From a virus, in IMG/VR virus record IMGVR_UViG_3300050821_023990, positions 1-31,932 of that record: DNA of 31,932 bases; one strand, given 5' to 3'. Positions within the stretch are counted from its first letter, which is position 1. Every line of letters starts with the position of its first letter. Positions 1 through 31,932 of the stretch are shown in pieces. The position numbers and the translations under genes were made by a program. The notes under the pieces are model-generated. The model worked only from the letters and a program-made list of their open reading frames with translations, was not told the DNA's origin and did no database searches.

Positions 1-1002
1 ATGGACTGGGAGGCGATCCGTGCCCTCGGAGTCAGAGGCGGAGACATCGCGAGGGACGCGACGCTTCTGCTCTGGCTCACGCAGGAGACGATGCATCGCG
101 GCGAAGCCGTCGCCGTCGCGACAGCGTGGGGCTTCCCCACCCGCGTCGGCGAGTTCGTCTGGAGCAAGCCGAACTTTGGAGCCGGCACCTATCCGCGGAT
201 TGGGCATGAGACGTGCGTGATCTACCGGCGTGGCGCGGGTAGCCTCAAGGCGGAAGCACCGCGCGGCATCCACAGCGTTCAGCGCTGGTCACAGCCCTAT
301 GCGGGATCCGGCGGGAAGGTCCACAGCGGCAAGCCGGACGGATTCCTTGACGCGGTCGAGCGAGGCTTCAGCGGCCCGTACCTGGAGATGTTCGCGCGTC
401 GTGCCCGGTTCGGCTGGGACTACTGGGGCGACGAGTCCCTCGGCACGGCCGAGATGCCCGCCGGTGAGGCCGCGATGAAGCGTTCCAAGCCCTTCAAGGC
501 GAAGGCGTCTACGACGAGAGCGTGGATTGAGCGGTCGCGTAGACCGCTGGACCGGCGCAAGGAGCTGTCGCCGATCTCGGCCCGTCGTCTCGCGAAGGCT
601 GAGGAGGAAGACGAGCGGCGTCCGCGGCCGTTGAAGGCGCGTCGGTCGTTCGCGGTCGCTCCTGCCCAGCGCGAGAAGGTGAAGGGGATCCCGTGCCTGG
701 TGTGCGCGGCTGACCATGTGCACCCCGCGCACCTGATCTCAAAGTCGGCGTGCCCGGAGGGGATGGACGACCCGCTCGCGGTCGTGCCACTCTGCCCTCC
801 GCACCACCGCGACTACGACGAAGGGCGCCTGTCGCTGCTCGAGCACCTGGAGCCGCAGTGGCGTGACGAGCTGGCGTTCGCGGTCAAGCGGTTCGGGCTC
901 GTCTCGACGTTGAACTTCGTGACCGGCGAGCACTGGTCGCCCGAACCGGCGGCGGCCACGGCCCGGCTGGAGGGCGACTACCCGGAGCGGCCGACGGCAT
1001 GA
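1..1002 (+). CDS. MT-A70-type N6-adenine methyltransferase (C-terminal part) fused to HNH-like domain, 5' partial
   Basis: Residues 1-145 match the C-terminal half of MT-A70 (Dam/Ime4-type) adenine methyltransferases: LLLWLTQ (22-28), WSKPNFG (54-60), GHETCVIYRRG (68-78) and the terminal block KPDGFLDAVE...FARRARFGWDYWGDE (111-145). The DPPW catalytic motif should lie before residue 1, so the gene starts outside the window and the ATG at base 1 is internal. From residue 159 a second protein follows without a stop: a basic leader (MKRSKPFKAK) and an HNH-like zinc site with C232, C235, H241, H244, C265, H268 and H269. A GGTGAGG Shine-Dalgarno-like sequence lies 5 nt before the ATG of M159 (base 475), so the HNH part may also be made alone. 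Likely role: DNA modification plus a nuclease. Domain calls are confident; catalytic competence is unknown. Confidence 0.8.
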   Translation: MDWEAIRALGVRGGDIARDATLLLWLTQETMHRGEAVAVATAWGFPTRVGEFVWSKPNFGAGTYPRIGHETCVIYRRGAGSLKAEAPRGIHSVQRWSQPYAGSGGKVHSGKPDGFLDAVERGFSGPYLEMFARRARFGWDYWGDESLGTAEMPAGEAAMKRSKPFKAKASTTRAWIERSRRPLDRRKELSPISARRLAKAEEEDERRPRPLKARRSFAVAPAQREKVKGIPCLVCAADHVHPAHLISKSACPEGMDDPLAVVPLCPPHHRDYDEGRLSLLEHLEPQWRDELAFAVKRFGLVSTLNFVTGEHWSPEPAAATARLEGDYPERPTA

Positions 1003-1012
1003 CCTCGACAAG

Positions 1013-1022
1013 CCCCCCCCCC
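1013..1022. repeat. Homopolymeric C10 tract between two genes
   Basis: Ten consecutive C bases lie between the stop of the methyltransferase-HNH gene (1002) and the ATG at 1024. The tract is non-coding, so slippage would change only the spacing to the next start codon. No Shine-Dalgarno sequence is visible here. Confidence 0.9.
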
Positions 1023-1023
1023 G

Positions 1024-1329
1024 ATGCAACTGGCGATCGACGGTAGCGAGGTGCCGATGGCACGCGTCCGGCCTGCGAGGGTCACGCCTGCTCAGCGGGA
1101 GATCCTGCGGGCGCTGCGCATGCTCGGCGAGCTGCGGTCATGGCAGGCCGGGCGGATCTTGCACGCCCATCGCGAGCACGGCTGCCGTCAGCAGGAGTCG
1201 GCGTCGCATCGTGGCGGCGCGGAGACTTGCTGCGGCTATTGCTCCAGTGACGGCGGGGCCGCGATGAAGCGGCTCGCGAGACGTGGCGTGGTGGAGCGTG
1301 TTGAGCGCGGGCGCTGGAGGCTGGCATGA
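1024..1329 (+). CDS. Small winged-helix-like phage protein
   Basis: The protein has 101 residues. It opens with MQLAIDGSEVP, a leader style common in small phage DNA-binding proteins, followed by a helix-rich segment (TPAQREILRALRMLG), a Cys cluster (CCGYC, about residues 69-73), and a C-terminal helix plus wing (AAMKRLARRGVVERVERGRWRLA). The C-terminal part is typical of a winged helix and suggests DNA binding. An alternative ATG at 1057 has a better spaced GAGG upstream, but I kept 1024 because of the leader pattern. The stop overlaps the next gene (ATGA). The target is unknown. Confidence 0.7.
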   Translation: MQLAIDGSEVPMARVRPARVTPAQREILRALRMLGELRSWQAGRILHAHREHGCRQQESASHRGGAETCCGYCSSDGGAAMKRLARRGVVERVERGRWRLA

Positions 1330-1649
1330 CGGGGCCTCGCATCTGCGCCTACCCGCCGTGCTCGGAGATGTTCGCTCCGGTCGATCCTAAGCAGCGGTTC
1401 TGCCAATCCCTGTGTCGGACACGCCAGTGGAAGGCGGAGCGCGCCTACGGGCCTCAGCGGGCCGTTCGAACGGGGAAGCGCAGACCGTCCGGACTCCAGC
1501 AGAGCCACCCGAGAACGGTGGCCGAGTTCGCGGCCGACTACCAGGAGACGTTCGGGCTCACCCTCACGGCCGCTCGAATGCATGCTGAACGCGTCGCGGC
1601 CCGCGCTCTCCCTGCCCGTCAGCGTGCACGCCTGGAGGGGAAGCGGTGA
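1326..1649 (+). CDS. Small treble-clef zinc-finger protein
   Basis: The protein has 107 residues. Residues 7-32 hold four cysteines in a C-x4-C...C-x3-C pattern (ICAYPPCSEMF, then RFCQSLCRTRQW), the arrangement of small treble-clef fingers of the type C..C-F-P...RFCS..CR. The C-terminal half is helical and basic (LTAARMHAERVAARAL). It starts in an ATGA overlap with the upstream gene and ends in a GTGA overlap with the downstream one, so translation is probably coupled. It may bind nucleic acid; no specific function is recognised. Confidence 0.72.
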   Translation: MTGPRICAYPPCSEMFAPVDPKQRFCQSLCRTRQWKAERAYGPQRAVRTGKRRPSGLQQSHPRTVAEFAADYQETFGLTLTAARMHAERVAARALPARQRARLEGKR

Positions 1650-2098
1650 GGTCGGGCACGCTTCGCTTTGAGCCGACGAACCTCCGTCATTGCAACGGGT
1701 TCGTCGCGCGCTTCCACCGGCATCACAGGCCGGCGCGCGGCTGCGTCTTCTGCCTCTGCGTCGTTGAGCATGAGCGCGTCCGCGGTGTCGCGATCGTCGA
1801 GCGCCCGAGCGCGCGGATGCTTCAGGACGGTCTGACGTGCGAGGCGACGCGTGTCTGCACTGACGGCACTCCCAACGTGTGCTCGATGCTTTACGGCCGC
1901 ATCGCGAAGGTCGCTCGGCTGCTGGGCTACGAGCACATCAGAACGTACACGCTGCCCGAGGAGGGTGGGGCGAGCCTGCGCGCTGCGGGCTGGGTCCTCG
2001 AAGAGGCGAATGCCGGCGGCGGCTTGTGGTCTAGACCGTCGCGGCTGCGCGCGGTGGCGACGTTCCCGACCGAGACGAAGTGGCGGTGGGCTGCGTGA
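1646..2098 (+). CDS. XF1762 family phage protein (GNAT-like fold suspected)
   Basis: The 150-residue product matches the XF1762 family seen in many phages and prophages. Conserved blocks are FVARFHRHHRPARGCVFCLCV near the N-terminus, GVAIVERPSARMLQDG, EATRVCTDGTPNVCSMLYGR, then GYEHIRTYTLPEEGGASLRAAGW and a C-terminal WSRPSRLR...KWRW. The layout resembles GNAT acyltransferases, but the biochemical role of the family is not established as far as I know. The start is GTG at 1646, overlapping the previous stop. A GGTCTAGACC palindrome lies inside the gene near 2028-2037. Confidence 0.85.
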   Translation: MRSGTLRFEPTNLRHCNGFVARFHRHHRPARGCVFCLCVVEHERVRGVAIVERPSARMLQDGLTCEATRVCTDGTPNVCSMLYGRIAKVARLLGYEHIRTYTLPEEGGASLRAAGWVLEEANAGGGLWSRPSRLRAVATFPTETKWRWAA

Positions 2099-2157
2099 CC
2101 GGCTGTCTGAACTGCGGCCACCCCGGCTCGTGCGAGTGGTGGGAGGAAGCGGGGCGG

Positions 2158-2361
2158 TCAGCGGCGGCGTACGAGTCGTCCGACGAGCTGGTAGCTGACG
2201 CCCAGCTCTGCGGCGATTCTGCGCACGGTCCATCTGCCGTGACGGTGGGCGGCTTGGATCGCGTAGATGCGCTCGGCGTCCGCCTGTCTCTGGTCGGCGG
2301 TCGCGCGTCCGTACTTCGTGCCGGCCTCGCGGAGCATCTCGCCGTAGTCGGTTTCGACCAT
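2158..2361 (-). CDS. Small helix-turn-helix protein, reverse strand
   Basis: The protein has 67 residues. The C-terminal third is a clear HTH of the resolvase/Hin or sigma-4 type (WTVRRIAAELGVSYQLVGRL), preceded by a charged helix (DQRQADAERIYAIQAAHRHG). This gene is reverse-strand in a forward operon and divergent from the gene at 2440. A TAGACT hexamer lies 6 nt before its ATG (reverse of 2368-2373), which would fit a leaderless transcript. The intergenic region carries a perfect palindrome and an extra half-site, so it is a good candidate for an autoregulatory local repressor. The opposite strand is open across the same interval, but the HTH motif and the intergenic promoter favour this reading. 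Confidence 0.68.
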   Translation of the reverse strand: MVETDYGEMLREAGTKYGRATADQRQADAERIYAIQAAHRHGRWTVRRIAAELGVSYQLVGRLVRRR

Positions 2362-2379
2362 GCCGGCAGTCTACAGGGG

Positions 2380-2407
2380 TTGACAACACTGGCGGAAGGA
2401 GTATTGT
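2380..2407 (+). promoter_or_regulatory. Sigma70-type promoter for the gene at 2440
   Basis: A perfect TTGACA (2380-2385) is followed after 16 bp by TATTGT (2402-2407). It lies 33 bp before the ATG at 2440, which has AAGGGAG at 2429-2435. Good -35 boxes are rare in this window, so this one stands out. Confidence 0.6.
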
Positions 2408-2421
2408 CTACACCTGTAGAC
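2406..2421. promoter_or_regulatory. Perfect palindrome overlapping the -10 box: candidate operator
   Basis: GTCTACA-CC-TGTAGAC is a perfect 7+7 bp inverted repeat. It begins inside the -10 hexamer and covers the expected transcription start. A further GTCTACA half-site lies at 2369-2375, next to the start of the divergent HTH gene. Binding here would block the forward promoter, and the half-site could control the reverse gene. Confidence 0.6.
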
Positions 2422-2439
2422 ATGATCAAGGGAGCCGAC

Positions 2440-2715
2440 ATGACCGCCAACGCGAAGCAGTACGAGATCACCGTCACGCGCAGCCTCGGCGAAACGGGCG
2501 AGCCAGTTGCAGTGGCCGATTCACCGAAGGCAGCGGCCGATGCCGTTTGGGAGTTCCTCGACGCGCTTCCCGCGCTTCCCGGCCCGAAGGACTACGAGGC
2601 GCTCGCTGCCGCCACCGCTGGGCGTGCGTCGCGGCTGGAGCGCTCGGGCCGCGCCTTGATCGGACCGCTCCCGGACGGCCGGTTCCTGTTCGTGGCCGAG
2701 GCGGTGTCGTCATGA
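2440..2715 (+). CDS. Hypothetical 91-residue protein
   Basis: The start at 2440 is set by AAGGGAG at 2429-2435 and by the promoter and palindrome upstream. The frame stays open to 2095, but that part runs antisense to the HTH gene. The product begins with a beta-like segment (QYEITVTRSL), then a helix (SPKAAADAVWEFLDALPAL) and a terminal beta strand (DGRFLFVAEAV). It resembles small alpha/beta phage proteins with no known function. The stop overlaps the next ATG. It is the first gene after the local promoter and may head its own transcript. Confidence 0.65.
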   Translation: MTANAKQYEITVTRSLGETGEPVAVADSPKAAADAVWEFLDALPALPGPKDYEALAAATAGRASRLERSGRALIGPLPDGRFLFVAEAVSS

Positions 2716-2960
2716 CCGCCACCGTCCAGCCCACCCGCGTCGTTTCGGTGCAGGAGATCCGCGACGTGCTGTTCGAGGCGCGGGGCGTGCTCGCTGGCGG
2801 CCGTCGGCAACTGGCGCTTCCGAGCGGACGGCTGTTCCCGTCGTATCGCCTCGATGCCGCTGTCGGTGACGTGATCGTCGCGAAGATCACCCGGCTGCTC
2901 GACGGTCCCGGCGGGCTGGAGGGTGTGTTGACGGCCGCGCGCGCTGAGGCATCCCAATGA
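2712..2960 (+). CDS. Hypothetical 82-residue protein
   Basis: It starts at ATG 2712 in an ATGA overlap and ends in an ATGA overlap with 2957, so it belongs to the coupled chain. The sequence is mixed helix and strand (VSVQEIRDVLFEARGVLAG; AVGDVIVAKITRLLDGPGGL). No Cys motif or membrane segment is present. The family is not recognised. Confidence 0.6.
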   Translation: MTATVQPTRVVSVQEIRDVLFEARGVLAGGRRQLALPSGRLFPSYRLDAAVGDVIVAKITRLLDGPGGLEGVLTAARAEASQ

Positions 2961-3328
2961 GCGCCCCGGCAGGCCCATATACCGTCAGACACGACCGGAA
3001 CGGCGAGGTCGTCTTCCGGTGCGCGTACGCGACGCTGGAGGAGGCGCAGAACACGGTGTGCGACCTGATCGACGCGACCGACATGCAGTTTCAGCGCTAC
3101 GGCCTCGCGAGCGAGCACAGCAAAGACGAGGTGCGCGCGTGGTCGAGCACCGGCCCTTTTCGGATCGAGCTCCCGGACGGCTCCGAGACCGAGGTGCAGT
3201 GGGCCGAGTGGGATCAGCTCGCCGCAGAGGCGGCCTTCGATGACGACGAGGATTTCGCGCATGAGGAGATCCTCGCCGAGTGGAACCGGCGATACGGCAC
3301 CGCCGTACCGGAGGCTGGTGCCCGATGA
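2957..3328 (+). CDS. Hypothetical 123-residue protein
   Basis: The N-terminal part alternates strands and a helix (PYTVRHDRNGEVVFRCAY, then ATLEEAQNTVCDLIDA), the pattern of small phage proteins with a DUF2188-like or double-stranded-RNA-binding-like beta-beta-alpha core. The C-terminal third is strongly acidic (AAEAAFDDDEDFAHEEILAE). It is overlapped at both ends by four bases. The function is unknown. Confidence 0.62.
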   Translation: MSAPAGPYTVRHDRNGEVVFRCAYATLEEAQNTVCDLIDATDMQFQRYGLASEHSKDEVRAWSSTGPFRIELPDGSETEVQWAEWDQLAAEAAFDDDEDFAHEEILAEWNRRYGTAVPEAGAR

Positions 3329-3579
3329 GTGCCGTCCACGACAAGACGCTTAAGGAGCTGGACGACACAATGGCGCAGCTCGACCGTGCGAACGAAGTCA
3401 TCGACGGCCTGCGGTCGGAGCTGGCGGACATCAGAGCCGTGCTGTCGTCCGATCTGCGTGACGCGGAGCCGCTGTGCTGGGCGGTGGACCGGCTTGTGAC
3501 GCAGCGCCGCTCCCTGCTGGCCCTCGTCGCTGCCTCCCAGCAGGACGGGGATGGCCCCGCACAGGAGACTGGGCGATGA
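3325..3579 (+). CDS. Short coiled-coil protein
   Basis: The protein has 84 residues. Residues 5-40 form a heptad-like coiled coil (KTLKELDDTMAQLDRANEVIDGL). The C-terminus (SQQDGDGPAQETGR) is low-complexity and is encoded by the repeated junction sequence that also carries the ribosome binding site of the next gene. The start is at 3325 in an ATGA overlap. The function is unknown. Confidence 0.62.
   Translation: MSAVHDKTLKELDDTMAQLDRANEVIDGLRSELADIRAVLSSDLRDAEPLCWAVDRLVTQRRSLLALVAASQQDGDGPAQETGR
3564..3579 (+). repeat. Repeated gene-junction 16-mer, copy 1
   Basis: GGAGACTGGGCGATGA occurs identically at 3564-3579 and 3749-3764. Each copy holds a Shine-Dalgarno-like GGAG, the last codons of one gene and the overlapping start of the next. 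Close variants end the genes at 6284 and 10660. Confidence 0.85.
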
Positions 3580-3764
3580 CGGCCGAACGGAAGACGTTCT
3601 ACGTCGAGCGGATCTCGCGCACAGTGACGACGATCGCGGTGGAAGCGAGATCCAAGGCCGAGGCGATGCGGCTCGCCAGAGACGGCGAGGGCGACGAGGT
3701 TGACGCTCGGTCCCTCGTGTGCGGGTTCGGCCGGGTGCACGCTGAGGGGGAGACTGGGCGATGA
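3576..3764 (+). CDS. Hypothetical 62-residue protein
   Basis: It starts at ATG 3576, 9 nt after the GGAG (3564-3567) of the junction repeat. The sequence reads as two beta strands followed by a helix (TFYVERISRTVTTIAVEARSKAEAMRLARDG), a fold style common in small phage proteins. It ends with AEGETGR, nearly the same tail as its upstream neighbour, because both are encoded by the same junction repeat. The function is not recognised. Confidence 0.6.
   Translation: MTAERKTFYVERISRTVTTIAVEARSKAEAMRLARDGEGDEVDARSLVCGFGRVHAEGETGR
3749..3764 (+). repeat. Repeated gene-junction 16-mer, copy 2
   Basis: This second copy of GGAGACTGGGCGATGA spans the stop of the 3576 gene and the start of the 3761 gene. 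Two successive junctions with identical 16-mers suggest exchange or duplication at gene borders. Confidence 0.85.
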
Positions 3765-4051
3765 GCGGGCCGCGCACCGAGCCCGCGACGATCGCCGTGC
3801 TTCGCGAGGCATGTGTCGGCTGGCTCCGTGGCGAATACGCCGACCGCTGGCTGACGGCGGCGAACCTCGTGAACCTCGCCTACAACACGGGCGCATTTGC
3901 GCTGGAGGCGCAAGTGACCCGGCGCAAGGTGGTCGCCGCGCTCGCGCAAGCCGTCAAGGCCGGGGAGGTCGAGCGCGAAACGAGGAATCGGTATGGACAC
4001 GTCACCACGTTCTATAGCGCCGCCCCGTCCCCGAGAGGCGGCACGTCGTGA
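3761..4051 (+). CDS. Hypothetical protein with winged-helix-like layout
   Basis: The protein has 96 residues. Helical segments (VLREACVGWLRGEYADRW; TAANLVNLAYNTGAFA) precede a recognition-helix-like stretch (TRRKVVAALAQAVKAGEVERE) and a terminal strand (YGHVTTFYSA), which together suggest a small winged helix. This is inferred from the pattern only. It starts in the junction repeat and ends in a GTGA overlap with 4048. Confidence 0.6.
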   Translation: MSGPRTEPATIAVLREACVGWLRGEYADRWLTAANLVNLAYNTGAFALEAQVTRRKVVAALAQAVKAGEVERETRNRYGHVTTFYSAAPSPRGGTS

Positions 4052-4242
4052 CCCCGTCCCGTGAGCAGACGCGTGATCTGTCAGCTCGCATCCGAGTCTT
4101 GGAGGGCGAGCTGCAAGCGTCCTACCTGCAGCGGCGCGGAGCCGTTGAGCCGGACGGCACGGCTTGGTGTGAGTGGTGCGGTAAGCGGCCGGCGCGACCG
4201 GCCGACTTGTGGTGCATTCCGTGCAGGAGGGAGTCGTACTGA
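4048..4242 (+). CDS. Small zinc-ribbon-like protein
   Basis: The protein has 64 residues. A short coiled helix (TRDLSARIRVLEGELQ) is followed by two CxxC knuckles in AWCEWCGKRPARPADLWCIPCRR, a minimal zinc ribbon. The start is GTG at 4048, overlapping the previous stop. The TGA at 4240-4242 shares its last base with the next ATG. One of a series of Cys-rich miniproteins in this operon. Confidence 0.65.
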   Translation: MTPSREQTRDLSARIRVLEGELQASYLQRRGAVEPDGTAWCEWCGKRPARPADLWCIPCRRESY

Positions 4243-4445
4243 TGCCGTCCCCTGAGCAGATCCAGGCGGCGATGCCTGCCATGCGGGAGTGGCTGGTCGC
4301 TGATGCGGAAGCCGGCAGGCACCTCGATGACCCGCGCGCCAGCATCGAGCGCGCTCTCGACTGGACCTGCGCTGGGGCAGTCGAGGCCATCTACCCCGGC
4401 GGCGTAGCCCAGTTCATCAAGGACCAGGAGGAAAGACGTGGTTAA
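4242..4445 (+). CDS. Hypothetical 67-residue protein
   Basis: It starts at ATG 4242 in a TGATG overlap. The product is mostly helical (SPEQIQAAMPAMREWLVADAEAG; DPRASIERALDWTCAGAVEAI) with an acidic bias and resembles short phage proteins of unknown function. Its end overlaps the GTG start at 4438. Confidence 0.6.
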   Translation: MPSPEQIQAAMPAMREWLVADAEAGRHLDDPRASIERALDWTCAGAVEAIYPGGVAQFIKDQEERRG

Positions 4446-4659
4446 TCGGTTTGTCTACCGCGTCGTCGGGATCGACATCGAGGACGGCGAAGCGAAGCGG
4501 GACGAGCAGGAGACGCGCGACTCCCGCGACGCAGCAGTCAGAGCGGCGCATGACGTGCTTCGCAGCACGGAGCCTCCGTTCGACCGCGTCCTCGTTGAAC
4601 GCAGAGCCGTCCGGGAGTGGGAGCACGTCATGAGCCTGGAGGCTGCCGATGTCCGCTGA
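4438..4659 (+). CDS. Hypothetical 73-residue protein
   Basis: The GTG start at 4438 is preceded by GGAGGAA (4427-4433), a strong ribosome binding site. The product opens with a strand (NRFVYRVVGIDIEDG), then a charged helix (RDAAVRAAHDVLRS) and a further strand. No motif is recognised. It overlaps the next gene by 11 bases. Confidence 0.6.
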   Translation: MVNRFVYRVVGIDIEDGEAKRDEQETRDSRDAAVRAAHDVLRSTEPPFDRVLVERRAVREWEHVMSLEAADVR

Positions 4660-5359
4660 CTCCCAGTCCCCGAAGGTGGACGAGCGGCGGTGGGTTCTGC
4701 GCGGACAGATCCACGGCCTTGATACGGCCGAGTCCGTCGAGGTCGTCCCCGCTTCCCTGGTGGACGAGCTGCGAGCCGAGCTTCTGGCGGCGAACGACCG
4801 CTATGAGCATCTGGCAATCGGGCGCGACGCGGAGCAGGACCAGAGCATGCGGCTGCGGTCCGAGCGCGACACCGCCCGCGACGCGCTGCGCGAGATCGCC
4901 GACGTGATCGAACTCTACGGCCACTACCTCACGTACCACGCGATCGCCGGCATCCTCGCGAACGGCCCGCTGGCGACCGCTCCTGGTGGTGAGCGTGAGG
5001 ACGAGTGCGCACGGTTGCGGGCCGAGAATGACGACCTCAAGCGCCGTGTCCGCGACTACGCCGGTCTCGACGCGGCGGAAGTTCAGCGACGGGCCTACGT
5101 CACCCACGAGCATCACCTGTCGGTCATTAGGGCGCTCGTGGCCGAGCGGAAGGCGCTCAGAGCAGAGGTCGACCGGCTGACCCGCGAGGCCCACGACCGC
5201 GAGTACTGGAACGTCCAGGCGATCGAGGCTGGTGAGAGGGCGGGCGTAGAGCAGGAGCGCAGACGGCTGCGCGAGTGGCTTGAAGCTGAGCCAGCGGAGT
5301 ACGTGTTTCGAGGCGAGATCGCCGCCGTCCTCGCTGGCAAGGAAGGCGAGACGGCGTGA
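4649..5359 (+). CDS. Coiled-coil protein, 236 residues
   Basis: Long heptad segments cover about residues 30-90 (SLVDELRAELLAANDRYEHL, ERDTARDALREIADVIELYG) and 115-220 (CARLRAENDDLKRRV, ERKALRAEVDRLTREAHD). They are split near residue 108 by a Pro/Gly linker (ATAPGGERED) at the same kind of position where other genes of this operon have a module boundary. This is a typical phage coiled-coil protein of unknown role, possibly an oligomerising scaffold or accessory factor. Confidence 0.65.
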   Translation: MSADSQSPKVDERRWVLRGQIHGLDTAESVEVVPASLVDELRAELLAANDRYEHLAIGRDAEQDQSMRLRSERDTARDALREIADVIELYGHYLTYHAIAGILANGPLATAPGGEREDECARLRAENDDLKRRVRDYAGLDAAEVQRRAYVTHEHHLSVIRALVAERKALRAEVDRLTREAHDREYWNVQAIEAGERAGVEQERRRLREWLEAEPAEYVFRGEIAAVLAGKEGETA

Positions 5360-5547
5360 CGTGGATCGACGGCTCCGCCGTGACGATGGGCTGCAAATGC
5401 GATAGCGGCACGCCCCTGCCAGACGGAGGCGAGCGGCGTTGTGACATGCCGTGCTGGCAGCGGGTGGGGATGATCAACACACCGTGCTGCCCGGATTGCG
5501 CTCCGTTGCCGCCGGTCGAGGAAGGAGCGTCAAGCGATGGCGACTGA
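5356..5547 (+). CDS. Cys-rich miniprotein
   Basis: The protein has 63 residues with seven cysteines (GCKCD, RRCDMPC, PCCPDC), so metal binding is likely. The start is GTG at 5356, overlapping the previous TGA. It overlaps the next gene by 11 bases. No family is recognised. Confidence 0.6.
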   Translation: MTWIDGSAVTMGCKCDSGTPLPDGGERRCDMPCWQRVGMINTPCCPDCAPLPPVEEGASSDGD

Positions 5548-5890
5548 TCCCCTGCGCGAGTTCGCCGAGAGCGTCGCTCGCCTCGACCAGGCCACATGGC
5601 TCCGCGAGCGCTGCCGCACCTCGTTGACCGTCCTCATCGAGCGAGCACAGAACGCGCTTGCGCATGCCGACGCCCTTGCCGCTGACCGTCCTGTACGGGA
5701 GTGGCGGGCCGCACGCCGTCACGAGATCAAGGGCGAGATCCGGTACACCGAGTTCGGACGCTACGAGGACGAGCAGCCCGCCCGGAGCCACGCTCGGGAC
5801 ATCACGTTCGAGGGCTGGGAGATCGTCGTGCAGGCGCGCGAGGTCGGCCCCTGGCAGGACGTGACGGACGAGGGAGACGGCGATGCGTGA
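5537..5890 (+). CDS. Hypothetical 117-residue protein
   Basis: GAGGAAGGAG lies 7-16 bases before the ATG at 5537 and supports the start. The N-terminal half is one long helix pair (LREFAESVARLDQATWLRERC, TVLIERAQNALAHADALAA). The C-terminal half has strands (DITFEGWEIVVQAREVGPW). No motif is recognised. It ends overlapping the next start by eight bases. Confidence 0.62.
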   Translation: MATDPLREFAESVARLDQATWLRERCRTSLTVLIERAQNALAHADALAADRPVREWRAARRHEIKGEIRYTEFGRYEDEQPARSHARDITFEGWEIVVQAREVGPWQDVTDEGDGDA

Positions 5891-6104
5891 CACCGGGCCG
5901 CTCGGCTGCTGCCACACCTGCAGGATGATCGGCTCTGAACCGGAGGCGGCCGCGCACCGGATCGCGACCGGCCACGACATCGACGTGCTCGACGCTGAGA
6001 CGAGCGCAGCCGTTCGTGCGGAGTGGGCCCAGAGCTCGGCGCGGCGTGCGGTGAGCTTCGCCGCCTATGCGCGCCGTCTGCCAGCCGAGGGAGGCGAGGG
6101 CTAG
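5883..6104 (+). CDS. Small Cys/His (zinc-knuckle-like) protein
   Basis: The protein has 73 residues. GCCHTC near the N-terminus, with H25 and H31 (AAHRIATGHD) downstream, gives a plausible C2H2-like metal site. The remainder is helical (AVRAEWAQSSARRAVSFAAYA). The pattern resembles short actinophage zinc proteins. The function is unknown. Confidence 0.6.
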   Translation: MRDTGPLGCCHTCRMIGSEPEAAAHRIATGHDIDVLDAETSAAVRAEWAQSSARRAVSFAAYARRLPAEGGEG

Positions 6105-6284
6105 ATGGCGGCGAGCTGCCCGCGCTGCCACGACGTGTTCCCGGATATGGAGCCCGGCGAGAAGGACCACTGCTGGGACGAGTGGGGGCGTGCCGAGGTT
6201 CCGGTGATGCTCGTTGCACTCACTGCCGACCAGCGAGAGGACTGGGGCCAGCTCGTGGAGCCACAAGGAGAGGACGGGCGATGA
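6105..6284 (+). CDS. 59-residue Cys/His miniprotein
   Basis: It starts at ATG 6105, directly after the TAG of the previous gene, and ends in the ATGA of the next. The product opens MAASCPRCHDVFPDM and continues through KDHCWDEWGR, giving a CxxC plus His/Cys metal site, with a short helical tail (LTADQRED). The tail QGEDGR is encoded by a variant of the junction repeat. Short but well placed in the operon. Confidence 0.6.
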   Translation: MAASCPRCHDVFPDMEPGEKDHCWDEWGRAEVPVMLVALTADQREDWGQLVEPQGEDGR

Positions 6285-6616
6285 CGCGACCTGACTGCGT
6301 CCGTGCCGGAGACGACGAGGTGGAGCGTCTGCTTCGGCGCGCGTTCCGAGCGGGCTTTTACGAGAGCAGAGAGGGCTGCAACGGCGAGAACGGCACGCCC
6401 GATGACGACCGGCTGTCGGAGCTGTTCGACGACTGGCGCAGTTGCCTCGTGACGCGCAAGGCGCCGTCGCTCTCCCTCTCGCAGATCGAGACGCTCTACG
6501 AGGTGTGCCGGCAGGCCGTCGACTACCCATGGAAGCCGGGCGCGCTGCTCGAGATGGGCAAGACCCTGCGCGCCCTGCGTGCCGAGCTGAGCAAGGAGGA
6601 CGACGGTGGCCGGTGA
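6281..6616 (+). CDS. Hypothetical 111-residue protein
   Basis: ATG 6281 follows GGAG at 6267-6270. The product is helical (DDEVERLLRRAFRAGFYESR; SLSQIETLYEVCRQAVD; ALLEMGKTLRALRAEL). The pattern EVERLLRRAFRAGFYESREG resembles a recurrent small phage protein family of unknown function. It overlaps the next GTG start by 11 bases. Confidence 0.62.
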   Translation: MTRPDCVRAGDDEVERLLRRAFRAGFYESREGCNGENGTPDDDRLSELFDDWRSCLVTRKAPSLSLSQIETLYEVCRQAVDYPWKPGALLEMGKTLRALRAELSKEDDGGR

Positions 6617-6875
6617 CTTCGTACTCGCGCTCGCGTTCGACGGCGACTCGCCCGACTTCGCGCACGGCGTCGAGATTGGCCGGCTGTGGGAGCAGCTCCG
6701 CTTCGAGCCGGACGAGGCGGTCGAGCAGCTCGTGCATGCCGTGAATGCCGAGATGTGCATGCGGATCGGCGAGGCGCTCGGCCGTCCCTTCGAGGCGGAC
6801 GTGCTCGACGACGTGTGGATGGAGGTCCGCTACGGGCCGGCCGAGCTGACTACTACACAGGAGGACCCGACATGA
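6606..6875 (+). CDS. Hypothetical 89-residue protein
   Basis: The GTG start at 6606 lies shortly after GGAGGACGA. The product mixes strands and helices (FVLALAFDGDSPDFAHGVEIG; DEAVEQLVHAVNAEMCMRIGEALG; DDVWMEVRYGPAEL) and reads as a compact globular domain. The family is not recognised. Confidence 0.6.
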   Translation: MAGDFVLALAFDGDSPDFAHGVEIGRLWEQLRFEPDEAVEQLVHAVNAEMCMRIGEALGRPFEADVLDDVWMEVRYGPAELTTTQEDPT

Positions 6876-7084
6876 CGCTGACGAGGCCGACCCGCGAGAA
6901 CATGCGCCGCGTCGAGACGCTGATGATGGAGGCGGACGCTTGCTACGAGAAGGCGCACGCGGCCGTGGTCGAGGGCTCTTCGGTGGGTGCCCGCAAGTGG
7001 TTCGACGCGGCTGCTGCGGCTCTGCGCGCGGCTCGTCTCGCCGACCCGCATGCGAGATTCGATTTGCAGGCCACGAATGGCTGA
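6872..7084 (+). CDS. Hypothetical 70-residue helical protein
   Basis: ATG 6872 follows AGGAGG (6859-6864) and overlaps the previous stop. The product is one amphipathic helix pair (REEN-like start, then VETLMMEADACYEKAHAAVV and KWFDAAAAALRAARLAD). It ends overlapping ATG 7077. The function is unknown. Confidence 0.6.
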   Translation: MTLTRPTRENMRRVETLMMEADACYEKAHAAVVEGSSVGARKWFDAAAAALRAARLADPHARFDLQATNG

Positions 7085-7748
7085 CCAGGTGCCCGACGGG
7101 TGGACGCCGGCTTCCGACCTCGAAGAGGTGTTCGCGGTGGTCGAGCGGATGGCCCGCGCCGACGAGCGCCGCAAGGTGATCGCGGAGCTGGAATCCGAGG
7201 AGGCAGTCGAACGGCTCGCTGCGCACCGTGCCGAGAACGATGGCTGCTACGAGCCGGGCCGGAGATGGAGCGAGCTTCCCGGCAACGTGCAGGACATGTG
7301 GCGCCAGTCGTCGCGCAACCTGCTCGCCGAAGCACGCTCGACCTTGATCCGCGCCTCCCTCCTGGCCCCCGAAGGGGAGGGCGGCGGCGGTTATGCCAAA
7401 GTTCTTTCGGGCGATCAGGCGGCCAACAAAGCCGGCATAAGGGGCGACGATAGAAAGACGGAATCAATCCATCGCCCCGTGTCGGCAGTCGCAAACTCTC
7501 CGCAAACTTCGGCGTCGTCGCCTTCCTCGGAACCTGCACGGGCGAGCGACGAGCGGACGTTCGAGTTCAGCGTGCACGGCGTGGTTCGTGCGTTCGACCA
7601 TGAGGCAGCAGACGAGCTGATTGGCGCATGGATTGGCCTCGTCGTCGAGCACAGCGGCTCGGTGAGCGTCTGGTCATCGACCGCATGCAAGGGCCTGCTC
7701 TCGAAGCCGAGACGGGGCTACGACCTGCCGACCGAGGAGAACGCATGA
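7077..7748 (+). CDS. Two-module hypothetical protein, 223 residues
   Basis: ATG 7077 overlaps the end of the upstream gene. Module 1 (residues 1-97) is helical (DLEEVFAVVERMARADERRK; LLAEARSTLIRASLLAP). A hairpin-encoded linker EGEGGGG follows. Module 2 begins with an AT-richer, Ser-rich stretch and ends in an alpha/beta segment (TFEFSVHGVVRAFDHEAADE, then VEHSGSVSVWSS). The base-composition change at about 7391-7510 and a TTATGCC/GGCATAA inverted repeat suggest that two sequences of different origin were joined here. The function is unknown. Confidence 0.55.
   Translation: MADQVPDGWTPASDLEEVFAVVERMARADERRKVIAELESEEAVERLAAHRAENDGCYEPGRRWSELPGNVQDMWRQSSRNLLAEARSTLIRASLLAPEGEGGGGYAKVLSGDQAANKAGIRGDDRKTESIHRPVSAVANSPQTSASSPSSEPARASDERTFEFSVHGVVRAFDHEAADELIGAWIGLVVEHSGSVSVWSSTACKGLLSKPRRGYDLPTEENA
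7366..7377. repeat. Intragenic GC hairpin at a module boundary
   Basis: CCCC (7366-7369), loop CGAA, GGGG (7374-7377). It encodes the linker between the two modules of the gene at 7077. It is the weakest member of the hairpin series found down to 12.0 kb. Confidence 0.55.
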
Positions 7749-8179
7749 CCGTCGTTACGACTCAGCGTGGCGAGACGTTTGCCGGCTACAACGAGCTGGA
7801 GGCGATGTGCTGCCCGTCGTGCGCGGTGCTGTACGCCGTGCCAGCCCGGCTCATCGCAAGCGCTCGCAAGCGTGGAAACTGGGAGCGCACCTGGTTCTGC
7901 CCGAACGGGCACGAGCTGGGCTACAACGATCCGCCTGGCGAGTCGGAGGCGTCGAAGCTGAAGCGCCAGCTCAGATGGGCCGAGGATCACGCCGCCAGCC
8001 TGCGAGCCAGCCTCGACCAGTCAGAGGCGAGCCGACGCGCGCAGAAGGCGGCGACGACTCGGCTGAGAAGACGCGTGGCTGCCGGGGTGTGTCCGTGCTG
8101 CAGGCGCACCTTCCAACAGCTCACTCGGCACATGGCTTCGCAGCATTCCGACTTCTCGACCGAGGAGAGAAGCGCATGA
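7745..8179 (+). CDS. Double zinc-finger coiled-coil protein, 144 residues
   Basis: Residues 22-55 carry CCPSC and a later CPNGH, a zinc-ribbon pair. Residues 65-110 form a coiled coil (ASKLKRQLRWAEDHAASLRA, SLDQSEASRRAQKAATT). Residues 114-133 are a C2H2 finger (CPCCRRTFQQLTRHMASQH). The same three-part layout occurs in small phage proteins annotated only as zinc-finger proteins. DNA or RNA binding is plausible. It starts in an ATGA overlap. Confidence 0.7.
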   Translation: MTVVTTQRGETFAGYNELEAMCCPSCAVLYAVPARLIASARKRGNWERTWFCPNGHELGYNDPPGESEASKLKRQLRWAEDHAASLRASLDQSEASRRAQKAATTRLRRRVAAGVCPCCRRTFQQLTRHMASQHSDFSTEERSA

Positions 8180-8568
8180 GCGACGTGCGTCGCTTCATCA
8201 ACCACGACGAGGACCGGATCCAGCATCGCGTCCGGGTCTGCGAGGTCTCGGGCCTCGTCGACTGCGCGAGCAAAGCGCACAAGGCGGATCCATGCGACCT
8301 CGTGACGTTCGAGTTCGGCCGCGACTGGCTGCTGGAGCAGATCCACACCCCGGACGCCGAGGCTGCCACCCCCTCGTCTGTACGTGAACCGAGCGCGCAG
8401 GATGTGATCGACGCGCTGCGGATCGGACTCGCCGCGAACGAGGAGCGCACGGTCAATCTGCTGCATCACCTCCTCGCGCTAGCGCCTGAGACGGACCCGC
8501 ACCGCGGGACCGACGGCCTGGTGGCGCTGCTCTGGAGAGCCCAGGAGGCCACCGATGCCGTCGCCTGA
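8176..8568 (+). CDS. Hypothetical 130-residue two-part protein
   Basis: The N-terminal half is strand-rich with three cysteines (RIQHRVRVCEVSGLVDCASK; DPCDLVTFEFGRDWL). A Pro/Ser linker (TPSSVREPS, about residues 73-81) leads to a helical second half (AQDVIDALRIGLAANEERTV; NLLHHLLALAPETD). It fits the modular style of the neighbouring genes. It overlaps the next start by 14 bases. No function is recognised. Confidence 0.6.
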   Translation: MSDVRRFINHDEDRIQHRVRVCEVSGLVDCASKAHKADPCDLVTFEFGRDWLLEQIHTPDAEAATPSSVREPSAQDVIDALRIGLAANEERTVNLLHHLLALAPETDPHRGTDGLVALLWRAQEATDAVA

Positions 8569-8824
8569 TCCCATGGGCCGCGTACAGCAGCCAGTCGCGG
8601 TGAGAGCCGCGCGGTACTTCGGCTGGCACGACAAGCCGCGCGTATCGGTCCGCGTCAACGATGGCGCTGTAGTGGTCGGCGAGCACGCTGGCCGCAAGCT
8701 GCTGATGGTCTACCACGAGCGCGGTGACAGGCTGAAGGTCGGCAGCGGCACCCATGTCAACCTGACGGAGCGGCAGCGCGTCGCTCTCATCGAAGCACTT
8801 GGAGGCGAGGCCCATGTCGCCTGA
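8555..8824 (+). CDS. Hypothetical 89-residue beta-rich protein
   Basis: ATG 8555 lies inside the end of the previous gene, after GGAGG (8545-8549). The product is mostly strands (RVSVRVNDGAVVVGEHAG; KLLMVYHERGDRLKVGSG) with a terminal helix (TERQRVALIEALGG). The family is not recognised. Confidence 0.58.
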   Translation: MPSPDPMGRVQQPVAVRAARYFGWHDKPRVSVRVNDGAVVVGEHAGRKLLMVYHERGDRLKVGSGTHVNLTERQRVALIEALGGEAHVA

Positions 8825-9674
8825 GCCTGCTCGTGAGGACACGGGGGGCGGGCGCTTCCGCAAGCTGCCCGTCGAGGTCGAGGCGATGCGCTGGGACGGC
8901 AGCGAGCAGGGAATCAACGAGATCGCTGCCTGGATCAAGGGGCACATCTCGTTGGACGACAATGACGGCGAGCCGCTGCTGAGCTGGGTGACGCCCGGCG
9001 ACGACTACAAGGCCGTAAAGGACGTGCAGCTCGTGACGCTGCACGGCTACGTCGGCGTCAGCGAGGGCGATTGGGTCGTCCGTACCGTCAAGGGCGACTT
9101 CTATCCGTGCAACGCGCTCGTCTTCGATGCCACCCACGAGCGCGCCGCCTCCGCGTCTTCGTCCAAGGACGAGGAGGGCGGGCTGGACGACGACGAGCGC
9201 GAGCTGCTGAACACGCTCAAGTCGCAGGACGCTGAGCGCGTCGAGATCGAGGGGGACTACATCGATGCGATGCAGAGACTCGGCTACGAGCTGGTTGTGC
9301 ATAACGAGCGCGACGGTCCGTGCTTCGGCTGCTCGCTCTCGAAGATGTTCGACCAGCTCGCCGCCCCCTCCGTCTCCCAGCAGGGGACGGCAGCATTCAG
9401 AGCGGCGCTCGACGAGTTCTTCCCCGAGGACGAGGTCGACCTGATCGAGCGGCTCGTCGATGAGCATCTCGGCTCCCAGCGGGGGACGGGAGGGGTTCTG
9501 CGCACTCGCGCGTGTCCGACTCACGGGAACCTTCACGTCGCGCCGCCGGGCATCGAGCCAATCACGCACTGTCCAGTGCTCTGCATCGATGAGGAGGAGT
9601 GCAGCGAGCCGCTTGGTCCGATCCGCGATTGGGTGCCCGCCCCTTCCCAGCAGAAGGGCGGCGGGCATGGCTGA
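8814..9674 (+). CDS. PGDYG-type phage protein with extra C-terminal modules
   Basis: ATG 8814 follows GGAGG (8801-8805). Residues 13-110 match the common phage PGDYG domain: FRKLPVEVEAMRWDG, a middle helix (INEIAAWI), VTLHGYVGVSEGDWVVRTVK and GDFYPCNALVFDATHE. Usual family members end about here. This protein continues to 286 residues through three further short modules separated by SVSQQGT, SQRGTGG and a final SQQKGGG, each linker encoded by a GC-rich hairpin. The last module has Cys/His pairs (CPTHG, HCPVLC). The role of the PGDYG domain is not established. Confidence 0.75.
   Translation: MSPEPAREDTGGGRFRKLPVEVEAMRWDGSEQGINEIAAWIKGHISLDDNDGEPLLSWVTPGDDYKAVKDVQLVTLHGYVGVSEGDWVVRTVKGDFYPCNALVFDATHERAASASSSKDEEGGLDDDERELLNTLKSQDAERVEIEGDYIDAMQRLGYELVVHNERDGPCFGCSLSKMFDQLAAPSVSQQGTAAFRAALDEFFPEDEVDLIERLVDEHLGSQRGTGGVLRTRACPTHGNLHVAPPGIEPITHCPVLCIDEEECSEPLGPIRDWVPAPSQQKGGGHG
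9370..9390. repeat. Intragenic hairpin at a module boundary
   Basis: CCGTCTCC (9370-9377) pairs with GGGGACGG (9383-9390), seven Watson-Crick pairs plus one G-T, with loop CAGCA. It encodes the SVSQQGT linker. The same arms recur at 10134-10158. Confidence 0.8.
9473..9492. repeat. Intragenic hairpin at a module boundary
   Basis: CTCCC (9473-9477) pairs with GGGAG (9488-9492) around a 10-nt loop. The string CTCCCAGCGGGGGACGG differs by one base from the copy at 9374-9390. It encodes the SQRGTGG linker. Confidence 0.75.
9635..9666. repeat. Strong hairpin directly before a start codon
   Basis: GCCCGC (9635-9640) plus CCCTTC (9641-9646) pair with GAAGGG (9653-9658) plus GCGGGC (9661-9666), with a 2-nt bulge and loop CCAGCA. 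The next ATG is at 9667, so the purine-rich region ahead of it lies in the stem. It could limit translation of the 48-residue protein. Confidence 0.8.
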
Positions 9675-9813
9675 CGAGCGGTATTGCTGCGCATGCGACG
9701 AGCCAATTGAGGGCGAAGGCGTCGTGTTCTGGGAGGTCGATGGCGAGTGGATGTGCGACCCGTGCCACGAGTCCCTCAAGCCAGGAGGCGAGCGTCTTGT
9801 CGCCGATGCCTGA
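9667..9813 (+). CDS. 48-residue zinc-finger miniprotein
   Basis: The product MADERYCCACDEPI...WMCDPCHESL carries CxxC and CxxC knuckles about 24 residues apart, a minimal zinc ribbon or LIM-like finger. It starts at ATG 9667 inside the end of the previous gene and immediately after a strong hairpin. AGGAGGCGAG near its end (9782-9791) is the likely ribosome binding site of the next gene. Confidence 0.62.
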   Translation: MADERYCCACDEPIEGEGVVFWEVDGEWMCDPCHESLKPGGERLVADA

Positions 9814-10660
9814 TTACGAACACGACGTCTACGCCGATCCGGTGGAGGGAGGTTGGCGCTGGTACGCGCCCACGTGCCGGACGTGCGGCTGGCGTGGCGA
9901 CGTTGTGGAGACGAAGGAGATGGCGCAGCGCGACGCGAAGCAGCATCGTGACACGCAGCCCGCCCCCGTCCTCCAGGAGGAGACGGGGACGCGGGAGCTG
10001 GTGGCGCGTGCGATCGCCACGGCAGACGACTGCGGCTGGGCGTTCGACGACTTCGAGGGAGATGATGAACTCCTCGCGAAGGCCGAGTCGAACCGGGCGC
10101 ACTACATCGTGCTCGCGGATGCAGTTCTCGCCGCCGTCTCCCTGCCTTCAGGGGACGGGGAGCGGGGCGTGCTGCGTGATGCGGCGGAGAACGCCGTACA
10201 AGCGTGCTTGGGCCTGCTGCCGATCAGCGGTTCGGAGGAGTCGGGCTACCGCGTGGGCGAGCGCATCCAGCTCAAGGTGCTCGCGAACGAGCACGAGTGG
10301 GCGGACGCCGCGCAGGCAATCTGCGACCTGCACCGGGTCGCGAGTGCCTCAGGCGCCGCCGAGCGCTTCGCGGCCGGCGACGGTCAGCTCGACGAAGTAG
10401 ATGCCGGGCTGCCATTCGCGGTCTCCGGGGATCGCGAGCCCGACGTCGACCATCGCAGCGAGCCGGTCGCCGGGGATGCACTCACCGCGCCCGTGCTCGC
10501 GACGGAAGGCTCTGAAGCGCGTCTCGCCAGTGACGCGGCTTGTGATGCAGACGGCGAGGTCGTCGCGGATCGCTTCGAGGGCGGATCGGTCCACCGCCGT
10601 AGTCTCGCGGACGAAGGCAAGCCGGCGGCCGCCTCTCCTTCAGGGGAGACGGGCGGATGA
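9806..10660 (+). CDS. Modular accessory protein; last third probably antisense to a real gene
   Basis: ATG 9806 overlaps the previous stop. Module 1 (residues 1-52) has a CRTCGWRG knuckle. The hairpin-encoded linker LQEETGT leads to module 2 (RELVARAIATADDCGW...ADAVLAAV), a helical unit seen as a recurrent domain in phage proteins. SLPSGDGERG leads to module 3 (VLRDAAENAVQACLGLLP...EWADAAQAICDLH). After about residue 180 the reading runs antisense to a better-looking reverse gene (10349-10594), with poorer third-position GC and low complexity, up to the ATGA at 10657. The true C-terminus may therefore be decayed or rearranged. The function is unknown. Confidence 0.5.
   Translation: MPDYEHDVYADPVEGGWRWYAPTCRTCGWRGDVVETKEMAQRDAKQHRDTQPAPVLQEETGTRELVARAIATADDCGWAFDDFEGDDELLAKAESNRAHYIVLADAVLAAVSLPSGDGERGVLRDAAENAVQACLGLLPISGSEESGYRVGERIQLKVLANEHEWADAAQAICDLHRVASASGAAERFAAGDGQLDEVDAGLPFAVSGDREPDVDHRSEPVAGDALTAPVLATEGSEARLASDAACDADGEVVADRFEGGSVHRRSLADEGKPAAASPSGETGG
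9964..9988. repeat. Intragenic hairpin at a module boundary
   Basis: CCCCGTC (9964-9970) pairs perfectly with GACGGGG (9982-9988), enclosing CTCCAGGAGGA. It encodes the VLQEETGT linker between modules 1 and 2. The loop side holds AGGAGG, a Shine-Dalgarno-like string now in the middle of a gene. Confidence 0.8.
10134..10158. repeat. Intragenic hairpin at a module boundary
   Basis: CCGTCTCC (10134-10141) pairs with GGGGACGG (10151-10158), identical arms to the hairpin at 9370-9390, with loop CTGCCTTCA. It encodes SLPSGDGERG between modules 2 and 3. Confidence 0.8.
10349..10594 (-). CDS. Reverse-strand 81-residue protein, winged-helix-like
   Basis: Read in reverse from GTG 10594, this gives a globular-looking product: SALEAIRDDLAVCITSRVTG, FRREHGRGECIPGDRLAAMVD, VGLAIPGDREWQPGIYF and a C-terminal ELTVAGREALGGA of the kind that ends many small winged-helix proteins. 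Third codon positions are much richer in G/C in this reading than in the forward one across the same bases. It has no clear ribosome binding site; GAGACT lies 6 nt upstream of the start. It sits between hairpins at 10134-10158 and 10629-10656. The function is unknown. Confidence 0.5.
   Translation of the reverse strand: MDRSALEAIRDDLAVCITSRVTGETRFRAFRREHGRGECIPGDRLAAMVDVGLAIPGDREWQPGIYFVELTVAGREALGGA
10629..10656. repeat. Hairpin directly before a start codon
   Basis: CCGCC-TCTCC (10629-10638) pairs with GGAGA (10645-10649) and GGCGG (10652-10656), loop TTCAGG, with a two-base bulge. The Shine-Dalgarno-like GGGGAGA lies in the stem and ATG 10657 follows at once. Confidence 0.75.
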
Positions 10661-11100
10661 CGTGCGCGCACGAGAACTTCGAGGCGGCCGTGGACGTGAC
10701 GCGCCTGCACGAGCACGAGGGTGCGGACTCGCCCCACGCCTTCGTCGCCGACGTGCGCGTTTGGTGCAGAGCGTGCCGTGCGCCGCTCGGCTTCAAGGGC
10801 CTCTCGGCTGGCGTGAGCTTCGACCAGCCGATGTGCTCGCCGGACGCACTGGAGGCACGGCTGCCGTTGATGTCGCCGTCGGAACTGTCGTTGGTCGGGC
10901 CGCTGCCGGCGGTTCCCCTCGCCGCCCCGCCCGCAGGGGAGACAGGGGACGGGCGGGGGCTGCGTGAGTGGACGCTGTGGACGACCGACGGTCTGTGGCG
11001 GGTCGTCTCTGACGAGGAGCCGGAGCCCACGAGCGTCTACGAGCTGATCCGCGTCCGCGAGATCCCGTCCGGGGGAACCGACGACGATGCGGTTTCGTAG
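10657..11100 (+). CDS. Conserved phage protein with a CxxC knuckle, 147 residues
   Basis: The N-terminal 85 residues follow a pattern I recognise from many phage hypothetical proteins: CAHENFEAAVDVTRL, a FVADVRVWCRACRAPLGFKGL block with CxxC, then PMCSPDALEARLPLMSPSE. Family members are small and have no assigned function. A hairpin-encoded linker (PPAGETGDGRG, about residues 90-100) joins an extra strand-rich module (LREWTLWTTDGLWRVVSDEE; SVYELIRVREIPS). Translation may be limited by the hairpin just upstream. Confidence 0.7.
   Translation: MTCAHENFEAAVDVTRLHEHEGADSPHAFVADVRVWCRACRAPLGFKGLSAGVSFDQPMCSPDALEARLPLMSPSELSLVGPLPAVPLAAPPAGETGDGRGLREWTLWTTDGLWRVVSDEEPEPTSVYELIRVREIPSGGTDDDAVS
10925..10958. 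repeat. Strong intragenic hairpin at a module boundary
   Basis: CCCCGCCCG (10925-10933) pairs perfectly over 9 bp with CGGGCGGGG (10950-10958), with a 16-nt purine-rich loop containing GGGGAGA. It encodes PPAGETGDGRG in the 10657 gene. Confidence 0.8.
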
Positions 11101-11530
11101 GCGTCGCCGCGAGCTGGCGAGACGCCCGGCGCTGGAGATCATGCGCGAGGCGACCGCGCTCCGGAACGAGATGCGGATCACGTCGAACGTCCCGGTGAGC
11201 GCGCCGCCGGCAGCTTCTAGGCCCGCGTGGCTCCGGGTTTCAGTGTCGGTCTTGCTCGCCTTCGGCGGCGAGGAACAGTTCGACCAGGCTGATCTGGAGC
11301 GCGTCGGCGATTCGTTGGAGCGTCGGCAGCGTCGGGGTGTGTTGGCCGGTTTCGATGGCTTGGAGGTGGAGGCTGAGGCCGGCTTGTTCGCAGAGTCGGC
11401 GTTGGCTCAGTCTGCGTGTTTGGCGGCAGCGCCGGATTGCTCGGCCGAGCGCGATCTCGATCGGTGGCCCGGTTGGCACCATCGACGGCACCGTACCGGT
11501 TTTCAGGGGGTCGGCCATGCCGAGCACTGA
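11087..11530 (+). CDS. Doubtful small basic protein, 3' end antisense to the XRE gene
   Basis: ATG 11087 lies inside the end of the previous gene. The first 45 residues are basic and helical (RFRRRRRELARRPALEIMREA; TALRNEMRITS) and may be real. From about base 11237 the frame is open only because it runs antisense to the XRE-type gene, and the remaining residues have no independent support. The gene may have been truncated when the reverse gene was acquired. Confidence 0.3.
   Translation: MRFRRRRRELARRPALEIMREATALRNEMRITSNVPVSAPPAASRPAWLRVSVSVLLAFGGEEQFDQADLERVGDSLERRQRRGVLAGFDGLEVEAEAGLFAESALAQSACLAAAPDCSAERDLDRWPGWHHRRHRTGFQGVGHAEH
11240..11518 (-). CDS. XRE-family helix-turn-helix regulator, reverse strand
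   Basis: Read in reverse from ATG 11518 (92 residues; a second ATG at 11482 is possible). Residues 24-85 form a classic XRE/Cro-C1 HTH domain: IEIALGRAIRRCRQTRRLSQ, RRLCEQAGLSLHLQAIETGQ, HTPTLPTLQRIADALQISLV, ELFLAAEGE. A regulator on the opposite strand is a typical moron or immunity-type arrangement. Its start codon overlaps the ATG of the forward gene at 11517 (shared CATG). Two 11-bp direct repeats lie just upstream and could be its operators. What it regulates cannot be told from the sequence. Confidence 0.85.
   Translation of the reverse strand: MADPLKTGTVPSMVPTGPPIEIALGRAIRRCRQTRRLSQRRLCEQAGLSLHLQAIETGQHTPTLPTLQRIADALQISLVELFLAAEGEQDRH
11486..11498. promoter_or_regulatory. Near-palindrome upstream of the alternative XRE start
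   Basis: CGGCAC-C-GTACCG is a near-perfect inverted repeat (one mismatch per arm). It lies just upstream of the alternative XRE start at 11482 (reverse strand). An operator is possible but weakly supported. Confidence 0.25.
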
Positions 11531-11867
11531 GCGGGAGCGGCCGGGCACTGAGCGGATGCGAAGCGCGGAGCGCCGGGGACGGATCCGGCGTGCGCTGATC
11601 GCCGCCTACGAGCGCGGTACGGCTGGCGACGAACGCTGGAATGCGACACCCGCCGTGGACGCGCTCGAAGACGAGCTGTTCCACCCCGCCCTCGTGTCCC
11701 CCGAGCCTGGGGACGGGGACGAGCTGCGGGAGCTGCTGACCGGCGCCGCCCGCCACCTGCGCAACCTGCCAGGCACGAGAGAGAGCGATGACATCCGGTG
11801 GGCTGAGCGGCTGGAGCGCCGCGCCGCCCGCCTGTCCTCCAGAGAGCAGGAGGTCGCCGATGGCTGA
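11517..11867 (+). CDS. Two-module hypothetical protein, 116 residues
   Basis: ATG 11517 shares CATG with the start of the divergent XRE gene. Module 1 is basic and helical (RMRSAERRGRIRRALIAAYE) followed by AVDALEDELFHPAL. The hairpin-encoded linker SPEPGDGDE leads to a helical second module (LRELLTGAARHLRNLPG; RWAERLERRAARLSSREQE). It overlaps the next gene by eight bases. The function is unknown. Confidence 0.58.
   Translation: MPSTERERPGTERMRSAERRGRIRRALIAAYERGTAGDERWNATPAVDALEDELFHPALVSPEPGDGDELRELLTGAARHLRNLPGTRESDDIRWAERLERRAARLSSREQEVADG
11524..11555 (+). repeat. Two 11-bp direct repeats upstream of the XRE gene
   Basis: GCACTGAGCGG occurs at 11524-11534 and 11545-11555, exactly 21 bp apart (two helical turns). 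They lie 6 and 27 bp upstream of the XRE start codon, where autoregulatory operators are expected, and inside the 5' end of the forward gene at 11517. Confidence 0.6.
11696..11714. repeat. Intragenic hairpin at a module boundary
   Basis: GTCCCC (11696-11701) pairs with GGGGAC (11709-11714), loop CGAGCCT. It encodes the SPEPGDGDE linker of the 11517 gene. Confidence 0.7.
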
Positions 11868-12021
11868 TCGCTGCCCTCATTGCGGCGGGTCGGGGCTGCT
11901 CCAATGGCATGTTGACGGCGCGCCGTTCGGACGGCCGCACCGTTGCCAGTTCTGCAACGGAACAGGCCGCGATGACTGGCGACCCCCGTCCTCCCCACAG
12001 ACGGAGGACGCGGATGCGTAG
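11860..12021 (+). CDS. 53-residue DnaJ-type zinc-finger miniprotein
   Basis: ATG 11860 overlaps the previous gene, and CAGGAGG (11847-11853) is its ribosome binding site. The product contains CPHCGGSG and CQFCNGTG, two repeats of the CxxCxGxG motif of DnaJ zinc domains, about 25 residues apart. Such miniproteins occur in phages and may act as RNA- or protein-binding knuckles. The tail (SPQTEDADA) is encoded by a hairpin. Confidence 0.68.
   Translation: MADRCPHCGGSGLLQWHVDGAPFGRPHRCQFCNGTGRDDWRPPSSPQTEDADA
11987..12010. repeat. Perfect 8-bp hairpin at the end of a gene
   Basis: CGTCCTCC (11987-11994) pairs perfectly with GGAGGACG (12003-12010), loop CCACAGAC. It lies in the last codons of the 11860 gene. 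A two-codon ATGCGTAG follows at 12014. It may act as a weak terminator between this forward gene and the convergent reverse gene at 12026. Confidence 0.75.
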
Positions 12022-12025
12022 CCGT

Positions 12026-12229
12026 TCAGGCGACGAGCTCCAGCAGCCGGCCGAGTCGGGCTCGCTCGTGCGCGGTCAGCTCCCGGCTGCTGCCGGCACC
12101 GTCGTGGCTGTAGACGGCGTCCAGTGCCCGTGTGGGCTGTGCGGCGAGCGCCTCGGCGACCTGTTCGATGCTGCCGGTGAACAGCACGCACCACGGCCTG
12201 TCGGGATCGCAGATCATGAACGTCTGCAT
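12026..12229 (-). CDS. Reverse-strand 67-residue protein
   Basis: Read in reverse from ATG 12229, with GAGG just upstream. The product looks like a compact alpha/beta domain: MQTFMICDPDRPWCVLFTGS, IEQVAEALAAQPTRALDAVY, then HDGAGSSRELTAHERARLGR. The forward strand is merely open here and gives a low-complexity product. The gene is convergent with 11860 and divergent from rtcB. The family is not recognised. The remaining bases to 12328 hold its 5' region and the leader of rtcB. Confidence 0.6.
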   Translation of the reverse strand: MQTFMICDPDRPWCVLFTGSIEQVAEALAAQPTRALDAVYSHDGAGSSRELTAHERARLGRLLELVA

Positions 12230-12328
12230 GCCTCACAGCATCTCGCCGGGGTCTACAAGCAGAAGGCGGAGTGCGCGCCTTCCTTCGCCGGGGGAGCAGG
12301 GATGAGACCTCCAACCCAAGGAGACCGA

Positions 12329-13636
12329 ATGATCGAGGTCCGTGGCGACGTGGATGTACGCGCAGTCGAGCAGCTCCAGCGGTGCGCCGAAGCCGGAGAC
12401 GCGGTCGCTGCCGTGATGTGCGCGGATGGCCACGTCGGCTACTCGCAGCCGATCGGCGGGGCCATTGCGTACCGCGACAAGATCAGCCCATCGGGTGTCG
12501 GCTACGACATCGGTTGTGGGAACAAGGCGGTGCAGACGAGGGTGCTCGCTGCCGATGTCGAGCTGCCGGCGATCATGGACGAGATCGTCCGTCGGATCAG
12601 CTTCGGTATGGGCCGTGTGAACGACGAGCCGATCGACCATCCGGTCCTCGACGCGATCCGCGATGCCGACTTCGCACCGCAACGCGGCCTTCGCGATCTC
12701 GCCGCGAAGCAGCTCGGCACTGTCGGAGCCGGCAATCACTACGTCGACCTGTTCCGCGACGACGACGGCTGGCTGTGGATCGGCGTGCATTTCGGCTCGC
12801 GCGGCTTCGGTCACAAGACGGCGTCCGGCTTCCTCGCCGTCGCTGAGGGCAAGCGCTTCGGCGAGCACGCCACGGAGGGCGAGATGGACTCGCCGCCGAT
12901 CCTGTTCGACACCTCCTCGGACCTCGGGCAGGCGTACATCGCGGCGATGACGCTCGCGGGTGACTACGCCTACGCCGGCCGCGACGTCGTGGTCGACAAG
13001 GTGCTGGAGATCCTCGGCGCGACGAGCACCTACGAGGTCCACAATCACCACAACTTCGCGTGGCGCGAGACGCATTTCGGCGAGGACATGTGGGTGATCC
13101 GCAAGGGCTGCACCCCGGCGATGCCGGGTCAGCAGGGCTTCGTCGGCGCGACGATGGGCGAGCCATCGGTGATCCTCGAAGGCATCGAGTCGGACGCCTC
13201 CGCGTCGCTGCTCTACTCGACGGTCCACGGCGCCGGCCGCGTCATGTCGCGCACGCAGGCTGCTGGCAAGTCCAAGCGCCGGAAGGTGTGGGAATGTAGC
13301 GAGCGCGACTGCGCGTACCGCGCCCCGCTCGACCGCCAACGCGAGGGCGGTGGCCCGATCCCGTGCCCGGAGCACCAGGGTATCCGCAAGATGCAGAAGC
13401 GGTGGCTGACCGAAAAGGTCCGCGACGGCGAGATCGACTGGACGGCGACGCTCGCTGACCTGGCCGCGGCCGGCATCGAGCTGCGCGGCGGCGCCGCTGA
13501 TGAGGCCCCTGGCGCCTACAAGCGCCTCGACGTCGTGCTCGATCACCACGCAGACACGATCCGCGTCCTTCACCGTCTTCACCCGATTGGGGTCGCGATG
13601 GCCGGGCCCGACACCTACGACCCCTTCAAGGACTGA
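12329..13636 (+). CDS. rtcB: RtcB-type RNA ligase
   Basis: RtcB joins RNA 2',3'-cyclic-phosphate or 3'-phosphate ends to 5'-OH ends using GTP and Mn2+. The start at 12329 follows AAGGAGA. Of 435 residues, the family motifs are present in order: GHVGYSQPIGG, GYDIGCG (D60, C63), GAGNHY (H137), GVHFGSRGFG (H154), NHHNF (H240/H241) and HGAGRVMSR with H300 as the expected guanylylated histidine. An insertion after this motif carries CSERDC and CPEH, a probable zinc knuckle not typical of the E. coli enzyme. In a phage, RtcB can repair tRNAs cut by host anticodon nucleases; its substrate here is inferred. Confidence 0.93.
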   Translation: MIEVRGDVDVRAVEQLQRCAEAGDAVAAVMCADGHVGYSQPIGGAIAYRDKISPSGVGYDIGCGNKAVQTRVLAADVELPAIMDEIVRRISFGMGRVNDEPIDHPVLDAIRDADFAPQRGLRDLAAKQLGTVGAGNHYVDLFRDDDGWLWIGVHFGSRGFGHKTASGFLAVAEGKRFGEHATEGEMDSPPILFDTSSDLGQAYIAAMTLAGDYAYAGRDVVVDKVLEILGATSTYEVHNHHNFAWRETHFGEDMWVIRKGCTPAMPGQQGFVGATMGEPSVILEGIESDASASLLYSTVHGAGRVMSRTQAAGKSKRRKVWECSERDCAYRAPLDRQREGGGPIPCPEHQGIRKMQKRWLTEKVRDGEIDWTATLADLAAAGIELRGGAADEAPGAYKRLDVVLDHHADTIRVLHRLHPIGVAMAGPDTYDPFKD

Positions 13637-13653
13637 GCTGTCGTGCTTGTCCA

Positions 13654-13677
13654 GTCACCAGGAGGTGACGGGGCGTG
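13654..13677 (+). promoter_or_regulatory. Shine-Dalgarno sequence inside a hairpin, before GTG 13675
   Basis: GTCACC (13654-13659), loop AGGA, GGTGAC (13664-13669) form a perfect hairpin. The run AGGAGGTGA (13660-13668), complementary to the 16S rRNA tail over nine bases, lies in loop and stem. GTG 13675 follows after six bases. It is the strongest ribosome binding site in the window and is sequestered in structure. Confidence 0.65.
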
Positions 13678-14001
13678 AGCGTTCATGTGACAAGTCGGCG
13701 CCCGGCCGTTCTGTCCTGGTGCTACCACGATCCAAGCCCTGGTCGCGAGGGATTGGAGAGAGCGATGCTGAAGCCAGGCTATTTGCCGAATGGTGCGCCG
13801 ATGATCGACGTGAGGGACGTCGAAGGCGGCCTGCTTGGGGAGGGACTGGTGCAGGTTCTTGCCGATGGTCGGCCGGCACGGGTGGCGTGGCTGCCGAATG
13901 GTGAGCGGCACGACTACGAGGCGTCGGAGGCGCGTGAGATGGCGGACGCGTTGAACCGTCTCGCGGCGGTCACCGACTACCTGAATCGTGAGCTGTTCTG
14001 A
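13675..14001 (+). CDS. Hypothetical 108-residue protein
   Basis: GTG 13675 is chosen because of the perfect Shine-Dalgarno six bases upstream. ATG 13765, after GGAGAGAG, is an alternative that gives 78 residues beginning MLKPGYLPNGAPMIDVRDV. The conserved-looking part is strand-rich (GEGLVQVLADGRPARVAWLP) with a terminal helix (ASEAREMADALNRLAAVTD). The family is not recognised. It lies directly downstream of rtcB and is probably cotranscribed. Confidence 0.58.
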   Translation: MSVHVTSRRPAVLSWCYHDPSPGREGLERAMLKPGYLPNGAPMIDVRDVEGGLLGEGLVQVLADGRPARVAWLPNGERHDYEASEAREMADALNRLAAVTDYLNRELF

Positions 14002-14324
14002 TGAGGCGGCAGCGAACCGCCCGTGTGGGGGGGTCCGATGGCACCCGCGCACTGCGATCCAGTTGTACGGTCCCGTTTGCCCGAGAGTTGCTGTCCGAGA
14101 GGGGAAACGAACGGACGGCAGGCATGCTCGGGTCCCGGCCCACGGTGCCCCAGGCGCGTCCGTCCCCCAGCCTGGGGCACCGGGTCCAGTCGCTCCCGAA
14201 GTCTCACCTGTCGGCGCCCCCCTGAAACGGCGAACGCCCCACCGGCAGTACCGGCAGGGCGTCCACGTGAGCGAGTCGCTACCTCGACGTGGAACCTTGT
14301 CACCGGGACCGGATGGAGCAACGC
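14002..14324 (+). other. Gene-free structured region, candidate noncoding RNA or structured leader
   Basis: No open frame here reads like a protein. Four stem-loops follow one another: GGCGG/CCGCC (14005-14021); a long imperfect hairpin with outer CCCGAG/CTCGGG and an inner 10-pair helix (14080-14132, loop 14098-14111); a perfect 12-bp hairpin (14143-14182); and ACGCCC/GGGCGT enclosing CCGG/CCGG (14234-14262). A run of seven G lies at 14027-14033. No T-run follows the hairpins, so an intrinsic terminator is not obvious. It ends at the ribosome binding site of the 14325 gene. Confidence 0.5.
14143..14182. repeat. Perfect 12-bp inverted repeat in the structured region
   Basis: CGGTGCCCCAGG (14143-14154) pairs with CCTGGGGCACCG (14171-14182) around a 16-nt loop. 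It is the longest perfect stem I found in the window. Confidence 0.85.
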
Positions 14325-14747
14325 ATGAGGATCAGTCGCATCGCAGAGCTGCCGCTCGAGGCGCGCACCCTGCTCGCTCGGGCGAGCGTGATAGCGGAGG
14401 CGCCGGGGGTGAGCTTCATCCCGTCGGGCCGTCACGAGCACGACACGAAAGCGCCGACGACAGGGACGGGCATGCCGCTGTACGACCGCATGCTTCACCG
14501 CTTCCTCACCACCAACGACATGGACACCGCGATCAGATGGGCCGAAGCGGAACTCCACTCGACATCGCACTCCGCACCGCCGCCGAGACTGACGTTCAAG
14601 CAGCGGATCTTGATCCGCTGGGAAGGGCATAGCTGCGAAGCGGTCGCGCAAGCGGAAGGCATCCACCGCACCACGATCTGGCGGTGGCGCCGCGAGGCGA
14701 AGCTCGACCCCGCAGACGGCACCGAGCTGGAGAGGAATTCCGCGTGA
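14325..14747 (+). CDS. HTH-domain protein, possible terminase-small-subunit-like
   Basis: ATG 14325 follows GGAG (14315-14318). The 140-residue protein has a helical N-terminal part (AELPLEARTLLARASVIAEA) and a middle with DRMLHRFLTTNDMDTAIRWA. Its C-terminal HTH (residues 88-125: LTFKQRILIRWEGHSCEAVA, QAEGIHRTTIWRWRREAKL) resembles the HTH of transposase/resolvase-like proteins and some small terminase subunits. A better terminase candidate lies at 17137, so I favour a regulator or DNA-binding accessory protein. The stop overlaps GTG 14744. Confidence 0.62.
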   Translation: MRISRIAELPLEARTLLARASVIAEAPGVSFIPSGRHEHDTKAPTTGTGMPLYDRMLHRFLTTNDMDTAIRWAEAELHSTSHSAPPPRLTFKQRILIRWEGHSCEAVAQAEGIHRTTIWRWRREAKLDPADGTELERNSA

Positions 14748-15169
14748 GCGTCGTGTACGCTGTTGCAGACGTCGGCGGTCGAGCTATGTCCGAACGCCCC
14801 TTCCGCCCCCGGACACGCGAGGGCCACATGCAACAGACGGCCGCCCCTCCAGCGTGCTCTCCCGGCTGCTTGTGCTCGCAGCATTTCGGCTTGGCCGAAT
14901 ACATGCATCGGCTTACCGGGAAGGACTACGGGCTCCCGAGAGCGCCGCTTGCCGGCCGGGAGCATCGCCTGAACGTGCAGACGATCGGGCCGACGCCTGA
15001 CAATGTCGTCCCCCTCCCGATCGTCAAGAGCTGCGATGGCACGATGACGTGTCCCTGCGAGCCGTGTGCGGCTGACCGAGCGGAGCGCGTGCGACGTGGC
15101 GGTCAAGGGGCGGGACCGTCGCAGATCGCGCCAAAGCCCCCTCGTGCACTCCGTGGAGCGGCGGCGTGA
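14744..15169 (+). CDS. Cys-rich hypothetical protein, 141 residues
   Basis: GTG 14744 overlaps the previous stop; ATG 14786 and ATG 14828 are alternatives. Two Cys clusters are visible: CSPGCLCSQHF (about residues 45-55) and CDGTMTCPCEPCAAD (about 101-115), likely zinc sites. Between them lies MHRLTGKDYGLPR. The C-terminus is basic and low-complexity. No family is recognised. Confidence 0.55.
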   Translation: MSVVYAVADVGGRAMSERPFRPRTREGHMQQTAAPPACSPGCLCSQHFGLAEYMHRLTGKDYGLPRAPLAGREHRLNVQTIGPTPDNVVPLPIVKSCDGTMTCPCEPCAADRAERVRRGGQGAGPSQIAPKPPRALRGAAA

Positions 15170-15363
15170 CCTGGAGCGAGCGTCTTGCACGACGCGATCC
15201 GGGCGTCGAGGAACTGCGCCTGCGCGATACCGACGAGGTGATCGGCCACGTCCGCCTCAGAGAGGCGCCCGACACGGGGTGCCTCGCACCCGTCGTAGAT
15301 CTCGCCTCGCGTCGTCGCAGATCGCCCGGCCCTGACCGTGGAGCGGCGTAGACTCCAGGGCAT
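15103..15363 (-). CDS. Possible reverse-strand protein, 86 residues
   Basis: Read in reverse from ATG 15363. The middle reads well (RGEIYDGCEAPRVGRLSEAD, VADHLVGIAQAQFLDARI) and has higher third-position GC than the forward reading of the same bases. The start codon shares CATG with the forward ATG at 15362, the same geometry as at 11516-11519. It conflicts with the forward candidate at 15166; I cannot decide between them by eye. Confidence 0.35.
   Translation of the reverse strand: MPWSLRRSTVRAGRSATTRGEIYDGCEAPRVGRLSEADVADHLVGIAQAQFLDARIASCKTLAPGHAAAPRSARGGFGAICDGPAP
15166..15351 (+). CDS. Possible small forward gene, 61 residues
   Basis: GTG 15166 overlaps the stop of the preceding gene, which fits the operon style. 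The product MTWSERLARRDPGVEELRLR followed by DTDEVIGHVRLREAPDTGCL could be a short beta-rich protein, but its third-position GC is lower than for neighbours and a reverse-strand reading competes. Confidence 0.35.
   Translation: MTWSERLARRDPGVEELRLRDTDEVIGHVRLREAPDTGCLAPVVDLASRRRRSPGPDRGAA
15349..15354 (+). promoter_or_regulatory. TAGACT -10-like box 7 nt before an ATG
   Basis: TAGACT lies 7 bases before ATG 15362, which has no Shine-Dalgarno sequence. This geometry fits a leaderless transcript as used by many high-GC Gram-positive hosts. The TAG is also the stop codon of the 15166 candidate. No -35 box is visible. Confidence 0.35.
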
Positions 15364-15565
15364 GCGCGAGCACGATCCGCTCCTGCATGAGGTTGCGACA
15401 GCGCTCCGCGACTTGAGCGCGCGGGTCGTTGCCGTGCGCCCGGACGTCTCCGACGATGATCGGTGGCAGGCGGTCGATGACGCAACCGACCGCGCAGAGG
15501 CCGTGCTCGCCCGCGTGGTGGAGCGCGAGGGAGACATCGTCCCGCCGCCCGCCGCCCCGGCGTAG
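15362..15565 (+). CDS. Hypothetical 67-residue helical protein
   Basis: ATG 15362. The product MREHDPLLHEVATALRDLSA followed by RVVAVRPDVSDDDRWQAVDD and ATDRAEAVLARVVEREGDI is an amphipathic helical bundle with a Pro/Ala tail. Base composition by codon position supports coding. A TAGACT box just upstream suggests leaderless expression. The function is unknown. Confidence 0.6.
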   Translation: MREHDPLLHEVATALRDLSARVVAVRPDVSDDDRWQAVDDATDRAEAVLARVVEREGDIVPPPAAPA

Positions 15566-15568
15566 AAT
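15563..15568 (+). promoter_or_regulatory. TAGAAT -10-like box 9 nt before an ATG
   Basis: TAGAAT lies 9 bases before ATG 15578 and overlaps the stop of the previous gene, repeating the arrangement at 15349-15364. No -35 box is visible. Confidence 0.35.
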
Positions 15569-15577
15569 GGCGGGGGC

Positions 15578-15763
15578 ATGAATGAGGACCGCTCCTTCTT
15601 CCGAGCCTCGGACTTCGTCGCAGACGACGGCCCGGTGCATCACTTCGTCATCACGCAGCATGGCGTGAAGCGCGAGCGCATCAGCGCCGTTGTCGAGGCC
15701 ATGAACCGGTCGAGCGTGCCGCTCCGGCCGCCATCGGGCACGTCGCCTCGCATTCCCTCGTAG
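15578..15763 (+). CDS. Hypothetical 61-residue protein
   Basis: ATG 15578, preceded by GGCGGGGGC, a weak ribosome binding site. The product MNEDRSFFRASDFVADDGPV then HHFVITQHGVKRERISAVVE begins with strands and ends in a Pro/Ser-rich tail. Third-position GC is high. A reverse-strand frame over 15640-15831 also reads tolerably. It is the last gene before the boundary with the late region. Confidence 0.5.
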   Translation: MNEDRSFFRASDFVADDGPVHHFVITQHGVKRERISAVVEAMNRSSVPLRPPSGTSPRIPS

Positions 15764-15808
15764 ATCTTCGCTGCCCGTCGACCGTAGGGTCCATGGGGCG
15801 GCGTCGCC

Positions 15809-15827
15809 CTGACGCCTCTGGCGTCAG
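15809..15827. terminator. Terminator-like hairpin at the module boundary
   Basis: CTGACGCC (15809-15816) pairs perfectly with GGCGTCAG (15820-15827), loop TCT. It lies 46 bases after the last small gene. There is no T-run, so efficiency is uncertain. Confidence 0.5.
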
Positions 15828-15942
15828 TCATATCCGCCCGGTGGCGCCGGGCCGCGGGTAGCTCCCGCACACGTTCCGCCGCTCGTGTTCAAGCGGTGCT
15901 GCACGGGGTTAGTCGCCGTGTCGCAAAGGGTCTCGCCAGCCG

Positions 15943-15966
15943 CCCGCCGGGATCGACTCCGGCGGG
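15943..15966. terminator. Second strong hairpin before the late genes
   Basis: CCCGCCGG (15943-15950) pairs perfectly with CCGGCGGG (15959-15966), loop GATCGACT, followed by ATATT. It could be a terminator or a leader structure of the gene at 16002. The rest of 15764-16001 shows no convincing gene; a late promoter is expected here but I cannot point to one. Confidence 0.45.
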
Positions 15967-16001
15967 ATATTGACCTTCACCCCCGACGAGGAGGACGTTC
16001 C

Positions 16002-17129
16002 ATGCCTGGGACTCGGCTGTTGAAGAACGCCGGCCTCTATCAGGGCACGCATAACCGGTATGACGCGGTCACGTTGCAGATCGTGACGACGACGTCGACT
16101 GGTGAGCAGCTGGTGCACAACTCGCTCACGGATACCGACGCGGCCGCGATCCGTGACGGGCTGTTGAAGACGCATCCGCTGCCGCAGCCCACACCGACGC
16201 CGACTCCTCCTGCGCCGCAGCCGCCAGCTCCGGTTACTTCATCGAAGCCGTCGCTTGGCCTGGTCGCCGCACCGGATTGGCTCGCCGCGCTGAACGCCGG
16301 TATCGCGGCTATCCGTCCGAGACTCGTCCGTCTCGACAGCGCCCGGATGAGCCTCACGTCGTCGCTGACGTCGCCGACGATCGCGGCCGTGAAGGCGGCG
16401 CGTGCTGACCCGGTGCTGCTGTGGTCGGACTGGACGCCGGCGAGCACGCCGTCGATGATCCGTGCGTGTGCCGACAAGTTCAGACTTCGCTACGTCGAGG
16501 TCGGCAACGAGGACTTCTACGACTACGCCGGCAAGTCCACGAGCTCGTCACAGGCGCGATCGACGGCGACCGCCTATGCGCTCCAGATCAAGGCGATCCA
16601 CTCAGCGCTCGCCGGCACTGGCTGCCAGGTCCTCGCCCAGGCCGACTGGCCGAGTTGGGGAGGGGTCGAGGTCGACGCGATCAAGGCCGCCGTCCCGAAC
16701 TTCCCCGACTACGTCGACGGCATCACGATCCACCCGTATGTCGACGACGTCGCCCGCATCCAAACGATGCTGCTGCGCTGGGTCGCTCTCGGCGGCAGAC
16801 GCGACAAGCCGGTGTGGGCGACGGAGTGGGGGATCGCCACCGACGATGGCCGCAGCTTGACGCCGAAGGAGCCGAAGGCGGGCACGATCTACGGCCGGCC
16901 GAACAACCTCACCTACGAGCAGGCAGCGGTCTTGGTCCGGCCGACGTATGAGCGCATCAAGGCGGCATGCAACCTCGCAGCATTCTTCGCCTACCAGGAC
17001 CGTGACCAGCGAGCGTCGGGAGCAAGCGTGGACCCGGAGCACTACTTCGGCGTCAACCAGCTCACAGCCGGCAAGCCAGGTCCGCCGAAGCCGTTCTATG
17101 CCGACGCGATCAAGGCGCTGGGGGCGTAA
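16002..17129 (+). CDS. Clan-A-like glycoside hydrolase (TIM barrel) with Pro-rich linker
   Basis: ATG 16002 follows GAGGAGGA (15988-15995). The protein has 375 residues: a short N-terminal domain (1-56), a linker of P, T, Q and A (59-78), then a barrel. Hallmarks are YVEVGNED with E170 as likely acid/base, GITIHPYV in between, and PVWATEWGI with E275 as likely nucleophile, the spacing expected for GH clan A (GH39, GH5 or Asl1-like families). No signal peptide is visible. It sits directly upstream of the terminase genes, an unusual place; it may be a virion-associated or lysis-related polysaccharide hydrolase. The substrate is unknown. Confidence 0.75.
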   Translation: MPGTRLLKNAGLYQGTHNRYDAVTLQIVTTTSTGEQLVHNSLTDTDAAAIRDGLLKTHPLPQPTPTPTPPAPQPPAPVTSSKPSLGLVAAPDWLAALNAGIAAIRPRLVRLDSARMSLTSSLTSPTIAAVKAARADPVLLWSDWTPASTPSMIRACADKFRLRYVEVGNEDFYDYAGKSTSSSQARSTATAYALQIKAIHSALAGTGCQVLAQADWPSWGGVEVDAIKAAVPNFPDYVDGITIHPYVDDVARIQTMLLRWVALGGRRDKPVWATEWGIATDDGRSLTPKEPKAGTIYGRPNNLTYEQAAVLVRPTYERIKAACNLAAFFAYQDRDQRASGASVDPEHYFGVNQLTAGKPGPPKPFYADAIKALGA

Positions 17130-17136
17130 GGGTGCC

Positions 17137-17691
17137 GTGAGACGTCAGTGCAAGGGGGAGACCCGAAGCGGCAAGCCGTGCGGGGCCCCGCCGCTGAAGC
17201 CAGGCACCGTGATCGCAGGCGTCGCGGTCAGCGGCGAGTGGTGTCGCCAACACGACGAAGATCTTCCATCTTCGGCCAAGATCGACCGTACGCGCACGCC
17301 CGAGCAGATGGGTGGGCGTCCTCCGTTGCCGAAGCCGACAGATGTGGCGCGCCGCCTCGTGGAGGAGAACGTGGCGGCGGTGCTGCGTCCGCACTTCAAG
17401 GCGTTGGGCTTGCACTTGAACGACGACGGCACGATCACGCCGCTGGAGCGTGGCGCGATCATCACGGGGGAGTCGAAGGAGGGCACGGTCGTCCCTTCGG
17501 TGATCGAGGATCTCGCGGCGCAGATCGCGGCGGCGGAGAAGCTGCTGGACCGTGTGTACGGCCGTCCGAAGCAGCAGACTGAGATCTCGGGGCCTGATGG
17601 CGGACCGCTTGAGGTGCGTCGTGATCTGTCGAGGCTGAGCGCCGATGATCTGAAGGCGGCGGAGGAGCTGGCTCGCAAGCTGGAGGCGTAG
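17137..17691 (+). CDS. Probable terminase small subunit
   Basis: GTG 17137 starts a 184-residue product; it ends one base before the large terminase. The N-terminus has a Cys/His site (CKGETRSGKPC...WCRQHDED) as in other proteins opening actinophage terminase modules, then GGRPPLPKPTDVARRLVEEN, an all-helical region (AVLRPHFKALGL; IEDLAAQIAAAEKLLDRVYG) and RPKQQTEISGPDGGP. TerS proteins bind the packaging site and recruit TerL. The assignment rests on position and overall pattern, because TerS sequences diverge strongly. Confidence 0.72.
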   Translation: MRRQCKGETRSGKPCGAPPLKPGTVIAGVAVSGEWCRQHDEDLPSSAKIDRTRTPEQMGGRPPLPKPTDVARRLVEENVAAVLRPHFKALGLHLNDDGTITPLERGAIITGESKEGTVVPSVIEDLAAQIAAAEKLLDRVYGRPKQQTEISGPDGGPLEVRRDLSRLSADDLKAAEELARKLEA

Positions 17692-19287
17692 ATGCTCGCG
17701 ACGTTGCCGTCGTTGGACGAGGTGGTGGCAGAGCAGGCTCGCAGGAGTCTGCGCGAGTTCATCCGGCAGGCGTGGTCGATCGTCGAGCCCGGCACCGCCT
17801 ACAGCCACAACTGGCATATCGACGCGATCTGCGAGCACCTCGAAGCAGCGACCTCTGGTGCGATCCGGCGGTTGATCATCAACATCCCGCCGCGCACGAT
17901 GAAGTCGATCTCGGTGTCGGTCATGTGGCCCGCCTGGGTGTGGCTCACGAAGCCCGAGACGCGGTGGATGTTCGCTTCCTACGCGCAGGATCTTGCGACC
18001 GAGCACTCCGTCAACTGCCGGGCGATCATCGAGCACCCGGGATCGGACTTCAACGAGGACGCGACGCTGCTGGAGCGCGTCGGCTACCGCGGCCTTCTCG
18101 CTCTGCTCGGCGAGGACTGGACGCTCGAGGACGACGACAACCAGAAGACGAAGTTCCGCAACACTCGTCGCGGTTACCGGTTTGCCACCTCCGTCGACGG
18201 CCGCGGCACCGGCATGGGCGGTGACTTCGTGGTCGTCGACGACCCGCACAACGTCAAGGAAGCGGAGTCGGACACCAAGCGCGAGGCAGCGTGCCGGTGG
18301 TGGGACCGGACGCTGGCGTCGCGGAATAACACGCCGAAGCAGGGCGTGCGGGTGCTGGTGATGCAGCGCGTCCACGAGGAGGACGTGACAGGCCATGTGC
18401 TCTCGAAGGCCGGCGAGGCGATCGAGGGTGAGGCTGGCTGGTGGCATCTGTGCCTGCCGATGGAGTACGAGCCGTCGCATCCGTTCGTGTGGCCAGACGA
18501 TCCACGAACGAAGGCTGGCGAGCTGCTGTGGGACGACCGTCTCGGCCCTGTCGAGGTGGCCGAGCTGAAGCGCGATCTCGGCCCGTATGCCGCCGCAGGC
18601 CAGCTTCAGCAGCGTCCCGCCCCTGCTGAGGGCGGGGTCATCAAGACCCGCTGGTTCAGATACTTCGACCCGGACGGCGAACTGCCGACCTTCACATCGG
18701 TCCTTCAAAGCTGGGACACGGCATTGAAGGACAAGCAGACCTCCGACTACACCGTCGGCCACGTGTGGGGAATCCATCTCGCGCGCCGCTACCTGCTGCG
18801 CTCAGTGCGTGGCCGGTGGGGGTTGGCGGACACGATCGAAGAGGTCCGCAACCTCTCGCGGTGGGTCCAGAACCACTATCCGGCTCACAGCGCGCATCAG
18901 ATCCTCGTCGAGAACCGAGCGAACGGCGTCGAGGTCATCGCCGCGTTGCAGCACGAGATCCCCGGCGTCCTGCCCGTCGACCCGAACCGCGACAAGGTGC
19001 TCCGCGCCCGCGCGATCGAGCCGCAGTTGGCGGCCGGGAACGTGTACCTGCCTGGCCACGGCAACCACGACGGCAGCGGCCCCGACACAGCCCGCACACC
19101 GGGGTGGGTGCAAGAGCTGCTGGCGGAGTGCGCGAGCTTCCCGTTCAGCAGCCATGACGACCAGGTCGACGCGATGACGCAGGCGTTGGACCCGGCGCGG
19201 ATGCTGACGCCGCCGCCGGCTGGTGTGGCCGCGACCGGCGGCGTATCGGTGGGGCGTGACCCGTATAGCGGATCGGACTTCGGATAG
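17692..19287 (+). CDS. terL: Terminase large subunit
   Basis: The 531-residue packaging motor and nuclease has a Walker-A-like PPRTMKS (66-72), a Walker B DFVVVDDPH (178-186) with the neighbouring GRGTGMGGD, and a C-terminal RNase-H-fold nuclease with QSWDTALKD (first Asp, about 342), VENRANGVEV and SSHDDQVDAMTQAL (late Asp pair). This is the Terminase_6 type. ATG 17692 follows the TAG of the small subunit directly. A hairpin at 18616-18636 lies at the ATPase-nuclease junction. The last 25 residues are a loose tail. Confidence 0.95.
   Translation: MLATLPSLDEVVAEQARRSLREFIRQAWSIVEPGTAYSHNWHIDAICEHLEAATSGAIRRLIINIPPRTMKSISVSVMWPAWVWLTKPETRWMFASYAQDLATEHSVNCRAIIEHPGSDFNEDATLLERVGYRGLLALLGEDWTLEDDDNQKTKFRNTRRGYRFATSVDGRGTGMGGDFVVVDDPHNVKEAESDTKREAACRWWDRTLASRNNTPKQGVRVLVMQRVHEEDVTGHVLSKAGEAIEGEAGWWHLCLPMEYEPSHPFVWPDDPRTKAGELLWDDRLGPVEVAELKRDLGPYAAAGQLQQRPAPAEGGVIKTRWFRYFDPDGELPTFTSVLQSWDTALKDKQTSDYTVGHVWGIHLARRYLLRSVRGRWGLADTIEEVRNLSRWVQNHYPAHSAHQILVENRANGVEVIAALQHEIPGVLPVDPNRDKVLRARAIEPQLAAGNVYLPGHGNHDGSGPDTARTPGWVQELLAECASFPFSSHDDQVDAMTQALDPARMLTPPPAGVAATGGVSVGRDPYSGSDFG
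18616..18636. repeat. GC hairpin inside terL at the ATPase-nuclease junction
   Basis: CCCGCCC (18616-18622) pairs with GGGCGGG (18630-18636), loop CTGCTGA, encoding RPAPAEGG. It is similar in form to the module-boundary hairpins, though the peptide is also common in other terminases. Confidence 0.6.
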
Positions 19288-19295
19288 GAGCGCAC

Positions 19296-19526
19296 ATGGA
19301 CACGCGAGTCGTCGAGTTCGCAGGAGGTCCGCTGGATGGGCAGGTCCGGGAGATTCCCGACTCCAAGCTGTTCGCATGCGTGCAACTCGCCGGCGCGCCT
19401 GAGGGCAACGGAGGTGCCCCCATCGGGGTGGACGACATCACCTATCGCCGGGCGGGAAGGACGCTCCAGGGGACCGACCTGTACGTCTTCGACCCGCCCT
19501 GCCGGGGCGAGGGCATCTGTGCCTAA
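19296..19526 (+). CDS. Small conserved phage protein, 76 residues
   Basis: AGGAG (19286-19290) five bases before ATG 19296 supports the start. The product RVVEFAGGPLDGQVREIPD matches a small protein type with a GGPxDG motif found next to head genes in many phages; later blocks are ITYRRAGRTLQGTDLYVFDP. The function is unknown. It overlaps the portal gene by eight bases. Confidence 0.65.
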   Translation: MDTRVVEFAGGPLDGQVREIPDSKLFACVQLAGAPEGNGGAPIGVDDITYRRAGRTLQGTDLYVFDPPCRGEGICA

Positions 19527-21489
19527 TAGGAAGATCTGGGGCCAGGTTCTCGCGGCCTACGAGCACGACTACGACCCAGGCCACGACCCCTACGACTGGT
19601 CCCGCTACGAGGTCTGCCCCGACCCGGAGCGGCTGCCGAGATCGTTCTCGATCTCAGGATCGCTGTGGCGCGGCCGGTTCACCGAGCATGGCCGGCTGCA
19701 CTCGTATGAGGTGAAGCGCTTCGCGTCCCGCCAGCAGCTCGGCAGCCTGAAGCGCACCGCGACCGCGATGCTCCGCGAAGCCGGTGTGCGCGAGTCCGAC
19801 TGGTTCGCAGGCGGCGGCGGGTGGATGCCGGGCGGCCAGCCGCAGATCTACGACCAGTACATCCCACTCCTGCCGGGGCCGGCAACGCGGCAGCTCTACT
19901 GGGCCGACTACTTCGCGATGTCAGCGAAGTGCTTCGAGTGCGGCAACCACGATCCCGTCGCACACCGTGCTGTCGAGACGATCACGGAGTTCGTGCTCGG
20001 CCGCGGCATCGAGGCGTCATTCGCGTCCGATGCTGCCCAGGAGGCTTGGGACGCGTTCTGGACCGAGAACGAGATGGACGACCGCCTCGAAGAGATCGAT
20101 GGCGACCTCTCCACGTTCGGCGAGGTCCTGATCCGCTACTTCCCGCTCCCCGGCGGCAGGCTCGCCGTTCGCTCGCTGGACCCGGCGTCGATCTACGAGA
20201 TCGTCACCGACCAAGAGGACATCGAGACGGTCTACTTCTACCACCAGCAGTACCAGGCGCCGTACGAGCTGTACGCGCCGCCTGCCGGCAACAAGGCGCC
20301 GACGGGGCCGACACAGAACGCGGTCGCGAAGTACGTCATCCGGCAGATCGCCGCCGACGAGATCGACCATGTGAAGATCAACGTGCGGTCCGCTGAGAAG
20401 CGGGGACGCTCCGACCTGTTCAGCGCGCTCGGCCACTTCAAGCGGCTCCGCGACCTGATGACGAGCCACGTCATCCGCCAAGACCTCCTGTCGCGGATGG
20501 TCCTCGACCTCAGAGTCGAGGGCACCGCCCTGGACGCGACCGCACTGCGCAACGCGATGTTCCCCGGTGGCAGACAGCCACCGCCCGGCTCGGTCCTGGC
20601 CCACAATGCTCAGGCCGAGCTGACGCCGTTCCAGTGGCAGTCCACGTCGGAAACCGGTGTCGAGGACGTTGTCCAGGAACTGATCAACCTGATCGCCACC
20701 GGGGTCGGTATACCGAAGCAGTACCTCGGCATCGACAGCAAGGGCGGACGAGCCACTGCGCTTGTCGCGACCGAGCCGGCGGCGAAGCGGTTCGAGCGCC
20801 GCCAGAAGGTGCTCGAGCGGCTGCTGCACAAGATGGCCGACCGTGTCCTCGACGCAGCCGGCATCCAGGGTGAGGACCAGCGCAAGCGCGAGTTCACGTT
20901 CCCCGGGATCGTGACCGAGGACCGGCAGGCGAAGATCGCCGACCTCACCACCGCCCGCGCGAACGGTGTGATCGCCGACAAGACCTACCGTGTCGCGGTC
21001 GCGAACGAGCTGGGCATCACGACCTACGACCCCGACGAAGAGCAGGACCTCATCGCCGAGGAATGGGCGGAGGTGGGCAGAGCCGGCGACGGCAGAATCC
21101 GCCGGTTCGTGATCGCCGCGACCAACCGTCAGGCGGCGATGCTCGACCCGACGAAGGAACCGCCCGACGAGGATCAGCCGCCGGGTCTGCTCGTGCCGTC
21201 AGGTGGCGCCGAGGCGCCCGACGTCGCGCCGACGTCGCGTGGCGGCTTCCCTGCCGACGAGAACCCGCTCAGCGGCCAGGGTGCCGCGAACATCCGCAAG
21301 GACAACCAGATGAAGGAACGCCTCGTCGTTCTGCCCGAGGGCGAGCTGCGTGCCGCGATTCGCGAGGCGGCGCGCGAGGCACGCAAGCCACGCCGTCGCC
21401 CGGACGATCCCGAATTCGCCAAGCACGCCGAGCAGTTCCGTGCGGCAACGAAGGAGAACCTGGGGCAGCTCGTGACGGGCGCCGCGTGA
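19519..21489 (+). CDS. Portal protein
   Basis: GTG 19519 (656 residues) is chosen because it overlaps the previous gene and gives a sensible N-terminus (MPNRKIWGQVLAAYEHDYDP); the frame is open further upstream but reads as shadow. Portal features are RAVETITEFVLGRGIEASF early, a wing with DGDLSTFGEVLIRYFPLPGG, DPASIYEIVTD, and the stem/crown region with DHVKINVRSAEKRGRSDLFS, PPPGSVLAH, and GIPKQYLGIDSKGGRATALV. The C-terminal 60 residues are charged and helical. It forms the dodecameric DNA entry ring. Position after terL and before the MuF-like gene agrees. Confidence 0.9.
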   Translation: MPNRKIWGQVLAAYEHDYDPGHDPYDWSRYEVCPDPERLPRSFSISGSLWRGRFTEHGRLHSYEVKRFASRQQLGSLKRTATAMLREAGVRESDWFAGGGGWMPGGQPQIYDQYIPLLPGPATRQLYWADYFAMSAKCFECGNHDPVAHRAVETITEFVLGRGIEASFASDAAQEAWDAFWTENEMDDRLEEIDGDLSTFGEVLIRYFPLPGGRLAVRSLDPASIYEIVTDQEDIETVYFYHQQYQAPYELYAPPAGNKAPTGPTQNAVAKYVIRQIAADEIDHVKINVRSAEKRGRSDLFSALGHFKRLRDLMTSHVIRQDLLSRMVLDLRVEGTALDATALRNAMFPGGRQPPPGSVLAHNAQAELTPFQWQSTSETGVEDVVQELINLIATGVGIPKQYLGIDSKGGRATALVATEPAAKRFERRQKVLERLLHKMADRVLDAAGIQGEDQRKREFTFPGIVTEDRQAKIADLTTARANGVIADKTYRVAVANELGITTYDPDEEQDLIAEEWAEVGRAGDGRIRRFVIAATNRQAAMLDPTKEPPDEDQPPGLLVPSGGAEAPDVAPTSRGGFPADENPLSGQGAANIRKDNQMKERLVVLPEGELRAAIREAAREARKPRRRPDDPEFAKHAEQFRAATKENLGQLVTGAA

Positions 21490-21490
21490 C

Positions 21491-22252
21491 GTGCTTCAGC
21501 CACACGCGATCCACCGCTTTCAGCAGGCCCAGCGGGAGCTGATCCACAACACCTACCTTCAGGCATGGCAGGCCGGCGTGGACGGCTACGAGCCGGACCA
21601 AGACCCGACCGAGCCGCTGCCCGATCAGGACCATCACCCGGCCGTCGTCGCAGCCGTCGGCGCGGGCGCCGCAGCCGCGCTTCTCGCCCGCCGCCACCGG
21701 CGCTACAAGCCGCCGACCGAGCCCGACCAGAACAGCTACGGCCGCGCCACTCGCCCGGCGCTGCGCTCCATCGACAAGATGGGGCCCGAGCTGGCCAGCC
21801 TCACCCCCTCGCAGCAGCACCTCGACACGGCTCAGAGGGCGGTCGACGCGGGCGAACTTGCGGCCGCGAGCATCGGCGTCTATGCGCTCGGGCTCGCGTT
21901 GCAGGACTGGATCGACTCGAACAGCTACCGCCTCAACCTCGGAGAGTCCGTCGCCTGGGCCGGCGAGCAGGACGGCTACGCGCAGGCCGCAGCCACCGAC
22001 GGGATGCTGCTCCAGTGGCAGACCGAAGACGACGAGCGCGTCTGCGACGACTGCCTCGACCTCGGCAACCTGCCACCGATGGTCGCCGACGACTGGCCGA
22101 CCACGCCAGGTGCCGGCGGAACGATCTGCGAGCAGGGCTGCCGGTGCTCGCTCGAAGCGACATCTGACCTGAACGAAGGCGACCAGCTCTACGTGCTCAA
22201 CGCGGGTGAGAACGCGCTGGTCGGCAGCATCGCGGCCAAGATCGCGGCATGA
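21491..22252 (+). CDS. MuF-like minor head protein
   Basis: GTG 21491 lies one base after the portal stop (253 residues). The N-terminus is helical (HRFQQAQRELIHNTYLQAWQ). The C-terminal part has the MuF signature: LLQWQTEDDERVCDDCLDLG, then a PTTPGAGGTIC segment and GCRCSLEAT, the Cys/His-rich end typical of phage head morphogenesis proteins of the SPP1 gp7 / Mu gpF type. Usually a few copies are attached to the portal inside the head. A stretch of Ala and Gly (VVAAVGAGAAAALLARR, about 52-68) could insert in membranes. Confidence 0.82.
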   Translation: MLQPHAIHRFQQAQRELIHNTYLQAWQAGVDGYEPDQDPTEPLPDQDHHPAVVAAVGAGAAAALLARRHRRYKPPTEPDQNSYGRATRPALRSIDKMGPELASLTPSQQHLDTAQRAVDAGELAAASIGVYALGLALQDWIDSNSYRLNLGESVAWAGEQDGYAQAAATDGMLLQWQTEDDERVCDDCLDLGNLPPMVADDWPTTPGAGGTICEQGCRCSLEATSDLNEGDQLYVLNAGENALVGSIAAKIAA

Positions 22253-22262
22253 GGAGGACGAC

Positions 22263-22523
22263 GTGAAGAAGACCGGCGGCCCTGATCTGAGGATCGGCTT
22301 CGAGCAGGACGCAAACGCGCTCGGCGCGCTCTACCGTCGCCGGCAGCGGCTGGCGCGTCGGCTCGAAGGCTGCCCGGCCACGAGCATGGCGGTCCGCAAG
22401 TTCTTGAACGCGATCGACCTCCATGCTGAGGAGCGGTGCGTTGCTACCGCGGATCTCGGCAAGATCCGGTTCGAGCGGCCCACGCTCAACACGGAAGGGT
22501 TCGTGCAGAGGATCGCGCAGTGA
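22263..22523 (+). CDS. Hypothetical 86-residue protein
   Basis: GTG 22263 follows GAGGAGGAC. The product is basic and helical (ANALGALYRRRQRLARRLEG; TSMAVRKFLNAIDLHAEERC). It lies between the MuF-like and protease genes, where small accessory head genes are common. The family is not recognised. It overlaps the next start. Confidence 0.58.
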   Translation: MKKTGGPDLRIGFEQDANALGALYRRRQRLARRLEGCPATSMAVRKFLNAIDLHAEERCVATADLGKIRFERPTLNTEGFVQRIAQ

Positions 22524-22954
22524 CGACCCTCGACGACGGCGCGCCGATCGAGACACGCGGCGATCCACTCGACCAGAAAGCATGGGACGTCGTGGCGGCG
22601 CGAATCGCGGACGCCAACGCTCTTGCGGCACGGCGCTCACCCTATGCAGCAGTCGAGCACTACGTCGCGGCCGATCTCGCTCTCGCGCAGCGTCTCCACG
22701 ACGATGGCCTCGTGTTCGCCGTGAATGTCCTCGTCCTTCATCCCCTCGGCCTCGCGCTCGGCGTCAGCGTCTCGGAGTTCGACGCCGAGACGATGCGCGG
22801 CAGGGTAACCGCACTCATCCTGCACGCCACCGCCCAGGACGAGAAGATCGAATACGAGGGCGATGTCATCGAGCGCGGTCTCTCCAAGCTCGCGGCCGCG
22901 GGTCACGATGGACTCAGGCAGGCCTGCCTTCGCAGCACGAGAGGCGAAACGTGA
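22520..22954 (+). CDS. Hypothetical 144-residue protein
   Basis: GTG 22520 overlaps the previous TGA. The product has a long helix (QKAWDVVAARIADANALAAR; AVEHYVAADLALAQRLHDDG) and strands (LVFAVNVLVLHPLGLALGVS), then a helical end. The hydrophobic stretch VFAVNVLVLHPLGLALGV looks like core strands rather than a membrane segment. The family is not recognised. Confidence 0.58.
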   Translation: MTTLDDGAPIETRGDPLDQKAWDVVAARIADANALAARRSPYAAVEHYVAADLALAQRLHDDGLVFAVNVLVLHPLGLALGVSVSEFDAETMRGRVTALILHATAQDEKIEYEGDVIERGLSKLAAAGHDGLRQACLRSTRGET

Positions 22955-23184
22955 CGACCATCGCTGCGGGCCGCTCCCGCTACGGCGAAGCCGGCTGGAT
23001 GATCGACCGCACCAAGCGCCTCGCCGACCTCATCGCCCTCCCGAACATCCTCCAGGCCGTCGAAGACCTCGTTGAGGCCCTCGACGACTACGCCGCGTCC
23101 AGAGGCGTCGAGCCCAGAGAGCTGCACGACGACGTGATCTTCGCGGCCGGCATGAACTACGTGGTGCACCGCATCACGGTCTGA
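22951..23184 (+). CDS. Hypothetical 77-residue protein
   Basis: GTG 22951 overlaps the previous stop. The product MTTIAAGRSRYGEAGWMIDR, then RLADLIALPNILQAVEDLVE and a terminal HDDVIFAAGMNYVVHRITV, is helical and fits a small head-operon protein. It ends overlapping the 3' end of a reverse gene by 11 bases. Confidence 0.6.
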   Translation: MTTIAAGRSRYGEAGWMIDRTKRLADLIALPNILQAVEDLVEALDDYAASRGVEPRELHDDVIFAAGMNYVVHRITV

Positions 23185-23380
23185 GGCGCTCGCCGCCGTC
23201 GAAGCCGACGACCTCGCCGGGAAGCAAGACCTCTCCGAGGTCCCATGGCGCAGGCGCGTCCACGCTGTGCGTACGGCCGTCCTCGCGCACGACGATCAGC
23301 TCACGTCGGGGGCCAGCGGCCATCTCGTCGTAGATGACGCGGGTTACTTCGCGTCCGCCAACTCCGCCGTCGCCGCCCAT
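23174..23380 (-). CDS. Reverse-strand 68-residue beta-rich protein
   Basis: It fills the only forward gap of this region (23185-23412), which supports it. Read from ATG 23380, the product has a Gly-rich start, then REVTRVIYDEMAAGPRRELI, VVREDGRTHSVDAPAPWDLG and EVLLPGEVVGFDGGERLRP, a compact beta-rich protein. TATCGT lies 7 bases before the ATG, again a leaderless-like arrangement. It is convergent with 22951 and divergent from the protease gene. No family is recognised; it is probably a moron. Confidence 0.6.
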   Translation of the reverse strand: MGGDGGVGGREVTRVIYDEMAAGPRRELIVVREDGRTHSVDAPAPWDLGEVLLPGEVVGFDGGERLRP

Positions 23381-23412
23381 GCGGCTGACGATAGCCGACC
23401 GAAGGACCGCCT

Positions 23413-24798
23413 ATGCGACTTCCCCTGCTCGCGCGACTCCGCGAGTCCACTTCCGCCTCAGCGATGCCGCAGCTTCTGCGCGGTGATGAAGAGGACGAGA
23501 GAGACCTGGAGGAGGGCACCGACGACGAGACCGCCGAGGGCAAGAAGCCGACCAAGGCGAAGGCCGCCCGGGAGGCCGAGCCGGTCCAGTTGAAGCTCCT
23601 CACCCGGCTGCGCGAGATGCGCGTCGAGAAGACCGGCGAGCGCACCTACGAGGTCACGATCATCCGCGAGGGCCTCGGCAACCCGACGGACGGCAACTAC
23701 TACACCCGCGAGGCGCTCCAGAAGGCCGTCAGCGACGGCATGTTCGAGGGCCTGAAGGCATACGCGAACCATCCGACCCAGGACGAGGAACGCCAACGCC
23801 CCGAGCGCGACGTCCGCCAGCTCGTCGGCCACTACCGCGAGGCCCGCTACCTCGAAGACGCGGGCGTCGGCCAGGTCCGCGCGACGTTCGTGCCGATCGC
23901 CGGCGCCGGCTACGAGTGGGTCGTCTCCCTCGTCGAGGCCGCGATCTCAGCCGGCTCAAGCACCGACCGTCCTCTCGCCGGGATCAGCATCGACGGCGGT
24001 GGGGTGGTCGATCCCGGTCAGCTTCCCGACGGCCGTCACGTGAACTTCGTCCGCGAGGTTCGCCACCTCCCTTCCGCCGACCTCGTCACCAGTCCTGGTG
24101 CGGGCGGCGTCTTCCTTCGCCGGCTCACCGAGAGCAAGCGCCAGTTGAACCCTGCCACGCGGCCGGGTCATCACAACGCCTCCAAGGAGGTACGCATGAA
24201 GCCTGCCGAGATGCAGGAGAAGATCAAGGCCGCGCAGGCAAAGTTCCGCGAGGCCACGAGAGAGGGCGCCGACGAGTCTGGCGCCGAGACGACGCTGCGT
24301 GAGGCTGTCTCGATCATCGATGAGGTCGCTACGGCCGAGATCGAGGTCGAGCTTCGCGAGGTCGAGAAGATCGTCGAGAAGCCCGTCGCCGCCAGCGACG
24401 ACGAGAAGGACCAGCTCGCCACCAAGCTGCGCGAGGCCGAGACGGCCCGCGACGCAGCGATCGGCGAGCGCGACGAGGCCCGCACCGAGCGGGACGAGGC
24501 CAAGGGCAAGCTGACCGCGACCGAGCGGGCCATCACCGCCGGTCGGGTCCTGCGCGAGGCGGAGGTGCCGAAGGAACTCGCTGAGTTGTGGTTCGACGAC
24601 GTCGTGAAGTGCGACGACGAGACCGCGATGAGACGGCTGCTCGAGCGCAAGACGAAGGAGCGCGAGATCACGATCGCGCACGTCCGCGAGGCGTTCACCG
24701 GGGTCGAGGGCTTCGCCGCTCGTGTCCCCGCAGGCGAGGGCGACGCGAAGGCGCGCCTGGTCGCCGCCGGCCTCCCCGTCAAGGCCGAGGAGGAGTAA
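23413..24798 (+). CDS. Capsid maturation protease fused to scaffold
   Basis: The protein has 461 residues. After an acidic N-terminal arm, residues 78-235 form a prohead protease domain: NYYTREALQKAVSDGMFEGL, AYANHP with H120, DVRQLVGHYREARYL, GISIDG with S192, and SADLVTSPGAGGVF (D223), the layout of capsid proteases with a His-Ser catalytic pair. Residues 262-461 are a charged coiled-coil scaffold. A perfect ribosome binding site precedes M262, so the scaffold is probably also made alone. Residues 9-23 carry a 15-residue motif shared with the major capsid protein. Catalytic residues are inferred from the pattern. Confidence 0.85.
   Translation: MRLPLLARLRESTSASAMPQLLRGDEEDERDLEEGTDDETAEGKKPTKAKAAREAEPVQLKLLTRLREMRVEKTGERTYEVTIIREGLGNPTDGNYYTREALQKAVSDGMFEGLKAYANHPTQDEERQRPERDVRQLVGHYREARYLEDAGVGQVRATFVPIAGAGYEWVVSLVEAAISAGSSTDRPLAGISIDGGGVVDPGQLPDGRHVNFVREVRHLPSADLVTSPGAGGVFLRRLTESKRQLNPATRPGHHNASKEVRMKPAEMQEKIKAAQAKFREATREGADESGAETTLREAVSIIDEVATAEIEVELREVEKIVEKPVAASDDEKDQLATKLREAETARDAAIGERDEARTERDEAKGKLTATERAITAGRVLREAEVPKELAELWFDDVVKCDDETAMRRLLERKTKEREITIAHVREAFTGVEGFAARVPAGEGDAKARLVAAGLPVKAEEE
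24196..24798 (+). CDS. Nested in-frame scaffold protein
   Basis: AAGGAGG (24184-24190) lies five bases before ATG 24196, in frame within the protease gene. The product would be 200 residues: MKPAEMQEKIKAAQAKFREA, a coiled coil with ARDAAIGERDEARTERDEA, and a C-terminal helical domain (ELAELWFDDVVKCDDETAMR) suited to capsid binding. The arrangement is that of lambda C/Nu3, where the scaffold is the C-terminal part of the protease, translated from an internal start. Confidence 0.7.
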   Translation: MKPAEMQEKIKAAQAKFREATREGADESGAETTLREAVSIIDEVATAEIEVELREVEKIVEKPVAASDDEKDQLATKLREAETARDAAIGERDEARTERDEAKGKLTATERAITAGRVLREAEVPKELAELWFDDVVKCDDETAMRRLLERKTKEREITIAHVREAFTGVEGFAARVPAGEGDAKARLVAAGLPVKAEEE

Positions 24799-24801
24799 CC
24801 G

Positions 24802-25311
24802 ATGTCCACCACCGCACAGAACGTCGTCCTCTCCGAGAACCGCAACCGGTTCCCGAAGGCGCTTCCCGTCACGTCCGACCAGACGATCAACCAGGGCGAC
24901 CTCGTCTACTGGGACGGCACCAACTACTCCGTCACGCCGCTGACGAACAAGAGCCAGCTCAACGGGTCGAACTTCCTCGGCGTCGCGATGCAGTCCAACC
25001 AGGTCGCCGTCTATGGCGGTGACGCCGCCAGCCCCGGCATCGAGGTCGAGGCGCGCGCGACCGTCGAGATGAACACGACGGCCGGCGATACCTACCTGCC
25101 GTTCGACAAGGTCACGCTCGGCATCGACGGGCAGACGATCACGAACACCAGCGTCGGCGGAAGCCAGGGGATCGGCTACGTCGTGATCGAGGCGCCCGCA
25201 ACCGCCAGGCCGCACCAGGCCACCCCGGCGCCCGAGAGCGTCGCCGGCGGACCCGGCATCCGCATCCGGGTCATCCTCGCCCCCAACCACGTCGCCGCCG
25301 CGGCCCTCTAG
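24802..25311 (+). CDS. Head decoration protein
   Basis: ATG 24802 follows GAGGAGTAACC. The 169-residue beta-rich product has the layout of small decoration or stabilising proteins encoded between scaffold and capsid genes: MSTTAQNVVLSENRNRFPKA, TSDQTINQGDLVYWDGTNYS, SNFLGVAMQSNQVAVYGGDA and VEARATVEMNTTAGDTYLPF, as in DUF2190-type proteins. It would bind the outside of the capsid. The Pro/Ala-rich segment near residue 135 is probably a loop. Confidence 0.78.
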   Translation: MSTTAQNVVLSENRNRFPKALPVTSDQTINQGDLVYWDGTNYSVTPLTNKSQLNGSNFLGVAMQSNQVAVYGGDAASPGIEVEARATVEMNTTAGDTYLPFDKVTLGIDGQTITNTSVGGSQGIGYVVIEAPATARPHQATPAPESVAGGPGIRIRVILAPNHVAAAAL

Positions 25312-25320
25312 GAGCATGCC

Positions 25321-26397
25321 ATGAAGACCCTTCGAGAGATCGAGGCTAAGCGCCTCGACGAGGCGCGCCAGCAGGCGTTCCGGGAGGCCGACCGTGCGGC
25401 TGGCGTCCCCGGCCTCTGTGCCAGGCTGGACTGGGACGACCCGACGCTGAGCATTCTCAAGCTCCGCGAGGCAACGTCCGAGTCTGCGATGCCGCAGCTT
25501 CTGCGTGCCGGCGTCCAGCAGTTCCTGTTCGACGCCTACAAGCAGGTCGAGGTCGTCTTTCCCGACGTCGTGCGCGTCGTCAACTCCACCAAGTACGAGG
25601 AGCTGTACGGGCCTCTGTACGGGCCGGAGATGCCGCGCCAGGTCGACCCTGGGCAGCCGTTCGAGGACAGCCGCCTGATCGGCCAGGACATCCGCCTGAA
25701 GAACATCAAGATCGGCCGGACGCTGGGCTTCGAGCGCGAGCTGATCGACGACGACCAGACCGGCCAGATCCAGGTGCGCGCCGGTCAGATGGGCGAGCGC
25801 ACGCGGATCTACGAGGAGCAGACGGTCATGAACGTGATCGTCGCCGGCGGCGCCAAGGGCTACACGACCACGATCGGCAATGTCGGCAACAGAGGCAGCG
25901 GGTCGGATCTCACCCAGCCGTCGCTGGAGGCCGCCGACATCGCTCTCCAGACGATCAAGGACCCGCTCGGGAACCTGTACCTCGTGCAGCCCAACACGCT
26001 GCTCGTCGGCCCTGAGAACAAGTTCAACGCCGCCAAGCTGCTCCAGTCCGCGCTCCAGCCGTCCGTGCCCGGCGCCTCCGGTCAGACGGCGTCCACGGCC
26101 GGCTCTGGCGGCACCGGCTACGTCAACACGTTCAATCCGCTCCAGGGCCTTTACGACCTCAAGGTGAGTCGTTACCTCGCCAAGGCGTTCGTCACCGGCC
26201 TGGACAACACGACCGGTGCGTGGCTGCTGCTCGAGGCCGGGAAGGCCGTGGTCCTTCAGGACCGCGACCCGCTTGAGGTCGCGATGGAGGCGCCGAACAG
26301 CGGCCAGGCGTTCAACACCGACACCTACCGCTACCGCGTGCGTCGCCGCTTCAACGCCGGCGTGCTCGATTCGAGCTTCGGGTTCCGCGGCAACTAA
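25321..26397 (+). CDS. Major capsid protein
   Basis: The 358-residue protein follows the decoration gene; GGAG (25311-25314) precedes ATG 25321. The first about 60 residues are charged and helical, like a scaffolding delta domain, and include LREATSESAMPQLLR (48-62), shared with the protease. The shell part starts near QQFLFDAYKQVEVVFPDVVR and continues through GRTLGFERELIDDDQTGQIQ, TRIYEEQTVMNVIVAG, LVQPNTLLVGPENKFNAAKL and VAMEAPNSGQAFNTDTYRYR, the pattern of HK97-fold subunits of the Mu gpT-like type. Assembly of hundreds of copies into the head is expected. Confidence 0.88.
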   Translation: MKTLREIEAKRLDEARQQAFREADRAAGVPGLCARLDWDDPTLSILKLREATSESAMPQLLRAGVQQFLFDAYKQVEVVFPDVVRVVNSTKYEELYGPLYGPEMPRQVDPGQPFEDSRLIGQDIRLKNIKIGRTLGFERELIDDDQTGQIQVRAGQMGERTRIYEEQTVMNVIVAGGAKGYTTTIGNVGNRGSGSDLTQPSLEAADIALQTIKDPLGNLYLVQPNTLLVGPENKFNAAKLLQSALQPSVPGASGQTASTAGSGGTGYVNTFNPLQGLYDLKVSRYLAKAFVTGLDNTTGAWLLLEAGKAVVLQDRDPLEVAMEAPNSGQAFNTDTYRYRVRRRFNAGVLDSSFGFRGN

Positions 26398-26407
26398 AGC
26401 AGCAACC

Positions 26408-26470
26408 GGCGGGACACGGGGTGCGTGCCCCTCACCAGGGACACGCCGGGGTTCGAATCCCCGCCCGCCA
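26408..26470 (+). ncRNA. tRNA-like element behind the capsid gene
   Basis: GGCGGG (26408-26413) pairs with CCCGCC (26464-26469), followed by A as a discriminator-like base. CGGGG-TTCGAAT-CCCCG (26447-26463) is a perfect T-arm with the canonical loop. A third arm, CGTGCCCCT-CACC-AGGGACACG (26424-26445), has eight pairs with one C-A mismatch; its loop area includes CTCACCA, which could present a CAC (Val) anticodon. At 63 nt it is about ten bases short of a normal tRNA and lacks a clear D-arm. No CCA is encoded. It could be a degenerate tRNA, a tRNA-like regulatory RNA, or the tRNA 3' end of an attachment site. Confidence 0.55.
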
Positions 26471-26489
26471 CTCTCGAAAGGAACCGCCC

Positions 26490-26987
26490 ATGAGCGCGCT
26501 TCGCGAAGCCGACCAGTGGCAGATCAGCCAAGCGTTCGCCGACCTCGGCGTGCTCTGGGGAGAGGAGCAGGCAGAAGGAGACGACGTCGGCGTCGTCCAG
26601 ATCGAACAGCTCGCGCGGCTCCTGCGGGCCTTCCAGACCCACGAGCAGCAAGAGCAGCCACAGCTCGCGGACCTGGAGGAAGGCAGCTACACAACCCCCA
26701 GCGGCAGCATCTACTACCAGGACCAGCAGACCGTCACCGAACTGCAAGAGCTCTACGCCGCCCTCGAGGAACAGGCGCAGACCGGATCGCCGAACCTGGA
26801 GAACCAGCAGGCGCTCGCGATGCTCCGCAGAGTGCAATCCGGTGCGCTGCTGTCCGAGGCCGAGATCAGCACGATGCGCAAGCTGCTCGCCAAGCACGCC
26901 GCCATCCTCGGCTCCGACCCTGCCGACGGTCGCCACATGATGGACGCCGACATTGCAACCGCACGCCTCGACCAGGGAGCACCATGA
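26490..26987 (+). CDS. Hypothetical head-region protein, 165 residues
   Basis: ATG 26490 follows AAAGGA (26477-26482). The product is acidic and Gln-rich with coiled-coil propensity (VQIEQLARLLRAFQTHEQQE; TVTELQELYAALEEQAQTGS) and a helical end (EAEISTMRKLLAKHAAILGS). It opens MSALREADQW, with the LRE tripeptide frequent in the neighbouring head proteins. Internal virion or head-completion protein is possible; no family is recognised. Confidence 0.6.
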   Translation: MSALREADQWQISQAFADLGVLWGEEQAEGDDVGVVQIEQLARLLRAFQTHEQQEQPQLADLEEGSYTTPSGSIYYQDQQTVTELQELYAALEEQAQTGSPNLENQQALAMLRRVQSGALLSEAEISTMRKLLAKHAAILGSDPADGRHMMDADIATARLDQGAP

Positions 26988-27430
26988 CCGACACGCTCGT
27001 CATCGGCGAAGACCTCTTCGACCCCGAGGCCGAAAGCCCGGACCTGACGCAGGCCGACCCGATCTCGGAAGCCGTCGGCTCGACCGGATACGTCGCCCGC
27101 TATGTCCTCGACGGCTGCGAGCAGCACTTCGCCGACGGATTCCGGCTGGGAACAGAGCGCTTCGACCGCTTCTACTACGAGGCCGGGCTGCTGATCGACG
27201 TGCTCGACGGCGACAGCGAGGTCGAGCGTCGGGGCCAGCGCAAGGCGAAGCGGTGCGCGTTCAAGGCGCAATGGTGCGCCGACCATGGCCACCGCTATGT
27301 GGCCCTCACCGACGTTCACGATGTCGAGCTGATCGCTGCTCAGCTTCGCCCCGCACCCGCACTCACGCCCAGCTCGGAGCCGAAGCCTGCCGTGGCCCGG
27401 CGTGGTCGGCCGCCGAAGGCCGCCGCATAG
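26984..27430 (+). CDS. Hypothetical 148-residue protein with AT-hook-like tail
   Basis: ATG 26984 overlaps the previous stop. The product has an acidic start, a central domain (TGYVARYVLDGCEQHFADGF; RFDRFYYEAGLLIDVLDGDS) with a CAFKAQWCADHGH segment, and a Pro-rich end finishing RRGRPPKAAA. The end resembles an AT-hook (RGRP core), which would bind DNA in the minor groove. No family is recognised. Confidence 0.6.
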   Translation: MTDTLVIGEDLFDPEAESPDLTQADPISEAVGSTGYVARYVLDGCEQHFADGFRLGTERFDRFYYEAGLLIDVLDGDSEVERRGQRKAKRCAFKAQWCADHGHRYVALTDVHDVELIAAQLRPAPALTPSSEPKPAVARRGRPPKAAA

Positions 27431-27433
27431 CGG

Positions 27434-28102
27434 ATGGCTGCCACGGCGACAGACTCCGTTCGCCGGTTGATCCAGGACGGCCCCGGCTACAACCTGGTGC
27501 GCCAAGAGGATCTCTCCGACCTGATCCCTGCCCAGGCGACACCGACGCAGACGAGCTTCTACGTCCGCTTCAGCTCGGTGCCGACGGAGCAGTATGTCAC
27601 CGTGTTCGCCGTGCCGGGCACGCTCCTCGCCTACGTCGATGGTGGGTTCGGCGTGGGGCCGAGAACCGACGTGGACATCAACGGCACGTTCATCCTGCCG
27701 TCAGCGCCCACCTCGTCGCTGCTGGCCACCTACCAGTGGCAGTACTTCATGGACGCTGACATCGCCGACTTCGTCGACCGTGCCCGCGGCTGGGTCGGCG
27801 GCCCCAACGCGTACCCGGATCTCACGACCGTACCCGACGGGCTGATGCCCGCACTGATCGACTACGGCGCCTCGCTCGCGTGTGCGGCGATGGCCCGCAA
27901 GTGCTCGCTCGCCGACGTGCGAGCGGGGGAGGCGGAGGCGAGACTGTCGGCCCTCGCGAGACAGTACGCCGCCCAAGCCCAGTCGTTCGAGACTTCGGCC
28001 GCTGCCGCGAGCAGACGCTACTGGACGCGCGCCGACCAGACCGCAGCCCCCGGAATGGATCTCAGCTCTATCGGGTTCTCGCAGTACCAGCCGATGCGCT
28101 AG
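27434..28102 (+). CDS. Probable head-tail connector protein
   Basis: ATG 27434 (222 residues) is the first gene with connector features after the capsid gene. It starts SVRRLIQDGPGYNLVRQEDL, has a strand-rich part (TSFYVRFSSVPTEQYVTVFA), and a helical part (DADIADFVDRARGWVGG, MPALIDYGASLACAAMARKC, EARLSALARQYAAQAQSFE) with a Tyr/Trp-rich end, like adaptor proteins that dock on the portal. The assignment is by position and overall helical pattern only. Its 3' end overlaps the reverse gene at 28068 by 35 bases. Confidence 0.55.
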   Translation: MAATATDSVRRLIQDGPGYNLVRQEDLSDLIPAQATPTQTSFYVRFSSVPTEQYVTVFAVPGTLLAYVDGGFGVGPRTDVDINGTFILPSAPTSSLLATYQWQYFMDADIADFVDRARGWVGGPNAYPDLTTVPDGLMPALIDYGASLACAAMARKCSLADVRAGEAEARLSALARQYAAQAQSFETSAAAASRRYWTRADQTAAPGMDLSSIGFSQYQPMR

Positions 28103-28304
28103 CTGGCTCGAAGTAGGCGACCATCGTGAGCACTTCCGCTCCCGATGTGAGGGCGTCGCGACGGTGCATCACTGCGCATGCCTGCCCATCGCTCGCCCGC
28201 TCGCGCGCATAGTCCACCGCCTGCCCCTCGGTCGCGAACTCGATGGAACTGCCGGGATCGGAATCGATACCGACGATCCACGTTTCATCCGTGCTTCGAA
28301 TCAT
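28068..28304 (-). CDS. Reverse-strand DUF2188-like protein, 78 residues
   Basis: Read from ATG 28304, with AGGAG five bases upstream. The product MIRSTDETWIVGIDSDPGSS, then IEFATEGQAVDYARERASDG and QACAVMHRRDALTSGAEVLT, has the beta-beta-alpha-beta layout of DUF2188-like proteins (strand, F-x-T-x-x-x-A-v-x-x-A helix, strand). Forward frames here give nothing convincing. It is divergent from the first glycosyltransferase with 23 bases between the starts and probably a moron. DUF2188 proteins have no established function. Confidence 0.65.
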   Translation of the reverse strand: MIRSTDETWIVGIDSDPGSSIEFATEGQAVDYARERASDGQACAVMHRRDALTSGAEVLTMVAYFEPASASAGTARTR

Positions 28305-28327
28305 CTCCACTCCTGGCGCGAGGTTGA

Positions 28328-29053
28328 ATGAGAATCGTAATCGGCGCTCCCGTCGCCTTGCGCGCCTGGGCGCTCCCCACCTGGTTCGACCGGCTCGCCC
28401 GACAGACCCGTCAGCCGGACGGGTTCGCGTTTGTCCACTCCGGCCTCGCGCATGACGAGACGTGGACGACGATCCAGCACGAGGCGGCACTGCGCGGCTT
28501 CCGGCCCGTCGCGCTCAGGCACCACCCAGCTGCGCCACACGCACGCCACGACAACGCCCGCTTCAAGACGCTCGCGACGGTCCGCAACCTGCTGCTGGAG
28601 ACGGCCCGCAAGATGGACGCGGACGCGCTTCTGTCCCTCGACACCGACGTGATGCTCGACAACCCATGCACGATCGAACGGCTCGAAGACCTGCTCGAGC
28701 AAGGTTGGGACACCGCGTCGGCGATCACGTGGCTTCACCCTCGCGGCAAAGGATCGTGGGCGTTCAACGCCGGGATGCTCGGCCTCGGCCAAGGGGAGAC
28801 GCAGGCGTGGTACCGGCCTGATCGTGAGATCGCCGAGTCGGGGGAGACGGTGCAGATCCAGGTGCCGATGGCCATCACCCTCCTCGGGCCAAGAGCAATC
28901 CGGTGCCGCTACCGCGCCCACGAGAGCGGCGAGGACATCGGCTACGCCCAAGACCTCCACGCTCACGGGCTCAGATGCGCCTGGGACACCGCCCTGGAAG
29001 CGACCCACGTCTGGTCAGAGCAGCACCTTCCCGGTTATCTCGGGTCGGCGTAA
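28328..29053 (+). CDS. Glycosyltransferase with GT-A fold (first of three)
   Basis: ATG 28328 follows GCGAGG. The 241-residue product has MRIVIGAPVALRAWALPTWF, an early helix and strand pattern, KTLATVRNLLLETARKMDAD, and LLSLDTDVML, whose DTD (105-107) is the metal- and nucleotide-sugar-binding DxD. Later segments include GSWAFNAGMLGLG and a terminal GEDIGYAQDLHAHGLRCAWD containing an acidic site. This resembles GT-A enzymes of the mannosyltransferase/Anp1-like kind. The acceptor may be a phage structural protein or host surface glycan. Confidence 0.78.
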   Translation: MRIVIGAPVALRAWALPTWFDRLARQTRQPDGFAFVHSGLAHDETWTTIQHEAALRGFRPVALRHHPAAPHARHDNARFKTLATVRNLLLETARKMDADALLSLDTDVMLDNPCTIERLEDLLEQGWDTASAITWLHPRGKGSWAFNAGMLGLGQGETQAWYRPDREIAESGETVQIQVPMAITLLGPRAIRCRYRAHESGEDIGYAQDLHAHGLRCAWDTALEATHVWSEQHLPGYLGSA

Positions 29054-29056
29054 CGG

Positions 29057-29230
29057 CTATGCGCGTCGCGTAGCCAGCAGCCACGCGATAGCCAGCAGCG
29101 GGGTCAGCGCGGACGCGAGTCGAAGCGCGACCGGGAAGCCCAGGCCGTTCCCGATCGTAAGAGCCGCAGCCGGTGTACCGGCGACTGCTAGTAGCCCAAC
29201 GAACGCGGCAGTCGACATGGGCGAGCGCAT
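29057..29230 (-). CDS. Reverse-strand 57-residue membrane protein
   Basis: The only plausible gene in the gap between two forward genes. Read from ATG 29230, the product MRSPMSTAAFVGLLAVAGTP then AAALTIGNGLGFPVALRLAS and ALTPLLAIAWLLATRRA has two hydrophobic segments (about 7-27 and 35-54) with a short Gly/Pro turn and a basic C-terminus. AGGAAG lies 12 bases upstream, so the start is uncertain (a second ATG lies four codons on). It could be a small holin-like or superinfection-exclusion type protein, but no family is recognised. Confidence 0.55.
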   Translation of the reverse strand: MRSPMSTAAFVGLLAVAGTPAAALTIGNGLGFPVALRLASALTPLLAIAWLLATRRA

Positions 29231-29262
29231 CACCCCATCTTACTTCCTGACGCGGAGGCCGC

Positions 29263-29934
29263 ATGATCGACGCCGTCGTCGCCGACTACGACACGCCCGA
29301 GCTTGCGGAGCGGTGCGTCGCCTCCCTCGACGACCCGCTGATCTCGACGATCACCGTCATCGACGCAAAAGCACGCGGCTGGAGCTACGCCCAGTCGTGC
29401 AACTACGGCGCGTCGCTCGGCACGGCTCCGTACGTCCTGCTACTGAACGCGGACACGCGCCGGCTGGAGAGCCAGCAGCCGATCGTCGACCTGTTCGCGT
29501 CCGACCCGTCGATCGCGGTCATCGGCCCCCGCCAGGTCGACGAACAGGGTCGCCTCACCGCCGCCGGCATCTTCGGCACCAACACCAGGCCCGAGCATCG
29601 GCTCTGGCTCGCCCCGCTCGACGACCACGACCACGACCACGAGACCGGCGACACCCGCGATGCGGTCACCGTCGCCGGCTCGGTCTACTTCGCGCGCCGC
29701 GCGGTCTGGGATGAGCTTGGCGGGTTCCTCGACACGCCGCACTTCTACGAGGAGACATTCCTCTCCTACGCGGCCCGTAACGCCGGCTACCGGGTGCTCT
29801 ACACCGGCAGCGTTACATGGGAGCACCTGTGGGACAGCTCCGGCCTGCCGACCGCGGCGAAGGCGTCGCTGGCGGCACGGTCCCGCGAGATCTTCCGGGC
29901 CGCGTGCGCCGAGCGCGGAATCGAGTGCGACTGA
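29263..29934 (+). CDS. Family 2 glycosyltransferase, WbbL/rhamnosyltransferase-like (second of three)
   Basis: GCGGAGG precedes ATG 29263. The 223-residue enzyme has the GT2 layout: VVADYDTPELAERCVASL, GWSYAQSCNYGASLG, LLLNADTR with NAD (62-64) in place of DxD, then GRLTAAGIFGTN, AGSVYFARRAVWDELGGFLD and FYEETFLSYAARNAGYRVLY with the acidic pair E163-E164 expected for the catalytic base. Homologues transfer rhamnose or other sugars in cell-wall and surface glycan synthesis. A His/Asp run (DDHDHDHETGD) near residue 120 is unusual. Confidence 0.83.
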   Translation: MIDAVVADYDTPELAERCVASLDDPLISTITVIDAKARGWSYAQSCNYGASLGTAPYVLLLNADTRRLESQQPIVDLFASDPSIAVIGPRQVDEQGRLTAAGIFGTNTRPEHRLWLAPLDDHDHDHETGDTRDAVTVAGSVYFARRAVWDELGGFLDTPHFYEETFLSYAARNAGYRVLYTGSVTWEHLWDSSGLPTAAKASLAARSREIFRAACAERGIECD

Positions 29935-30635
29935 TGGTCTGCTGCGCGATGGTCGTCGGCGCCGGCGAAGGCCACCGCTACCTCGACCGAGTCCTGCGCC
30001 TCGCGGACCAGTGGGCTGACCTGATCCTCGTCTACGCCGACGGCGTCGACCCTGACACCCGCGACGCCCTTGGCGCCCGCGACATCGTCGCCGAATACGG
30101 CGAGACCTCCCGCTACCGGGATGCCGAGAGCGATGTCCGCAACCAGCTGATGCGGATGTGCGACGAGGAGCTCGCCGACGGCGACCTCGTCGTCGCCCTG
30201 GACGCTGACGAACAGCTTGTCGGCACCGGCACGAACGGCAACCCGATCGAGGATCTCCGCGGAGCCTACGACGACCATCGCTATGGCCGCTGGCCCGTCC
30301 TCTTCGAGCACATCTGGGCGCCCGACGGCTCGGTGATCCGTGTTGATGGCGGCTGGGCGCCCGCGCGCGGCTACCGCATCTATCGCCACCGCCCAGGCGC
30401 GCGGATTCCGGACCGAAAGCTCGCCTGCCTGCCCACGCCGCCGTCCGATGATCGCGCCTGCCCGGACGAGTGCTCGCCGTTCCGCTGTTTGCACTGGGGC
30501 TACGCGCACCCCCACGACCGGCCAGCCAAGCACGCGTTCTACGTCGAGCAGGACGGCGGCGAGTTCCACAGCCGGCGCCACATCGACTCGATCCTCGCCG
30601 AGCCCACGCTCGTGCCGACGCCGGAGCTGCCATGA
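29934..30635 (+). CDS. Family 2 glycosyltransferase (third of three)
   Basis: ATG 29934 overlaps the TGA of the second enzyme (TGATG), so the two are coupled. The 233-residue product has MVCCAMVVGAGEGHRYLDRV, a strand-helix pair (WADLILVYADGVDPDTRDAL), LADGDLVVALDADEQLVG with DAD (90-92) as DxD, and a C-terminal part with APDGSVIRVDGGWAPARGYR and CLHWGYAHPHDRPAKHAFYV. It resembles SunS-like GT2 enzymes that act on proteins or short glycans. The four-Cys cluster near residue 160-180 (CLPT, CPDECSPFRC) is unusual for this fold. Confidence 0.8.
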   Translation: MVCCAMVVGAGEGHRYLDRVLRLADQWADLILVYADGVDPDTRDALGARDIVAEYGETSRYRDAESDVRNQLMRMCDEELADGDLVVALDADEQLVGTGTNGNPIEDLRGAYDDHRYGRWPVLFEHIWAPDGSVIRVDGGWAPARGYRIYRHRPGARIPDRKLACLPTPPSDDRACPDECSPFRCLHWGYAHPHDRPAKHAFYVEQDGGEFHSRRHIDSILAEPTLVPTPELP

Positions 30636-30892
30636 CGAGCTACCTGACCGACACGCAAATGCAGACGCTCGGTCTGACCGGCAGCCCGGACCAGATCGCC
30701 GCCCAGCTCGCTGACGCCGACACCGTCTACGGCTATCTCTCCCAGCATCGGTGGTGTGACGCGACCATGCTGTCGCTGTGGGCCGAGAGCGAGTGGGGGA
30801 CCGGCACGGCCACACCGACCACGCCTGACCGTCTGAACGCCGCTCTCGCGCTTCTTTCGGCCTCTGGGCGGATCGTGAGCATCCCGACGTGA
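30632..30892 (+). CDS. Hypothetical 86-residue protein
   Basis: ATG 30632 overlaps the previous stop. The product MTSYLTDTQMQTLGLTGSPD then IAAQLADADTVYGYLSQHRW and DRLNAALALLSASGRIVSI is helical, with the style of a small head-tail connector or a winged-helix-like protein. It marks the return to neck genes after the glycosyltransferase cassette. No family is recognised. Confidence 0.55.
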   Translation: MTSYLTDTQMQTLGLTGSPDQIAAQLADADTVYGYLSQHRWCDATMLSLWAESEWGTGTATPTTPDRLNAALALLSASGRIVSIPT

Positions 30893-31227
30893 TCCGCCTG
30901 ACGGAGCGCTGCGAGGTGTGGCGGATCACGTCGAGCGGCCCAAGAAGCATGATCACCGTCGTCTATCGAAACGTGCCGTGCCTGCGCGTCCCGATCTCCA
31001 GCTTCGACGGGCTGCCCGACTACGCACGCCGGTCCACCCACGTCGTCTTCGTGCCCCGGACGCATGCCCGGCGGCTGCGCACCGAGGATGAGCTGCGCAC
31101 CGGCCGGCGCATCAACAACGCAGGCCAGGTCGTAGCGCACCGCTATGGCGTAGACGGCATCCGCGACTACAGATCGCTCGGCTTCCTGCACACCGAGGTC
31201 TATTGCACGGAGCTGCGCGATGATTGA
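30889..31227 (+). CDS. Probable head-closure protein
   Basis: GTG 30889 overlaps the previous TGA (112 residues). The beta-rich product (RCEVWRITSSGPRSMITVVY; VPCLRVPISS, THVVFVPRTH, AHRYGVDGIRDYRSLGFLH) follows the pattern of SPP1 gp16 / HK97-type head-closure proteins, small beta barrels that close the head at the portal. Position just before the tail-completion gene agrees. The name is inferred from pattern and order. Confidence 0.55.
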   Translation: MIRLTERCEVWRITSSGPRSMITVVYRNVPCLRVPISSFDGLPDYARRSTHVVFVPRTHARRLRTEDELRTGRRINNAGQVVAHRYGVDGIRDYRSLGFLHTEVYCTELRDD

Positions 31228-31714
31228 CGTGGTCGTCGAGGACATCGCCGCGGTCGCGCTGCTCGACCATGTCGTGCACAACCTCGCCGACATGCGGCCT
31301 GCGCTCAAACAGGCCGTCGTCGAGGTCTACGCCCGCACCCGCGAGCATATGGACGCCTGGGGCCAGGATGCGAGCAGCATGCTGTTCGCATGGCCGCCGC
31401 TTGCCGCCTCGACGGTCGCGTCGAAGGAGGCAGCGAACTACCCGGACCCGACACGTCCGCTCTACGCGACCGGCGACCTCTACGACTCCGCGACCTCCCC
31501 GGACGGCCCCTACAGCTTCCAGATCATCACCCAGCACCAGGCAGTCGTCGGCATCGACTGGGACGAGGACGGCTGGCAGATCCCGTACCTGCACCAGTAC
31601 GGCACGACCCGCGGAGGCGGCAGCCTCCCGGCCCGGCCAATCTTCATCATCGACGATCGCCTGGAAGGCCAGGTGAAGCAGATCCTCGGCGACGCGATCA
31701 TCCGCATCCGATGA
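31220..31714 (+). CDS. Tail completion protein, HK97 gp10 / Mu gpG-like
   Basis: ATG 31220 overlaps the previous gene by eight bases (164 residues). An N-terminal helical part (VVHNLADMRPALKQAVVEVY) leads to FAWPPLAASTVASKEAANYP, RPLYATGDLYDSATSPDG, then LHQYGTTRGG and SLPARPIFIIDD. The sequence ATGDLYDS...HQYGT...LPARPF is the signature of phage virion morphogenesis / tail completion proteins. It joins the tail to the neck. Confidence 0.8.
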   Translation: MIDVVVEDIAAVALLDHVVHNLADMRPALKQAVVEVYARTREHMDAWGQDASSMLFAWPPLAASTVASKEAANYPDPTRPLYATGDLYDSATSPDGPYSFQIITQHQAVVGIDWDEDGWQIPYLHQYGTTRGGGSLPARPIFIIDDRLEGQVKQILGDAIIRIR

Positions 31715-31857
31715 CCGGCCGCTGCCCCGACGGTCGCTGCTCCCACTGCGAACGACTCGGCAGCGAGTGCCTGCGGCTTGACCTGGTCGCTCCGATCATC
31801 CAGCAGGTCAGGTCCGGTGCGGCGACTATCAGCGTAACGAAGGTGGTGAAGGCGTAG
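31711..31857 (+). CDS. 48-residue Cys-rich miniprotein
   Basis: ATG 31711 overlaps the previous stop. The product MTGRCPDGRCSHCERLGSEC then LRLDLVAPIIQQVRSGAATI carries four cysteines in 16 residues, a minimal zinc knuckle. The only Cys-rich miniprotein in the neck module. The function is unknown. Confidence 0.55.
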   Translation: MTGRCPDGRCSHCERLGSECLRLDLVAPIIQQVRSGAATISVTKVVKA

Positions 31858-31932
31858 ATGGAAGCCTACCTCGACGCACTCGCCGCCTTCCTCTCCACCG
31901 ACGCAGGCACGAGAGGCATCTACTGGGTGCTC
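31858..31932 (+). CDS. Start of a gene cut by the window, possible tail terminator
   Basis: ATG 31858 follows the TAG of the previous gene directly. The visible residues MEAYLDALAAFLSTDAGTRG then IYWVL are helical. By position it should be the tail terminator or tail tube gene. Too short to name. Confidence 0.4.
   Translation, partial: MEAYLDALAAFLSTDAGTRGIYWVL

Follow-up and report, generated by a model that had tools for sequence, protein, structure and literature searches.

Six in-frame linkers, perhaps seven, in four neighbouring accessory genes of a phage share more DNA sequence than their peptides require, and we put at about 45% the probability that they descend from a common junction sequence which was copied within this stretch while protein modules were being joined. 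The linkers are confined to one block of genes, use unusual codons and, in two of the genes, lie at or near the end of a domain that exists elsewhere as a stand-alone protein. The window, meaning the whole 31,932-nt stretch that was analysed, is an IMG/VR virus record (IMGVR_UViG_3300050821_023990) of 31.9 kb and ~68% GC, in which the large terminase, portal and major head protein lie at 17.7-26.4 kb and the region from 1 to 12 kb holds small, tightly packed accessory genes. All of the linker results come from this single genome.

Four kinds of site among the ten listed

A first-pass annotation of this DNA had described ten sites as one family of hairpins. The sequences that it quoted are present at the positions given, with CCGTCTCC..GGGGACGG at 9370 and 10134 and CTCCCAGC(A/G)GGGGACGG at 9374 and 9473, but the sites fall into four classes and have no hairpin in common. 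Six of them encode linkers inside genes, as had been proposed (9370, 9473, 9964, 10134, 10925 and 11696), whereas 9635, 10629 and 11987 do not and 7366 is doubtful.

Two of the six linkers lie in frame in a plus-strand accessory gene (8814..9674) that consists of a stand-alone-type N-domain (phrog_419/1810) and modules of no known family. The linker at 9351..9402 (DQLAAPSVSQQGTAAFR) has wording beyond the codon null, carries the CTCGCCGCC..GGGGACGG pattern and folds with a p value of 0.126; that at 9459..9503 (DEHLGSQRGTGGVLR) shows no unusual fold. The two form a direct repeat (9371/9470) spaced by 99 nt with a short module in between, and local direct repeats of this kind are within chance expectation (3 observed, against a mean of 1 and a maximum of 3). 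A candidate seventh linker in the same gene (9141..9191, plus strand, RAASASSSKDEEGGLDD; fold p 0.10) was absent from the original list though comparable to the listed ones; it lies at the end of the conserved N-domain and was picked by peptide composition in the blind test described below. The next accessory ORF, 9806..10660 on the plus strand, bears a coding signal as far as ~10340, the remainder being antisense to a minus-strand gene (10349-10594; an 81-aa ORF ending in GREALGGA, with coding signal of its own that covers the 3' third), and the ORF as drawn may be over-long. Its two in-frame linkers, both with the shared wording, are at 9953..10001 (TQPAPVLQEETGTREL), after a zinc-ribbon-like N-domain and with the strongest fold of all against the synonymous null (z -3.3), and at 10121..10175 (AVLAAVSLPSGDGERGVL), with a fold z of -2.3 and the CTCGCCGCC..GGGGACGG pattern. 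The remaining two are in frame at 10912..10970 (VPLAAPPAGETGDGRGLRE) in the plus-strand gene 10657..11100, which encodes a conserved Cys-containing N-domain and a module of no known family, and at 11682..11730 (HPALVSPEPGDGDELR, with the shared wording) in the plus-strand accessory gene 11517..11867. The modules named for the linker-bearing genes are FRAALDEFFPEDEVDLIERLVDEHL, LREWTLWTTDGLWRVV and VLRDAAENAVQACLGLL.

The doubtful site, 7350..7394 on the plus strand (RASLLAPEGEGGGGY), aligns with that at 11696, folds at chance level and is surrounded by weak coding signal. In the plus-strand ORF around it (6987-7748), the coding signal drops at 7340-7510, possibly reflecting an insertion between two former genes. 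Site 9635 (9627..9672, plus strand) is the end of gene 8814-9674 together with the ribosome site of gene 9667-9813, and places a hairpin at the ATG. A six-frame codon-usage plot revealed minus-strand coding at ~10349-10594 and ~12014-12240; the corresponding genes had been overlooked in the first-pass annotation, and sites 10629 and 11987 are therefore intergenic, one divergent and the other convergent. The former (10613..10660, plus strand) separates the minus-strand gene 10349-10594 from gene 10657, contains the ribosome site AGGGGAGACGGGCGGATGA and folds at chance level. The latter (11987..12010) is a perfect 8-bp stem, with a z of -3.6 against dinucleotide shuffles, at the convergent ends of genes 11860-12021 (plus) and 12026-12229 (minus; a small gene with coding signal). 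As an intrinsic terminator it has the stem only, with no T run after the GC stem, and it is possibly a two-way terminator of a kind that does without the T run.

The linkers share DNA sequence beyond what their peptides require

When the six linkers were compared with codon-resampled versions encoding the same proteins, the DNA that they have in common gave a z of 7.5, against a mean of 1.1 (sd 1.2, maximum 4.9) for 60 sets of random stretches. Because the sites had originally been picked in part by their wording, the comparison was repeated blind, on windows chosen by peptide composition only as the richest in Gly, Pro, Ser, Thr and Gln. Applied to the 8.8-11.9 kb block, this rule recovered 9141 and all but one of the six linkers; this blind set of six gave a z of 5.9, a value reached in none of 400 synonymous resamplings (z 5.2-5.9 for picks of five to seven). 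The same rule with six picks found no excess in other accessory genes (z -2.5) or in the structural genes (z -0.8); the rtcB control was read in the right frame in this blind wording test and in the wrong frame in the site-wise fold, codon-plot, block-fold and gene-tail tests. Thus, the earlier claim that several sites share wording holds beyond what the protein requires, limited to the six linkers.

The combination CTCGCCGCC-N12..20-GGGGACGG, which like some other patterns was picked after the sites had been seen, occurs exactly three times in the window, always on the plus strand and each time in a different gene, where 0.00 occurrences were expected. Profiles built with one linker left out placed the omitted linker at ranks 1, 3, 4, 5 and 9 among 91-179 matches on both strands, one of the six failing at rank 103. 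Pairwise similarity is short (~15-25 nt at 75-85%), does not stand out in a self-comparison of the whole window, and reaches the flanking words CTCGCCGCC and CTGCGTGA. Parts of the common wording fall in different codon phases from one linker to another, which fits DNA copies with insertions and deletions.

The linkers are also distinctive in codon use. Glycine is encoded by GGG at 12 of 15 positions in the linkers, as compared with 26 of 150 in the rest (p 1.3e-6), and TCC, CCC and GCC are favoured for serine, proline and alanine. Each is laid out as a pyrimidine run (CTCGCCGCC..TCTCC) and then a purine run (CAGGGGACGGGG), with a Leu-Arg codon pair (CTGCGn) after the purine run in most copies, and the encoded peptide passes from Ala/Pro/Ser to Gly/Asp/Glu/Thr and is flexible.

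Hairpins are not the defining feature

Hairpins, which had been put forward as the hallmark of the family, proved to be close to background. Between 7.0 and 12.3 kb there are two perfect stems of at least 8 pairs, against 1.75 in shuffles. At -18 kcal/mol there are 35 strong local folds, slightly more than in any of 40 codon shuffles (mean 25, highest count 31), and at -24 kcal/mol there are 4, as opposed to 2.5 in codon shuffles. Since hairpins as a class barely exceed the codon-shuffled controls, the check that the first-pass annotation had itself set, and fold shifts of comparable size occur in other gene blocks of the phage, these counts are weak evidence for a hairpin family; scans for perfect palindromes and minimum free energy were for the same reason rejected as proof of one. 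Among the listed sites, only 9964 (0/500) and 10134 (0.022), and marginally 9635 (0.046), fold unusually well when compared with synonymous recodings of the same protein. When nine sites were aligned, the covariation term came to +0.42, so there is no conserved consensus hairpin. The hairpins appear to be mostly a by-product of the linker wording, their potential arising from the placement of a pyrimidine run ahead of a purine run. The only G-quadruplex-like motif on the plus strand of the window lies at 10936-10959, inside the 10925 linker; being single, it is not a feature of the linker family.

Two linkers adjoin the ends of stand-alone domains

The proposal that the proteins change character at the linkers was borne out for genes 8814 and 10657, in which the homology to stand-alone proteins gives out at a linker or just ahead of it. 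In Gordonia, Microbacterium and Arthrobacter phages the N-domain of gene 8814 occurs as a protein by itself; it ends at residue ~111, adjoining the candidate linker at 9141-9191. For gene 10657, the N-domain corresponds to the whole of a short protein of ~71-107 residues in nine homologues (from Streptomyces phage OnionKnight, Pseudomonas phage KT1 and seven viral contigs), all nine of which are missing the C-terminal module, and the homology stops just before the linker at 10918-10966. A structure prediction based on an eight-sequence alignment shows strands to residue 71, a segment with pLDDT below 50 at residues 84-98 that corresponds to the linker and, beyond residue 98, additional strands predicted less confidently; the 10925 linker is thus predicted to be disordered between two parts with strands. 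For gene 9806 the single-sequence prediction was poor (pLDDT 46); residues 10-50 are the one stretch of fair confidence, and they stop at the 9964 linker, where the model would place, with low confidence, a break after a folded N-domain.

Searches for relatives found no homologue of the downstream modules in IMG/VR, INPHARED, PLSDB or ~400 genomes of one phylum, the two genome searches having covered the phylum to which a Thermoleophilia and a Nocardioides genome belong. None of the relatives examined by TerL has the accessory genes, no relative sharing the same linkers was found, and no uninterrupted homologue spanning a linker was seen, the homologues of two N-domains simply ending there. 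Two genomes seemed to contain homologues of gene 9806, but these were rejected on inspection as composition artefacts. Scans of IMG/VR and 396 genomes with CCGTCTCC..GGGGACGG and CTCGCCGCC..GGGGACGG returned scattered, low-rate matches that look like chance and were set aside.

Origin of the linkers

If the linkers descend from one junction sequence, that sequence would have been duplicated from gene to gene among adjacent accessory genes, most likely through illegitimate recombination or recombination at short homologies, as phage genes that had stood alone gained extra C-terminal modules, and it would now be read as a flexible linker between protein modules. A related origin had been suggested earlier, namely that each linker is an old gene border, a former gene end plus the ribosome site of the next gene, joined in frame once the stop and start codons had been lost. 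Taken as an independent explanation for every linker, this is unlikely. A codon model of gene tails, trained on the phage's own tails with these linkers left out and scored by the best window per site, does give five of the six linkers a place among the highest-scoring 0.02-2.2% of interior windows (9964 is at 10%), but many true tails receive poor scores from it as well. The linkers are similar in kind to real tails, for example LVAASQQDGDGPAQETGR, IAAVLAGKEGETA and LVEPQGEDGR, each followed by its stop, and an in-frame GTG follows GGGGAGCGGGGC at 10169, yet a start codon at the right place is absent from most linkers. The genes ending at 3579, 3764, 6284 and 10660 do, as had been noted, have a purine-rich Shine-Dalgarno sequence and an overlapping ATGA; their supposed link to the linkers, GGGGACGG, is not ribosome-site wording, however, the matrix derived from native starts being CCAGGAGAAA, which does not describe it and has strong matches among linkers only at 9973 and 9170. 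Moreover, three gene-end sites that were tested have no excess wording in common (z 0.25). The conversion of gene ends into linkers thus draws on the tail-model ranks and on the domain ends in two genes and is no more than plausible, since the motif that the linkers have in common differs from the phage's own Shine-Dalgarno sequence. With the tail model and the like tails on one side and the Shine-Dalgarno and gene-end wording on the other, copying of a junction sequence is the best supported account, and that sequence may itself have come from a gene end.

A local pyrimidine-purine layout favoured by selection could look like common descent. Convergence of this sort at domain boundaries, acting on RNA or DNA, for instance through an mRNA hairpin or GGG codons that slow translation, would account for the strong codon shift and for the somewhat better than synonymous folding of the blind-picked linkers here (Stouffer -2.3) and not elsewhere (0.55, 0.26). 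We nevertheless think it rather unlikely, given that a conserved consensus structure is absent, half of the sites fold at chance level and the similarity extends into the flanking words. An in-frame insertion of a small mobile palindromic element, of the Rickettsia palindromic element kind, is improbable: the linkers are repeated, in frame, hairpin-prone and present in several genes, but measure only ~30-60 nt as opposed to ~150 bp, show no defined ends, target duplication or consensus palindrome, and are confined to one 2.4-kb stretch, the pattern occurring elsewhere only scattered and at a low rate. Chance and composition, whereby disordered linkers in a 68% GC genome would look alike, agree with the near-background hairpin counts and repeat scores, but are largely refuted by the blind linker test: the wording exceeds both codon-resampled and blind controls, and the same rule yields nothing elsewhere in the phage, making this account very improbable.

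Among three known systems, the linkers most resemble the short conserved boundary sequences at phage mosaic junctions, which border exchangeable modules and have been proposed to guide recombination (PMC3029335), and they fail the defining features of the other two. Here too a similar short sequence is found at module borders (in two genes), but it lies inside open genes, encodes a linker and is known from one genome. The SAS and ESAS repeats of Cluster K mycobacteriophages (13 and 17 bp) are likewise phage-specific, and about half have an imperfect inverted repeat, a tendency seen here as well; they are, however, well conserved and located at translation starts (PMC3203893), whereas the six linkers are looser, internal to coding frames rather than upstream of starts, and share a motif other than the phage's ribosome-binding motif. 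Rickettsia palindromic elements are ~150-bp palindromic in-frame insertions (PMC10969869); the linkers match them as repeats read in frame within unrelated genes and differ in their length of 30-60 nt and in having no family-wide palindromic consensus.

To our knowledge, most phage mosaic joints have no recognisable sequence, and linkers of neighbouring proteins with common DNA wording would be a concrete footprint of short-module joining in accessory genes. Synonymous resampling of blind-picked linkers is a simple test that can be used on any phage. More speculatively, and with considerable doubt, the linkers might represent a phage-specific DNA seam of 30-60 nt, compatible with more than one frame, at which accessory modules can be recombined within genes; gene-border recombination sites would then become protein linkers, harmless each time.

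Neighbouring genes

Upstream of the linker block, gene 7745-8179 (plus) encodes a protein resembling a zinc finger (phrog_33336), 55 relatives of which occur in viral contigs; the neighbourhoods of these relatives contain no kin of the linkers or linker modules. Downstream lies an RtcB-type RNA ligase gene of the phage accessory region (12014-13636, plus), the true start of which is uncertain because the minus-strand gene overlaps its N-terminal extension. Within the block, a Cro/C1-type helix-turn-helix regulator is encoded on the minus strand at 11240-11518 (HTH_31, 1.5e-9; also HTH_3), and the plus-strand ORF overlying it (11087-11530) is probably spurious beyond ~11200.
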